64,000 nucleotides of DNA from Marinobacter gelidimuriae (GTDB lineage: Bacteria > Pseudomonadota > Gammaproteobacteria > Pseudomonadales > Oleiphilaceae), in contig NZ_KB889875.1 of assembly GCF_000372805.1 (NCBI RefSeq), forward strand, positions 588 to 64,587, given 5' to 3'. The notes below the pieces were generated by a model. The model was not told where the DNA came from, made no database searches, and saw only the letters and a list, made by a program, of their open reading frames with translations. Shown here in pieces: positions 1 to 64,000 of this stretch. Positions within the stretch are counted from its first letter, which is position 1; each line of letters starts with the position of its first letter. Made by a program: the position numbers and the translations under genes.

Positions 1-143
1 CCCCTAGTGAAATCCGTCCCCGCTTGGTGATTCGCCAATTCCAGGGTTATGCGTAGGCTTTGAATTAGTGCGGATTTAGTGTTTAATCCAGCGCTTAGTC
101 ATTACTGAAGGCAGCGGGCGTAGAGTGGTTGCCATTTACGGAC

Positions 144-3100
144 CTATTTTAAAAGTTTATTCACCATAGCGCGCAGAGCAGCCGGTTTTACGGGCTTATA
201 AAGCACATGATAGCCGCGGTCTGTCGCGTCATCTCTTACCTCTTGTGCCATATAGCCGGTAATCAGGATGCCGGGCAGGCGTTTGTCCAGAGCTACGCGC
301 AGCGTGTCCATGGCGTCCAGACCGTTTCTATCGTCGTCTAGCTGATAGTCTGCAAACAAAATTTCGGGAATGTCCGCGCCCAGTTTTGTCCTGGCGTCGT
401 CCAGGCTTTCCGCGGCTGTTATCTGGCATTGCCAGTTGCTCAGCAGCGCCACCATACCCTGAAGAATGGCGGCATCGTTATCAATACACAGCAGATGGCG
501 GCCCTTCAGGCTGGATACCCGTCGAGCCGGGCCATGAGCCTGTACAGGTAGGGGGGTTAGTTTCTCGGCGTCCACTCTGGGCACCGTAATACTGAAAACG
601 CTGCCACGACTCTGCCGCGACTGAACCATCACCGGATGATTGAGCATACCGCTGATGCGGTCGACGATGGCAAGGCCAAGGCCCAGACCTTTCTTGTCGC
701 GCCCATGCTGGAAACGGCGGAACTCTTCAAAAATCTGGGTCAGCTGATCCTCCGGAATGCCTGGCCCTGTGTCCCAGACTTCAATGCGCAGGTAACCATC
801 CAGGCGACGACAGCCCAGCAGGATGCGGCCTTCGGGTGTATAGCGTATGGCATTGGACAGAAAATTCTGGACCACCCGGCGCAAAAGCTTGGCATCTGAG
901 TGGATCCAGGCGGAGCTGGGTACCACATCCAGTTCAAGGTTCTGGTCTTTGGCGATGGCAGAAAAATCGTTTGCCAGCCGGCGGATGATATCGCTAACCG
1001 GAAACACGCGGATGTCCGGCTCCAGAGCACCGGCATCCAGTTTGGAGATATCCAGCAGCGTACTGATAATTTCTTCGGCCGCACCCAGGGAGCTGTCGAT
1101 GTGTTCGACCAATTGCTGGCACTCGGCACTTTGGGCTTTACCTTGTAGGGCAGAGGTAAACAGGCGTGCGGCATTTAAAGGTTGAAGCAGGTCGTGGCTG
1201 GCTGACGCGAGAAAGCGTGTTTTACCGTGATTGGCTTGCTCGGCCACAGACTTGGCCTTGAGCATCTGCTCGTTGATCACCTGCAGTTCCTGGGTTCGCT
1301 CTTTGACCCGCTGTTCCAGATAGATATTGGTTTCTTTCAGCGCCTGTTCAGTGCGGCGCATGGGTGTTATATCCTGAAATGTCGTGACATAGCCGCCGCC
1401 GGGAATCGGCGCGCCTTCAATGCGGATAAACGCGCCATCGGGCCGCTGGCGCTCATAGGACACACGCTGGCCTTGGGTCATGCTGCCAATGCGTTCAGCA
1501 ACAATTTCATCAATTTTGCGGGCCGACAGGTTTGCGTTAGTCAGCGTGTAGCGAATCAGGTCAGCCGCCGGTCGTCCCAGACGTACAAAACTCTTGGGGT
1601 AATTGAACAGTTCAATGTATAGGTGATTCCACACCACCAGCTCCTGCTGATGATTCACCACCGACACGCCAAGGCTGAGGTTTTCAATGGCCGAATGCAG
1701 TAGCTCCCGGCTAAACGTCATCGCCTGTGAGGCCTCATCCACAATGCTGACGACGTCTTCAATCTGCATGTCGCGACCGGTCAGGGTCGATTCCAAAACC
1801 ACACGCGCGGTTGAACCGCCGATAATCGATGCCAGCTGGCGCTCTATGTACTTCATCAAATGTGTTGTTGCAGGCCGCTGTGGGTAAAGGCGGATGGCAT
1901 TGCGGCGCTCGTAATTGCGAAACACCGTTTCTGCGCGCTCGTCGCCCATGAAGCGATCAGCCAGAGCCTGCAGGTCGGAGGTCAGAATCTCACCCTGCCA
2001 GGTTTGCTGGTGCGGGGTTTCGCCGCGGCCGTGAGCGTCTTGAAAATAAGTGGCAATCTGTATTTTTTCACGCACTCGTTGGCGGGTCAGTAAAGACAGC
2101 ACAATATAAATCGCGGTGTTGGCTCCCAGGCTCCAGATTATGCCGTGGCTAACCTGGTCCAGCTCAGCACCAAACAGTGCCGTGGGTCGGGTCCAACTCA
2201 TGCCCCAGAGACCTTGCTGAACAAGCGTGTCGTTGATCCAGCCGGTAGATGCCAGTGCAGGCAGAAGCAGAGTGTAGAGCCATAATATAAAGCCTATAAA
2301 CAGACCCCATACCGCCCCGTTGTGGTTACCACCGCGCCAGACGATTCCGCCCACCAACGCCGGTCCAAGTTGCGCCGCAGCAGCGAACGACAGTAGCCCG
2401 AAAGCCGTCAAACTGGTGTCTTCCCCTGCCATTCGATAAAAGCCATACGCTGTTAGTAAAACAGCGAAAATAGCGATGCGGCGAATGCTAAGGAGCAGGT
2501 AGCTCAGGTCCGCCTTGCGATTCATTCTTGGACGGAAGAATTTCAACAAAGCCGGCATGATGATTTCGTTGCTGACCATGGTGGCGACCGCCACCGAGCA
2601 CACAATCACCATCGCCGCCGCTGCGGAGCCGCCCCCCAGAAACGCCAGTACTGCAAGCCAGGTATTGCCGGCCAGTATGGGCAACTGAAGCGTCATAATG
2701 TCAGGGTTGTAGTTGGCGCTATCCGGTACGAGCAAGCTGGCAGCGGCAATTGGCAGTACAAAAGCGCTGGCGATGATCAGATAGATAGGCATAGCCCAGC
2801 GCGCGGTCTCGAAATCGCGGGGCTCGCTATTTTCAACCACCATAACGTGGAACTGCCGCGGCAGGCAGACAATGGCCACCCCGGCGACCAGGGTTTGGGT
2901 AATAAACGCGGTCAGATTCAGGTTTTGGGTTGTCAGCACTCCGGTGAGATCGGCCGCGGCCACCCGCTGTGTAAGGTCGCCAAAACCATTGGAAAAGCCA
3001 AACAACACAAACAACCCAACCGCTGAAAAAGCCACCAGTTTGATTACAGATTCAAACGCAATGGCTTGAATCATGCCGCGGTGATGCTCTGTTGATTCCA

Positions 3101-3650
3101 AATGGCGGGTACCGAATAAAATGGTAAACAGGGCCAAAGCCAACGTGATGTACCAGGCTGAATCGCTCCAGGCGGCGCTACTGAGTTCCTGTACGCCGCC
3201 GTGGGGGCTGGACAGCACCGCAAAGCCCATGGCGATGGCTTTTAACTGCAAGGCGATGTAGGGCACGCTGCCGATTAACGCAAAGGCGGCTATCATCGCG
3301 GCCAGCAGCTGGGATTTGCCGTAGCGTGAGGCAATAAAGTCGGCTATGGAAGTGCTGCTGTTGCGTTTGCTGATGTGAATGATGCGGCGCAACAGCGGTG
3401 CGGCGAACACGAACACCAGTAACGGCCCAAGATAGATGGGTAAAAATCCAAGACCTTCCTGGGTGGCGCGACCAACGGCGCCATAAAAGGTCCAGGAGGA
3501 AAAATACACTGCCAGAGACAGCGCGTAGATGTGAGTCCTGGCCAGGCGATGCCGGTATAGCCCCGGGTGGCGGTCGCCTGCCCAAGCCACAAAAAACAGC
3601 AGTGAAATGTAGGTGATGGAAATCAGAACCAGCAGCCAGGCGCTTATCAT
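144..3650 (-). CDS. SSS-transporter/hybrid sensor histidine kinase
   Basis: This 1168-residue inner-membrane hybrid kinase fuses a sodium/solute-symporter-like membrane domain (about residues 1-520, some 12-13 hydrophobic segments) to a PAS domain (about 655-770), a short coiled coil, a HisKA domain with the phospho-acceptor His819 in ASHDLLQPLN, a HATPase domain (NAIRYTP, then GPGIP) and a C-terminal receiver with phospho-acceptor Asp1101 in FADYQLDDD. Proteins of this design (CrbS/CbrA-like) sense carbon-source or acetate status and usually signal to a LuxR-type regulator; no such regulator is in the window, though it could lie to the left. It lies downstream of a Na+/solute symporter pair on the same strand, which fits control of carboxylate uptake. 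The start has a GGA-type ribosome site about 11 nt upstream. The domain call is firm; the ligand is inferred. Confidence 0.9.
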   Translation of the reverse strand: MISAWLLVLISITYISLLFFVAWAGDRHPGLYRHRLARTHIYALSLAVYFSSWTFYGAVGRATQEGLGFLPIYLGPLLVFVFAAPLLRRIIHISKRNSSTSIADFIASRYGKSQLLAAMIAAFALIGSVPYIALQLKAIAMGFAVLSSPHGGVQELSSAAWSDSAWYITLALALFTILFGTRHLESTEHHRGMIQAIAFESVIKLVAFSAVGLFVLFGFSNGFGDLTQRVAAADLTGVLTTQNLNLTAFITQTLVAGVAIVCLPRQFHVMVVENSEPRDFETARWAMPIYLIIASAFVLPIAAASLLVPDSANYNPDIMTLQLPILAGNTWLAVLAFLGGGSAAAAMVIVCSVAVATMVSNEIIMPALLKFFRPRMNRKADLSYLLLSIRRIAIFAVLLTAYGFYRMAGEDTSLTAFGLLSFAAAAQLGPALVGGIVWRGGNHNGAVWGLFIGFILWLYTLLLPALASTGWINDTLVQQGLWGMSWTRPTALFGAELDQVSHGIIWSLGANTAIYIVLSLLTRQRVREKIQIATYFQDAHGRGETPHQQTWQGEILTSDLQALADRFMGDERAETVFRNYERRNAIRLYPQRPATTHLMKYIERQLASIIGGSTARVVLESTLTGRDMQIEDVVSIVDEASQAMTFSRELLHSAIENLSLGVSVVNHQQELVVWNHLYIELFNYPKSFVRLGRPAADLIRYTLTNANLSARKIDEIVAERIGSMTQGQRVSYERQRPDGAFIRIEGAPIPGGGYVTTFQDITPMRRTEQALKETNIYLEQRVKERTQELQVINEQMLKAKSVAEQANHGKTRFLASASHDLLQPLNAARLFTSALQGKAQSAECQQLVEHIDSSLGAAEEIISTLLDISKLDAGALEPDIRVFPVSDIIRRLANDFSAIAKDQNLELDVVPSSAWIHSDAKLLRRVVQNFLSNAIRYTPEGRILLGCRRLDGYLRIEVWDTGPGIPEDQLTQIFEEFRRFQHGRDKKGLGLGLAIVDRISGMLNHPVMVQSRQSRGSVFSITVPRVDAEKLTPLPVQAHGPARRVSSLKGRHLLCIDNDAAILQGMVALLSNWQCQITAAESLDDARTKLGADIPEILFADYQLDDDRNGLDAMDTLRVALDKRLPGILITGYMAQEVRDDATDRGYHVLYKPVKPAALRAMVNKLLK

Positions 3651-3723
3651 AACGTTCGCTATTCCAGGGCAATGGGGCGCTTGCAGGCCGACATAGGCGC
3701 CAGCGTGACGTGCCCTTTATTCA

Positions 3724-4227
3724 TCAGCGGCATACGGTAATCAGTAAGCGGTCGTCCGGTGTCAGTATCTTCATGTTATCAAGGCTGGGGCGGCCATCTG
3801 AGGCCAGTGGCACCAGCTCACGATCGGTGCAATTGAGTAGATGTACTCGGTGAGAGACGGAATCAGTCAGTTTTTGCTCGAAGCGGTACAGGGTGAAAAG
3901 AACAACATTGTCGTCATTGGCGTTGCGCTGCACGCTGTTGATATCCACCGTCGAGAACGCAGTGACATACGGAAACGCAAAGCTCCAGGGGCGCCAGAAC
4001 ACGGCTTGGCTTTCAGTATTGACCACGACCGCTTCCGAAGGCAGCTGCGCCTGTTTAAAGTCGTACCAGGTGTACTCGCCCTGAATCAGATAGGCCATCA
4101 TGCCGGCACCGGCAAAGGCCGGAATAATCCACTTTGGCAGGCGTTGGCGGGTTAGGGAGCGTAGCGCTAATGCGATCCCCGCAGCACCCAGGCCGCAGAC
4201 AGCGGTCGCAACAAGTGTCCAGAACAT
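3724..4227 (-). CDS. Conserved hypothetical membrane protein
   Basis: The product is 167 residues. I do not recognise the family. Two hydrophobic segments sit near the N-terminus (about residues 2-22 and 33-47), followed by a soluble part of about 115 residues that is probably outside the cytoplasm, with two cysteines (NCTD and the penultimate VCR). The reading frame is open for 13 more codons upstream, but those run back through a terminator hairpin. The ATG at 4227 has a good Shine-Dalgarno (AAGGA, 8 nt spacing), so I place the start there. It lies between the symporter and the transporter-kinase gene on the same strand, so it may belong to the uptake/sensing unit. No function can be assigned from sequence alone. 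Confidence 0.7.
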   Translation of the reverse strand: MFWTLVATAVCGLGAAGIALALRSLTRQRLPKWIIPAFAGAGMMAYLIQGEYTWYDFKQAQLPSEAVVVNTESQAVFWRPWSFAFPYVTAFSTVDINSVQRNANDDNVVLFTLYRFEQKLTDSVSHRVHLLNCTDRELVPLASDGRPSLDNMKILTPDDRLLITVCR

Positions 4228-4240
4228 ATGGTTTTCCTTA

Positions 4241-4278
4241 AAAAAAGAAACGGGCTCCTTTTTCAAGGTAGCCCGTTT
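4241..4278 (-). terminator. Rho-independent terminator after the symporter gene
   Basis: Read on the minus strand, AAACGGGCT (4270-4278) pairs perfectly with AGCCCGTTT (4248-4256) around a 13-nt loop and is followed at once by a T-rich tract. The hairpin sits about 45 nt after the symporter stop codon. The Shine-Dalgarno of the next gene (start 4227) begins directly after the T-tract. Confidence 0.8.
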
Positions 4279-4323
4279 GGTTTCAATTGCTCAATGTTAC
4301 CACTGATTTAGCAAAAGCTTGTG

Positions 4324-6090
4324 TTAGTGGCCTTGAGCTTCGCCCGCACCGCGTGGGTAACGAACACTTTCTACCAGTTCCTGGATCTCGATGGGTGGCT
4401 CTTCAGTCGCGTGGGACAAACCGAAGGCTACCGTAAAGTTGACGACGGCACCAATCGCACCGATCGACAGTGGGGAGATCCCGAATACCCAGTTTTCCGG
4501 GATATCGGCCAGGTTGTTGGTGCCCGGGATGAACAACCATCCTTTGTACACAAAGATGTACGTCAGGGTGAAGGCCAGACCGGCTAGCATACCGGCAATC
4601 GCGCCTTTGTTGTTCACTCGCTTGGAGAAGATCCCCATCATCAGAGCCGGAAAGAGTGACGCAGCTGCGATACCGAAGGCCAGTGCCACGACCTGAGCGG
4701 CGAACCCGGGAGGGTTGGCTCCCAGGTAGGTGGCCACCACTATGGCAACCGCCATGGATATCCTCGCGGCCAGCAACTCTCCCTTATCCGTAATGCCGGG
4801 GTTGATTGAGCCCTTTATCAGGTCGTGACTGACTGCCGAGGATATCGCCAGCAACAGCCCCGCCGCCGTTGACAGTGCCGCTGCCAGACCACCCGCGGCG
4901 ATCAGTCCGATGACCCAGCCGGGCAGGTTGGCGATCTCCGGGTTGGCCAGTACCAGAATGTCCCGGTTCACCACCATTTCGTTGCCATTCCAGCCACGGG
5001 ATTGAGCGGTTTCTTCAAACGCCGGAGTGTCGTTGTAAAGCTGAATCCGGCCGTCCTGGTTCTTGTCTTCATAAGTGATCAGACCGGTCACTTCCCATGC
5101 CTTGACCCATTGCGGACGGTTATCGTACTCGATAGGAGCAGCCGCTGTACCATCAGGGTAGATGGTGGTCATCAGGTTCAGTCGGGCCATGGAGGCTACG
5201 GCCGGTGCAGTCAGGTAGAGCAGGGCAATGAACACCAGTGCCCAGCCAGCAGTCCAGCGCGCATCGGCAACCTTCGGAACCGTAAAGAAGCGGATGATGA
5301 CGTGTGGCAGACCGGCCGTACCGATCATCAGTGTCAGGGTAAACAGAACCATGTTCAGCTTGTTGTCCACGTTCGCCGTGTACTCGTTGAAGCCAAGGTC
5401 GGTGATGACCTGATTCAGCTTGGTGAGAATCGGCAGCCCCGAGTCAATGTGGGTGGAGAACAGGCCCAGCGCCGGTATAGGGTTACCGGTCAGCTCCAGC
5501 GAGATAAACACCGCGGGGATGGTGTAGGCCATAATCAGAACGCAGTACTGAGCCACCTGAGTGTAGGTAATGCCCTTCATGCCGCCCATAACGGAGTAGC
5601 TGAAAATAACCACCGCTGCGATCATCAGACCGGTTGTAGAATCTACTTCGAGGAAGCGGGAAAAGGCCACGCCAGCACCGGCCATCTGGCCGATAACATA
5701 GGTCAGAGAGGCCACGATCAGGCAGATAACGGCGACCAAGCGCGCTTTATTACTGTAGAAGCGGTCACCGATGAACTCGGGCACGGTGAACTTGCCAAAC
5801 TTCCTCAGGTAAGGAGCGAGCAGCATGGCAAGCAGCACATAGCCGCCGGTCCAGCCCATCAGGAAGGTGGAGTTGGCGTAACCACCCGCGGCAATCAGGC
5901 CCGCCATGGAGATGAAAGACGCCGCCGACATCCAGTCTGCACCGATCGCCATACCATTGGTGATCGGGTGAATGCCGCCACCGGCAACGTAGAAGTCACT
6001 TGTGCTACCGGCTCTCGCCCAGATAGCAATGCCGATGTAGAGTAGGAAGGAACCCCCTACGAAGATAAGATTAATCGCAAATTGGCTCAT
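4324..6090 (-). CDS. Sodium:solute symporter, large subunit (VC_2705/ActP-like)
   Basis: This 588-residue SSS-family transporter moves an organic anion together with Na+ across the inner membrane. It has about 13 hydrophobic segments, the family pattern GGIHPITNGMAIGADWMSAASF near the N-terminus and a long hydrophilic loop after residue 340. It is preceded, with a 5-nt gap, by a DUF4212 small subunit, and that pairing marks the subfamily of two-part symporters described as acetate or other carboxylate permeases. The frame extends upstream through the small-subunit gene, but the ATG at 6090 gives the expected MSQFAINLIF start. It ends at a clear terminator. The family is certain; acetate as the substrate is inferred from neighbours and relatives. 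Confidence 0.92.
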   Translation of the reverse strand: MSQFAINLIFVGGSFLLYIGIAIWARAGSTSDFYVAGGGIHPITNGMAIGADWMSAASFISMAGLIAAGGYANSTFLMGWTGGYVLLAMLLAPYLRKFGKFTVPEFIGDRFYSNKARLVAVICLIVASLTYVIGQMAGAGVAFSRFLEVDSTTGLMIAAVVIFSYSVMGGMKGITYTQVAQYCVLIMAYTIPAVFISLELTGNPIPALGLFSTHIDSGLPILTKLNQVITDLGFNEYTANVDNKLNMVLFTLTLMIGTAGLPHVIIRFFTVPKVADARWTAGWALVFIALLYLTAPAVASMARLNLMTTIYPDGTAAAPIEYDNRPQWVKAWEVTGLITYEDKNQDGRIQLYNDTPAFEETAQSRGWNGNEMVVNRDILVLANPEIANLPGWVIGLIAAGGLAAALSTAAGLLLAISSAVSHDLIKGSINPGITDKGELLAARISMAVAIVVATYLGANPPGFAAQVVALAFGIAAASLFPALMMGIFSKRVNNKGAIAGMLAGLAFTLTYIFVYKGWLFIPGTNNLADIPENWVFGISPLSIGAIGAVVNFTVAFGLSHATEEPPIEIQELVESVRYPRGAGEAQGH

Positions 6091-6095
6091 TGTTA

Positions 6096-6359
6096 TTATT
6101 CCTCGCCTACGCCGAATTTTTCGTCCAGCTTGTTCATGCGCCAGGCATAGAAAAAGATCAGAACGATAAATGTGAGAATGGATCCTTGTTGGGCAAACCA
6201 AAAACCAAGATCTGTTCCGCCAACCGCGATGCCAGACAGCATGGGGCGAAGCAGAATGCCAAAACCGTATGAAACCAAAGCCCATATAATAAGGCTTCCG
6301 TAAATCAGGCGGAGGTTCGCCTTCCAGTACTGCTCAGCGTTTTCGCTATGACCTGACAT
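6096..6359 (-). CDS. DUF4212 symporter small subunit
   Basis: The product is 87 residues with two transmembrane segments (about 20-40 and 55-75). It matches the small partner (DUF4212) found directly before two-part sodium:solute symporters. A strong Shine-Dalgarno (AGGAGT) precedes the ATG at 6359. It is first in a transcription unit with the large subunit, so the promoter should lie in the 183-nt gap to the exonuclease gene (6360-6542), where no clear operator was seen. Confidence 0.88.
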   Translation of the reverse strand: MSGHSENAEQYWKANLRLIYGSLIIWALVSYGFGILLRPMLSGIAVGGTDLGFWFAQQGSILTFIVLIFFYAWRMNKLDEKFGVGEE

Positions 6360-6542
6360 AGAGTACTCCTGTTATTATTGTGGAGTTTGCGGGATTACCT
6401 TATTGACTTTGGTGCAATGCGAGCCTCAGTGATATTAGCAAAAGGTCTAAAACTCTGGATTTTGACGGGTTTACGGTTGAAATTTGAGAACTGGCGCAGA
6501 CGCTTCAGCTCGATATGGGCCATGGCTTTGCAAATGGCGCTG

Positions 6543-7241
6543 CTAAAACCGTTGCATATTTCTCAGGCGGCGCTGGTAACGCAATTTGTCGCTGAGTTGG
6601 GCCAGGGTGTGAATGCCCTGTTGTGCGGCCTGGTTGAGAGCAATTAACGTGAGCTCGGCGGTGACCATGGCGTCAGCTGCCGCGTGATGACGGGCACTGG
6701 CGTGCAAACCGAAGGTGTCAGCCCAGTTGTCCAGGCCTTTGCCCTGCTTGTTGGCGCTTGGAAAAAAGGTGGGCATTAGCTCTGCAACGTCCAGCCAGAT
6801 GTGATTTTCGCCGTAGCCCAGCACCGCGCACAGGGTTTTTTCCAGGAACTTCTGATCAAACGCCGAATGATAGGCCAGAATGGGATCACCATTCATCCAG
6901 TCCAGAAGGTGCAACAGAGCGTCTTCGGTTTCGTGGCCGTCGGTCAGTGCTTCGGGGCCAATGCCGTGAATCAGCACGGTTTTACGGATATCCAGTTCTG
7001 GCCGGCGCAGTATCAGGTCAAACTGATCGTCTAGCGGTATGGCATTGTTGTTGATAGCCACGGCGCCTATGGCGATCATCTGATCTTTGGCCGGGTTCAG
7101 CCCTGTGGTTTCCAGGTCGAGCACAATTAATCGCGAAGTCATCAATGGCTGTTTGCCAATTGTTTTGGGGTTCGGCAGGTTCGTGGTGTCTATCTCACCG
7201 CGCTTTTTGCGCTCCAGCCACTGTTTCAGAAAGTCGATCAT
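6543..7241 (-). CDS. DnaQ-like DEDDh 3'-5' exonuclease
   Basis: The product is 232 residues. The three exonuclease motifs are present: DLETTG (Asp42, Glu44) for Exo I, HSAFDQKFL for Exo II and HHAAADA (about residues 185-191) for Exo III, the His variant that defines DEDDh enzymes such as the Pol III epsilon subunit. It lacks the alpha-binding tail of true DnaQ and is not next to rnhA, so it is probably a paralogue rather than the replicative proofreader. It starts 15 nt after the DUF294 gene and is very likely co-transcribed with it. This exonuclease/DUF294 pair commonly accompanies symporters of this kind in related bacteria. Confidence 0.88.
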   Translation of the reverse strand: MIDFLKQWLERKKRGEIDTTNLPNPKTIGKQPLMTSRLIVLDLETTGLNPAKDQMIAIGAVAINNNAIPLDDQFDLILRRPELDIRKTVLIHGIGPEALTDGHETEDALLHLLDWMNGDPILAYHSAFDQKFLEKTLCAVLGYGENHIWLDVAELMPTFFPSANKQGKGLDNWADTFGLHASARHHAAADAMVTAELTLIALNQAAQQGIHTLAQLSDKLRYQRRLRNMQRF

Positions 7242-7256
7242 AATCAGGCCCCGGGG

Positions 7257-9185
7257 CTAGAGCTGGTACGCCAGTTCCAGCTTCTGTTGCAGGCGCTGGG
7301 CCTGGCGGAAAGATTCGCGGAGTATTCGACGGTCCAGCGGGTTCAGGTCATCTGGATCAATGTAGTTGGTTAGTGGTTCTTTGTTTTCCAGCATTTCATT
7401 GTGTGCCCGTATACGGATGGCCTGTATCAGGCTGTAGGCTTCCTTCCAGGCATTGGCATCTTTCGCGTCGAACACGCCTTTGCGAGCCAGTTCATCCATC
7501 CGCTCCAGAGTGTTCGCAGCGCCTACACCGTTAGCCAGGGCGAACACCCGCACGGCTTCAACGAAGGGTGCCAGGCCCTGACGTTTCAGATCCAGCGCGT
7601 GTTTTTTACCATCGCTGACATAGCGAAAGCTGCGGAACATGGTCAGTGGCGGCTTACGGGTAACGGCGTTGCCCGCCAGCATTTTCTGAAATAGGGGATT
7701 GTTGCCGATGCGCTTCAGGGCTGTCTGGAATAGCTCGCTCAATGGCTCGCTGGGACCAAACACCGCGCGCATGTCCAGGAATATAGACGAATACACCAGG
7801 TTCTGCGGTGTCGAGGCATCGATAAAGCGCACGAACCAGTCGTCCCATTCGGCGCCGCTTAAGCACAGTTTCGGGTTGCTGGCCATAATATTACCCTTGC
7901 ACAGGGTGAAACCACATTCTGCCAGCTCGTCGTTCACGATGCGCGCGAACGGCAGCAGTTTCTCTCGCACTTGATCTTCCGTCATACCTGCCGGCGTGGT
8001 GAACAATATGCCGTTGTCCTGATCGGTTAACAGGGTTTGCTCCTGGCGACCCTCGCTGCCGAACGTCAGCCAGGTGAACGCTATGCCGGGATCGTTTTTG
8101 GCGATGTTCAATTCTAATACACGGCGCACAGTGACGTCGTTCAGGGTCGTAATGATTTTTACAATCTGGCCGGAATCGGCGCCGTGGGCCAACATGGAAT
8201 CAACCAGGCGCGAAACATCCGCGCGCAGGCTTACCAGGGTGCGCAGGTGGGTGGCGGTGCCGATGGTGCGTGCAAGGTTGACCAGGTCTACCCGCTGCGA
8301 TGCAAACAGGTCCCGTTCTGACACAACGCCAATCAATTTGTTCTCGTCGTCCACCACGCAAATGTGGGCAAAGTGATGCTCCGCCATCAGCATGGCGGCT
8401 GCAAAGGCATCTTCTTTTGCCAACAATGAGCAGGGGTTCGGTGTCATAACGTGCCGAATCGGTGCGCTCAGGGGAGCCTTTTCTTCGGCAATCAGTGTGC
8501 GCAAGTCGCGCAATGTGAAAATGCCCACCGGGTGTCGGTTGTCGTCGGTGATGACAATGCTGCCTACGCTGTTTTCATGCATGCGCGCCACAGCTTTGCG
8601 CACCGGCAAGTCGGGTGTGCACACAATAGGATTGCGCAGGGCGAAGCGTTCCAGCGGCGAGTCTAACGTAAAATTCGAACCAATCGACGCCATGGCGCCG
8701 GACTGTATGCGTTGATTCACCTGATCTAGCAGACTGCTAACGCCGCGCAGGCAAAAGTCGCGGAAGGTATCGCTTTGGGTAAACAGAGTGACAAAAGCTT
8801 CATGCTCAATGCTCAGGCAGAATGTGTCGCCCACCGACCGGTGCAGGGTGCGGGTAGGCCGCTCACCCACAAGTGCGGCCAGTGGAAAGCAGTCCCCCAG
8901 GCCAATCTCGAAAGTGGTTTCGGTGCGATCGTCCCTGCTATTCAGTCGCTCGCCACGGATCCGACCCTGCTTTACAACGTAAAATTGGTTAGCAACACCG
9001 TCGTCCGCAGACAAAACCACCTCGTCATTAGCGTAAAAACGTAGCGTAGAATGCTCCGCAAAGTGCGCTAGATGGTCTTCTTCCATATTGGAGAAAGGCG
9101 GATGATTTTGCAGAAAAGCCATAACGGCCCGGGTATTTTGTGGGCGATTCTGGTCTTGAGAGGCTGCTGCCATAGTCGGTTTCAC
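7257..9185 (-). CDS. cNMP-binding/CBS/DUF294 nucleotidyltransferase-like protein
   Basis: This 642-residue soluble signalling protein has a cyclic-nucleotide-binding fold (about residues 30-150), a pair of CBS domains (about 175-300), a DUF294 nucleotidyltransferase-like domain with GSEGRQEQTLLTDQDN near residue 380, and a DUF294 C-terminal helical domain. The family resembles GlnD-type nucleotidyltransferases; the true reaction is unknown. It is likely regulatory for the adjacent carbon-uptake genes (inference). The frame opens with GTG at 9185; an ATG four codons inside is an alternative, and neither has a strong ribosome site. It is divergent from the Smr gene with about 115 nt between them. 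Confidence 0.9.
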   Translation of the reverse strand: MKPTMAAASQDQNRPQNTRAVMAFLQNHPPFSNMEEDHLAHFAEHSTLRFYANDEVVLSADDGVANQFYVVKQGRIRGERLNSRDDRTETTFEIGLGDCFPLAALVGERPTRTLHRSVGDTFCLSIEHEAFVTLFTQSDTFRDFCLRGVSSLLDQVNQRIQSGAMASIGSNFTLDSPLERFALRNPIVCTPDLPVRKAVARMHENSVGSIVITDDNRHPVGIFTLRDLRTLIAEEKAPLSAPIRHVMTPNPCSLLAKEDAFAAAMLMAEHHFAHICVVDDENKLIGVVSERDLFASQRVDLVNLARTIGTATHLRTLVSLRADVSRLVDSMLAHGADSGQIVKIITTLNDVTVRRVLELNIAKNDPGIAFTWLTFGSEGRQEQTLLTDQDNGILFTTPAGMTEDQVREKLLPFARIVNDELAECGFTLCKGNIMASNPKLCLSGAEWDDWFVRFIDASTPQNLVYSSIFLDMRAVFGPSEPLSELFQTALKRIGNNPLFQKMLAGNAVTRKPPLTMFRSFRYVSDGKKHALDLKRQGLAPFVEAVRVFALANGVGAANTLERMDELARKGVFDAKDANAWKEAYSLIQAIRIRAHNEMLENKEPLTNYIDPDDLNPLDRRILRESFRQAQRLQQKLELAYQL

Positions 9186-9301
9186 TCTGTCGACAACGGG
9201 TGGATGTGCTTACAGTCTAGTGCAGGCGTCGCCGGATTGCTTTATAGCGTCGCAGGCCAGTGGTAAAGTTCGCCGCATCAGGAACCATTGATAATACTGT
9301 C

Positions 9302-9886
9302 ATGACTATCAAAGAAGATCGACTGCGTTTTCTCGCTGAAATGGGCGATGTAAAACGTATAAAACGGCCCAACAAAGCCGACGTTGTGGTGCCCCGCGAG
9401 TTGACCCCCGGCCACCTGGAGCGCCAGCGGGCGGCCATCGCGTTGCCGCTGAAAGACACCAATCCGCTCACGGCGGACATGGTTGAGCCTTTGACCGCTC
9501 AGGATATTCTGAGCTGGAAACGCCCCGGCGTTCAGAACGGCGTGTTTCGTAAATTACGTCTGGGTTACTACCCCAGCGAAGCCAAGCTGGACTTGCACGG
9601 GATGACGGTAGACGAAGCCCGGCGCCAGGTGTTTGGTTTTGTTAATGACTGTATGCGCTATGACCTACGAACGGTAACGATTCTGCACGGCAAAGGCGAA
9701 CGCAACCGCGACGGTATCGCCTGGCTCAAAAGTTACCTAGCCAAGTGGTTACCGGAATTGGAGCCGGTGCTGGCGTTTCATACAACGCAAAAGCACCACG
9801 GCAGTACCGGCGCCATTTACGTTATGATCCGCAAGAGTGATCGCGAAAAACAGAGTAACAGGGAAGCTCACGACCGGCGCGACTAA
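9302..9886 (+). CDS. Smr-domain DNA endonuclease (SmrA/YdaL type)
   Basis: The product is 194 residues. The C-terminal half carries the Smr domain: DLHGMTVDEARRQVFGFV near residue 100, then TILHGKGER with the second conserved HGKG. The Smr domain gives nicking endonuclease activity in MutS2 and stand-alone SmrA proteins. The N-terminal half is basic and probably disordered. The frame is open 14 codons further upstream, but the ATG at 9302 gives the family-like MTIKEDRLRF start. It is followed by two small-lipoprotein genes on the same strand. Confidence 0.88.
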   Translation: MTIKEDRLRFLAEMGDVKRIKRPNKADVVVPRELTPGHLERQRAAIALPLKDTNPLTADMVEPLTAQDILSWKRPGVQNGVFRKLRLGYYPSEAKLDLHGMTVDEARRQVFGFVNDCMRYDLRTVTILHGKGERNRDGIAWLKSYLAKWLPELEPVLAFHTTQKHHGSTGAIYVMIRKSDREKQSNREAHDRRD

Positions 9887-9927
9887 GCGTCGCCGATGGC
9901 AACCTCAACTATAAACCGGAGAAGTGT

Positions 9928-10134
9928 ATGGCCTATCTGCTGACAAAAAAGACCGCTTTGATCATCGTTTCACTGATCGCCTTGGCAGGCTGCAAAGATC
10001 GCGTAATCTGGGAAGATAACGGCGCTATAGAAAAAACCACCGAAAATCGGGAAATCTGGGACACCAACGGCAAAATGGGCAATGGCGATCGCCCGATTTG
10101 GGTTAATAAAGACGGCGAAAAAGTCGTGAAGTAA
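9928..10134 (+). CDS. Small putative lipoprotein
   Basis: The product is 68 residues. A basic N-terminus (LLTKKTAL), a hydrophobic stretch and the lipobox LAGC (Cys22) make a lipoprotein signal, leaving a mature part of about 47 residues. The mature part is odd: the motif IWEDNG / IWDTNGKM / IWVNKDGE occurs three times, so it is nearly all one short repeat. A GGAGAAG ribosome site precedes the ATG. Its TAA overlaps the next ATG by one base, implying translational coupling. I do not recognise the family. Confidence 0.75.
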   Translation: MAYLLTKKTALIIVSLIALAGCKDRVIWEDNGAIEKTTENREIWDTNGKMGNGDRPIWVNKDGEKVVK

Positions 10135-11243
10135 TGAAAATGCCCCGGGCCTTTGGAATAGTTGGTAAAAGCTCGATCAGGGCTTCTCTAACGATGCTTG
10201 CCGCCATCTTTCTCGCTGCCTGCAATCCGTTTGATGAAGCGCGACCCATGATGGACGAATACGTGGAGCGCCTGGGCCGTGTGTTGGAGACCGACCCTCA
10301 GTTCAGCGAGCCGGCCCCGGCGCCTATTTTACCGCGCCGCCGTGAACGAGTTTTGGACATGCCCGAGCTGGAACTCGGAATGCTGGACTTTCTGTCGCTC
10401 TACGGCTGTGATCTGCAGTTTGTTGTCGGTGAGAAGAATTCCATCATGGGCAAGGTTATGCAGCCGCTGAATCGTTTGCGGTACGAACTGCGTTTCATTG
10501 CCAGCGCTGAAAAATGCCTGCAAAGCAGCGTTGATGATGGGGATAAAGATCTGCAGGACACGTTGCGGCAAGCCATCAGCAGTAAACGCGAGAACCTGCC
10601 TATCGCGCTTTGGAACGCAACCTGGGGTGTTGAGGAAGTTGAGAACCTGTTTACCACCAGCAAGGGATTTTATCCGGTGATTGCTGAAAATCCGCTGTCG
10701 GACCTTGCCCGTGAAGCTGTGCAGTTAGAGAGCGTGGCGCGGCGTCTTCTTAATGGCGAATTGGATCAGAATCTGGATTTTGCTGGGGCCGTGCAACAGC
10801 GTTGGCAGGCCGAGTATCACGCCGGTCAGTTAATCAACAGCGCCCTGCTAGTGGCGGCGAGACTGAATGACGGCACGGAGCTGATTCAACGCCGGTTGGC
10901 GCAGCGCCCTCTGTGCTTGAATGGCAAGCCCAACAATCAGTCCACCATCGTGCATGATATGTTTTTCAGTGTTTACATTGGCAAGGTGCAGCCGTATCTG
11001 GCGGATCTGCGCCGTGCCCGAACTGATTTGCTGGAGCCCCTGGCGCAGCTGGCGCAGATTCAAACCGCCGTGATGCCGCAGAGTTTCCAACGCTGGCAGG
11101 CCCGTGCTTTGCCCGCCGAGGCCGGTGTTGAGAGCGCTGTTGAGAGCGCAAGCGTGTGGGCTGATCTGGACCAGGCCTTGGCCGAACACACCCGCGGCTG
11201 GCAGCAGCTTTTGGAGCAGTGCGGCTTGCGCCCGGGTGCGTAG
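10134..11243 (+). CDS. DUF3080 family lipoprotein
   Basis: The product is 369 residues with a type II signal peptide ending in LAAC (Cys about 30). The body matches the DUF3080 family of gammaproteobacterial envelope proteins of unknown role, with YGCDLQFVVGEKNSIMGKV and an RLRYELRF-type segment. The start overlaps the stop of the preceding small lipoprotein by one base. The gene ends just before a 14-bp-period repeat array and faces a convergent secretion-type ATPase gene. Confidence 0.82.
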   Translation: MKMPRAFGIVGKSSIRASLTMLAAIFLAACNPFDEARPMMDEYVERLGRVLETDPQFSEPAPAPILPRRRERVLDMPELELGMLDFLSLYGCDLQFVVGEKNSIMGKVMQPLNRLRYELRFIASAEKCLQSSVDDGDKDLQDTLRQAISSKRENLPIALWNATWGVEEVENLFTTSKGFYPVIAENPLSDLAREAVQLESVARRLLNGELDQNLDFAGAVQQRWQAEYHAGQLINSALLVAARLNDGTELIQRRLAQRPLCLNGKPNNQSTIVHDMFFSVYIGKVQPYLADLRRARTDLLEPLAQLAQIQTAVMPQSFQRWQARALPAEAGVESAVESASVWADLDQALAEHTRGWQQLLEQCGLRPGA

Positions 11244-11253
11244 CGCGTGCCGA

Positions 11254-11323
11254 TTAACGAACAGTACTTAACGAACAGTACTTAACAAACAGTACCTAGC
11301 AGAATGCGCTTAACAAAAAGCAC
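11254..11323. repeat. Degenerate 14-bp tandem array, five units
   Basis: Five head-to-tail 14-nt units fill the space between the DUF3080 stop and the ATPase stop: TTAACGAACAGTAC (11254-11267), an identical copy, TTAACAAACAGTAC, a diverged CTAGCAGAATGCGC, and TTAACAAAAAGCAC; a partial sixth unit (CTAACGC) contains the ATPase stop codon. No terminator with a T-run is present between these convergent genes. Confidence 0.85.
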
Positions 11324-13231
11324 CTAACGCTGACTTTCAGGCGTTACCCGCAGAATTTCTTCAACGCTGGTCAGCCCGGCGGCCACCTTTTGCGCGCCAC
11401 TCAGGCGCAATGACTTCATGCCGCTCTTGTAAGCGTCCGCACGCAACTGCTCCAGTTCACAGCCCTCGGTGATTTGTCGCACCATGGCGCTGGACAACTC
11501 CAGTATCTCATAGACGCCCGAGCGGCCAATGTAGCCGGTCTGGCGGCACTCCAGGCATCCTGCCGGCTGATAGAATTCTTTTGGCAGAGGCGCACGCCAG
11601 GGCTGGGTCAGGGTTTTCCATGCATGTTCATCGGGCTCGCAGGCCTCTTTGCAATGGGGGCAGAGGTTTCGGGTCAGGCGTTGAGCCATAATGCCCAGCA
11701 CCGTCGCGCGAATCAGGTACGGGGGAATGCCCAGCTCCATCAGTCGGGTGATGGCACTGGGGGCATCGTTGGTGTGCAGGGTGCTAAGAACCAGGTGGCC
11801 CGTCAGGGCGGCCTGTACCGCCATTTCTGCGGTTTCCAGATCACGGATTTCGCCAATCATGATGATGTCAGGGTCTTGCCGCAGCAGTGCCCGAACGCCT
11901 GCGGCGAAGGTCAGGTCAATATTGGTCTGCACTTGCATCTGGTTAAATGCCGGCTCCACCATTTCAATGGGGTCTTCAATGGTGCATACGTTCAGTTCTG
12001 GCGTGGCAAGCTGTTTGAGCGTGGAGTACAGGGTGGTGGTTTTACCCGAGCCAGTAGGGCCGGTGACCAGCACGATACCGTGGGGTCGGCTGGTAATGCC
12101 GTTCCAGCGTTCGCAGTCTTCACGGCTGAAACCCAGCTGTTCGTAGGATTTCAGCAGTACGTCCGGGTCAAAAATCCGCAGCACCATTTTTTCGCCAAAG
12201 GCGGTGGGCAGTGTGGCCAGGCGCAGCTCTACTTCTTGATTGTCCGGCTTGCGGGTTTTTATACGCCCATCCTGGGGTCGGCGTTTTTCGGCCACGTTCA
12301 GCCTGCCCAGTATCTTCAGGCGACTGGTAACGGCTGTGCCTACGTGGCCAGGAAATTCGTACACCGAATGCAACACGCCATCAATGCGAAAGCGCACCCG
12401 GGTAATGCCGCGGCGCGGCTCAATGTGAATATCAGACGCGCGCTGGTCAAAGGCGTATTGCAACAGCCAGTCGACAATTTTCACCACGTGTTGATCATTG
12501 GCTTCGGGCTTGTTGCTGGTTCCCAGGTCCAGCAACTGCTCGAAGTTCTGGTGGCCCGCCAGTGACCCTTTAGCCTGGCCACCGCTGGCTTTATCTACTG
12601 AACTGGCAAGCTGATAGAACTCCTGGGTATAACGGCGTAAGTCCTCGGGATTGACGACCACCCGTTTTAACTCTTTGTGCACGGCCTGACGCAGGTTGTG
12701 TTCCCACTCCGAACGAAAGGGTTCGGCACTGGCGATAAACACCTCGTCATTATGAATTTCTACTGCCAAAATACCGTGGCGCTGGGCGAAGGCGAAGGAC
12801 ATCACCCGCGCGATGGCCACGGTGTCAATTTTCAACGGGTCAATATGGTAGTAATCCTGCCCGGCCCAGTCGGCCAGCCATTGAGTCAGCCGCTCCAGAT
12901 TCAGGGTTTGCCCGGAACGCTGACTGTTCAGAGCAGCAATAGCGACCAGTTCCAGTGGGTGGCGCGGTACTGTGTCGCCTCCGGCGCTGCCAAGGTTAGC
13001 CGACATCACACGTTCGGCGTCGGTTTGCAGAATGTCGCCGCTGCTGACCAAAGCCGTGCAAATATCCCGCAGGGTCAGCGTCGCTCTAGCCGGCGCCTGC
13101 GGTACCTTGGCTTGCGGTACTCTGGCGTTCGGTACTCTGGCCTTCGGTATTCCGGCTTGCTGTACTTTGGCCGGCGGGCGTTTGTCACGGGGAGGCACTG
13201 AAGCCATAAGCTGGACGTCCGTTGCAGTCAT
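11324..13231 (-). CDS. GspE/PilB/MshE-family secretion ATPase
   Basis: This 635-residue hexameric ATPase belongs to the type II secretion/type IV pilus class. An N-terminal GspE/MshE-type domain (about 60-200) is followed by the RecA-like core with Walker A GPTGSGKTTT near residue 390, an Asp box, Walker B DPDIIMIGEIRD and a His box, and a four-cysteine zinc site (CPHCKE near 520 and CLECRQ) typical of assembly ATPases rather than PilT. No pilin, PilC or secretin gene is nearby, so it is either an orphan or works with a system elsewhere. Residues 21-45 are a five-fold 5-residue repeat ending in VP or similar, encoded by a 15-bp tandem repeat. The stop lies inside the 14-bp repeat array. Confidence 0.9.
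   Translation of the reverse strand: MTATDVQLMASVPPRDKRPPAKVQQAGIPKARVPNARVPQAKVPQAPARATLTLRDICTALVSSGDILQTDAERVMSANLGSAGGDTVPRHPLELVAIAALNSQRSGQTLNLERLTQWLADWAGQDYYHIDPLKIDTVAIARVMSFAFAQRHGILAVEIHNDEVFIASAEPFRSEWEHNLRQAVHKELKRVVVNPEDLRRYTQEFYQLASSVDKASGGQAKGSLAGHQNFEQLLDLGTSNKPEANDQHVVKIVDWLLQYAFDQRASDIHIEPRRGITRVRFRIDGVLHSVYEFPGHVGTAVTSRLKILGRLNVAEKRRPQDGRIKTRKPDNQEVELRLATLPTAFGEKMVLRIFDPDVLLKSYEQLGFSREDCERWNGITSRPHGIVLVTGPTGSGKTTTLYSTLKQLATPELNVCTIEDPIEMVEPAFNQMQVQTNIDLTFAAGVRALLRQDPDIIMIGEIRDLETAEMAVQAALTGHLVLSTLHTNDAPSAITRLMELGIPPYLIRATVLGIMAQRLTRNLCPHCKEACEPDEHAWKTLTQPWRAPLPKEFYQPAGCLECRQTGYIGRSGVYEILELSSAMVRQITEGCELEQLRADAYKSGMKSLRLSGAQKVAAGLTSVEEILRVTPESQR
13096..13170. repeat. 15-bp in-frame tandem repeat inside the ATPase gene
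   Basis: Five 15-nt units of the type CTTGCGGTACTCTGG follow one another (starts 13096, 13111, 13126, 13141, 13156). On the minus strand they encode the pentapeptide series AKVQQ, AGIPK, ARVPN, ARVPQ, AKVPQ near the ATPase N-terminus. The period is a multiple of three, so copy-number change keeps the frame. Confidence 0.85.
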
Positions 13232-13263
13232 CGGAAGGGAAAAACGTGTTGTGTCACTAACAC

Positions 13264-13623
13264 TCAGGCCGTTTCGGGCCGATTTACCTTAAGATGAATC
13301 ATCGCCACAGTAAACAGCAGGAAAGTTAGCGCTGTTGTTATTACCGGCCCGATAGCGCCTTCACTGAGCCAAGCGGACACCACGCCTTGGGTGAAATAGA
13401 AAATGATAACGAAGGCCAGCCAGATATAGGCGCGACTGTTGCCGCGATACACCGGCACAATAAAACCTACCAGAGGTAACAGTTTTACCGCCAGTATCAT
13501 GGTGATGGAGACGCCTTCCTCCGGCCCCGGGAAAAAAGTGGTCACCACCAGGGTAATAATAGTGGCCAGATAGAGTGCCAGAGTAATACGTGCCGTTATG
13601 AGTGCTTTCGGGTTACGCAACAT
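13264..13623 (-). CDS. DUF2069 inner-membrane protein
   Basis: The product is 119 residues with four hydrophobic segments, matching the DUF2069 family usually encoded beside wrbA and an arsC-like gene in pseudomonads and relatives. Its role is unknown. The frame could open with TTG at 13638, but the ATG at 13623 gives the plausible MLRNPKALITAR start. It lies 43 nt after wrbA on the same strand and is probably the last gene of an arsC-wrbA-DUF2069 operon. Confidence 0.8.
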   Translation of the reverse strand: MLRNPKALITARITLALYLATIITLVVTTFFPGPEEGVSITMILAVKLLPLVGFIVPVYRGNSRAYIWLAFVIIFYFTQGVVSAWLSEGAIGPVITTALTFLLFTVAMIHLKVNRPETA

Positions 13624-13666
13624 GTCAGAAATCCGCAATTGTTTAAGGTAATTCCGCGACAGCGGA

Positions 13667-14664
<998 letters not shown>

Positions 14665-14678
14665 CTTCTTGCCTGGTT

Positions 14679-14746
14679 GTAGGTGTGTAATTGTAAGTGC
14701 GTAATAGTAGATGCGTGACGTGCGAATGTGAATTCGTAGGCGTGGA
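14679..14746. repeat. Degenerate 14-bp tandem array in the arsC-TlpA gap
   Basis: In the divergent space between arsC and the TlpA-like gene, units GTAGGTGTGTAATT (14679), GTAAGTGCGTAATA (14693) and GTAGATGCGTGAC (14707, one base short) follow in tandem, then a more diverged copy and a partial GTAGGCGTGGAG (14736). The array fills most of the 102-nt gap, where promoters for both genes would be expected. Confidence 0.75.
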
Positions 14747-14766
14747 GTTTAACAGGAGGACTTTGC

Positions 14767-15243
14767 TTGCAATACCCTGAGACCGGCTTTGCCCTTAATA
14801 CCAGCCGCCTGGCGGCTATTGCATGTTTGTTTGCCGCGATGGTTGCGCTGGCGGGTTGTAGCAAGATTGAGCTGGAGCGCAATGAAGGCGCGCCGCTTGT
14901 GTGGAGCGATCTGCGCGGGCAATGGGTATTGGTGAATTACTGGGCCGAGTGGTGTAAGCCCTGCCTGAAGGAAATTCCCGAGCTGAATGCCTTGAGCCAG
15001 AACCCGGCTATCACTGTGCTAGGCGTTAACTTTGATGGTATCAGCGGTGCCGAACTGCGCCAGCTGGGTGAGCGCATGGCTATTGGCTTTGATCTGCTGA
15101 ATCAGGACCCGGGCCCGCAGTTTGGCTGGCAAACGCCGATTGCGTTGCCGGCTACGCTGGTTATAAACCCGCAGGGCGAGTTACAGCAGGTGCTGTTTGG
15201 CGAACAGACTCAGGCCAGTATTCGCGCCGCTATCGGCCTTTGA
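14767..15243 (+). CDS. TlpA-like thiol:disulfide lipoprotein
   Basis: The product is 158 residues with a lipoprotein signal ending in the lipobox LAGC (Cys about 35) and a thioredoxin fold whose active site WAEWCKPCLKE has a CxxC pair with WC-x-PC spacing. It probably works in the periplasm, membrane-anchored, as a thiol reductase of the TlpA/ResA group. The start is TTG with an excellent AGGAGG site; no ATG fits. The N-terminal part, before the hydrophobic stretch, is longer than usual. Confidence 0.85.
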   Translation: MQYPETGFALNTSRLAAIACLFAAMVALAGCSKIELERNEGAPLVWSDLRGQWVLVNYWAEWCKPCLKEIPELNALSQNPAITVLGVNFDGISGAELRQLGERMAIGFDLLNQDPGPQFGWQTPIALPATLVINPQGELQQVLFGEQTQASIRAAIGL

Positions 15244-15245
15244 AT

Positions 15246-15262
15246 GGCCGCTGATAGCGGCC
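15246..15262 (+). terminator. Possible terminator hairpin after the TlpA-like gene
   Basis: GGCCGCT GAT AGCGGCC forms a tight GC-rich stem three bases after the stop codon, followed by a T-rich but interrupted tract. It would separate this gene from dnaE. The lack of an unbroken T-run keeps confidence low. Confidence 0.4.
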
Positions 15263-15311
15263 GGCTGTATTTGTGTTATTCGTATTTTTGTTTTAATCAG
15301 GATTATCTGCA

Positions 15312-18300
15312 ATGACTGCCCAGACCTTTGTACATCTTCGCATTCACTCTGAACACTCCCTGGTGGATGGTCTGGTACGGGTAAAGCCGTTGATCAAACG
15401 GGTGGTGGAGCTGGGCATGCCTGCCGTTGGGCTCACCGAACAGTCCAATATGTTTTCATTGGTGCGATTTTACAAAGCCGCGCTTGGCGCCGGGGTTAAG
15501 CCCATTATTGGTGCTGATTTGTGGCTCGAAAACCCGGACGAGCCAGAGAGCCCGTTTCGCACAACCCTGCTGGCCAGTAACAACGACGGCTACCTGAACC
15601 TGACCGAAATTGTTTCGCTGGGTTATACCGAGGGTCAGCGTTTTGGCAAGCCCATCATTAAGCGCGAATGGCTGGAAGCTCGCAGCCAGGGCCTGATTAT
15701 GCTCTCGGGTGGCAAAATGGGCGATGTCGCCAAGGCGATGTTGTCAGACAAACCCAAACTTGCCCGCGACCGGGCCTGCTATTGGCGTGACCTGTATCCC
15801 GGCAGTTTTTATCTGGAGCTTCAGCGTACTGGCCGTGCGGGTGATGAAGACTGCTTGCATCTAAATGTGGAACTGGCGGCTGAATTGGGCTTGCCGGTGG
15901 TGGCCACCAACGATGTCCACTTTATTTATGCGGAAGACTTCGAGGCTCACGAAGCGCGGGTATGCATTGGCGAAAGCCGCACTCTGGACGATCCTCGCCG
16001 CGACCGCCGCTTTAGTGACCAGCAGCACCTGCGCAGTTCTGAAGAAATGATCGAGCTGTTTGCCGACATTCCAGAAGCCGTGGAAAACACCCTGGCCATC
16101 GCCCGCCGCTGCTCGGTCACCGTGCGCATGGGCGAATACTTTCTGCCCAACTACCCCGTGCCTGAAGGCATGACCATGGACGATTACTTTCGCCAGGTGT
16201 CGGAAGAAGGGTTGGAAGATCGTCTGGCCAAAACCCTGCCCAAAGACGATCCGGATTATGACAGCAAGCGTCAGGCCTATTACGACCGGCTGAAATTTGA
16301 ACTGGATATCATCATCCAGATGGGTTTTCCCGGCTACTTTCTGATCGTGATGGACTTTATCAAGTGGGCAAAGAACAACGGCGTGCCGGTAGGACCGGGC
16401 CGTGGTTCCGGTGCCGGTTCCCTGGTGGCCTACGCTCAGTTGATTACCGACCTGGACCCGCTGCAATACGATCTGCTGTTCGAGCGCTTTTTGAACCCCG
16501 AACGGGTCTCCATGCCCGACTTCGACGTCGACTTCTGTATGGAAGGCCGCGATCGGGTCATCGCCTATGTGGCCGAAAAATACGGTCGCGAAGCGGTATC
16601 GCAGATAATAACGTTCGGTACCATGGCCGCCAAAGCCGTGGTGCGTGACGTAGCAAGGGTGCAGGGCAAGTCTTACGGGCTGGCGGACAAACTGTCCAAA
16701 ATGATCCCGTTTGAAGTGGGTATGACCCTGGCCAAGGCCGTAGAGCAGGAACCGTCACTCAAAGAGTTTCTGGCGCAGGATGAAGAGGCCCAGGAAATCT
16801 GGGAAATGGCGATCAAGCTTGAAGGCGTGTGCCGTAACGCTGGCAAACACGCCGGCGGTGTGGTGATTGCGCCAACCAAGATCACCGACTTTTCGCCGTT
16901 GTATTGCGACGACGACGGCGGCAGCCTGGTAACCCAGTTCGACAAAAACGATGTGGAAGACGCCGGCCTGGTGAAGTTCGACTTTCTCGGCCTGCGCACG
17001 CTGACCATCATCGATTGGGCGCTGAAAATGATCAATCCGCGGCGGGAAAAGCGCGGGTTAAAGCCGTTGGACATCAGCGAAATTCCGCTGGACGACGCGG
17101 CCTCGTTCGTGATGCTGAAAAAGGCCGAAACCACCGCCGTGTTCCAGCTGGAATCCCGCGGTATGAAAGACCTGATCCGGCGCCTGCAACCGGATTCCCT
17201 GGAAGACATGATCGCCCTGGTGGCGCTGTTCCGCCCCGGCCCCTTGCAGTCGGGCATGGTAGACGACTTTATTGACCGAAAGCATGGCAAGCAGCCGATG
17301 TCTTTCCCGCACCCGGATTATCAGTATGAAGGCCTGAAGCCGGTATTGGAGCCCACCTACGGCGTTATCCTGTACCAGGAACAGGTTATGCAGATCGCCC
17401 AGGTGATGGGGGGTTACAGTCTGGGTAACGCGGACATGTTACGCCGCGCAATGGGTAAGAAAAAACCCGAAGAAATGGCCAAGCAGAAGCAATTTTTTCT
17501 GGATGGCTGTGCTGGCAATAATATTGATAAGACCTTGGCGGAAAACATCTTCGATCTGGTGGAAAAGTTTGCCGGTTACGGTTTTAACAAATCCCACTCC
17601 GCCGCTTATGCTCTGGTGTCTTACCAAACCCTCTGGTTAAAGACTCACTACACCGCCGAGTTTATGGCCGCCGTGCTCACCGCCGATATGCAGAACACCG
17701 ACAAGGTGGTTACGCTGGTGGAAGAGTGCCGTAGCTTGAAACTGGAGTTGGTGCTGCCGGATGTCAGTACCTCGGAATACGCCTTCACCGCCAATGACGA
17801 TGGCCAGGTGGTGTATGGCCTGGGTGCTATCAAAGGCTTGGGTGAGGGGCCCATTAATAGCATTGTGACGGCGCGAAAAGAAGACGGGCCGTTTATTGAC
17901 CTGTTCGACTTTTGCCGCCGGGTTGATCTGAAAAAGGTGAACAAACGCGCGCTGGAAGCGATGATTCGCGCTGGCGCTATGGACAAGTTAGGCGCCGGCC
18001 GAGCCCAGCTGATGGCCAGCATCGGAAAAGCCATACTACAGGCCGGTCAGCAGTCGCGTAATGAAGCCGCCGGCATGGTGGACATGTTTGGCGATATGCT
18101 GGAAACCGCCGCTGACGTAGATGCCTACACCGATGTGGCCGATATTCGTGAGTGGCCGGAAAAACAACGCCTTAAAGGTGAAAAAGACACGCTTGGGCTA
18201 TATCTGACCGGGCATCCGTTTGACGAATACGAGCGCGAAGTTCGGCGCTTCGTGCGCTCCTCGATCGCCGACCTGAAACCCAATAAATCGCCACAACGGG

Positions 18301-18797
18301 TAGCCGGGCTGGTGGTGGCGCAGCGCACCATGAAAACGCGCACCGGTTCCACCATGTGCTTTATTACCCTGGATGATCGCAGTGGGCGCATCGAAGCGAC
18401 GCTTTTTTCCGAAGCGTTTTTTGAAAACCGCGAGCTGTTGCAGTCAGATCAGGTGATTGTAGTGGAAGGTCAGGTCAGCCACGATGACTACTCTGGGCAG
18501 ATGAAGATGCGGGTCAATTCGGTGATGGACGTAGCCAGCGCCCGCCAGCAGTTCAGCCGCGGTTTGCAGTTGAAACTGAATGAAAGCCAGCTTGGCAATG
18601 GCCTGCTGGACTCACTGGAACAATTGCTGGCGCCGCATCGCTGCGAAGGTAGCCCGGTGTGGATTGAGTACACCAGTCCGGCCGCCAGCACTCGTATTGA
18701 GCTGGGTTCATCCTGGCGGGTAGAGCCCAACGACAGCCTGTTGCTGGAGCTGAAATACCTGGTGGGCGACCGCAGCGTGGAACTGGTCTATGATTAA
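15312..18797 (+). CDS. dnaE: DNA polymerase III alpha subunit
   Basis: This 1161-residue replicative C-family polymerase has an N-terminal PHP domain (FVHLRIHSEHSLVDG), the palm with catalytic aspartates Asp403 and Asp405 in MPDFDVDFC, tandem HhH, and an OB fold near residues 985-1060 (RVAGLVVAQRTMKTR). Length and order match DnaE1 of gammaproteobacteria. The internal clamp-binding site, QADMF in E. coli, reads MVDMF here at residues 922-926, so the usual leading Gln is replaced by Met. accA follows after about 190 nt, as in many relatives. Confidence 0.97.
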   Translation: MTAQTFVHLRIHSEHSLVDGLVRVKPLIKRVVELGMPAVGLTEQSNMFSLVRFYKAALGAGVKPIIGADLWLENPDEPESPFRTTLLASNNDGYLNLTEIVSLGYTEGQRFGKPIIKREWLEARSQGLIMLSGGKMGDVAKAMLSDKPKLARDRACYWRDLYPGSFYLELQRTGRAGDEDCLHLNVELAAELGLPVVATNDVHFIYAEDFEAHEARVCIGESRTLDDPRRDRRFSDQQHLRSSEEMIELFADIPEAVENTLAIARRCSVTVRMGEYFLPNYPVPEGMTMDDYFRQVSEEGLEDRLAKTLPKDDPDYDSKRQAYYDRLKFELDIIIQMGFPGYFLIVMDFIKWAKNNGVPVGPGRGSGAGSLVAYAQLITDLDPLQYDLLFERFLNPERVSMPDFDVDFCMEGRDRVIAYVAEKYGREAVSQIITFGTMAAKAVVRDVARVQGKSYGLADKLSKMIPFEVGMTLAKAVEQEPSLKEFLAQDEEAQEIWEMAIKLEGVCRNAGKHAGGVVIAPTKITDFSPLYCDDDGGSLVTQFDKNDVEDAGLVKFDFLGLRTLTIIDWALKMINPRREKRGLKPLDISEIPLDDAASFVMLKKAETTAVFQLESRGMKDLIRRLQPDSLEDMIALVALFRPGPLQSGMVDDFIDRKHGKQPMSFPHPDYQYEGLKPVLEPTYGVILYQEQVMQIAQVMGGYSLGNADMLRRAMGKKKPEEMAKQKQFFLDGCAGNNIDKTLAENIFDLVEKFAGYGFNKSHSAAYALVSYQTLWLKTHYTAEFMAAVLTADMQNTDKVVTLVEECRSLKLELVLPDVSTSEYAFTANDDGQVVYGLGAIKGLGEGPINSIVTARKEDGPFIDLFDFCRRVDLKKVNKRALEAMIRAGAMDKLGAGRAQLMASIGKAILQAGQQSRNEAAGMVDMFGDMLETAADVDAYTDVADIREWPEKQRLKGEKDTLGLYLTGHPFDEYEREVRRFVRSSIADLKPNKSPQRVAGLVVAQRTMKTRTGSTMCFITLDDRSGRIEATLFSEAFFENRELLQSDQVIVVEGQVSHDDYSGQMKMRVNSVMDVASARQQFSRGLQLKLNESQLGNGLLDSLEQLLAPHRCEGSPVWIEYTSPAASTRIELGSSWRVEPNDSLLLELKYLVGDRSVELVYD

Positions 18798-18988
18798 AGG
18801 CAATACTTACTTACCTTATTTGTTTGCTGCGCTGGCCGAGGCGGGCGTGGCATCGTAAAGATTACCATTTTGTCAGGTAGGTGCAGTCAGACCAATGTCC
18901 GCTTTAGGCTCGGCGACTGCGCTGTTATCTTTGACTCAAATTCCGGCCTGGTAGCTGCGGCTGCCACGAATTCAAATGATGGAACACA

Positions 18989-19942
18989 ATGAACCCTAAT
19001 TATCTCGATTTCGAACAGCCCATTGCCGATCTGGAAGCCAAAATCGAAGAGCTGCGGATGGTGGGCAACGACACCGACATCAACATCACCGATGAAATTG
19101 CCCGGCTCAAGAAAAAGAGCGTTAGCCTGACGGAGAGCATTTTCTCTGACCTCAAACCGTGGGATGTTACGCGTTTGGCGCGGCATCCGCGCAGGCCTTA
19201 CACGCTCGATTACATCGAGATGTTGTTTGACGATTTCGATGAGCTGCACGGTGATCGGCGCTACGCCGACGACTATTCGATGGTGGGTGGTACAGCCCGT
19301 ATTAATGATAGGCCGGTTATGGTACTTGGCCACCAGAAAGGCCGTGAGGTGCGCGAGAAAGTGAAGCGTAACTTCGGTATGCCGCGCCCGGAAGGTTACC
19401 GTAAAGCTTTGCGGCTGATGGAAATGGCCGAGCGTTTCAAAATGCCAATTTTGACCTTTATCGACACCCCGGGCGCTTATCCCGGTATCGGTGCGGAAGA
19501 ACGCGGACAGAGTGAAGCCATTGCGTTCAACCTGGCGGTTATGTCGCGCTTGAAAACGCCAATAATCTCCACCGTTATCGGCGAGGGCGGTTCAGGCGGT
19601 GCACTGGCTATTGGTGTGTGCGATCAGCTGAACATGCTGCAGTATTCCACCTACGCGGTTATTTCCCCGGAAGGTTGTGCGTCCATTTTGTGGAAAAGCG
19701 CAGACTACGCATCGGAAGCCGCCGCAGCCATGGGCGTAACGGCAGATCGCCTGAAAGATCTGGGCCTGGCGGATAACGTGATCAAAGAACCCCTGGGTGG
19801 CGCTCACCGTAAGCCTCAAGATATGGCCAATTCGCTTAAGGCGACGCTAACGGAAGGTCTAGCCGAGTTGACCCGCTTGCCTCTGGACGAACTGGCTGCA
19901 AGGCGCTATGAGCGCCTGACCCACTATGACAGTGGACGTTAG
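18989..19942 (+). CDS. accA: Acetyl-CoA carboxylase carboxyltransferase alpha subunit
   Basis: The product is 317 residues, the normal length. With AccD it forms the carboxyltransferase that passes CO2 from biotin to acetyl-CoA, the first step of fatty acid synthesis. Typical segments are [20 protein letters not shown] and [18 protein letters not shown], which shape the acyl-CoA site, and an N-terminal helical domain starting [12 protein letters not shown]. Its 3' end overlaps tilS by 17 nt. Confidence 0.97.
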
Positions 19943-21308
19943 CCACAGCGCCCCAGCCTGGCCATCGCCGCTGCGCGATCTGGCCAGGCAGCTTCCCCAG
20001 CATGACCGTCTGTGTATTGCCTTTAGTGGCGGTCTGGATTCTTCTTTACTGTTGCATCTGTTCGCGGCGATTACGCCGGCCTCCATTGCCTTATCTGCGC
20101 TCCACATCAATCACCAGTTACAGCCTAATGCTGCAGAGGTGGACGCCTTTTGCCGCGATGTCTGCGCGCGCTTGAGCGTGCCCCTGCGCGTCGTATCCGT
20201 GACGGTGCCAGTCAAAGCAGAAGGTGTCGGGGGCCTGGAGCAGGCTGCGCGCGCAGCCCGCTACGGTGTATTTGAGCAATATTTGCGTGCCGATGAGCTG
20301 TTATTGCTGGCCCACCACGGCGACGATCAACTGGAAACCGTATTGTTCCGTCTTTTTCGCGGCAGTGGCGTGGCGGGTCTGGCAGGCATGCCATTCACCC
20401 GTGCCCTGGGTGCAGGTGCTCTGGCGCGACCGTTGCTTGAGTTTTCCCGTGCTCAGCTGGAAGCCTGGGCCGAGGGCGCCGGGCTGCCGTGGATAGAAGA
20501 CCCTAGCAACAGCGACCAACGTTTTGATCGCAATTACCTGCGCAATAGCGTGATTCCACCGCTAAAAAGCCGCTGGCCATCGTTCATACGGCGTGTAGAG
20601 GCATCAGCCCGCGGCTGTGCCGACAGCCATACGCTAAACCAAAAGCTGGCGCAGCTTCAGTGGCATGCCTGCGATGGGGTCTATCAGCACAGCCAGCCAT
20701 ATTCGCTGGACCAGCGTGCGTTTGCTGAACTGTCGCCCCCGGAACAGGGCAACCTGCTGCGCTGGTGGTGCCAGTCTTGCGGCTTACCTGCGCCTGTGTC
20801 CGCAGACTGGCAGCGGACTCTGGCAGGGTTAATGGATGCTGCTGCAGATCGTGAGCCGGAACTGTTGGGGCAGGGCTATAGCGTTCGACGCTTTCAGCAC
20901 AGACTGTATCTTGTGGCAGCGCAAAACCCCTTGCCGGAAGGCTCGCAGTCGGTTTTACCGCAGCAGACGCTGCGCTGGGGAGAGTGGACATTGGCGTTGG
21001 CCTGGCAAAGTAACGACCACAATCAAGGCAACGATCAGCAAATTGGGCCGCCGCCAATACGGGTATCTACGAGGCAGGGCGGCGAACGCATCCGCCTTTA
21101 CCCTGAAGGACCGGCAAAAGTCGTGAAAAAATGGCTGCAGGAGCAGGCAGTGCCACCTTGGGAAAGAGCCCGTTTGCCCTTGGTTTTTGCGGGTTGCGGC
21201 GCTGCCGAGGAGTTAATTGCAGTGGGCTCTTTATGGTGTTCGGAAAAATACAGTGGAAGCGCTCCTTCAAGTGGCTGGCGGCTGATTGTGGGGCGGGATT
21301 GTGATTGA
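19926..21308 (+). CDS. tilS: tRNA(Ile)-lysidine synthase
   Basis: This 460-residue cytoplasmic enzyme converts the wobble C of tRNA(Ile) CAU to lysidine with ATP and lysine. The PP-loop SGGLDSS lies at residues 34-40; HHGDDQLET and the IEDPSN segment follow, then the C-terminal TilS domains. It starts inside the end of accA (17-nt overlap), so the two are probably co-translated. Confidence 0.94.
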
Positions 21309-21353
21309 GCAGGTTGGGGCTTTCTGGTAGTCTGACGTCCCATCTTGAGATGA

Positions 21354-23873
<2,520 letters not shown>

Positions 23874-23906
23874 TTGGCGGTATTTCAGTATGAGTACGAA
23901 CAACGG

Positions 23907-24016
23907 GAGAGAGCGGGGAACGGCTTTGCGAAAATTTGCGTAGCCATGGATGGCGGAGCCTAAGCGCCCCATGGATGGGCTCGAGCGTTTTTCGCAAAGC
24001 CGTTCCCCGCTCTCTC
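23907..24016. repeat. Stem-loop mobile-type repeat element, copy 1 (kdsA-eno gap)
   Basis: This is a 110-nt element. The left arm 23907-23934 and right arm 23989-24016 are perfect inverted repeats of 28 bp (left arm begins GAGAGAGCGGGGAACGG). The 54-nt loop contains GTAGCCATGGATGGC (23940-23954) and a second small palindrome CCCATGGATGGG, so it can fold as a branched structure. The first 20 or so loop bases recur almost unchanged in the copy inside panE, while the arms do not. No T-run follows, so it is not an ordinary terminator. It ends 40 nt before the eno start. Confidence 0.9.
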
Positions 24017-24053
24017 TTACACCCGATTCTGACTAAAAACCCGGAGACCATGA

Positions 24054-25352
<1,299 letters not shown>

Positions 25353-25390
25353 ATCGTTCAGGTCGGCTCTTTTGCTGGTTGTGGAAATGC

Positions 25391-25437
25391 AAAGGTCATG
25401 GTGCCAAGCTGAAAGGCTAGGCACTATGACCTTTTTT
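25391..25437 (+). terminator. Rho-independent terminator after eno
   Basis: AAAGGTCATGGTGCC (25391-25405) pairs with GGCACTATGACCTTT (25420-25434) with one mismatch and a 14-nt loop, and the stem runs into six T residues. It ends the pyrG-kdsA-eno unit. Confidence 0.88.
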
Positions 25438-25560
25438 AACAGTCAGTTAGCGGTATTTGTTATTCCGCTTTATAAAGGTCTATACTATTGCTGCTGGGTG
25501 TTTTATAAGCACTGGACGCCAACCGTACAATCAACGCTCACTGGCAACCCGGAAACTGTT

Positions 25561-25869
25561 ATGGCCGAGCCGTCTCCAAGCGCTTTTTTTTCGCCCATCA
25601 AACTTATCTGGGCCTTCATTATTGTGCTGGTTTTGCTACTGCAGGTACGCTTGTGGATCGGTGAGGGCAGTTTTGCCCAAGTGTGGGCGCTGGAACAGGC
25701 CATCGCAGAGCAGCAACAGGGCAATGACACCCTGGCGACTCGCAACGAGCGGTTGTACGCTGAAGTTCGTAATCTGCGCAATGAACAGGGTGCTGTGGAA
25801 GAGCGTGCGCGTATCAATCTGGGCCTGATTCGTAATGATGAAACTTTCTTTTTGGTGGTCGACCAATAA
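25561..25869 (+). CDS. ftsB: Cell division protein FtsB
   Basis: This 102-residue bitopic membrane protein has a short cytoplasmic N-terminus, one transmembrane helix (about 13-32) and a periplasmic coiled coil (about 40-75, EQAIAEQQQGNDTLATRNER), followed by the conserved ARINLGLIRNDETFF. FtsB joins FtsL and FtsQ at the divisome. The reading frame is open far upstream through the terminator, but the ATG at 25561 matches the family start. ispD follows, as in E. coli. Confidence 0.93.
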   Translation: MAEPSPSAFFSPIKLIWAFIIVLVLLLQVRLWIGEGSFAQVWALEQAIAEQQQGNDTLATRNERLYAEVRNLRNEQGAVEERARINLGLIRNDETFFLVVDQ

Positions 25870-25928
25870 CCTCAGCGCTTTGCTGCGCAACCACGGAGCT
25901 CTGTTCCAAAACCACAGCGTCCCCGCCC

Positions 25929-26630
25929 ATGCCTGAAGCATCCCTTTGGCTGATTGTCCCCGCTGCCGGTGTTGGCCAACGTATGGCGGCTGAATGTCCA
26001 AAACAGTATCTGCGCGTTGATGGCGAATACATACTGGATATAACCCTGCGGCGCTTGCTGGCTGCGTTGCCGGCGGCAGGATGTATGGTGCCGTTAAGTT
26101 CCACCGACAGTTGGTGGGCCGGTACGAACGCAAGTTCTGACAGCCGAATCGCAACCTGCGCCGGCGGTAACGAACGCGCCAATTCGGTACTGAATGCGTT
26201 GCAGGCATTGGCACCAAAGGCTAAAAATGACGATTGGGTGTTGGTACATGACGCGGCTCGCCCCTGTGTGGCGGCTAATGATCTTAAACGGCTGTTAGAA
26301 AAAGTGGGTGCCCACAGTGTGGGCGGTATACTGGCTGCACCGGTGACTGACACCCTCAAAATGGCAAGCCCCCGGGCGCCGGATACGGTTACATCAACCG
26401 TTGATCGCCGCCATCTGTGGCGCGCGCTAACCCCGCAAGTGTTCCGCTACGGTCTGTTGCGTGACGCTTTACAAAGGGCGCTAAATCAGGGTGTTGCACT
26501 AACCGACGAGGCCTCGGCGATGGAGCAGGTCGGGCACGGGCCGCTGTTGGTGGAAGGGCGGCCGGATAATATCAAAATCACCGTGCCTGCGGACTTGGCG
26601 CTGGCCGGCTTCATTCTTGGCCAGTTGTAA
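25929..26630 (+). CDS. ispD: 2-C-methyl-D-erythritol 4-phosphate cytidylyltransferase
   Basis: This 233-residue enzyme transfers CMP from CTP to MEP in the non-mevalonate isoprenoid pathway. The CTP-binding signature PAAGVGQRMAAECPKQYL is at the N-terminus; VHDAARPC and ITVPADLALA are also typical. ispF follows within about 25 nt, the usual pairing. Confidence 0.96.
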   Translation: MPEASLWLIVPAAGVGQRMAAECPKQYLRVDGEYILDITLRRLLAALPAAGCMVPLSSTDSWWAGTNASSDSRIATCAGGNERANSVLNALQALAPKAKNDDWVLVHDAARPCVAANDLKRLLEKVGAHSVGGILAAPVTDTLKMASPRAPDTVTSTVDRRHLWRALTPQVFRYGLLRDALQRALNQGVALTDEASAMEQVGHGPLLVEGRPDNIKITVPADLALAGFILGQL

Positions 26631-26654
26631 TTGGGTCATCTGAATGGAATTAGT

Positions 26655-27134
26655 ATGCGAATTGGTCAGGGCTTTGATGTTCACGCTTTTTGTGAAGGCG
26701 ACAGGATTATTCTGGGGGGTGTCAGTATTCCCTATAGTCGTGGTTTGAAGGCTCATTCGGACGGCGACGTGCTGCTGCACGCGTTGGCGGATGCGCTGCT
26801 TGGCGCTCTTGCGCTGGGTGATATTGGCCACCTGTTCCCGGACACCAGCGCCGACTGGGCCGGTGCGGATAGTCGTGATCTGCTGCGTCGCGTCATGCAT
26901 CGGGTTCAGGAACTGAATTACAGCGTGGTGAATGTGGATGCCATCATCATCGCCCAGGCGCCCAAAATGGCGCCTCACGTCAACGCCATGCGTGTGAATA
27001 TTGCACAAGACCTGAGCATTACCGCCGGTCAGGTCAGTGTGAAAGCCACCACCAGCGAACAGCTGGGTTTCACCGGCCGCGGGGAGGGCATTGCATGCCA
27101 GGCGATTTGCCTGCTGCAAGCGCAAAATTCATGA
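26655..27134 (+). CDS. ispF: 2-C-methyl-D-erythritol 2,4-cyclodiphosphate synthase
   Basis: The product is 159 residues, the standard length, starting [12 protein letters not shown] with metal ligands Asp8 and His10 (DVH); [18 protein letters not shown] and [17 protein letters not shown] are family marks. It forms the cyclic diphosphate MEcPP as a trimer. Upstream in-frame codons exist, but 26655 is the natural start. The stop overlaps the truD start (ATGA). Confidence 0.96.
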
Positions 27135-28222
27135 ACGATACTCAAAACGACACTACAGATCCGGCGCAAGGCCATAACTGGCGTCTGCAATGGCCATTAT
27201 CTACCGGCAAGTGCGTGGCCAGTGCCGATTTTAAACACGGTACAGACGACTTCCAGGTTAGTGAAGTTCTGGACAAGGCCAGCATTCAGGGCGAAAACGG
27301 CAGCGGCAACGCCGGCGAACACCTATGTTTGCGGTTGCAAAAAACCGGCGACAATACCGAATATGTTGCCCGTGAACTGGCAGCGATGGCCGATTTCCGC
27401 CCCTTTGACGTGAGCTTTTGTGGCCTCAAAGATCGCCATGCCGTGACATGGCAGTGGTTCAGCCTTTATCGCCCGGGCCAGAATGACAGCGATGCAGATT
27501 TTATCGCCAGGGTCAGCGAATACTGGCCAGTCATAGACAGTTGTCGCAGCGCGAGCAAGCTGCGACGCGGTGATCACAGCGGTAATGGCTTTCGTATTAT
27601 TCTGCGCAATGTGGATGGCGATCGAGCCGCTATCGATCAGGCACTGGAACGTTTGGCAGAATCTGGCGCGCCCAATTATTTTGGCCCCCAGCGCTTTGGC
27701 CATAACGGCGCCAACCTGGACCATGCGCTGTTGTTGAATCCGCGCTCGCTGAATCGCCCCGCCAAGGGCCGTAGCAAAGGCCGGGGTCGTGGCGGCCGTA
27801 GCAGTCAGGATTCGAAAAATGTATTGTATTTTTCCGCTGCCCGCTCATGGCTGTTTAATGAAGTGCTGGCCGCGCGCGTCAACAATGGTAGCTGGTGCCA
27901 GCCTATGGCTGGCGAGCCGGATGAGCAGAGGGTCACGGGCCCGCTGTGGGGCGATGGTGGTACCCGCGCGACCGGCGAACAGGAGCAGCTTGAGCGCTCG
28001 GCGGTGGCCGCCAATCCGCAGTTAGCCGCGCTCTTTGCCAGCACGCGCATGCAGCCGGAGCGCCGGCCCCTGCAGCTGGTGCCGCAAAACCTGAATTGGG
28101 AATGGCAAGACAGCACCACGCTGGCAATCGAATTTACGCTGGGCGCTGGCCAGTATGCAACAACGCTGCTGGCAGACGTTTTTGCGTTGCAGGATCTTGC
28201 CCTGAGTCGGCTTACCGAATAA
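27131..28222 (+). CDS. truD: tRNA pseudouridine(13) synthase
   Basis: The product is 363 residues. The catalytic Asp101 lies in [14 protein letters not shown], and [15 protein letters not shown] is the TruD signature. It isomerises U13 in tRNA(Glu). An Arg/Gly/Ser-rich insert ([18 protein letters not shown], about residues 216-233) follows the signature and may be a flexible basic loop. The start overlaps ispF by 4 nt. Confidence 0.95.
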
Positions 28223-28241
28223 CAAATCTATGGAGTACAAG

Positions 28242-29012
28242 GTGCGAATACTGTTATCCAATGATGACGGCGTGCACTCGCCGGGGTTAATTGCCCTTTA
28301 CGAAGGTCTGCAAGGCCTGGGTGAACTGCACGTGGTGGCCCCTGATCGCGACCACAGCGGCGCCAGTAATTCGCTGACCCTGCAGCGCCCTTTGACGGTA
28401 GAAGAGCATCCTAACGGTTTTTACTCGGTAGATGGCACGCCAACGGACTGTGTCCATCTTGCGGTAAACGGTTTGTTTGACCAACCCTTTGATCGGGTCG
28501 TGTCGGGCATCAACACCCACGCCAATCTGGGCGACGACATAATTTATTCCGGCACCGTTGCGGCAGCCACCGAAGGCCGCCATTTGGGCCTTCCGGCGAT
28601 TGCGGTTTCGCTCGTCAATAACGGTCGGTTTCATTACGACACCGCCGCACGGGTGGTTGCCACGCTGCTGAAATTCCACAAACCAATGGACCTTGGGCCG
28701 CGGTCCATTCTGAATGTGAATGTACCGGATTTGCCCTGGAGCGAACTGTCCGGATTCCGCGTAACCCGCCTGGGCGACCGTGAACGGGCCGAGGGTGCGG
28801 TGTCTGTGACCTGTCCCCGTGGCAAGAAACGCTACTGGATAGGCGCTGCCGGTAACGGCGGTGATGCAGGCCCGGGCACCGACTTTCACGCCATCTCTCA
28901 AGGCTACGTGTCTATTACGCCGGTGCATATCGACATGACCCGGCACCAAGTGATGTCTAGCCTGCGTGACTGGGTTGAAGCCCTGGAAGACAGCTCGGGC
29001 AAACCGCAATGA
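28242..29012 (+). CDS. surE: 5'/3'-nucleotidase SurE
   Basis: The product is 256 residues. The GTG at 28242 gives the canonical [15 protein letters not shown] (metal ligands Asp8 and Asp9) and has a GGAG site 6 nt upstream; an ATG four codons earlier (28230) is possible but has no ribosome site. Other marks are [14 protein letters not shown] and [21 protein letters not shown]. SurE removes phosphate from nucleoside monophosphates, in stationary phase or stress. The stop overlaps the pcm start. Confidence 0.94.
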
Positions 29013-29665
29013 GTGCGCACATTCAAGGCATAGGCATGACGTCCAGGCGCACCCGCCTGCGCCTGATCCAGCGCCTGAAAGACAAAGGCATTTCGTCACC
29101 ACAGGTGTTAGACGCCATAGCCGAGGTTCCACGCCATATTTTTCTCGATGAAGCTTTGGCGCACAGGGCCTATGAAGATACCGCTTTGCCGATTGGCCAC
29201 AACCAGACCTTGTCACAACCCTATGTTGTTGCCCGTATGACCGAATTGCTATACGCCCACCAACCGAAGAAAGTGTTGGAATTGGGTACTGGCTCTGGCT
29301 ATCAGACCGCGGTGCTGTGCAATTTGTTTGCCGAGGTGTTCAGCGTTGAACGCATAAAACCACTTCAGGACCGAGCAAGGGAGCGCCTGCGCGATCTAAA
29401 GTGTCGCAACGCTGTGCTGCGCCACGCTGATGGCGGTATGGGCTGGCCCGAACGTGGCCCGTACGACGGCATTATTGTAACCGCCGCACCCACCGAGGTG
29501 CCCGCCGAGTTGCTGCAACAGCTGGCAGACAACGGTGTTCTGATCTCCCCGGTGGGGGCCGAGCGACAGGTACTGGTTCAAATTGTGCGCCGCGGCGATC
29601 GTTTTGAGCGCACGGAATTGGAAGCGGTCAAGTTTGTGCCTTTGTTGGGCGGGGTAGTGCGCTGA
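29009..29665 (+). CDS. pcm: Protein-L-isoaspartate O-methyltransferase
   Basis: This 218-residue enzyme methylates isoaspartyl residues to repair aged proteins. The SAM-binding motif [15 protein letters not shown] is near residue 90, and the [20 protein letters not shown] segment is diagnostic. It is co-translated with surE (ATGA overlap), as in E. coli. Its stop overlaps the next start (TGATG). Confidence 0.95.
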
Positions 29666-30654
29666 TGAGCCAAACGTCGCCCATTTTGCGGACTGATGAG
29701 AAGAACGCAGCTTTGCGTTCCCAGGGCTTGCCGTCGGTTTTTTTGCGGGGGTTGGCCATGGGCGCGGCCGACATAGTTCCTGGCGTTTCTGGTGGCACCA
29801 TTGCGTTTATTACCGGCATTTATTTCCGTCTTCTAGCGGCGGTAAATGCAGTGCCTAAAGCGCTTTTGACCGACTTGATTCGGGGTCGCGTTGCCGTTTT
29901 CTGGCAAGTCTGCGATGGCAGTTTTTTGTTGACCCTGCTGGGTGGCATTGTGCTCAGCATCGCCACCATGGCATCGGCGATCAGCTATTTATTGACCACC
30001 TATCCGATTTTGCTGTGGAGTTTCTTCTTCGGACTGATTTTGGCCTCTGTGTGGCACGTCGGGCGTGAAGTTCGCCAGTATCATTGGCGCCTGGTGCTGC
30101 CGTTATTGGCGGGTACGGCCTTTGCATGGTGGATAACCAGCTTGCCGGCTATGGCCGCCGAGCCTTCGGCGCTCATGTTTCTGTTTGCTGGAGCCATCGC
30201 CATTTGTGCGATGATTCTACCGGGCATTTCCGGCAGTTTTATTTTGGTCATTCTGGGTATGTACGTGCCAGTGCTCAGCGCTATAAAGGGCTTTGACGTT
30301 GCGTTGTTGTTGCTGTTTGTTGGCGGCTGTGCGGCGGGTCTTTTTTCCATTGCCCGTGTGATTACCTGGGCCTTTGACCGTTTTCACGACAGTGTTCTGG
30401 CACTGTTGATCGGATTTATGCTGGGCGCGCTGAACAAGGTCTGGCCCTGGAAAGAAACTCTGAGTTGGCGGATCAACAGCGCCGGAGAGCAGGTGCCCGT
30501 GCACGAGGTCAGCATTAGCCCGGCGTTGTTTGCTGAACTGACCGACCTGAATCCACTTGTTTTCCAGGCTTTACTGATGGCCGTGGCGGGCATTCTGCTA
30601 GTGCTGGTGGTGGAGTGGTTGGGGCTGCGTTTTGCCGGGCGTAAACGCTCCTAA
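29665..30654 (+). CDS. DUF368 polytopic membrane protein
   Basis: The product is 329 residues with about eight hydrophobic segments. AADIVPGVSGGTIAFITGIY and MILPGISGSFILVILGMY are the paired signature of DUF368, a family recently linked to undecaprenyl-phosphate recycling (C55-P translocase of the PopT type). It is inserted between pcm and nlpD, where E. coli has no gene, and is translationally coupled to pcm. The transport role is from family knowledge, not proven here. Confidence 0.88.
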   Translation: MSQTSPILRTDEKNAALRSQGLPSVFLRGLAMGAADIVPGVSGGTIAFITGIYFRLLAAVNAVPKALLTDLIRGRVAVFWQVCDGSFLLTLLGGIVLSIATMASAISYLLTTYPILLWSFFFGLILASVWHVGREVRQYHWRLVLPLLAGTAFAWWITSLPAMAAEPSALMFLFAGAIAICAMILPGISGSFILVILGMYVPVLSAIKGFDVALLLLFVGGCAAGLFSIARVITWAFDRFHDSVLALLIGFMLGALNKVWPWKETLSWRINSAGEQVPVHEVSISPALFAELTDLNPLVFQALLMAVAGILLVLVVEWLGLRFAGRKRS

Positions 30655-30842
30655 ATGTTACGAAATGTAAGAGACACTGCTCCCCCGGGTAACATGAGTG
30701 CCCGTAAAGCCTGTTGTGCCAGTTAGAAAAATCATCGCAACAATAGTGGCTTACAGCGAATATCCCGAAACTACTTAGACACCGGCGCGGGCTTGCATTA
30801 TTGTTGAGCTGAATTTTTCATAACCGCATCGGTACCTATGTC

Positions 30843-31649
30843 GTGATTTCCCAGCCCCGCTTTTTTTTCAACTATCCAGTCGCAGCTCTGTTGTGGCTGA
30901 CGTTGATGCTGGGCGGTTGCAATACGGCGGCGCTGTATCAGGACGACATTTATAACCCCCCGGTGTATTGGGGCCAGCACATGGTCAAGTCCGGGGAAAC
31001 GCTGTACGGCATTGCCTGGCGCTATGGTCGCGATTATCGGGAGTTGGGTAACGCAAATGGTCTGCGAGCACCTTGGACCATTCTACCGGGCCAGGTGTTG
31101 CGTCTTGACAAGCGTGGCCGAGCGCCCACTACAGCGGTTGCAGGGGCTGGCGCCAAGCGCAGCGCAGCGACAGTAACGAGCAGCAGCGCCCGAGTCGCCA
31201 AGCCGACCAGACAACCTGTGATTACCCGAAAGCCTGACACAAGCGCACCTTTGGCGTCGCAGACCCAGACCGTTGCCGATATAAAATGGCGGTGGCCTCA
31301 CTCTGGCACTGTAATTGCTAACTTTTCAGCATCCGGAAAAGTCAACAAAGGGATTGATATTGCCGGAAAATCCGGCGACTCTGTACGGGCTGCGGCTGGC
31401 GGAAGTGTGGTCTACGCAGGCAGTGGTTTACTGGGTTATGGCAATCTTGTGATTGTTAATCACAGCGAGCAGTATCTCAGCGCTTACGGGCACAATCGTA
31501 AAATACTGGTCAAAGAAGGGGAGAACGTTCAGGCGGGTCAGATAATTGCCGAATTGGGCAGCAGCGGCGCAGAGTGGCCAATGTTGCATTTTGAAATACG
31601 AAAAAATGGCAACCCAGTAAATCCAGCATATTATTTACCAGCGCGGTAG
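30843..31649 (+). CDS. nlpD: NlpD-type LysM/degenerate M23 lipoprotein
   Basis: The product is 268 residues. It has a signal with lipobox LGGC, a LysM domain (about 45-85, VKSGETLYGIAWRYGRDY), an Ala/Ser/Thr/Lys-rich linker, and a LytM/M23 domain (about 160-265). As in other NlpD proteins the zinc-ligand motif is degenerate (NKGIDIAG in place of HxGxD), so it should activate a cell-wall amidase rather than cut peptidoglycan itself. It starts with GTG. rpoS follows after about 175 nt; in relatives the main rpoS promoter lies inside nlpD. Confidence 0.92.
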   Translation: MISQPRFFFNYPVAALLWLTLMLGGCNTAALYQDDIYNPPVYWGQHMVKSGETLYGIAWRYGRDYRELGNANGLRAPWTILPGQVLRLDKRGRAPTTAVAGAGAKRSAATVTSSSARVAKPTRQPVITRKPDTSAPLASQTQTVADIKWRWPHSGTVIANFSASGKVNKGIDIAGKSGDSVRAAAGGSVVYAGSGLLGYGNLVIVNHSEQYLSAYGHNRKILVKEGENVQAGQIIAELGSSGAEWPMLHFEIRKNGNPVNPAYYLPAR

Positions 31650-31824
31650 ACTAGGTAACACTACGTAAAAAAACGTATACGCACATAAAATAATAATGAA
31701 ACAACAGCGGCCAGGGTGGCCATGAATAGATGTCCTGAATACGACCACGAATAGAACGGCACGCCCGACCTAATAAACAAAACACGGGCGCTGTCCAGGA
31801 TCATTTAGAGGCGGGGCAAACAGA

Positions 31825-32826
31825 ATGTCACAATATCAGGAAGACTTGATTGTCGATCGCGTCGAGCAGTCCGAAGACGCTGAAAAGAAGAAACTAAAAT
31901 CCGGGGATACAGCCTCACCGCGCAAGGTTGCCACCAAAACAACCGCGAAACCTGCTAGTCGTCCGGCGAGCAGTCGTTATTACAGCAGTAGCAAACAGCT
32001 GGATGCCACACAGCTTTACCTCAACGAAATAGGCTTTTCGCCGCTGCTTACCCCTGAAGAGGAAGTGTATTTTGCACGCCTGGCCCGAAAAGGCGAGGAC
32101 TCAGGTCGTAAACGCATGATTGAAAGCAACTTGCGGTTGGTTGTAAAAATCGCCCGGCGCTATGTGAATCGCGGTTTGACTCTGTTGGATCTGATTGAAG
32201 AAGGTAACCTTGGTTTGATTCGCGCGGTTGAGAAGTTTGACCCAGAACGCGGGTTTCGCTTCTCTACCTATGCCACCTGGTGGATTCGCCAAACCATCGA
32301 ACGCGGCATTATGAACCAGACCCGCACTATTCGCTTGCCCATTCACGTGGTGAAAGAACTCAACCTGTATCTGCGGGCGGCCCGCGAGTTGACCCAGCAA
32401 CTAGACCACGAACCCACAGCTGAAGAAATTGCCCGCAAGGTCGACAAACCGGTCAAAGATGTTAAGCGTATGCTCGGGTTGAACGAGCGCGTTGCTTCTA
32501 TGGACACGCCCATTGGTGCCGGCGGTGAAAAATCCCTTCTGGATACGGTAGCCGACGAGGGCGCATCAGACCCCGCCGATGTGCTGCAGGACAACAACAT
32601 TTCGGTTTGCCTTCAACAGTGGATTGACCAACTTAGCGAGAAACAGCAGGAAGTGCTGGCTCGCCGATTTGGCTTGCGTGGCTATCCTGTTAGTACGCTG
32701 GAAGAAGTTGGGCAGGAAATCGGTCTGACCCGAGAACGAGTGCGCCAGATTCAGGTGGAAGCTTTGCGTAGGCTGCGCGAGATATTGGGAAAAGAAGGAC
32801 TTACTGGAAATCTTTTATTCCAGTAG
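31825..32826 (+). CDS. rpoS: RNA polymerase sigma factor RpoS
   Basis: The product is 333 residues. It contains region 1.2 ([21 protein letters not shown]), region 2 ([34 protein letters not shown]), region 3 and region 4 with the helix-turn-helix ([19 protein letters not shown]). RpoS is the master sigma for stationary phase and general stress. The long 5' leader (31650-31824) would allow translational control, as in E. coli, but I see no recognisable small-RNA site. Confidence 0.97.
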
Positions 32827-32834
32827 CCGTCAGG

Positions 32835-32884
32835 GCTGCCAGCGCCGCTCGCGTGTTGGCAGCCGAGCCTGATCGGGCATCAGG
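32835..32884. terminator. Pair of hairpins between rpoS and nth
   Basis: Between the convergent stops there are two stems: GCTGCCA/TGGCAGC (32835-32863) and CCTGAT/ATCAGG (32868-32884). Neither has a T-run on either strand, so a two-way terminator is only a guess from position. Confidence 0.35.
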
Positions 32885-32886
32885 CA

Positions 32887-33525
32887 TCATATATAGTCGC
32901 GTTTATCCTTGAACTCGCACAAATCTTCAATAAGACAGGCACCGCACCGGGGCTTACGGGCGATGCAGGTATAGCGCCCGTGCAGAATAAGCCAGTGATG
33001 GGCATCCAGCAAAAATTCCTGCGGTACCAGGCGTATCAGACGCTTTTCCACTTCCAGCACGTTCTTGCCCGGAGCAATACCGGTACGGTTAGATACTCGG
33101 AATATGTGGGTATCTACGGCCATGGCGATTTGACCAAAGGCGGTGTTCAGCACCACATTGGCGGTTTTGCGGCCAACACCGGGTAATGCTTCCAGTTCTT
33201 CCCGGGTTCGCGGTACTTGGCTTGCGTGGCGGTCGATCAGCGCGCGGCAGGTTTTTATCACGTTTTCGGCTTTGCTGTTAAACAGGCCAATGGTTTTTAT
33301 GTATTCTTTAAGGCCATATACTCCCAGGGCAAAAATGGCCTCCGGGGTGTTCGCCACCGGATACAGTTTGCTGGTGGCTTTGTTCACGCCCACATCGGTG
33401 GCCTGCGCCGACAGAATGACCGCAATCAGCAATTCAAAATCGGAGCTGTAGCTCAGTTCGGTAACCGGCTTGGGATTTTCTTCCCGTAAACGGCTGAAAA
33501 TTTCTGTGCGTTTCTGTTTGTTCAT
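32887..33525 (-). CDS. nth: Endonuclease III
   Basis: This 212-residue DNA glycosylase/AP lyase acts on oxidised pyrimidines. The helix-hairpin-helix LEALPGVGRKTANVVLN carries the catalytic Lys, and the C-terminal iron-sulfur loop has the C-x6-C-x2-C-x5-C pattern in CIARKPRCGACLIEDLC. The frame extends three codons to 33534, but 33525 gives MNKQKRTEIFSRLREEN, matching the family. It sits after rnfE as in the E. coli rsx-nth operon. Confidence 0.96.
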   Translation of the reverse strand: MNKQKRTEIFSRLREENPKPVTELSYSSDFELLIAVILSAQATDVGVNKATSKLYPVANTPEAIFALGVYGLKEYIKTIGLFNSKAENVIKTCRALIDRHASQVPRTREELEALPGVGRKTANVVLNTAFGQIAMAVDTHIFRVSNRTGIAPGKNVLEVEKRLIRLVPQEFLLDAHHWLILHGRYTCIARKPRCGACLIEDLCEFKDKRDYI

Positions 33526-33601
33526 AACCGTCATTCAATAAAGTGGGTGTGTCAGGCAAGGTAGCGCCTGCAATCGATCATTCGTTGTTCGTCAGTTTTT
33601 A

Positions 33602-34318
33602 TCAGGAAAGGCTGCCAGTAACTCGCACCCGTTTACTGCCGGCGCTGACCGTTTCAACTTGCGCAGCTTTGCGTTTTTCTTCAATGCGACTGTCAATCAC
33701 ATTTTTCAGTGCGATCAGCAGGCCCAGGCCCATAAACGCTCCGGGTGGCAGCATCATAAACAGCATGTTGGGGTAATCTGCAAACGGGCGCAGTGTCCAC
33801 TCGGCGGCCACGGGCCCCAGTAGGAGGTGCATGTCCGCGAACAGCGTGCCTTGGCCGATCAGTTCGCGCATGGCGCCCAGCACCACCAGAACCGCCAAGA
33901 AGCCCAGCCCCATCATGGCACCGTCGAGCAGCGCGAGCCCTGGAGGGTTGCGTGATGCAAAGGCGTCGGCGCGGCCCAGAATGGCGCAGTTGGTCACAAT
34001 CAACGGGATGAAAATGCCCAGAATCTGATACAGCTCGTAAGTGTATGCCTGCATCAGCAGTTCGGCGCAGGTTACAAACGAGGCGATGATCATCACAAAC
34101 GCCGGCAGGCGAACAGATTCGTTTACAAAGTTCCGTATCAGCGATACCGCCAGATTCGAACCCATCAATACCAGCAGTGTGGCCAGGCCCAGCCCCAGTG
34201 CGTTCACCACTGTGCTGGTTACGGCCAGCAAAGGGCACAGCCCCAGCACCTGCACTAGTGCAGGGTTATTGCTCCAAAGACCGTCGCGAATAATCTCGCG
34301 TGATGTTTTTGTTGCCAT
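33602..34318 (-). CDS. rnfE: Rnf electron transport complex subunit E
   Basis: The product is 238 residues with six hydrophobic segments, homologous to RnfA. The marks [20 protein letters not shown] and [19 protein letters not shown] supply the half-site cysteines that hold a membrane [2Fe-2S] centre shared with RnfA. It is the last rnf gene; nth follows in the same direction. Confidence 0.95.
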
Positions 34319-34323
34319 GGCAA

Positions 34324-35019
34324 TTAGTGCTCCGGCTCGGAAAAATGACTGGCAACGGCATTGCGTTGCTTGCGGTTGCCACGCTCGACGGGCAAACCCA
34401 GGCTCTGGCGAATTTCGGCTTGGTGTTTGCGCACATACACCAGGGTTTTGTGAACCGCTTTGACCACTGCCCGGGGGGTAATGGTGGCCCCGGTAAACTG
34501 GTCAAACTCGCCGCCGTTCTTTTTTACATTCCACTGTTTGCCCGGCGTATTAGCCAGTGAGTGGCCGTTAAACTGGTAAACCCAATCCGATTTTCGGGTT
34601 TCTATGCGATCCCCCAGCCCTGGTGTTTCATGGTGGCCAGTCACCCGTACACCCAATAACTCGCCAGACGGAGTAATGCCCACTAACAGGTTGATGTCAC
34701 CGGAATAGCCGTCGGTGGCCGTGACCGGAATGATAAAACCCACCAGGTCGCTCTGCTGTCGGGCTACCCAGGCGCTGGGCGCTTCACCGCTGTTAAGAAC
34801 AGCAGCGTCTGGCAGGCTTATGGTGTCATTTAGCATGTCATTGCTATGGGCGCTTTCGGGAATGATTTCGAACAGCGCAGCGGCTTCGGCCCGTGCCGCC
34901 TGCTCGGCAATACGCTCCTTGGTGACTGCCTGGGTCAGGGCGATGGTGCCACCGGTTATCACCGCGAAAAGGCCAAGGCCGATGGCGCTGCGGCTTATGG
35001 ATTGAGCCATGGTTGCCAT
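34324..35019 (-). CDS. rnfG: Rnf electron transport complex subunit G
   Basis: The product is 231 residues with an N-terminal membrane anchor (about 10-30) and a periplasmic FMN domain. FMN is carried covalently on the second Thr of the TGATIT motif (family S-G-A-T-x-T; the first residue is Thr here). The open frame reaches far into rnfD, but the ATG at 35019 has AGGA at 7 nt and lies 4 nt after the rnfD stop, so I use it. rnfE starts 5 nt downstream. Confidence 0.93.
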
Positions 35020-35023
35020 AAAG

Positions 35024-36076
35024 TCAGTCCTGCTTCCGGGTGGGTAAACCGCGCCGGGCCTTGTGATGACCGTAGGTACGTGGTGGTGTGTAGTAGTCAA
35101 TAAACGGCACAGCAAAGTTCATTAGCAACACGCTGAAAGCTACGGCGTCTGGATAGTTGCCCCAGCTGCGTATCAGATAAACCAATGCGCCAATGCCCAC
35201 CGCATAAATCAGTTTGCCTTGGTGGCTGGTGGCTGCCGACACCGGATCGGTGGCGATGAAGAATGCCCCCAGCATGGTGCCACCGGCCAGCAGATGCAGC
35301 GAAAGCGGTGCATATTGGTCGGCGTTGGTGCCAAACAGCAGGCTCATGGCTACCAGCCCACCCAAAAAACCGACGGGTATGTGCCAGCTGATAATACGCA
35401 GCGCCAACAACACCAGGCCGCCTGCCAGGAAAGCTGCGTTCACCCATTCCCAGCCGCGAGCAACAAAGTTGCCAAACGTGGGGTGAATCGTAATTTCCGC
35501 GGCGGTGTGGCTGCCTACCTTGTGTTTGTATTCGTCCAGCGGGGTGGCCATGGTCCAGCCGTCAACGGCGGTTTGCTGGCCCGAGGCGATGGCGCTGAGG
35601 GTTTCGCCAAACCCGGGTGCGTCCTGCCATAGACCGACCGGTGCGGCCCAGTTGGTGGTCATCGCCAGCGGAAATGAAATCAGCACCAGGGCGTAACCCA
35701 CCATAGCCGGATTGAACGGATTGGAACCCAGGCCGCCGTAAAGCTGTTTGGCCACCACAATGGCGCTGAAAACCGCTACCGCAGACACCCACCAGGGCGC
35801 AAATTGCGGCAGCGATAGGCCCAGCAACAGGCCGGTTACAGCCGCGGTGTTGTCTTTCAGGAAAAACCCGACGGGCTTGCTCCGCCATTTTAGAATGGCG
35901 GCTTCAGTAGCCAGCGCCAGCGCGATGCACCAGACCACGTTGATCAGATTACCCCAGCCAAAAAACACCGTTTGCGCCAGCAGCCCCGGTACCGCGGCGA
36001 TAATTACCCACAGCATTACCCGCGAAGTAGGGCGAGCCCGGTGGGCGTGGGGGGAAGACTGTTGCACAAGCGCCAT
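35024..36076 (-). CDS. rnfD: Rnf electron transport complex subunit D
   Basis: This 350-residue inner-membrane protein has about nine hydrophobic segments and belongs with NqrB. The covalent FMN-Thr region is [34 protein letters not shown] is also typical. RnfD and RnfG form the membrane electron path coupled to ion movement. Confidence 0.95.
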
Positions 36077-36096
36077 GATGTTACAGCCTGTTTTTT

Positions 36097-36120
36097 AATA
36101 GTTTAATAGTTTAATCGTTT
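36097..36120. repeat. 8-bp triple repeat over the rnfC stop
   Basis: AATAGTTT, AATAGTTT and AATCGTTT follow in tandem; the rnfC stop codon (36111-36113) lies within the second and third units. The rest extends into the 34-nt rnfC-rnfD gap. Confidence 0.8.
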
Positions 36121-38021
36121 GACCGGCTTAGCGCCGGTTCGGCGTTGCGATTGGCGGGCACGGCCTGCTGTTGGGCATCATCAATCGCCCGCTGTGCGCG
36201 CCTGACCCGCTCGATATTCTTGTCAACGGCGCGTTCGAGCTTGTCGACGTTGGGCGCTTGGCCGCTGCGAGCGTCTTCCAGCATGCTCTGCATTTTTTCC
36301 AGTTTGGCTTGGGCCTGAGTCAGCTGCTGTTCCAGTTCTTCTACGCTTGGCGCCGTCTCGGCCGCAGGAGTTTTGTCTGCATTTTCGGGTGCGAATGTTT
36401 CAGACGGCGCTGCTTCTTCAGAGAGCTGTGTTGAGGGCTCGGTGCGCTCAGCGCTAGCTGCCGCGGTTTTGGCTTTTTTACGGGCCAGAGCTTGCTCTAC
36501 CAGGGCAGATTTGCCTGCACGCTCGTCGGTTACCGTGCCGTCTTGAGCCCTCGTCTGGGCGTCGGCTGTTTTCTGTTCCTGAGCTTTGGCGGCGGCCAAC
36601 GCCCGGTCTTTGCGGCGCTGATCTTTTTCCTGCTGTTCACGATCAAGGCGCTGCTGGCGAGCTTCAAAGCGCACGCGGGCACGGTCGGATTTTTGCTGTT
36701 CGGCGCGTTGCAGGCGAATTTCGCCTTTGGCAAAGCGGTAATACTGCACCAGAGGAATGGAACTCGGGCACACGTACGAGCAGGCGCCGCATTCGATGCA
36801 GTCAAACAGATTCAGATGTTCGGCTTTTTCAAACTCTGTGGCTTTGGCGTGCCAGAACAACTGCTGGGGCAAAAGCTCCATCGGGCAGGCTTCGGCGCAC
36901 TGGCCGCAGCGAATGCACGGCTGTTCCGGCGCCGGCGCGGGCAGTTCACTGGCGCTGGCGGCAATCACGCAGTTGCTGGGTTTTATCAGCGGGATGTCCG
37001 TGTTCGGCAGCGTATAGCCCATCATCGGGCCGCCGAGTACCAGGCGCGACATGCGCTGTTTATCAACACCGGCGCAGGTCAGTAAATGGCTGGTGGGGGT
37101 GCCAACCAAGACTTCAAAGTTGCCGGGTTCGGCCAAGGCTTCGCCGGTGGCCGTCATCACGCGAGAAATCAGTGGTTTGCCTTGCAAGATAGCATCGGCA
37201 ACGGCTACCGCGGTACCAATGTTCTGGCACATCACGCCGATATCCGCCGGTATGCCACCGCTGGGTACTTCTTGGCCGGTCAGAATCTGGATCAGCTGTT
37301 TTTCACCACCGGACGGATAGATGGTGGGAATCACCGCAATTTCGGTTTTGCTGCCCTCTGCGGCCTGCCGCAAAGCGGCAATGGCTTCGGGTTTGTTTTC
37401 TTCGATGCCGATCACCACCCGTGCCGGGCGCAGCAGCCAGGCCATTATGCGCAGACCGGCCATCACCTGGTCTGCTTTCTCGCGCATGGTCATGTCGTCG
37501 GCGGTAATGTAGGGCTCGCACTCGGCGCCGTTGAGAATCAAGGTGTCGACTTTGCGGTCTACAGACGGCCGTAGTTTGATGTTGGTTGGAAAACCGGCGC
37601 CGCCCAGGCCCACGATGCCGGCCTGACGAATCAGCGCCAGCACTTGGTCGCGCTCTAGCTTGCGATATTCTGGCTGCGGCACCAGCTCGCACCAGCGCTC
37701 CTCGCCATCCGGTATCAGCACCACGCAGGTGTCGCTCATACCCGACGGGTGCGGCACGGGCTCCAGGGAAATACGCTCAACGATGCCTGACGTGGGCGCG
37801 TGTACTGGTACGCCCATGCCGTTGCCTACCTGGGCGATGACTTCACCTTTCAGCACCTTTTGCCCAGGCTCGACAATACAGCGCGCAGGCTCGCCAATGT
37901 GCTGTTGCAACGGCAGTATCAATTTCGCGGGTAAGCCCGCGGGGCGGATGGGCCGACTGTTGGATTGGCTTTTATTTTCTGGCGGGTGTACGCCGCCGCC
38001 AAAGTTCCACAGCTGGGTCAT
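36111..38021 (-). CDS. rnfC: Rnf electron transport complex subunit C
   Basis: The product is 636 residues. It has an N-terminal Rnf barrel-sandwich domain, an NADH/FMN-binding domain ([29 protein letters not shown]), a SLBB region and two [4Fe-4S] motifs ([24 protein letters not shown]). A C-terminal extension of about 190 charged, Ala/Glu/Gln-rich residues is probably coiled coil; such tails are common in gammaproteobacterial RnfC and vary in length. It overlaps rnfB by 4 nt. Confidence 0.95.
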
Positions 38022-38653
38022 AACAGGCTCGCTTCGCGGGTTTCTGCCTGGCTGTCGGTGGCAATCACGCGGGCATCGGTAGCGCTGGGCACTTCATTTG
38101 GTGCCTTATCCAGTACCACAGGCGGTGCCCAGGTCCAGCTGCGGATGTCCGGTTCGATGACGATTATGTCGATACAGTCAACCGGGCAGGGCTCCACGCA
38201 CAAATCACAGCCGGTGCATTCGCTTTCTATCACTGTGTGCATGTGTTTGGCGGCGCCCAGAATGGCGTCTACGGGGCAGGCCTGGATGCACTTGGTGCAG
38301 CCAATGCATTCGTCTTCGCGAATCACGGCTACCCGCTTGGCTTGGGCAGCGCCGTGTTCGGCGTCCAGAGGTTGGGGTTCTACGTCTAGCAGGTCGGCCA
38401 GGGCGTTGATGGTGGCTTCACCGCCCGGCGGGCACTTGTTGATGGCTTCGCCGTTGTTGATGGCTTCAGCATAGGGTCGGCAGCCGGGAAAACCACACTG
38501 GCCGCACTGGGTTTGCGGCAAAAGCGCGTCTATCTGATCGACCAGCGGGTTACCTTCTACCTTGAAACGCTCGGCAGCAAAGCCCAGCAGGGCCCCAAAC
38601 ACGGCGGCCAGGCCTAGTAAAACGGCAACTGCGATGATGATACCTGTCCACAT
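38018..38653 (-). CDS. rnfB: Rnf electron transport complex subunit B
   Basis: The product is 211 residues: one N-terminal membrane helix, a [4Fe-4S] domain ([15 protein letters not shown], then CPPGG) and two ferredoxin clusters ([24 protein letters not shown]). RnfB is the ferredoxin-facing subunit. The tail after residue 170 is longer than the minimum and of unknown use. It is 15 nt after rnfA. Confidence 0.95.
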
Positions 38654-38668
38654 AAGCCAAGGACTCCG

Positions 38669-39250
38669 TTACACGCTGACCAGGCCGGTAAAACCTAAAA
38701 ACGCCAGGGCCATGAGCCCTGCGGTCACCATACCGATGGCTGCGCCGCGAAAGGCAACGGGCACATCGGATACCGCGATGCGCTCGCGCATGGCGGCAAA
38801 AAAAATCAGCACCAGGGAAAACCCAAGTGCGGCACCAAACCCATAAAGCAACGATTCGACGAAATTGTTGTTGCGGTTCAGGTTTAGCAGGGCCACACCC
38901 AACACCGCACAGTTAGTGGTAATCAGCGGCAGAAAAATGCCCAGCACACGGTACAGCAGGGGGCTGGTTTTGCGCACCACCATTTCGGTGAACTGCACCA
39001 CCACCGCTATCACCAAAATGAAGGTGATGGTTTTCAAAAACGCCAGATTCAAAGGCTCTAGTAAATAGGTGTACGCCAGATAGCTGCACACCGACGACAA
39101 TGTCAGCACAAAGGTGGTCGCAAGCGACATGCCCATGGCGGTTTCCAGTTTGCCGGACACCCCCATAAACGGGCACAGGCCCAAAAATTGAACCAGCACG
39201 AAGTTGTTGACCAGTATGGTACTGACCAGTATGAGCAGGTACTCGGTCAT
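38669..39250 (-). CDS. rnfA: Rnf electron transport complex subunit A
   Basis: This 193-residue protein has six transmembrane segments and is paralogous to Rnf[22 protein letters not shown] and [15 protein letters not shown] carry the paired cysteines. It is the first gene of rnfABCDGE-nth; the promoter should lie in the 55-nt gap before metG or further upstream, since metG is on the same strand. Confidence 0.95.
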
Positions 39251-39305
39251 ATTTTTTCGGGCCTCGCTGGCTGCTCACAATTTAGGGCTTACTACTTAAT
39301 AGCAC

Positions 39306-41345
39306 TTACATTATCCGCATGCCGGGTGTAGCACCGGAGTCTGGTGACAGAATAAAGATGTCTTTGCCGCCAGGGCCGGCTGCCAGCACCATGCCTTCGG
39401 ACAGGCCGAATTTCATTTTGCGGGCTTTCAGGTTGGCGACCATCACGGTTAAACGGCCTTCCAGTTCTTCGGGCGCGTAGGCTGACTTAATACCAGCAAA
39501 CACGTTGCGTTCGCCATGTCCCACGTCAAGTGTCAGGCGTAACAGCTTGTCGGCGCCCTGTACGTGCTCGGCTTTGATGATTTTGACCACCCGCAGGTCC
39601 ACCTTGGCGAAGTCGTCAAACTCGATTTCCGGGCTAATGGGCTCCAGTGGTGTTTTCGGCGCGGCTTCTGCCGGCGCTTCAGCCGCCGGCAGCTGTTCTT
39701 TCGAGGCATCGAGCATTTTTTCGATCTGTGCCATGTCCACCCGGCTCATCAGCGGCTGAAACGTGTTGATGCCGTGATCCTGCAGCAGCTCGGCGCGGTT
39801 GTTCCAATCCAGCTTGGCGTTCAGGAAAGCTTCCGAGGCGTCAGCGGTTTTTGGCAGTACCGGCGCAAGGTAGGTCATCAACAGGCGGAACATGTTCAGC
39901 GCGTTGGTGCAGATGGCTTGAAGCTTCTCGTCTTCGCCTTCCTGCTTGGCCACTACCCAGGGTTGTTCGTCGTTGACGTACTGATTGGCAATATCCGCCA
40001 ACTCCATGATTCGGCGCATGGCGCGGCCGAACTCGCGGTTTTCGTAGTAACCGGCCAGCTCTTCGCCGGCGTTGATGAATTCGTTGAGCTTGTCGATCTC
40101 GGTGACTTGACCCAGCTTGCCGTCAAAGCGCTTGCTGATAAAGCCGGCGCTGCGGCTGGCTATGTTAACCACCTTGCCCACCAGATCCGAGTTTACCCGG
40201 GCGGCAAAATCGTCCAGGTTCAAATCCATGTCATCAACGCCGCCGGTGAGTTTGGCCGCAAAGTAATAGCGCAGGTACTCCGGATTCAGGAAGTCCAGAT
40301 AGGTGCGGGCCATGATAAAGGTGCCGCGGGATTTGGACATTTTTTTGCCATTAACGGTCACAAAACCGTGCGCCCACACCGCGGTGGGCGTGCGGAAACC
40401 GGTGTCGTGCAGAATGGCCGGCCAGAACAGGGCGTGGAAATTGATAATGTCCTTGCCGATGAAGTGGTACACCTCGGCGGTGGAGTCGGCTTTCCAGAAG
40501 TGTTCGAAATCGATGCCTTCGCGGACGCACAGGTTTTTGAAGCTGGCTAGATAGCCGATGGGTGCGTCCAGCCACACATAAAAATATTTGCCCGGCGCGT
40601 CTGGCACTTCAAAACCGAAGTAGGGCGCGTCACGGCTGATGTCCCAGTCGTGCAGACCAGCGTCCAGCCATTCAGCCAGTTTGTTGGCTACCTGCGGTTG
40701 CAGGGTACCGCTGCGAGTCCATTTGGCCAGGAAGTCGGCAAAATCCGGCAGTTTGAAGAAAAAGTGCTCGGATTCTTTTTCGATGGGTGTGGCGCCTGAC
40801 ACCGCCGAACGAGGGTTGATCAGCTCGGTGGGTGAGTAGGTGGCACCACAGGCTTCGCAGTTATCGCCGTATTGGTCGTCGGTTTTACACTTGGGGCAAG
40901 TACCCTTAATAAACCGGTCGGCCAGAAACATGTTTTTTTCAGGGTCGAACGATTGGGTAATCGTGCGAGTCGCAATGTGCCCGTTCTGCTGCAGTTGACG
41001 GTAGATAAACTCTGAAAACTGGCGGTTCTCGTCAGAATGGGTGGTGTAGTAATTGTCAAAGCGGATCAGGAAGTCGCCAAAGTCTTGCTGATGTTCTTGG
41101 CAGATGCGGTCAATCAACTGTTCGGGGGTAATACCTTCCCGCTCGGCGCGGAGCATAATGGCGGTGCCGTGAGCATCGTCGGCGCAAACGTAATAACAAG
41201 TATGGCCGCGCAGTTTCTGGTAGCGCGCCCATATATCGGTCTGGATGTATTCCAGCAAATGGCCCAGGTGGATGGGGCCGTTGGCATAGGGCAGGGCGCT
41301 GGTGACCAGAATGTCCCGTTTTTGCTTCGCACTCGCTTGCGTCAT
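39306..41345 (-). CDS. metG: Methionyl-tRNA synthetase
   Basis: This 679-residue class I synthetase has the HIGH-type motif HLGHLLEY at the N-terminus, the zinc knuckle [17 protein letters not shown], and KMSKS in [14 protein letters not shown]-terminal tRNA-binding OB domain (about 580-679, [17 protein letters not shown]) makes it a dimer-type enzyme as in E. coli. The frame extends 25 codons further, but the ATG at 41345 is the natural start ([18 protein letters not shown]). Confidence 0.97.
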
Positions 41346-41564
41346 GGTTGAGCTTGAACCTTTGCTGGAATTGAATGTAGGCCGCGAATCGACAAAACAC
41401 CCCCGCGCGGATTTGCGCACGGAACGCGAGTATCCTGTATGGCCAGAATTGGGTACAAATGATACCTTCCACGCAGAATTTTTTCATCCGAAACCCCGTT
41501 TAAGTGCCGCATTACTGGCTTGAACTCTTTCTGTGCTGCCCCTAAACTCTCCCGGAGTGATGTT

Positions 41565-41782
41565 ATGACCACGATTTCCCGCCAGGCCCTGGAAGCAGTC
41601 ATTCGCGAATACCGCGATCCGTACCGCGGTGAATCTGGCTCTGGCGCTGCAGGAGCAAAAGTACTTCATTCCCATTGAAGCCCACGGTGGCGGCAGAGCC
41701 GGACTCGGAAGTGGCGCGGCGCTATTTCCAGCGTGTCGGTCACCGGCCATTGGAATTCGCACTAAAACCGGCCAACAGTTAA
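41565..41782 (+). pseudogene. apbC: Remnant of apbC/mrp Fe-S carrier gene
   Basis: Three pieces of an ApbC/Mrp-type P-loop ATPase lie in three frames. From the ATG at 41565 (GGAG site upstream) the frame reads MTTISRQALEAVIREYRDPY, the usual N-terminus, then goes to nonsense and stops at 41678. From 41623 the next frame reads TAVNLALALQEQKYFIPIEAHG, which joins the end of the Walker A helix to an internal segment. From 41678 the third frame reads PTVAAEPDSEVARRYFQ, the usual C-terminus, stopping at 41782. The P-loop itself and about 80% of the roughly 1.1-kb gene are missing. The position between metG and dcd is the usual apbC site in relatives. Confidence 0.82.
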
Positions 41783-41821
41783 ACTGTCGCCCTTTATAAC
41801 TCCGGGATATGAGAAACCAGC

Positions 41822-42388
41822 ATGAGCATTAAACCCGACAAGTGGATTCGCCGCATGGCGCAGCAACACAGCATGATCGAGCCCTTTGAGCCCGGCCAGG
41901 TGCGTGAATCGGAAAAGGGCCGGGTCATTTCCTACGGTACCTCCAGCTATGGCTACGACGTGCGTTGCAGCAACGAGTTCAAAATCTTCACCAACGTGCA
42001 TTCCGCCACGGTAGACCCGAAGAATTTTGACGAAAACAGCTTTGTTAACATTACCAGCGACGTCTGTATTATCCCGCCCAACTCGTTTGCGCTGGCGCGT
42101 ACTGTGGAATATTTTCGCATTCCCCGCAGTGTGCTGACCATCTGCCTGGGCAAGTCCACTTATGCCCGCTGCGGCATTATTGTCAACGTCACTCCGCTGG
42201 AGCCAGAGTGGGAAGGCCAGGTGACATTGGAGTTTTCCAACACCACCAACTTGCCGGCAAAAATTTACGCCAACGAAGGGGTGGCGCAGATGCTGTTTTT
42301 CGAGGCTGACGAAGTGTGTGAGACCAGCTATAAAGACCGGGGCGGCAAGTACTTGGGCCAAACCGGCGTAACGCTGCCGCGCACATGA
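41822..42388 (+). CDS. dcd: dCTP deaminase
   Basis: This 188-residue trimeric enzyme deaminates dCTP to d[20 protein letters not shown], the catalytic Glu in the VTLEFSNTT segment, and the C-terminal [17 protein letters not shown] are diagnostic. It starts about 40 nt after the apbC remnant. The stop overlaps the next ATG by 4 nt. Confidence 0.96.
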
Positions 42389-42984
42389 ACGCCAATCAGT
42401 TTTTGAAAGCAGTACAGCAGCTACAGGGCTGGCGCGAATGCGCGTTTTTGCTATCGCTGGCCGAGCGGGCGTTTCCCAATTACGCCCTGTTTGCCGACGC
42501 CATGGAACTGAAAACCGGCGCCAAAATGCGCCAGATTCTGGATGCCGGTTGGAATCTGTTAAAGCCAGAGGCCATAGAGACTGCCATTCCCCAGTGGCTG
42601 CGCAAGCTGGAAGCACTGTCTCCGGACGTTGAGGATTACGACGCCTACGGCGTTTACCCCGCGTATGATTTCTGTCAGTTGCTGGAGCAGGCGCTGTTGA
42701 ACCGGCTGAATCCTGGCAAGCATAGGGCGACAGAGGCTTCACAGCTTGCCACGGCCACCGTGATGAGTTTTGTTGAGGTTTCGGAAGCCGAAGAACTAAG
42801 CGAAGACGAGCTGGTGCGCCTGCTGGACCAGCATCCTCTGATGAAAGAGGATAAGTTGTTCCAGCGTGATTTGGTGTTGGAGCTTAAGCGCCAGCGTGTG
42901 CCGCGGCAGGAATTTATCGACACCCTGCGGCAGCGCGCGGAAAATGAAGGTGTTAGCAATCTGGGCATTTCACTGTCCGATTAA
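42385..42984 (+). CDS. YjaG/DUF416 family protein
   Basis: This 199-residue acidic, mostly helical soluble protein matches the YjaG (DUF416) family of unknown role: [27 protein letters not shown] is followed by [21 protein letters not shown]. It is translationally coupled to dcd (ATGA overlap). Its stop codon lies inside a 14-bp repeat array that fills the gap to avtA. Confidence 0.85.
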
Positions 42985-43041
42985 CATTGACTGAATAACC
43001 TTGACCGAATAAAACCGCTCAACCAACGCTGTTCAATTAAC
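42972..43041. repeat. Degenerate 14-bp tandem array, five units, over the DUF416 stop
   Basis: Units are ACTGTCCGATTAAC (42972, contains the stop codon), ATTGACTGAATAAC, CTTGACCGAATAAA, ACCGCTCAACCAAC and GCTGTTCAATTAAC (43028-43041). They fill the whole gap up to the avtA ribosome site. The last unit resembles the reverse complement of the unit at 11254-11323 (TACTGTTCGTTAAG), suggesting one family. Confidence 0.8.
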
Positions 43042-43053
43042 GGACGGGATCTG

Positions 43054-44331
43054 ATGAAACTCTCTGCGTTTGGCCAGAAATTTACGGCGGATGCCGGTAT
43101 TACCTCGTTGATGGACGATCTCGGTAATGCCATGGCCTCGGGTGATGACCTGATCATGATGGGCGGCGGCAACCCCGGCCATATTCCTGAGATACAGCAG
43201 CGGGTTCGGGAGATTCTTGTTCAGATCAGCCAGAGTGACGCCGATATGCGTCGCCTGGTGGGCGTTTATGATCCTCCTCAGGGCGAAAAGCAGTTTATCG
43301 CGGCGTTGGCTGAACTGTTGAGTCGTGAGTATGGTTGGGACCTGACCAGCGAGAACATTGCGCTCACCAACGGCAGCCAGTCAGCATTTTTTATGCTGTT
43401 CAATATGTTCGGTGGTGACTACGGCGATGGCGTGCACAAACACATTCTGTTGCCGCTGGCACCGGAGTACATCGGGTACGCCGACGCAGGCATAGACGCG
43501 GATCTGTTTCACGCGGTGCAGCCTGACATTTCCTTCACGGACGCCCACGAGTTCAAATACCGAATCGACTTTGACGCGGTAGAGGTGACCGGCGAAACCG
43601 GCGCTATTTGTGTGTCCAGGCCAACCAATCCCACCGGCAACGTGATCACCGACGACGAGCTGGCGCAATTGGAAATCTTGGCGCGGCGCCAAAACATCCC
43701 GCTGATTGTGGATGGTGCCTACGGCACGCCGTTTCCCAGCCTGTTGTTTACCGAAGCCAAACCAATCTGGAACGAACAGATCATTCTGTGCCTGAGCCTG
43801 TCCAAGCTAGGTTTGCCTGCGGCCCGCACCGGTATCGTGATTGCTGCGGCACCTACCATCAAGGCGCTGGCGGGCATTAATGCGATCATGAATCTGGCTA
43901 CCGGGAGCTTTGGTGCCATGCTGGCGGAGCCGTTGGTGCGCTCGGGGGAGATCTTGACCCTAAGCCGTGACGTGGTATGCCCGTTCTACAAGGCCAAAAT
44001 GCAGCGCGCCGTGGCAGCGTTCACCGGGGCCATGGACGATGCGCCTTGCCGCTGGTATATCCACAAACCCGAGGGCGCGATGTTCCTGTGGCTGTGGTTT
44101 CCGGATTTACCGATTACCAGCCTGGAACTGTATCAGCGCTTGAAGCTTCGCGGTGTGCTGGTGGTGTCTGGCCATTACTTTTTCCCGGGGCTGCCTGAGG
44201 ACGGCTGGAAACATCGCAACGAGTGTCTTCGGGTAACCTACTCCCAGGACGACGAACGGGTTGCAGAAGGGCTGCGAATTATTGCCGAAGAAGTTAAAGC
44301 GGTATGGGTAGAAGCTGAAGCTGCGGACTGA
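43054..44331 (+). CDS. avtA: Valine-pyruvate aminotransferase
   Basis: The product is 425 residues, a PLP fold-type I enzyme. NGSQSAFFMLFNMF, CVSRPTNPTGNVITDDE, DGAYGTPFP and the PLP lysine region SLSKLGLPAARTGIV match AvtA, which makes alanine and 2-ketoisovalerate from valine and pyruvate. The length matches E. coli AvtA. Its start follows directly on the 14-bp array. Confidence 0.93.
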   Translation: MKLSAFGQKFTADAGITSLMDDLGNAMASGDDLIMMGGGNPGHIPEIQQRVREILVQISQSDADMRRLVGVYDPPQGEKQFIAALAELLSREYGWDLTSENIALTNGSQSAFFMLFNMFGGDYGDGVHKHILLPLAPEYIGYADAGIDADLFHAVQPDISFTDAHEFKYRIDFDAVEVTGETGAICVSRPTNPTGNVITDDELAQLEILARRQNIPLIVDGAYGTPFPSLLFTEAKPIWNEQIILCLSLSKLGLPAARTGIVIAAAPTIKALAGINAIMNLATGSFGAMLAEPLVRSGEILTLSRDVVCPFYKAKMQRAVAAFTGAMDDAPCRWYIHKPEGAMFLWLWFPDLPITSLELYQRLKLRGVLVVSGHYFFPGLPEDGWKHRNECLRVTYSQDDERVAEGLRIIAEEVKAVWVEAEAAD

Positions 44332-44352
44332 TGCCCGCAGCCCAGGCCCATA

Positions 44353-45123
44353 TTAGAGCTGTTTTATGCTTTTCAGGTTGAGCTCGTAGCGGCTGCCATC
44401 AGGCTCGGTTTGCAGCAATTGCACCAACATGTGGTCGAATTTCGGGGCGAACCACATCAGTGTCTCCCGCTTGGCGCCTTCGCCCCTCAGTTTTTCCACC
44501 GTCAGAGCGTTCATCTCGCCTTGAGGTGTTTCGATCGGCCCCTCGTTAATAACTGCAAACTTTTCCTTGTCCAGCCGGCCGTGGCGTACGTAGCGGTACT
44601 CCATTTCCCGTTTTCCGGCCTTGATGTCTTGGTGCAACTGCAACTGATAGCCCAGTGGGTCCAGCAGGCCGGGGCTAAGGACGACTTCGAATGCTTTATC
44701 CTTATAGCGGCCGGTCGCAAGATTTTGCTGCCAGTCAAAGTCGATGGTTTCTTCGCGGTCGCGAATCAGCAAACCTGAGAGCTTATAGCGGTAGCGCAAA
44801 GGAATGACCTGACCGTCCTGCCACTTTAGAACCACCGATTCTTCAATATCGGCTACAAACGATTTTACCGAGGTGCGATAAAGCCAAACGCCGTTATTCT
44901 GGTCACTAAGAATGCGCCTTGCGCTGCCGCTCAAGGTAATGCCCTGCTCGATAGAGGCAGAAAAAGAAGCTTCAAAAGGCGCTAATCTGGGCGTGTCCGA
45001 AGGCTCGCCACCCACTTCAGCTAGCACAGGTGCAATAAAGACAATCAGGCCCAACCGCAAGGCCAAGCTGAGCAGCAGGGGTAAACCCGGAAAAGCGGAT
45101 CCAACCAGGAATTTTTTCTGCAT
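44353..45123 (-). CDS. DUF3108 family periplasmic protein
   Basis: This 256-residue protein has an N-terminal signal peptide (about 1-32, ending near VLAEVGG) and a DUF3108 beta-rich body (FEASFSASIEQGITLSGSARR, then YRYKLSGLLIRDRE). It is a conserved envelope protein of unknown role that regularly follows purM-purN in pseudomonads and relatives. The frame runs back into purN; the ATG at 45123 gives the signal peptide and is 31 nt after purN. Confidence 0.85.
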   Translation of the reverse strand: MQKKFLVGSAFPGLPLLLSLALRLGLIVFIAPVLAEVGGEPSDTPRLAPFEASFSASIEQGITLSGSARRILSDQNNGVWLYRTSVKSFVADIEESVVLKWQDGQVIPLRYRYKLSGLLIRDREETIDFDWQQNLATGRYKDKAFEVVLSPGLLDPLGYQLQLHQDIKAGKREMEYRYVRHGRLDKEKFAVINEGPIETPQGEMNALTVEKLRGEGAKRETLMWFAPKFDHMLVQLLQTEPDGSRYELNLKSIKQL

Positions 45124-45154
45124 GACAGCCTCATCAAACACAGCGTTCGGGCGA

Positions 45155-45817
45155 TTAGTTTGCCGGCAATACCACTGGCTGGGGAAGCGCCTGGCCATCA
45201 AACAAAACCCGTTCAGCCCCCAGTTGCACACGGCCTTCACAGCACCAACGCACCACAATTGGATAAAGCACATGCTCCTGAGTTTGCACCTTCTGCGCCA
45301 GGGTTTCAGCGCTATCGTCCGGGCCCACTGTAATCTGGGCCTGGGCAATAATCGGCCCGCCATCCAGTTCTTCGGTGACAAAGTGCACAGATACACCGTG
45401 CACTTTGTCACCGGCGTCCAGTGCGCGCTGGTGGGTATTCAGGCCAGTGTATTTTGGCAGCAGCGAGGGGTGAATGTTCAGTAGTTGGCCGCGGAGCGCG
45501 CGGACAAAACCCTCGGTCAGGATGCGCATGAAACCGGCCAGCACAATCAGGTCCGGGTTGTGGCGGCGGATTTCCTGCATCAGAGCGCCGTCGAATTCAT
45601 CGCGACTGCCATAGCGACCGTGTTCAATCACAAAGGTCGGAATGTTTGTATGGGCCGCCTTCGCCAGCGCTGGCGCCTTGGCCTGATTACTGCCAACCGC
45701 CACTATGTCGGCGGGGTAGTCGCGCTCACGGCTGGCTTCAATCAGCGCCTGCAGGTTGCTGCCCTCGCCTGACACCAGAATCAGAATCTTGGGGCGCGGT
45801 GACGGATCCGCTTTCAT
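45155..45817 (-). CDS. purN: Phosphoribosylglycinamide formyltransferase
   Basis: The product is 220 residues. [19 protein letters not shown], the catalytic Asn-His-Asp set in LAGFMRIL / [20 protein letters not shown] / [17 protein letters not shown] mark the folate-dependent GAR transformylase. It overlaps purM by 4 nt, giving the standard purM-purN pair in the order purM first. Confidence 0.96.
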
Positions 45818-46878
45818 ATCGCCAGCAGTCCCGGCTGGTAGCGTACAACGCTGTCGGCCTGGCGATCCGCGCCGGCTTCAATAGTACCAAGATGCCACGC
45901 CGTTTCGCCCATGGCATTGAGTGTATCCAGCGTCAGCGACAGTTGGTCCTGTGGAACGCATAGCACCATGCCAATGCCGCAGTTAAACGTGCGGTACATT
46001 TCTTCAGTGGCCACGCCGCCGGCGTCTTTTAGCCATTGAAACACCGGCGGTAGCTGCCAGCTGGCGGTATCAATTGCGGCCACGGTGCCCTTGGGCAATA
46101 CGCGGGGTATGTTCTCGGGCAGGCCACCGCCGGTAATGTGTGACAGAGCACGTACGTCTATGTCGCGAATCAGCTTTAGCAGGTTTTTTACATAGATGCG
46201 TGTCGGGGCCATCAGGGCCTCGGCCAAGGTGGTATCGCCTATTGGCTGGTTCAGATCGGCGTTGCTGACTTCCAGAATTTTGCGGATCAGTGAATAACCG
46301 TTGGAGTGGGGGCCGGAAGAGCCGATCGCCAGCAGGGCATCACCCAGGCGCACGCGGCTGCCGTCAATAATATCAGCGCGCTCGGCTATGCCAACGCAGA
46401 ATCCGGCAAGGTCGTAGTCGTCACCTTCGTACATGCCCGGCATCTCGGCGGTTTCGCCACCCACCAGCGCGCAGCCGGCCAGCTCGCAGCCTTCGCCAAT
46501 GCCTTCAACCACGCTGGCAGCGACTTCTACGTTCAGTTTGCCGGTGGCGTAGTAGTCCAGGAAGAACAGGGGCTCGGCGCCACCCACAATCAGGTCGTTC
46601 ACGCACATGGCAACCAGGTCGATGCCGATGGTGTCGTGTTTTTGTAACTGCATGGCCAGGCGCAATTTTGTGCCTACGCCGTCGGTGCCAGACACCAGTA
46701 CAGGCTCTTTATAGCCAGCAGGAATGGCAACCATGGCGCCAAACCCACCCAGGCCACCCAGCACTTCCGGGCGACGGGTGCGTGCCGCTGTCGCTTTAAT
46801 GCGGTTGACGAGTTCATTGCCGGCGTCAATATCAACGCCTGCGTCGCGGTAAGTCAAAGAGGGCTTGTGTTCGCTCAT
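45814..46878 (-). CDS. purM: Phosphoribosylformylglycinamidine cyclo-ligase
   Basis: This 354-residue ATP-dependent enzyme makes aminoimidazole ribonucleotide. [18 protein letters not shown] is the N-terminal family mark, followed by [24 protein letters not shown] and [16 protein letters not shown]. The frame continues to 46944, but 46878 gives [14 protein letters not shown]. It is divergent from the DUF2066 gene, with promoters expected in 46879-47050. Confidence 0.97.
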
Positions 46879-47050
46879 GGAGGTGTAAACCGTTGGCCAG
46901 TGGGTCAAGGCGCGGATTTTAGCAGGTGCAGTGAAGGGTACCAACCGTAATTGCCACGATTCCGCCTCAAAGCTGCTGGGGCGCAGCGCTACTCAGGCCC
47001 GGGGGCTTGGTGTATCCTGTCCGACATCCATGCAATTGCCGGGTTTTTAC

Positions 47051-47122
47051 ATGCGTGCATTTCAAAAGAGCGACAGGCCTGAATTTCAAAAAATCTATAT
47101 GCCTGACTTTCAAAGATCCATC
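47051..47122. repeat. 24-bp triple repeat at the DUF2066 start
   Basis: Three 24-nt units (47051, 47075, 47099) share a TTTCAAA core at the same phase and keep the reading frame. They lie where a promoter/leader of this divergent pair could also be. Confidence 0.7.
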
Positions 47123-48289
47123 GAATTCAAGTTATTGTCCGAGTCTTGCTGCAGTCTCGTAGTCAGCGCCCTGGCCCGTGTCAGGCAGTCCGCTGCGCGC
47201 TGGGCATTGGCGGCGATGTTGCTGCTGGCGGCTCAGGCTCAGGCAGTAACCGTCAACAATCTGTATTCTGCCAACGTGGCTCTGCAAGGCTCCGGGCCAG
47301 AGGCGTTATCGGCGTCTTATGGCGCAGGGCTGCGTGAGGTGCTGGTGCGTGTTGCCGGCAGCCGTGGAGTATTAGAGCGCGAAGGTGTCGATGGTGTGCT
47401 TGGCACGGCCGAGTCCATGCTGACGTCTTACCAGGTTTTAAATGCAGGTGCTGAAAGCCGGGTACAGATGAGCTTTGGCGCGGTAGCAGTCACTCAGGCG
47501 CTGGCCTCAATTCAGGCGCCGGTGTGGGGTGCCAACCGGCCACTGACATTGGCCTGGGTTGCGCTTGAAGAAAATGGTGTGAGGGCATTGATTACCGATA
47601 CCGGCCCTCTTGACGGTGCCAGCGCCGATTTCCGCTCCGGTCTTGAAAACGCATCGCGGGTCCGCGGCTTGCCGCTGGTGTTACCGGTTGCGGGGGCGGC
47701 AGGTAATCGCGAGTTGCTGTCGGATATCTGGGGCCAGTTTGTTAGCCGTGTACGCAGCGCTTCCAATGATGTTGGTCGTGATGTGATGGCGCTGGTGCGG
47801 GTTAGTCGTAGCGGTGATCAGTGGCGCGCGGGTTGGGTGATGGACGGCTTCAGTTCTGATAGCCCTGGCGAACAGGCGGTGAATGCAGACTCGCCGGCGG
47901 CTCTGGCGCAGGCCCTCATCGATCGCTGGACTGAACTTTATGTTAGCCGTTATGGGGCAAGCGGAGGCGAGGCTGGTAAACAACCTACGGTGGATTTAGT
48001 ACTGCAGGGCGTGACTAAATTGGCTGACTACGCCAAAATAACCCGAGCCCTGGCGCAGATTAATGCTGTTGAAAATGTCGTACCTGTTGAAGTGAAGGGC
48101 AGTGAGCTGATCATGCGCCTGACATTTTCTGGTGAGTTGGATCAGCTGCGTGACCACATCACGCTGGATTCCCGCTTGGTGTCGCAGCCAGCAGCGGCCG
48201 GACCGTCTGAGGAACAGGCTTTGCAGGCGCTGTATCCGGTTCTGATCTATCGCTGGCAGCCTTCACCGGTCCCGGCGGTGGTGCGTTAA
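47051..48289 (+). CDS. DUF2066 domain protein
   Basis: The product is about 412 residues. The DUF2066 body (VNNLYSANVALQGSGPEALSA onward) follows a hydrophobic signal-like stretch ending AAMLLLAAQAQA, so the protein is probably exported. The start is uncertain: the frame is open further upstream, and ATG 47051 opens an odd stretch of three 8-residue repeats (MRAFQKSD, RPEFQKIY, MPDFQRSI) that precedes the signal by about 20 residues. No good ribosome site was found for any start. It sits between purM and the CDP-alcohol transferase/hda genes, as in pseudomonads. Confidence 0.75.
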   Translation: MRAFQKSDRPEFQKIYMPDFQRSIEFKLLSESCCSLVVSALARVRQSAARWALAAMLLLAAQAQAVTVNNLYSANVALQGSGPEALSASYGAGLREVLVRVAGSRGVLEREGVDGVLGTAESMLTSYQVLNAGAESRVQMSFGAVAVTQALASIQAPVWGANRPLTLAWVALEENGVRALITDTGPLDGASADFRSGLENASRVRGLPLVLPVAGAAGNRELLSDIWGQFVSRVRSASNDVGRDVMALVRVSRSGDQWRAGWVMDGFSSDSPGEQAVNADSPAALAQALIDRWTELYVSRYGASGGEAGKQPTVDLVLQGVTKLADYAKITRALAQINAVENVVPVEVKGSELIMRLTFSGELDQLRDHITLDSRLVSQPAAAGPSEEQALQALYPVLIYRWQPSPVPAVVR

Positions 48290-48310
48290 GGTCGATGTGA
48301 GGAGGGCGCT

Positions 48311-48871
48311 TTGAGCTTGCATCATTGGCGCTGGATTCCGAATGCCCTGACCTTTCTGCGTATTGCGTTGATTGCTCCGTTTGCTATGGAGTTGCACGCA
48401 GGCAGTTATCCCATGGCATTGATTATTTTTACTTTGGCAGCGGTGACTGATGGCGTGGACGGGTATCTGGCCCGCCGCTTTGACTGGCGCTCCCGCTTTG
48501 GCGCCATCGTCGATCCGCTAGCGGACAAAGCTTTGCTCATTACCGCCTATCTGATGTTGGCACTGGGCGGGGTATTTCCTTTGTGGCTGTTTTTGCTGGT
48601 GCTGGGGCGCGATCTGTTAATTGTTTGTGGCGCACTGATATTTCACTATGGAATCGGCAGATTCGAAATGGCTCCGAGCCTGTTGGGCAAATTCAACACC
48701 GCGATTCAGTTTTTTGCAGTGCTGGTGGCAATGCTATTGCAGGTCATCACCATGGTGCCGTCATGGATAAACTCGGCGCTCGTCTGGGCGGTTGCTGTAT
48801 TCACAGTGCTTAGCGGTGCGCACTATCTGCTCGCTTGGAGCTTACGGGCATGGAGGGCCAGGTTGTCGTGA
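48311..48871 (+). CDS. CDP-alcohol phosphatidyltransferase family protein
   Basis: This 186-residue polytopic protein has the CDP-alcohol transferase signature, D-G-x2-A-R-x8-G-x3-D-x3-D, in DGVDGYLARRFDWRSRFGAIVDPLADK, and about five hydrophobic segments. It makes a phospholipid from CDP-diacylglycerol; PgsA-like products are possible, but the acceptor cannot be read from sequence. It starts with TTG after GGAGGG. The end overlaps hda (GTGA). Confidence 0.88.
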   Translation: MSLHHWRWIPNALTFLRIALIAPFAMELHAGSYPMALIIFTLAAVTDGVDGYLARRFDWRSRFGAIVDPLADKALLITAYLMLALGGVFPLWLFLLVLGRDLLIVCGALIFHYGIGRFEMAPSLLGKFNTAIQFFAVLVAMLLQVITMVPSWINSALVWAVAVFTVLSGAHYLLAWSLRAWRARLS

Positions 48872-49566
48872 CAAGTTCACAGCTCATTCTGGGTGTTAAA
48901 TTGCGTGACGATGCCCGCTTCGACAACTTCCACGGCGAGCGCAATGCGGCCGTAGCCGAGCGTTTGCAACAGGCTTGTCAGCCTCCGGTGACGGTGCCAG
49001 TGGTGGTGTTGTGTGGCGATTCCGATACCGGCAAAAGCCACCTGTTACAGGCCCTGTGCCACTACGCTGAAAGCCAGTCGTTATCGGCGGTTTGTATCAG
49101 CATTACCGAGCTGGGGCCGTTTGGACCAGATGCGCTGACCGGGCTCGAGCAATTTAACCTGGTGTGCCTGGACGATCTGGACAGTGTCGTTGGTCAGACC
49201 GGCTGGGAAGAGGCCGTTTTTCATCTTTACAACCGCATGCTGGATGCCGGCCACCAGCTCGTTGTGAGCTTGTCGGATGTGCCTGCGTCCTTACCGTTCA
49301 TTTTGCCCGACTTGTCTTCCCGTCTTAGCCACGGTTTGACTCTGCAGCTGGGTATTTACCGCGATTCAGATCGCAAGCGTATTCTGATGGCCCGCGCAGA
49401 GCAGCGGGGCCTGGTGATGGCTGACGATGTTGCCGGATTTATTCTGCGCCGCGCTCCGCGGCGCCTGGGTGAGTTGCTGGCCATTCTGGACTCGCTGGAC
49501 GAAAATTCCTTGCAGGCCCAGCGCCGGCTGACCATTCCGTTTGTGAAAACCGTAATGAACTGGTAA
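48868..49566 (+). CDS. hda: DnaA regulatory inactivator Hda
   Basis: This 232-residue AAA+ protein promotes hydrolysis of DnaA-ATP with the sliding clamp. The N-terminal clamp-binding motif is QLILGVKL, followed by Walker A GDSDTGKSHLLQAL and Walker B LVCLDDLDSV, with the C-terminal lid (RKRILMARAEQRGL). The GTG at 48868 overlaps the preceding stop and keeps the clamp motif near the N-terminus; longer starts are open. Confidence 0.9.
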   Translation: MTSSQLILGVKLRDDARFDNFHGERNAAVAERLQQACQPPVTVPVVVLCGDSDTGKSHLLQALCHYAESQSLSAVCISITELGPFGPDALTGLEQFNLVCLDDLDSVVGQTGWEEAVFHLYNRMLDAGHQLVVSLSDVPASLPFILPDLSSRLSHGLTLQLGIYRDSDRKRILMARAEQRGLVMADDVAGFILRRAPRRLGELLAILDSLDENSLQAQRRLTIPFVKTVMNW

Positions 49567-49614
49567 CTGCGGCCGCTATGAGCGAGCGCTAACACACAAG
49601 TAAGGAGACGAGCG

Positions 49615-50037
49615 ATGAGACGGGTGGTATTCAATCAGAAAGGCGGTGTCGGCAAGTCCAGTATTACCTGCAACCTGGCCGCGATCAGTGCGGCCCGCGG
49701 CAAGCGCACTTTAGTGGTTGATCTGGACCCCCAGGGTAATTCAACCCATTACCTGATGGGTCGGCCTGCCACCGAGCTCGATAATAACGCGGCCGATTTA
49801 CTTGAGCAGACCTTGTCGTTTACGGTGTTCAACCGACGCCCGGAAGAGTCGTTTGTGCACGCAACGCCTTTTGAGAACTTATGGGTGTTGCCTTCAAGTC
49901 CGGAGTTGGAATTTCTTGAATGCAAACTTGAAGCCAAGCACAAAATCTACAAATTGCGTGAAGCCCTGAAAAAGCTGGATCAACATTTCGACGACATTTA
50001 CATCGATACCGCGCCGGCCCTGACGGCGCAAGAATGA
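49615..50037 (+). pseudogene. Truncated ParA-family ATPase
   Basis: The 140-residue product has the deviant Walker A KGGVGKSS (residues 10-17), the DLDPQGNST switch segment and the Walker B region DDIYIDTAPAL, and then stops after TAQE. ParA-type proteins of this kind are about 250-260 residues, so nearly half (the whole C-terminal part after Walker B) is missing. The stop overlaps the yqcC start, with no remnant between, as if a deletion joined the two. The promoter/ribosome site (AAGGAGACGAGCG) is intact, so a short protein may still be made. Function is probably lost. Confidence 0.75.
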
Positions 50038-50378
50038 GAGCCGCACCCGACAACCTTGGCCATACCTACCAAGTTGCCGACCGTCTGCTGGCTATTGAAA
50101 TCCAGCTGCGTCAGATGAATTGTTGGCAAAGCGAGCCTCTGGCAGCAGAAAAGTACCTCAGCTGCGAGCCGTTTTGCCTGGATACAATGAGCTTTGAGCA
50201 GTGGCTGCAGTTTGTGCTTTTGGCGCGGCTGAAACAGCTGGTTGAAGATGATCAGCCGTTACCCACGGTCAGCGGCGTGGCGCCTATGGCAGAAGAGCAC
50301 TATCGCTCCGGCCCCGGGCAGGCGTTGATTCGCGAACTGGCAGCCCTGGACGAACTGCTGGGTGCAAAGCCTGGCTGA
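50034..50378 (+). CDS. yqcC: YqcC family protein (DUF446)
   Basis: The product is 114 residues. FCLDTMSFEQWLQFVLLARL and QPLPTVSGVAPMAEEHY match the YqcC family of small helical proteins of unknown role, often found near truC. The start overlaps the truncated ParA stop (ATGA) and has no clear ribosome site of its own, which fits a deletion that brought the two genes together. Confidence 0.82.
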   Translation: MRAAPDNLGHTYQVADRLLAIEIQLRQMNCWQSEPLAAEKYLSCEPFCLDTMSFEQWLQFVLLARLKQLVEDDQPLPTVSGVAPMAEEHYRSGPGQALIRELAALDELLGAKPG

Positions 50379-50412
50379 GCGCTATCGCCAGGTCACGAAA
50401 TGCGATGGCCGT

Positions 50413-51282
<870 letters not shown>

Positions 51283-51522
51283 TTAGGTGCACGCGGCACA
51301 AATAGGCAGAAACGGAGTTTATCGCGCCCGCCGGCGTTCGCCAACTATGTTGTTCGAGTTTATTCTGGACGACTGCCATTTGCATTCAGTGATGAAAAGC
51401 CTGTTGCAGCGTGCCGTGGCACACGGTGACGCTTTGTGATTCAATCGGAGTTATTCCACTTCGTTGAATCAGGATTCGCCTTGCCTCAAACTCCCCACTC
51501 TGTGTTTACCCCAGCCTCTGAG

Positions 51523-52095
51523 ATGGCAGCCACACTGCGCGCAAACGGCAGAATAGATGCAGCCCTCTGGCGACCGTCTCCTAATTTTGGTGCGCGGCCC
51601 GCGACCAGCGAGGTAAGCCTGATTGTTGTGCACTGCATCAGCTTGCCTCCAGGTCAGTTCGGGGGCCCTGAAATTGAAGATTTCTTCTGCAACCGGCTAG
51701 ACATCAAGGCCCACCCGTATTTTCAGGCCATCGCCACAATGACTGTTTCAGCCCACCTGCTGATACGCCGTGATGGCACGATTATCCAGTTTGTCAGCCT
51801 GTTGGATCGTGCCTGGCACGCCGGCCGTTCCCGTTTTCGCGGCCAGGACGAGTGCAACGATTTTTCCATCGGCATTGAGCTTGAAGGCAGTGACGATGTG
51901 CCTTATACCGAGGGTCAATACCAGGCACTGTCCGCTGTTTGCCAGCAAATTATGGCGGCCTGGCCAGAAATTGGTGTTGACGCGATTGCGGGCCACAGCG
52001 ACATTGCGCCGGGGCGAAAAACCGATCCCGGGCGGGCGTTTGACTGGTCGCGGCTGCATCAAAGCCTGGCAAAACCGACAAAGGACAGATTATGA
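51523..52095 (+). CDS. ampD: 1,6-anhydro-N-acetylmuramyl-L-alanine amidase AmpD
   Basis: This 190-residue zinc amidase of peptidoglycan recycling probably acts in the cytoplasm. Zinc ligands are His37 in IVVHCIS, and the His and Asp of GHSDIAPGRKTDPG; RPSPNFGARP is typical of the N-terminus. A GTG-started longer form from 51436 (29 residues more) is open; I chose the ATG that gives the family length. ampE overlaps the end by 4 nt. Confidence 0.92.
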   Translation: MAATLRANGRIDAALWRPSPNFGARPATSEVSLIVVHCISLPPGQFGGPEIEDFFCNRLDIKAHPYFQAIATMTVSAHLLIRRDGTIIQFVSLLDRAWHAGRSRFRGQDECNDFSIGIELEGSDDVPYTEGQYQALSAVCQQIMAAWPEIGVDAIAGHSDIAPGRKTDPGRAFDWSRLHQSLAKPTKDRL

Positions 52096-52985
52096 CCCTG
52101 CTTGTATTTGTGCTGGCCTACCTGCTGCGGCGACGGCTGGATAGTCGCGATCAGCTCGATGGCCATCAGCTATGGCGCAGCTGGTTTGAAGGTGTGGGGC
52201 AACGCCTGCCGCAAAGCTTTTCCCAAAGGACGAGTGCGTTGGCGCCGTTACTGGCGGTCGCTATTCCGACCGCCGTGGTGTGGCTGGCGCAGAGTTACTG
52301 GCAGCGCCACCACTGGCCCCTGGCGGGTTGGTTACTGGAATTGTTATTGCTTCTGCTGTTGCTGGGTATGCCAGGCTGGCGTCAGCTTCTGGCAAATTAT
52401 GCCCGGGCATGGCGCCGCGGTGACATGCAGGCAGCCTGGCGCTATATCCAGCATCTGCTACCGGCGCATCAGCGCGGTGCAGCGCTATCGCCTGAAACCA
52501 TGCAGCTGGCCCTCTCTGAAGCGCTAATGGCGCAGGTATTCTGGCGTTATTTTATGGTGCTGTTCTGGTTCGCGGTGGGCGGCATTTCTGCCGCGGTGCT
52601 GGCGAGCGGCCTGGTTGCATTAGGGCAGAGCTGGCCGCTAGCCGGACGTGAGCACTGTGAGCGTTGGCGCGAGTGGGGCGGTTGGTTGCCGGCGCGGCTG
52701 CTAGGGCTGACCTTTGGCCTGGCCGGTGATTTGGCCGGCTGGCTGCGGCAACGGCGCCAAGCCCGGGGCCACTGGCGATTGCCAGCAGCGGAGCTGCTGA
52801 TGGCTACTGCCAATGGCGCTTTGACCGGTTATGCGCTGGACCCAGGCCGATTTGCCTCATTACACCCGCAAGACTGGCAGAGCTATGGCGAGCGCAGCCT
52901 GAACGCCATTCGCGACCTGCTTAACCGCAGTATGCTGGTATGGCTGTGTCTGCTGGCATTGATGGTGATTGCGGGCCTGGCCTAG
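52092..52985 (+). CDS. ampE: Membrane protein AmpE
   Basis: This 297-residue inner-membrane protein with four to five hydrophobic segments is homologous to AmpE, the partner of AmpD in beta-lactamase signalling; its true role is unclear. FVLAYLLRRRLDSRDQLDG is the family start and FWRYFMVLFWFAVGG is central. It is translationally coupled to ampD. Its last 65 nt overlap the 3' end of cysG on the other strand. Confidence 0.9.
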   Translation: MTLLVFVLAYLLRRRLDSRDQLDGHQLWRSWFEGVGQRLPQSFSQRTSALAPLLAVAIPTAVVWLAQSYWQRHHWPLAGWLLELLLLLLLLGMPGWRQLLANYARAWRRGDMQAAWRYIQHLLPAHQRGAALSPETMQLALSEALMAQVFWRYFMVLFWFAVGGISAAVLASGLVALGQSWPLAGREHCERWREWGGWLPARLLGLTFGLAGDLAGWLRQRRQARGHWRLPAAELLMATANGALTGYALDPGRFASLHPQDWQSYGERSLNAIRDLLNRSMLVWLCLLALMVIAGLA

Positions 52986-54435
52986 CCGATTTAACCGATC
53001 TGGCCTGGCTGCGCGCCATGCCGAGTGCGTGGGTTATGTTGTCGGTCGGTACCGTCTCACCGAACCACGCCAGTTTTTTGTGCAGGCGCACCACGTTACC
53101 CACAATAATCAGCGCGGGCGCTGGCAGTTGTGCCTGTTCCTGTTTGGCGGCGATATCTGCCAAAGTGCCAATCAGCACTTTCTGATCGACTGCGGTACCG
53201 CGGGAGACAATGGCAATCGGTGTATCTGGCGCGCGGCCGTGGGCCATCAGGCCAGCACTGATTTGCGGCAGTGTGTGCAGCCCCATATAGAACACGACCG
53301 TTTGATTGGGCTGTATCAGTTCTTTGTAATCGAGGGCTTGTTGTCGGTTTTTTAACTGGCCGGTAACAAACTTGACTGACTGGGCATAGCCACGGTGGGT
53401 CAGTGGAATGCCGGCGTAGGTCGAACACGCGCTGGCGGCGGTAATGCCCGGTACCACCTGAAACGGTACGCCATGGGCTTTGAGCTCTTCCAGTTCTTCA
53501 CCGCCGCGTCCGAAAATAAACGGATCACCGCCTTTAAGCCGCACCACCCGCCGCCCCAGTTTGGCGTGTTTCACCAGCAGGGCATTAATGTCGTCTTGGG
53601 GCACCGGGTGATGATCGCGACGCTTGCCCACGTAAATCAGGTCGGCGTCGCGCCGGCACAAATCCAGCACCTCTGGCGATACCAGATTGTCGTAAAACAC
53701 CACGTCAGCCTGCTGCATCAGACGCAGCGCCTTAAACGTCAGCAGCTCCGGATCACCCGGGCCAGCACCGACCAGATACACCTCGCCGGTTTTATGGCCA
53801 GCGTCGCCCCGGTTGATGGCCGACACCAGCATGGATTCGGCTTCGTCATGGCGACCGGAAAACACCTTTTCGGCAATTTGTCCTTCCAGCACGTTTTCCC
53901 AGAATTGACGACGGTCATTCAGCGAATTGAAACGCGCTTTAACCCGATCGCGAAAGCGCCCGACCAGACTACCCAGGCTGCTGTAGCCTTTGGGGATCAG
54001 GGTTTCCAGGCGGGCCCTCAACAGCCGTGCCAGCACCGGCGACTGCCCGCCGGAGGTGATGCCAATCACAATGGGCGAGCGGTCGACTATGGCCGGAAAT
54101 ATGAAGCTGCACAGCTTGGGCGTGTCCACCACGTTGATGGGAATATTTCGCGCCACGGCCTCGGCGTGAACCTGAATGTGCAATTCGGCATCGTCGGTGG
54201 CGGCGACCACCAGGGTTTTCCCCGCCAGCAGGTCGCTGTGATAATCCCCCAAAATGACTTCATCTCGGTCATCGGTCAGCAGAGCCCGAAGTTCCTCATC
54301 GACGGCGTGGGAAACCACGGTCAGGCCAACACCTGCGCGTTTGAGCAGGCGAGCCTTGCGCAGGGCGATATCACCACCGCCCACCAGCAACACCTGGCGA
54401 TCGTTCAAATTAAAAAACAGCGGTAAAAAATCCAC
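52921..54435 (-). CDS. cysG: Siroheme synthase CysG
   Basis: This 504-residue trifunctional enzyme has an N-terminal precorrin-2 dehydrogenase/ferrochelatase (LLVGGGDIALRKARLLKRAG) and a C-terminal uroporphyrinogen-III methyltransferase from about residue 216 (VYLVGAGPGDPELLT, GDPFIFGRGGEE). It makes siroheme for CysI. The last 35 or so residues go beyond the usual family end and run antisense over the ampE 3' end. It is the last gene of cysI-DUF934-cysH-cysG. Confidence 0.95.
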   Translation of the reverse strand: MDFLPLFFNLNDRQVLLVGGGDIALRKARLLKRAGVGLTVVSHAVDEELRALLTDDRDEVILGDYHSDLLAGKTLVVAATDDAELHIQVHAEAVARNIPINVVDTPKLCSFIFPAIVDRSPIVIGITSGGQSPVLARLLRARLETLIPKGYSSLGSLVGRFRDRVKARFNSLNDRRQFWENVLEGQIAEKVFSGRHDEAESMLVSAINRGDAGHKTGEVYLVGAGPGDPELLTFKALRLMQQADVVFYDNLVSPEVLDLCRRDADLIYVGKRRDHHPVPQDDINALLVKHAKLGRRVVRLKGGDPFIFGRGGEELEELKAHGVPFQVVPGITAASACSTYAGIPLTHRGYAQSVKFVTGQLKNRQQALDYKELIQPNQTVVFYMGLHTLPQISAGLMAHGRAPDTPIAIVSRGTAVDQKVLIGTLADIAAKQEQAQLPAPALIIVGNVVRLHKKLAWFGETVPTDNITHALGMARSQARSVKSARPGPQSPSMPADTAIPAYCG

Positions 54436-54459
54436 GGCAGCCTCCCGGAGTGAGCAGTA

Positions 54460-55083
54460 TCAGAGCTTAGTGTGTAACCCGCACTCGCGGGTTGCCAGAG
54501 CTTTGGTGGGATCGAAATAATCGTGTTCGTCGGGCAACTGGTGCGCGGCCAGGTAGGCATCCAGGTCGGCGCTGGTCAGATTGAATAAAGGTGCTACTTT
54601 CACAATGCCGCTTTTGCTGGTGGAGACGATGTCCAGCGATTGGCGAAAGTCGGTTTGGTCTTTGCGGATGGCGTTAAACCACACATCCGGCTGAATTTCT
54701 GCCAGGGCCCTGGCGAAGGGCTCCAGCTTCACTTGGCGGGTAAATTCTTCGTGCAGCGGCTGGTCAATCTCAGGTATGCCCTGCATCAGCACGTTGCGCC
54801 GGGCAGCCGTTTGCTGCGGTATAAACGTGATCACATTCAGCTTTAGCTGGGCAATCAGTTTTTCTGCAAAACGATAGGTGGCAGAGGTGTTGTAACCCGA
54901 ATCGATCCATATCACCTGAATGTCCGGCCGGGCTTGAACCGCCATGTGCAGGATCACGGCTTCGTAAGGACCGAAGTTGGTCGTGACGACCGGATTGTGC
55001 GCCTGCGTTAAGGCCCACGTTATGATTTCCTGGGGCCGGTTGTTGGCAAGCTGTTGGTTGGCCGTAGCCACATCAAGCGTCAT
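54460..55083 (-). CDS. cysH: PAPS reductase
   Basis: This 207-residue PP-loop-fold enzyme reduces phosphoadenylyl sulfate to sulfite with thioredoxin. The C-terminal ECGLH motif has the active cysteine. The paired cysteines that hold a 4Fe-4S cluster in APS reductases (CCxxRK) are absent: the segment reads FNAIRKDQTDFR. This supports PAPS, not APS, as substrate. No functional APS kinase gene is in the window. Confidence 0.92.
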   Translation of the reverse strand: MTLDVATANQQLANNRPQEIITWALTQAHNPVVTTNFGPYEAVILHMAVQARPDIQVIWIDSGYNTSATYRFAEKLIAQLKLNVITFIPQQTAARRNVLMQGIPEIDQPLHEEFTRQVKLEPFARALAEIQPDVWFNAIRKDQTDFRQSLDIVSTSKSGIVKVAPLFNLTSADLDAYLAAHQLPDEHDYFDPTKALATRECGLHTKL

Positions 55084-55163
55084 GGTGTCGATGTCCTTTG
55101 ACTAAAAAAATCAGCGCTGTAAACAGCGACGAATAAAATGTTTGAAGGCGATCAAAGCCGTGT

Positions 55164-55658
55164 TTAGCGACGAAAAACCGGCCGCGGATCCGCCGTCGTA
55201 CCCTGATAATTCACGCTAATCTCGGAAAATGCCTGAAGATGATCGGTTTGGAAACTCTCGTCATTGATGGCAAAGGCGTTGAATCCGGAGCTTTGCATTA
55301 GCGCCAGTCGATCGCGGGTAACATGGCCCAGAGCTCGAATTTGCCGATTAAAACCGCTACGCACCAACTGGCGGGCGATGCTGAATCCGCGGCCATCGCG
55401 AAACGTCGGGAATTCGATGGCAATCAGGTCGAGTTGGCTGTGGTCGGCGTAAAGCGCCGCCAGGTTATCATCACCATTCACAATCACGCCCAGCGGGCTG
55501 TTGCGCAGCTGTAGTGCCTCCCGGTTTTGCCGGTACCAAATGAGGGGCACAGCAACAGGCCCATTTTCGGGTAATGGTGATCCCTCGTCGAGAGCCGCCT
55601 GGTCCAGTAATTGCCAGGGGTCTTCGGTCACAATGCGCTGGTTAATGAGCAGTGGCAT
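55164..55658 (-). CDS. DUF934 family protein
   Basis: This 164-residue protein matches DUF934, a family nearly always encoded next to CysI-type sulfite reductases (EFPTFRDGRGFSIARQLV is the core mark). A role as an auxiliary or electron-transfer partner of the reductase is inferred from context. It starts inside the cysI 3' end (17-nt overlap), so the two are coupled. Confidence 0.88.
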   Translation of the reverse strand: MPLLINQRIVTEDPWQLLDQAALDEGSPLPENGPVAVPLIWYRQNREALQLRNSPLGVIVNGDDNLAALYADHSQLDLIAIEFPTFRDGRGFSIARQLVRSGFNRQIRALGHVTRDRLALMQSSGFNAFAINDESFQTDHLQAFSEISVNYQGTTADPRPVFRR

Positions 55659-57309
55659 ACACGCGTTCCTTAAAAGGTTTGATACCCACACGTAGCACTA
55701 CCTGCGCAAACGATTCGTCTTCGCGGCGCTGGTCAACGTACACGGCCAGAATTTTTTCCACGGTGAGAGCAACGTCGCTCGCCGGTACCGACCTCCCCAG
55801 AATCTTGCCCAGGCGTGCGTCTTCTTTGGACGACCCACCGAGTGAAATCTGGTACCAGTCTTCGCCTTTTTTATCCACGCCCAGAATGCCGATGTCAGCG
55901 ACGTGGTGGTGGGCACAAGCGTTGATGCAACCAGACATGTTTAGTCGAATTTCGCCCAGATCGTACAGATGATCCATATCGTCAAAATGCTCATTGATCT
56001 GGTCCGAAATGTTCAACGTGCGGGCGTTGGCCAGAGAGCAAAAATCAAACCCCGGGCACACAATCATGTCGGTCAGCGTGCCAATGTTGGAACGCGCCAG
56101 ATTGTTCGCCGCCAGCGCCTGCCACACTGCGTAAAGGTCGCCCTCGCGCACATCGGTCAGCACCAAATTCTGGTGGTGGGTGGCGCGAGTTTCGCCAAAG
56201 CTGTAACGATCAGCCAGGTCTGCAACCGCATCCATCTGGCTGTCGGTGATGTCGCCAGGGGCTTCCAGATACGGTTTCAGCGAAACAATGGCAATGCGGT
56301 AACCGTCGACCCGGTGAGCCAGAGTGTTGTGGCGGTACCAGGCGTTGAACTCGATGTCGGTTGCCAGTGAATGACTTAAAGACGCATGGGCGTTGGCGCT
56401 GGCGGCGTTGGCATCGTAATCAGGTAGGGTGAAAAACGATTTGGCACGGGCAATTTCGGCATCGGTGAGTGTCAACTCGCCATCGCGGATGTGGGCCCAT
56501 TCCTCCTCGACCAGGCGGCGGAATTCGTCGGGGCCCAGAGCTTCCACCAGAATCTTGATGCGCGCCTTATACTTGTTGTCGCGGCGGCCCTTGAGGTTGT
56601 ACACCCGCAAGATGGCGTCCAGATACGACAACAGATGCTTTTTGGGCAGGAACTTACGAATACTCTTGCCGATGATGGGCGTGCGGCCCAGTCCTCCGCC
56701 GACCAGCACTTCAAAGCCTATTTCGCCATCGGCGTTTTGCGCCATTTGCAGGCCAATATCGTGCACCTGAGAGGCTGCGCGGTCTTCCGTTGCGCCGGTG
56801 ACGGCAATTTTGAATTTCCGCGGCAGGTAAGCAAATTCTGGATGCAGGGTGGACCACTGGCGGATAATTTCGCAGTAGGGGCGCGGATCTTCAAGTTCGT
56901 TTGCCGCTACACCGGCGTAAGGATCGGTGGTGGTGTTACGAATGCAATTGCCCGAGGTTTGAATAGCGTGCATCTGCACCTGCGCCAGTTCCGCCAGAAT
57001 ATCTGGTACCGCAGCTAACTCTGGCCAGTTGAACTGAATGTTGGTGCGGGTGGTGAAGTGGCCATAGCCGCGGTCGTAAGTGCGGGCAACGTGGGCCAGC
57101 TTGCGCATCTGGGTTGATGATAACAGTCCGTAAGGGACAGCCACACGCAGCATGGGAGCCTGGCGCTGAATGTAAAGGCCGTTCATCAGCCGCAGCGCAG
57201 AAAACTCATCCTCCGCCAGTTCGCCGTTCAGAAACCGGCGGGTTTGGTCGCGAAATTGCTCCACCCGTTCGTCGACCAGTGTCTGGTCAATCTGGTTGTA
57301 CTGATACAT
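55642..57309 (-). CDS. cysI: Sulfite/nitrite reductase hemoprotein
   Basis: This 555-residue siroheme/[4Fe-4S] enzyme reduces sulfite to sulfide. The cluster ligands are the four cysteines in CPGFDFCSLANAR and SGCINACAHHHVADIG; the two ferredoxin-like halves are complete. No CysJ flavoprotein is in the operon, so the electron donor is probably ferredoxin or the DUF934 partner. It is the first gene of the minus-strand cys operon. Confidence 0.94.
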   Translation of the reverse strand: MYQYNQIDQTLVDERVEQFRDQTRRFLNGELAEDEFSALRLMNGLYIQRQAPMLRVAVPYGLLSSTQMRKLAHVARTYDRGYGHFTTRTNIQFNWPELAAVPDILAELAQVQMHAIQTSGNCIRNTTTDPYAGVAANELEDPRPYCEIIRQWSTLHPEFAYLPRKFKIAVTGATEDRAASQVHDIGLQMAQNADGEIGFEVLVGGGLGRTPIIGKSIRKFLPKKHLLSYLDAILRVYNLKGRRDNKYKARIKILVEALGPDEFRRLVEEEWAHIRDGELTLTDAEIARAKSFFTLPDYDANAASANAHASLSHSLATDIEFNAWYRHNTLAHRVDGYRIAIVSLKPYLEAPGDITDSQMDAVADLADRYSFGETRATHHQNLVLTDVREGDLYAVWQALAANNLARSNIGTLTDMIVCPGFDFCSLANARTLNISDQINEHFDDMDHLYDLGEIRLNMSGCINACAHHHVADIGILGVDKKGEDWYQISLGGSSKEDARLGKILGRSVPASDVALTVEKILAVYVDQRREDESFAQVVLRVGIKPFKERVYATAH

Positions 57310-57361
57310 GACTGTTTCACCGACTTGTGTAAATTTCTGCCGTTATCATACGCAATGCTCT

Positions 57362-57478
57362 TTATTCTTTATAATGATATTTATTGATTTTGATATTCAT
57401 ATATCGAATATAAAGGGTTACGTCGGTGAGACTTTAATTATTCTAAAAAAGAATAAATAAACGTTTATTTATTCTTTT
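57362..57478. promoter_or_regulatory. AT-rich divergent cysI/cysD control region with dyads
   Basis: The 262-nt gap between cysI and cysD is far more AT-rich than its surroundings. It contains a perfect 32-bp palindrome at 57447-57478 centred on ACGT, with half-sites AGAATAA/TTATTCT. TTATTCT occurs again at 57362 and 57438, and ATATTC/GAATAT forms a second dyad at 57393-57411. The spacing and symmetry look like operators for a LysR-type regulator such as CysB (inference). Confidence 0.65.
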
Positions 57479-57571
57479 AAAATCTTATTTTCCTTTGTGA
57501 TACTGCATGGCACATCCGGCCGGTGGTATCCGCCGGCCGTCTAAACCGTTGATTTATGCAGGCCGCCGTTA

Positions 57572-58489
57572 ATGACTTCTTTGCCAGAACGCCGTCTTAC
57601 CCACCTGAAGCAGCTGGAAGCTGAAAGCATCCAGATTATTCGTGAAGTCGCTGCGGAGTTCGACAATCCGGTGATGCTGTATTCGGTGGGAAAGGACTCG
57701 GCGGTCATGCTTCACCTTGCCCGCAAAGCGTTTTTCCCGGGCACCCCGCCGTTTCCACTATTGCACGTAGACACCACCTGGAAATTTCGTGAAATGATCG
57801 AATTTCGCGACCGCATGGCCGCGCAGTCGGGCATGGAGTTGCTGGTGCACATCAACCAGGAGGGCGTAGACATGGGGGTCGGGCCTTTCTCCCACGGTTC
57901 GGCCACGCATACCGACGTGATGAAAACCCAGGGCCTGAAGCAGGCGTTGAACAAGTATGGCTTTGATGCCGCTTTCGGCGGTGCCCGCCGTGATGAGGAA
58001 AAATCCCGCGCTAAAGAGCGAGTGTTCTCATTCCGCGACAAGCATCACCGCTGGGACCCGAAAAATCAGCGGCCGGAACTGTGGAATCTGTTCAATACCC
58101 GCATCAACAAGGGCGAAAGCATTCGCGTATTTCCGCTGTCTAATTGGACCGAACTGGATATCTGGCAATATATCTTTCTGGAAAGCATTCCGATTGTGCC
58201 TTTGTACTTCGCAGCCCCGCGGCCGGTGGTCACCCGCGATGGCATGATGATCATGGTGGACGACGAGCGCTTGCCTCTGAACCCGGGCGAAGAGCCGGAA
58301 CTGCGTAAGGTAAGGTTCCGCACTCTGGGCTGTTACCCGTTAACCGGGGCGGTGGATTCCGAGGCAGATACGTTGCAGGAGATTATTCAGGAAATGTTGT
58401 TAACACGAACCTCCGAGCGCCAGGGGCGGGCGATAGATCGCGATGGAGCGGGCTCTATGGAAAAGAAAAAAATGGAAGGGTACTTTTAA
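57572..58489 (+). CDS. cysD: Sulfate adenylyltransferase subunit 2
   Basis: This 305-residue PP-loop protein activates sulfate to APS with CysN. The family marks are [20 protein letters not shown] and [15 protein letters not shown]. It is the first gene of the plus-strand cys unit; its stop overlaps the cysN start by one base. Confidence 0.96.
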
Positions 58490-60162
58490 TGAGCCACCAG
58501 TCTGACCTGATTGCCGATGATATCGACGCCTACCTGCATCAGCACGAAAACAAGGAACTGCTGCGCTTTTTAACGTGCGGCAGCGTAGACGACGGCAAAT
58601 CTACCCTGATTGGACGGCTGCTGCACGACTCCAAAATGATTTATGAAGACCAGCTGGAGGCGATCCACAACGACAACGCACGGATGGGTAATGCCGGCGA
58701 CGAGCTGGATTTGGCGTTGCTGGTGGACGGCTTGCAGGCCGAGCGCGAGCAGGGCATCACCATTGATGTGGCCTATCGTTATTTCTCGACCGCGCGGCGT
58801 AAATTCATCATCGCCGACACCCCGGGCCACGAACAGTACACTCGCAATATGGCCACCGGCGCCTCCACCTGCGACCTGGCCATTATTTTGATCGACGCCC
58901 GCCACGGCGTGCAGGTACAAACCCGCCGCCACAGTTTCATTGTGTCGCTGCTGGGGCTGAAGCATACGGTAGTGGCCATCAACAAAATGGATCTGGTGGA
59001 TTACAGCGAGGAACGCTACGAGCAGATCAAGGCTGATTATTTGGCGTTTGCCAGTCAGCTGGACTTGCCCGACATCCAGTTTGTGCCTTTGTCGGCGTTA
59101 AAAGGCGACAACGTGGTTAATCGTTCAGAGTTCATGCCTTGGTATCGGGGGCAAGCGTTGATGGAAACTCTGGAAAGTGTGGAGATTGTCCGCGACCAGA
59201 ATTTCGACGCGCTTCGTTTTCCGGTGCAATACGTGAACCGCCCCAACCGGGACTTCCGCGGTTACTGCGGCACCCTGACCGCTGGCGTGGTTCGCCCGGG
59301 TGACGACGTAACGGTGTTGCCGTCCGGTAAGTCATCAAGGGTGAAATCCATTGTGACCTACGACGGCGAGCTGAGCGAAGCTTTCCCGCCCATGTCTGTA
59401 ACTTTGACGCTTGAAGATCAGATTGATATTTCCCGTGGCGACATTCTGGTGCACAGCAAACAGATACCGCAGACGACGGACCGCTTTGATGCCACTTTGG
59501 TGTGGATGGCCGAACAAACGCTGGTGCAGGGTAAAACCTACGACATACAATTGCTCACCGGCCGCGTGGCTGGCGCTGTTACCGCCGTTCGCCACCAGAT
59601 AGATGTGAACTCGCTGCAGCAGGCCGAGGCGAGTACTCTGGCGTTGAACGAAATCGGCCGTTGCGAACTGACATTGGAACAGCCGGTGGTGGCGGATAAT
59701 TACAAGGAATTCCGCGGCACCGGTTCTTTTATTGTGGTGGATCGCTTAACTCACATCACAGTGGCAGCGGGTATGATTCTGCCTGGCTTACAGCAACAAG
59801 GCTACACGCTGCACCACAGCGCACAGGTGACCACAGCGCAAAAAGCCCGACGCTTTGGTCAGCAAGCCGCGGTGATATACATAAAAGGCGAGGCGGATGC
59901 CGCCCGCACGCTGGTTCATACCCTCGAAAAAGTGCTGTTTGACGACGGCCGCGCCGTCGCAACGCTGGAGCACAACAATCTGCAATACAGTGAAGGCTTC
60001 AAAGCATCGCTGGCTCTGGCACTTAAAGCCAACGGCCTGCTGGTGCTGACCGATACCGACACCGGCCACAGCGATCTGACTCTAATCCTGGCGGATTTGC
60101 CAGAGCAGGGCGGGCAAGTGGCCGCTGTATTGGAGCAGCTGCGCGAGCACAAAATCTTGTAA
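58489..60162 (+). CDS. cysN: Sulfate adenylyltransferase subunit 1 with degenerate C-terminal domain
   Basis: The product is 557 residues. The GTPase core has [15 protein letters not shown] (P-loop), [12 protein letters not shown] and NKMDLVD, followed by EF-Tu-like barrel domains to about residue 430. A further 125 residues resemble the APS-kinase part of CysNC fusions ([26 protein letters not shown] aligned on the start of CysC), but the P-loop glycines and lysine are gone. E. coli CysN is 475 residues and CysNC about 630, so this is an intermediate, probably a decayed fusion. ATP sulfurylase activity should be intact; kinase activity should not. Confidence 0.93.
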
Positions 60163-60184
60163 ACGCGTTGCTGCTTCTACGATG

Positions 60185-60763
60185 CTATTTTTGAGGGGGC
60201 AGTTCATCGCGGCTGGCTTTCTTCTGCTCCCACAGAATTTCCTCCGCGCCCTCGCGCCGTGCCAGCACCCGAGAGGCTACAAACAGCAGGTCAGACAAGC
60301 GATTCAGGTACTGCCGCGCCAGCGGGTTGATAGAGTCTTCATGGCTGAGCGCCACTACAACACGTTCGGCACGGCGGCACACGGCGCGGGCCATGTGGCA
60401 CTGAGCTGCGGCCGGGCTGCCACCGGGCAAAATAAAGTTCTTCAACGGTGGCAATGATTCGTTCCACTCATCCAACAAGCCTTCCAGCCAGCTGATGTGC
60501 TGCTCGCTGATCACAACGCTACCTGGAATCGCAAATTCACCACCCAGGTCAAACAGGTGATGCTGAATGCGGCGCATGGGTTCAAACAGCGCATCATCGC
60601 TGTCTAGCATCTCAACCAGCAGGCCCATGTGACAGTTCAGTTCATCCGCCGTACCCATCGCCTCAACGCGCTGGGCGCTCTTGGCAATGCGGTTACCATC
60701 GGCCAGACCGGTAGAACCATCGTCTCCGGTGCGGGTGTAGATTTTTGACAGGCGGTTGCCCAT
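60185..60763 (-). CDS. Cob(I)alamin adenosyltransferase (PduO type)
   Basis: This 192-residue, mostly helical trimeric enzyme has KIYTRTGDDGSTGLADGNR near the N-terminus and VCRRAERVVVAL near residue 130, the ATP and trimer-interface marks of PduO-type adenosyltransferases. It makes adenosylcobalamin from cob(I)alamin and ATP. No other cobalamin gene is near. The gene is convergent with cysN and lies downstream of panE. Confidence 0.92.
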   Translation of the reverse strand: MGNRLSKIYTRTGDDGSTGLADGNRIAKSAQRVEAMGTADELNCHMGLLVEMLDSDDALFEPMRRIQHHLFDLGGEFAIPGSVVISEQHISWLEGLLDEWNESLPPLKNFILPGGSPAAAQCHMARAVCRRAERVVVALSHEDSINPLARQYLNRLSDLLFVASRVLARREGAEEILWEQKKASRDELPPQK

Positions 60764-60809
60764 GGAATTCTCCTAGTTGATTTAAATGCCAGCCTGATTG
60801 GTTGAAAGG

Positions 60810-61874
60810 CTAAAGAGCTTGTACTCGCTGAACCAGCATTTGGTTTACCGGTGTGGCAATCCCGTGGCGCTGCCCGCACTGCACAAGGTAACCATTAATA
60901 AAATCGATCTCGGTTTTACGCCCTGCGTTTACATCCGCACGCATCGACGAGGTGTTACTGGCCGTGTTTTTGGCGATCGCCTCAATCCGCTCCCGCAGCG
61001 CTTGCGGGGTAGCACGCTCACCGGTATCGGTCTGCAGTAAAGCAGCGATTTCGGAGCATAGCCCGTCAATCGTCTGCCGATACAGCGGCGCATCCACTAT
61101 GGCGCCATTCGGGCAGTCCAGCAGTGCGGTAAACGCATTAATGCCGGCGTTGACCACCAGCTTTTGCCACAGCCGCGGCATAATATTGTTTTCGGCATGC
61201 ACCCGTAACCCGGATTGTGTTAACTGCTGAACCACGAATTCCGTACAGGCATATGCAGAGTCTGTAAGCGGGCCCACCCAGGTATCTCCGACTCCGGCAT
61301 GCACCAACACATCCGGTTCTGGCCGGTTCGCACCCTCGGTGGTGCTGGCCGCCAAAATTGGCCGATCCGGCCAGCGCTCGGCCACTGCCTGCTGACGGCC
61401 CAAACCGTTCTGGAAAAGAACAACCGGCGTGTCTTCGGCAATATGCGGCAGCCAGCCCTCCATAGCTGAAAGCGTATCCCCGGCTTTGGTGGTAACAAGC
61501 AGTAAGCCGACATCGTCAGCGGACTCAATCCAGGGTAAACAGACACGGGTATGTTCGCTCCCAGAGCCTGGCGAAGCCGTCCGGAGGGCGCCCCCGAAAC
61601 CTTGCGTAGCCATGGATGGCGAAGCAGAGCGTACAAGGACGTATTCACAGCGTGTTTCGGGGGCGCCCTCCGGACGGCTGATGCTCCCCCGATGATCGAG
61701 TTCGTTTTCAGGCACAGTATTAGCAGATTCGATAATCTGACGCCCACGATCCAACCGCGGCAAAAACCCACAACGAAAAGACGGCAAAAGGGCGGCCCAT
61801 AGCCGCCCCATTGAACCCGCACCAAGAATGGCGATCTGCCCGCCATCCCCGAAACGCTTAACGTCCACAGTCAC
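60810..61874 (-). CDS. panE: 2-dehydropantoate 2-reductase with in-frame repeat insertion
   Basis: The product is 354 residues. This NADPH enzyme makes pantoate for coenzyme A. NADP loop GAGSMG is at residues 19-24; VTTKAGD, the catalytic Lys in LWQKLVVNAGINAFTALL, and SSMRADVNAGRKTEIDFING are intact. Residues 66-100 (SRPEGAPETRCEYVL through GGALRTA) are encoded precisely by a 105-nt stem-loop repeat (61575-61679) and have no counterpart in ordinary PanE, where this stretch is a loop in the Rossmann domain. PanE is usually about 300-315 residues, so the excess matches the insert. It starts with GTG, 2 nt after valS. Confidence 0.92.
   Translation of the reverse strand: MTVDVKRFGDGGQIAILGAGSMGRLWAALLPSFRCGFLPRLDRGRQIIESANTVPENELDHRGSISRPEGAPETRCEYVLVRSASPSMATQGFGGALRTASPGSGSEHTRVCLPWIESADDVGLLLVTTKAGDTLSAMEGWLPHIAEDTPVVLFQNGLGRQQAVAERWPDRPILAASTTEGANRPEPDVLVHAGVGDTWVGPLTDSAYACTEFVVQQLTQSGLRVHAENNIMPRLWQKLVVNAGINAFTALLDCPNGAIVDAPLYRQTIDGLCSEIAALLQTDTGERATPQALRERIEAIAKNTASNTSSMRADVNAGRKTEIDFINGYLVQCGQRHGIATPVNQMLVQRVQAL
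61575..61679. repeat. Stem-loop mobile-type repeat element, copy 2 (inside panE)
   Basis: This is a 105-nt element with perfect 26-bp inverted arms (61575-61600 and 61654-61679; left arm begins AGCCGTCCGGAGGGCGCC) and a 53-nt loop. The loop starts with TTGCGTAGCCATGGATGGCG, nearly identical to the copy between kdsA and eno; it also shares the GCGT next to the right arm. The arms have no similarity to the other copy. The length is 35 codons, in phase with panE, with no stop in the gene frame. Confidence 0.92.
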
Positions 61875-61876
61875 GT

Positions 61877-64000
61877 CTACATGACCTCAATGTCAGCACG
61901 CTGCTGCTGCAAACGCGCCAGATTGCTCTTAAACTCGGTCAACTTCTCCTGCTCCTTGGCAACAACCTCCGCCGGTGCCTTGGCGGTAAACTTCTCATTG
62001 CCCAGCTTGCCTTCCAGCCGGCCAATTTCCTTACCCAGACGCTCCAGCTCTTTATCCAGTCGCTTAAGCTCTGCATTCTTGTCAATCAGGCCGGCCATAG
62101 GCACCAGCACTTCCATATCGCCTACCAGTTGCGTGGCGCTCATGGGTGCCTTGTCGCCCTCAAACCACGCCAGACTTTCCAGCTTCGCCAACGAGCTTAA
62201 AAACTGGCGGTTCTCATTCATCCGGCGCTGGCCTTCCGCGCTGTCACCACGGAACAGCAGCGGAATCTTCTTCGCTGGAGAAATATTCATCTCGCCGCGA
62301 ATATTGCGCACCGCCACAATCACGCCCTTTAGCCATTCAATATCCGCAACCGCCTGATCGTCTTGGCGGTTGCTATCAGCCTGCGGGAATGGCTGCAGCA
62401 TAATGCTGTCACCGGATTTGCCGGCCAGCGGTGCAATGCGCTGCCAGATTTCCTCGGTGATGAACGGCATGATCGGGTGCGCCAGGCGCAAAACGGTTTC
62501 CAGCACGCGCACCAGTGTACGGCGGGTGCCACGCTTGGCTTCAGCACTGGCGCTGTCGTCACTCAGTGAAGGCTTGGACAGCTCCAGATACCAGTCGCAG
62601 TATTCGTTCCAGATAAACTCGTACAGCGCCTGTGAGGCCAGATCAAAGCGGTACTGGTCCAAATGGCGGGCCACATCCTGCTCGCACTGCTGCAAAGCGC
62701 TGATAATCCAGCGGTCGGCCAGCGACAGTTCTACCGGCTCGCCGTTCACGCCGCAGTCTTCACCCTCGGTGTTCATCAGTACGTAACGGGCGGCGTTCCA
62801 CAGCTTGTTGCAGAAGTTGCGGTAGCCTTCCAGACGCTTCATGTCCCAGTTGATGTCACGGCCGGTGGTGGCCATGGCCGCCAGGGTGAAACGCAGGGCG
62901 TCGGTGCCGTGGGCCGAGATACCTTCAGGGAATTCCTTCTCGGTCTGCTTGGCAATTTTCTTCGCCAGCTTCGGCTGCATCAGGTTGCCGGTGCGTTTTT
63001 CCAGCAAGGGCGCCAGATCGATGCCGTCAATCATATCCAGCGGATCAATCACGTTGCCCTTGGATTTGGACATTTTTTCGCCGTTTTCGTCGCGGATCAG
63101 ACCGGTAACGTAAACGGTTTTGAACGGAACCTGGGGTGTGCCGTCTTCATTTTTCATGAAGTGTGTGGTCATCATGATCATCCGCGCAACCCAGAAGAAA
63201 ATGATGTCAAAGCCTGTCACCAGAACGTCTGTCGGATGAAAGGTCTTCAGCCGCTCGGTGATCTCCGGCCAGCCCAGAGTGCCAAATGTCCAAAGGGCAG
63301 AGCTGAACCAGGTGTCCAGAACGTCATCGTCCTGTTTTAGCGAAAAATCGGCTGCCAGACCGTGCTTCTGGCGCACATCGTCTTCACTGCGGCCCACGTA
63401 GATGTTGCCCTCGGCGTCGTACCAGGCCGGAATCCGGTGGCCCCACCACAGTTGGCGGGAAATACACCAATCTTGAATGTCGCGCATCCAGGAGAAGTAC
63501 ATGTTCTCGTATTGCTTGGGCACAAACTGGATGCGGCCTTCTTCAACCGCTTCAATGGCCGGCTTGGCCAGAGTTTTGGCATCGGCAAACCATTGATCCG
63601 TCAGCATCGGCTCGATGATCAGGCCGGAACGGTCCCCACGGGGCACGCTCAATACATGGTCTTCCACCAGCTGAACCAGACCTGCGGCGTCCATATCAGC
63701 CACAATCTGCTTGCGCGCGTCTTCCCGGGTTAGGCCGGCGTAGGCGGCGGGAAGGGAAGCGTCCAGATCGGTATTTTCAGTGCCGTCGCTGTTGAATATT
63801 TCGGCTTGCGGACGGACGCAGGCGTCCTGCGTCAGCACGTTCATCATTGGCAGATTATTGCGTTTGCCCACGGCGTAGTCGTTAAAATCGTGAGCCGGGG
63901 TAATCTTCACGCAGCCAGAGCCCTTTTCCGGGTCGGCGTGGTGGTCGGCAATTACCGGAATACGGCGATTCACCAGCGGCAGCATGACAAATTTGCCAAT
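61877..64000 (-). CDS. valS: Valyl-tRNA synthetase (5' part outside window)
   Basis: The last 707 or so residues of ValS are present; the gene begins beyond the right edge, so the HIGH motif is not visible. KMSKS is in [20 protein letters not shown], the editing domain end ([21 protein letters not shown]) and [14 protein letters not shown] are clear, and a C-terminal coiled coil ([20 protein letters not shown]) ends the protein, as in E. coli. The stop is 2 nt from the panE start. Confidence 0.96.

Follow-up and report, generated by a model that had tools for sequence, protein, structure and literature searches.

The panE gene of the Marinobacter genome studied here contains, in frame, one copy of a dispersed palindromic element. 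We consider it reasonably likely that this element is a dispersed three-way junction which entered panE in a single old insertion, serves on its own strand (E+) as a putative CsrA/RsmA RNA, has its arms matched by template switching, and spreads in a manner similar to the YPAL/RU-2 repeats. The evidence comes from the window (the whole stretch of 64,000 nt that was analyzed), from panE orthologues within the genus and from copies of the element in related genomes.

The palindrome in panE and its insertion

The open reading frame (ORF) that carries the palindrome was identified as PanE/ApbA with family profiles, scoring above the cut-off with Pfam ApbA and ApbA_C and with TIGR00745. The features of the window are as follows, where E+ is the strand reading GCCATGGATGGC, which in panE is the plus strand of the window and antisense to the gene:

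60810–61874, minus strand: panE (2-dehydropantoate 2-reductase), an ORF of 354 amino acids of which residues 66–100 are element-encoded
61575–61679, plus strand (E+, antisense to panE): core of the palindromic element, from the covariance model match and folding
61575–61600, plus strand: left arm of P1, 26 nt; the arms vary between orthologues with complementarity kept
61654–61679, plus strand: right arm of P1, 26 nt, in inverted-repeat pairing with the left arm
61601–61627, plus strand: hairpin P2 (CTTGCGTAGCCA-TGGA-TGGCGAAGCAG), apical GGA at 61614–61616, with covarying loop pairs
61629–61651, plus strand: hairpin P3 (GCGTACAAGGACGTATTCACAGC), apical GGA at 61637–61639, from covariation and consensus fit
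23907–24016, plus strand: second, intergenic copy, with perfect 28-bp arms (23907–23934 and 23989–24016) and a 54-nt loop

The arms of the panE copy are complementary at 26 of 26 positions and enclose a 53-nt loop, and the total of 105 nt corresponds in phase to codons 66–100, as the initial annotation had described. By chance, 26-bp inverted arms without a mismatch and at most 100 nt apart are expected approximately 2e-9 times in a 64-kb sequence of the same composition. Folding of the palindrome DNA gave a z-score of -7.7 relative to shuffles (0/200 shuffles as stable), and the copy matches the family covariance model at 114 bits (E 4e-22), a model of which the sequence itself is part. The additional statement that the element is free of stops in the other frames did not hold: four of the six frames are stop-free, and each strand has one frame with a stop.

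Among the 61 genomes of the genus searched, 10 carry the segment (loci L038–L047). Twenty further panE loci were fetched, which brings the loci examined to 30 of the 61 genomes, and the insert is absent from all 17 of the twenty that were aligned. In a tree of nine insert-bearing and 17 insert-free PanE sequences, from which the insert columns were left out, the insert rows form one clade (100/99), and the presence of the insert is explained by one change. This comparison of orthologues shows the panE insertion to be a single, old event in ancestral Marinobacter. The proposal of an in-frame insertion with the catalytic part intact and with most relatives lacking the insert is thereby upheld, whereas a recent insertion peculiar to the strain is contradicted by its ten carriers.

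By hand count, the distance between FLPR and PW in PanE is 61 residues in the shortest carriers (L044) versus 26 in L049, and the net gain on the alignment, both arms included, is 35 residues or 105 nt. Directly N-terminal to the element-encoded segment, the protein of the own genome has approximately 14 further lineage-specific residues. The initial annotation had suggested aligning orthologues in search of a clean gap at residues 66–100; a gap is present in the insert-free rows, but it is not clean, since the element-encoded EYVLV is lined up with the native SYRF strand and the borders of the insert are therefore blurred. Derivation of the arms from the target site was rejected as a general account, as panE gained both arms, though some empty sites keep one arm.

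Two carriers have modified the segment. The panE of G026 lost 16 residues (48 nt) in a deletion that apparently ran from one GGCGAAGC repeat to another; the hairpin is broken as a result, which the species tolerates. The panE element of G004 (L046) has a further palindromic insert inside its loop, in frame, so that the reading frame is kept.

A dispersed family of three-way junctions

The own genome contains seven exact copies of the core pattern and nine copies according to the covariance model. Two of the seven lie within the window, and the intergenic one is located upstream of a gene readable by eye as enolase. At no more than one mismatch, other genomes contained 37 (M. salexigens HJR7, G022), 36 (uncultured Marinobacter, G060), 31 (M. 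aromaticivorans D15-8P, G008), 30 (Marinobacter sp. DY40_1A1, G040), 23 (M. maritimus CK47, G034), 17 (G045), 7 (G004) and 2 (G026) copies. A pattern scan matched at least 120 stretches, at least 112 of them from Marinobacter and at least 8 from Planctomycetota, and a search for the P2 pattern in 114 class-level genomes matched the own genome only. When 54 genomes from other genera of the order were sampled, the covariance model matched 15 of them at E ≤ 0.001, with up to 69 matches per genome.

The Planctomycetota loci, from metagenome-assembled genomes (L216, L218, L252, L260, L269, and others), have a different palindrome with conserved arms (GGGGTTGCCCGTG..) that shares the AGCCATGGATGGCGNAGC hairpin. 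In the seven of eight loci viewed, the letters of the P2 hairpin alone are common to these possibly related palindromes and the Marinobacter element; the arms and outer loop are unlike.

With a crude ORF caller, the 63 locus groups were found in convergent (20), tandem (24), divergent (4) and overlapping (11) contexts or inside an ORF (3), with one undetermined. Orientation of the element to tandem genes is weakly biased (16 sense, 8 antisense, among the 63 groups). The one solid case of in-frame fusion is panE; eight other candidate ORFs gave no Pfam match.

Some copies are arranged in a regular manner. Five model matches in the same orientation form a tandem array with approximately 227-bp spacing (G214:C1:94420-95430). 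Inverted pairs of copies approximately 700 bp apart surround a small gene in several species (G008:C1:346067-346785, G045:C5:17828-18546, and G060:C1:1390923-1391641); that such pairs are the ends of a larger transposon was rejected, as the gene between them at L129 is an ordinary 187-aa ORF that, on inspection by eye, does not resemble a transposase. Plasmid or phage carriage was likewise discarded when the 60-nt consensus gave no match. Y1_Tnp matches numbered 13 in G000 and 22 in G004 (seven element copies each) versus 0 in G022, G008, G060, and G040. Mobilization by RAYT/Y1 enzymes likewise received no support: PF01797 was found in 5 of 10 genomes, but in none of the copy-rich genomes G022, G008, G060, G040, and G052.

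For the analysis of the fold, 222 unique elements were picked by the P2 pattern and arms of at least 18 pairs, so the presence of P2 and arms among them is partly by construction; in the own genome and five relatives, 150 of 156 copies passed the arm filter. The arms, mostly 25–30 bp long, are copy-specific in sequence, and the loop (53 nt in 184/222, up to 58 nt) is common to the copies. Mutual information was calculated for 181 elements with 53-nt loops. In the absence of a given structure, 23 of the 24 arm pairs ranked top, the 24th being invariant, followed by the loop pairs 25-51, 26-50, 31-46, and 29-48. The pair 55-73 scores as well, yet is a G.A mismatch in 162/181.

Covariation was assessed on an alignment of 58 elements, out of 79 that passed a diversity filter. 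With the given structure, 94.8% of the cells are paired (70.6% shuffled, at most 43.4% slid), the covariation score is 0.636 (0.147 shuffled, at most 0.113 slid), and 28 of the 39 pairs have changed on both sides (versus 22.2). Further standard pair types were no higher than in shuffles of these 58 elements (76 versus 75.4, 235/500). RNAalifold, unaided, returned 34 pairs in an unchanged layout. The consensus of P2 is NN.GC GGA GCCA-TGGA-TGGC GGA GC NN and that of P3 is GCG TAC-(ANGGAC)-GTA TTCAC AGC. The covariation analysis shows the family to be a three-way junction, in which the long arms P1 are predicted to hold two small hairpins, P2 and P3, that present ANGGA.

Mismatches within the arms of the 222 elements are G.T in 81, A.C in 14 and other in 44 cases (p ~1e-12 if independent), and the G.T:A.C ratio is 16:3 where both neighboring genes run in the opposite direction. 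As judged from these mismatches, the asymmetry shows that folding of the E+ strand matters, regardless of the direction of the neighbors.

Arm matching and the constraint on the panE copy

Outside panE, we compared 117 orthologue pairs in the same orientation (strict set; the pairs are mutually dependent). Among their arm pairs, both partners had changed in 747 and a single partner in 100 (53 G.T, 7 A.C, 40 other), while 44 were irregular and 2327 unchanged. Divergence was 0.069 in the loops and 0.177 in the flanks, and paired arm change amounted to 0.232 per pair. A further 37 orthologue pairs, in 12 of the 36 multi-member groups, have opposite orientations. In L095 and L197, the left flank and the arms are alike and the loop is inverted; most of the other opposite pairs may have arisen by re-insertion, since their near flanks differ too.

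Homogenization of arms together with spacer inversion is given as the signature of polymerase template switching in the accessible text of PMC8604942. The rate of paired change, which is at least that of the flanks, and the G.T share of 1.5% of arm pairs, less than would be expected if RNA pairing were all that is selected, favor templating of one arm by the other; purely compensatory selection would be expected to proceed more slowly and to leave more G.U pairs. As far as the accessible text of PMC8604942 and PMC8794818 goes, template switching between inverted repeats has both hallmarks, arm homogenization and spacer inversion, in common with our element, but the published cases concern yeast strains and short repeats, whereas the element has 25–30-bp arms, divergence between species and a frozen loop.

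Template switching could by itself keep the arms perfect in a selfish or neutral relic that has no function and whose segment the protein tolerates. The paired arm changes, which are not below the flanks, and the occurrence of loop inversions agree with such a relic, as do the loss of half of the element in G026 and the nested insert of G004 with the frame kept. We regard it as unlikely nonetheless, because template switching of the arms leaves the loop unprotected, yet the panE loop differs at 50 of 1484 sites (0.034) versus 1220 of 2910 (0.42) at fourfold sites (8 orthologues, 28 pairs); the covarying pairs within the loop and the G.T:A.C asymmetry also speak against it.

In the same eight orthologues, pS is 0.029 and pN 0.041 in the 18 loop codons, compared to 0.505 and 0.091 in 228 downstream codons, making pS in the loop 17-fold lower than in the remainder of the gene, and five of the six variable loop sites are nonsynonymous. 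Of the 728 arm pairs in the 28 comparisons, 132 have changed on both sides and 35 on one side. Within the loop, positions 5/24 are C-G in L038 and L043 and T-A in the other six orthologues, and positions 7/22 are T-A in L038 and G.G in the remaining ones. A loop that is nearly frozen at silent sites, between arms that change pairwise, points to constraint on the nucleic acid and not on the peptide; on these orthologue counts, constraint on the panE copy is shown to act at the nucleic-acid level. Coding compatibility, for which the initial annotation had suggested the element may be selected or tolerated, is not what these values show to be conserved.

The alternative that the peptide was domesticated, with for instance RCEYVLV selected in place of the native SYRF beta-strand in the coenzyme-binding domain, appears improbable to us, as the silent loop sites are as frozen as the other sites. 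RCEYVLV is invariant in 9/9 aligned insert-bearing rows, the hairpin-broken G026 included, and a structure model from the 26-row alignment (pLDDT 82.0, pTM 0.81), whose top solved-structure match is 1ks9, the ketopantoate reductase of E. coli, has a strand at residues 75–82. This strand may be an echo of the alignment, which places EYVLV on the native strand, and the flanking parts (residues 44–71 and 85–104) have a pLDDT below 50. A model from the nine insert-bearing rows alone reached a pLDDT of 39.9, too poor for judging the segment. The extra segment anticipated as a new surface loop is present in the 26-row model, mostly at pLDDT below 50.

Recognition of the E+ hairpin as single-stranded DNA instead of RNA, by a transposition or replication enzyme following a REP/IS200-like logic, would suit a strand asymmetry and conservation that are independent of neighbor-gene direction, but we hold it to be quite improbable, since old copies shared between species should decay after insertion, yet the fold is kept, and Y1_Tnp genes are absent from the copy-rich genomes G022, G008, G060, G040, and G052.

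GGA hairpins, known relatives and the proposed role

The reading we prefer, an RNA of the E+ strand, takes its putative function from the two apical GGA motifs. The CsrA consensus obtained by SELEX is RUACARGGAUGU, with GGA mostly within a hairpin loop (PMC7652899, accessible text). In P3, which was free of selection during the search, GGA is present in 222/222 elements and forms a GGA hairpin in 213/222. Two GGA hairpins were found on E+ in 209/222 elements, on E- in 0/222, and in 70 of 11100 shuffled loops. The best fit to the consensus is 12/12 positions in 17 elements and 11/12 in 87 (104/222 together), and the opposite strand of the 222 never exceeds 9/12; in the panE copy, GTACAAGGACGT in P3 matches at 11/12 positions. 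At least two hairpin sites like RUACARGGAUGU, as looked for in a CsrA/RsmA-binding RNA, are thus a property of the family. Of 51 palindromes picked by the covariance model in the own genus and 12 other genera, 48 carry a pair of GGA hairpins on one strand and 0 on the other, a result that is partly circular at the order level, where a model with fixed GGA picked the loci. In the other genera P2 and the arms are rewritten and the two GGA hairpins remain. The gene csrA is present in 16/16 genomes searched, which does not discriminate, as three of these that lack an element match have csrA too.

Several observations count against this reading. The P2 stems in other genera are at least 7 bp, longer than the usual stems of SELEX ligands (at most 4 pairs in the accessible text of PMC7652899), and the panE mRNA, to which the copy is antisense, carries the strand without GGA hairpins. 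The weak orientation bias relative to tandem genes, the lack of an excess of further standard pair types, the low G.T share in the arms and the broken hairpin of G026 also weigh against it. A CsrA role of the panE copy would require antisense or read-through transcription; the convergent neighbor of panE, a cysN as judged by eye, terminates at 60162, which is 1413 nt from the element. Based on the ANGGA loops, the consensus fit, the matches to TwoAYGGAY described below and the presence of csrA, we propose that the elements are probably two-site CsrA/RsmA docking RNAs.

The TwoAYGGAY RNA (RF01731; Weinberg et al., 2010, PMC2864571) likewise has, in its published description as far as accessible, two adjacent ANGGAN hairpins inside a long, poorly conserved outer stem. 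It is predicted to bind CsrA (PMC4333381, accessible text) and belongs to the same Rfam clan as CsrB (CL00106). Two hairpins within an outer stem are found in our family as well, with loop letters ANGGA and not strictly AYGGAY. The RF01731 model scored 38.9 bits with L352 (another genus), 36.6 with L008, 33.4 with L007 and 30.3 with L015; no element match reaches the gathering score of 43, and the window has 0 matches at gathering. Three of the seven own-genome copies match, L002, L005, and L006 do not, and the panE copy has no match up to E 10. The accessible text of PMC2864571 presents TwoAYGGAY as a candidate RNA from human gut, gammaproteobacteria and Clostridiales, rather than as a dispersed element with a copy within a gene. 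Matches to Rfam miRNA families (mir-296 and others) were taken as chance hairpins.

Also similar are the YPAL/RU-2 repeats of Yersinia and Erwinia carotovora, which the accessible text of PMC2229807 and PMC2759123 describes as mobile, with variable target duplications, and sometimes fused in frame; YPAL is also listed among the stem-loop families of Y. pestis (PMC2267715, accessible text). Like our element, they are palindromic, present in tens of copies and mostly intergenic, with a few in ORFs (De Gregorio, 2006, via PMC2229807 and PMC2759123, in part). In a hairpin scan of the RU-2 sequence as printed in the accessible source, the P2-like CCGCGCCAAGGATGGCGCGG and the P3-like TACATGGATGTA were found on the same strand, as here. 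They differ in length (about 168 bp, versus a core of 105–111 nt). Target duplications are 3–26 bp in the accessible descriptions of YPAL/RU-2, and none was established for the Marinobacter element. Among 19 candidate empty sites, of which 15 alignments were viewed, one was clean (L141 versus L206) and the others were one-armed, ambiguous or misaligned. The accessible text on YPAL/RU-2 makes no link to CsrA; nor was a published link between YPAL, TwoAYGGAY, and CsrA found in the accessible open-licence literature, or a described Marinobacter repeat among its titles. The Yersinia sRNA family Ysr224 (RF02770) matches the strand opposite to E+ at 16.8–26.3 bits (gathering 70) in L350, L352, L353, L354, and the window, which suggests that Ysr224 may be antisense of a YPAL copy.

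Rickettsia palindromic elements (RPE) were reportedly found by Ogata in 2000 to be inserted in frame in proteins. The accessible text of PMC2229807 describes palindromes of 105–146 bp fused in frame in conserved proteins, as in panE. Likened by description, our family differs from RPE in that its genus is free-living, most of its copies lie between genes and it is the nucleic acid that is constrained, and it does not share their in-frame habit. The earlier view that in-frame cases are otherwise rare in free-living gammaproteobacteria is not supported, given that enterobacterial ORFs are known to contain RU-1, RU-2, and RU-3 (Delihas, 2007, PMC2759123, accessible text).

In the preferred reading, the single insertion into the panE gene of an ancestral Marinobacter added a net 105 nt in frame to the loop region that separates the VTTKA motif from the first cofactor-binding stretch, and the protein tolerates it. 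Its functional form would be the E+ RNA, both GGA hairpins of which would bind a CsrA/RsmA dimer, and the genome would thereby carry dozens of small putative CsrA docking or titration sites, with the panE copy read from antisense or read-through transcripts. The arms would be kept matched mainly by DNA polymerase re-copying one arm from the other, a process that would occasionally invert the loop, and the element would be a miniature mobile element comparable to YPAL/RU-2, spread by a putative enzyme.

More tentatively, and as a possibility to which we lend somewhat less than even weight, YPAL and TwoAYGGAY could be branches of one mobile miniature RNA family that seeds the genomes of many genera of the order with dozens of putative two-site CsrA docking sites. 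The panE copy would then be a structured antisense RNA that has a function, runs through the panE coding sequence and has been kept throughout the history of a Marinobacter clade. If true, the family would wire loci into the Csr/Rsm network or titrate it, and would join a mobile palindromic repeat (YPAL/RU-2) with a CsrA-type motif (TwoAYGGAY), which are separate in the accessible literature so far. Buffering of CsrA/RsmA by dozens of dispersed sites, and template switching versus compensatory selection in long stems, become testable questions. The panE gene provides a natural experiment, in which one set of letters has to encode a protein and also to fold as a nucleic acid, and the demands of the fold prevail: silent sites are frozen, whereas amino-acid changes are tolerated.
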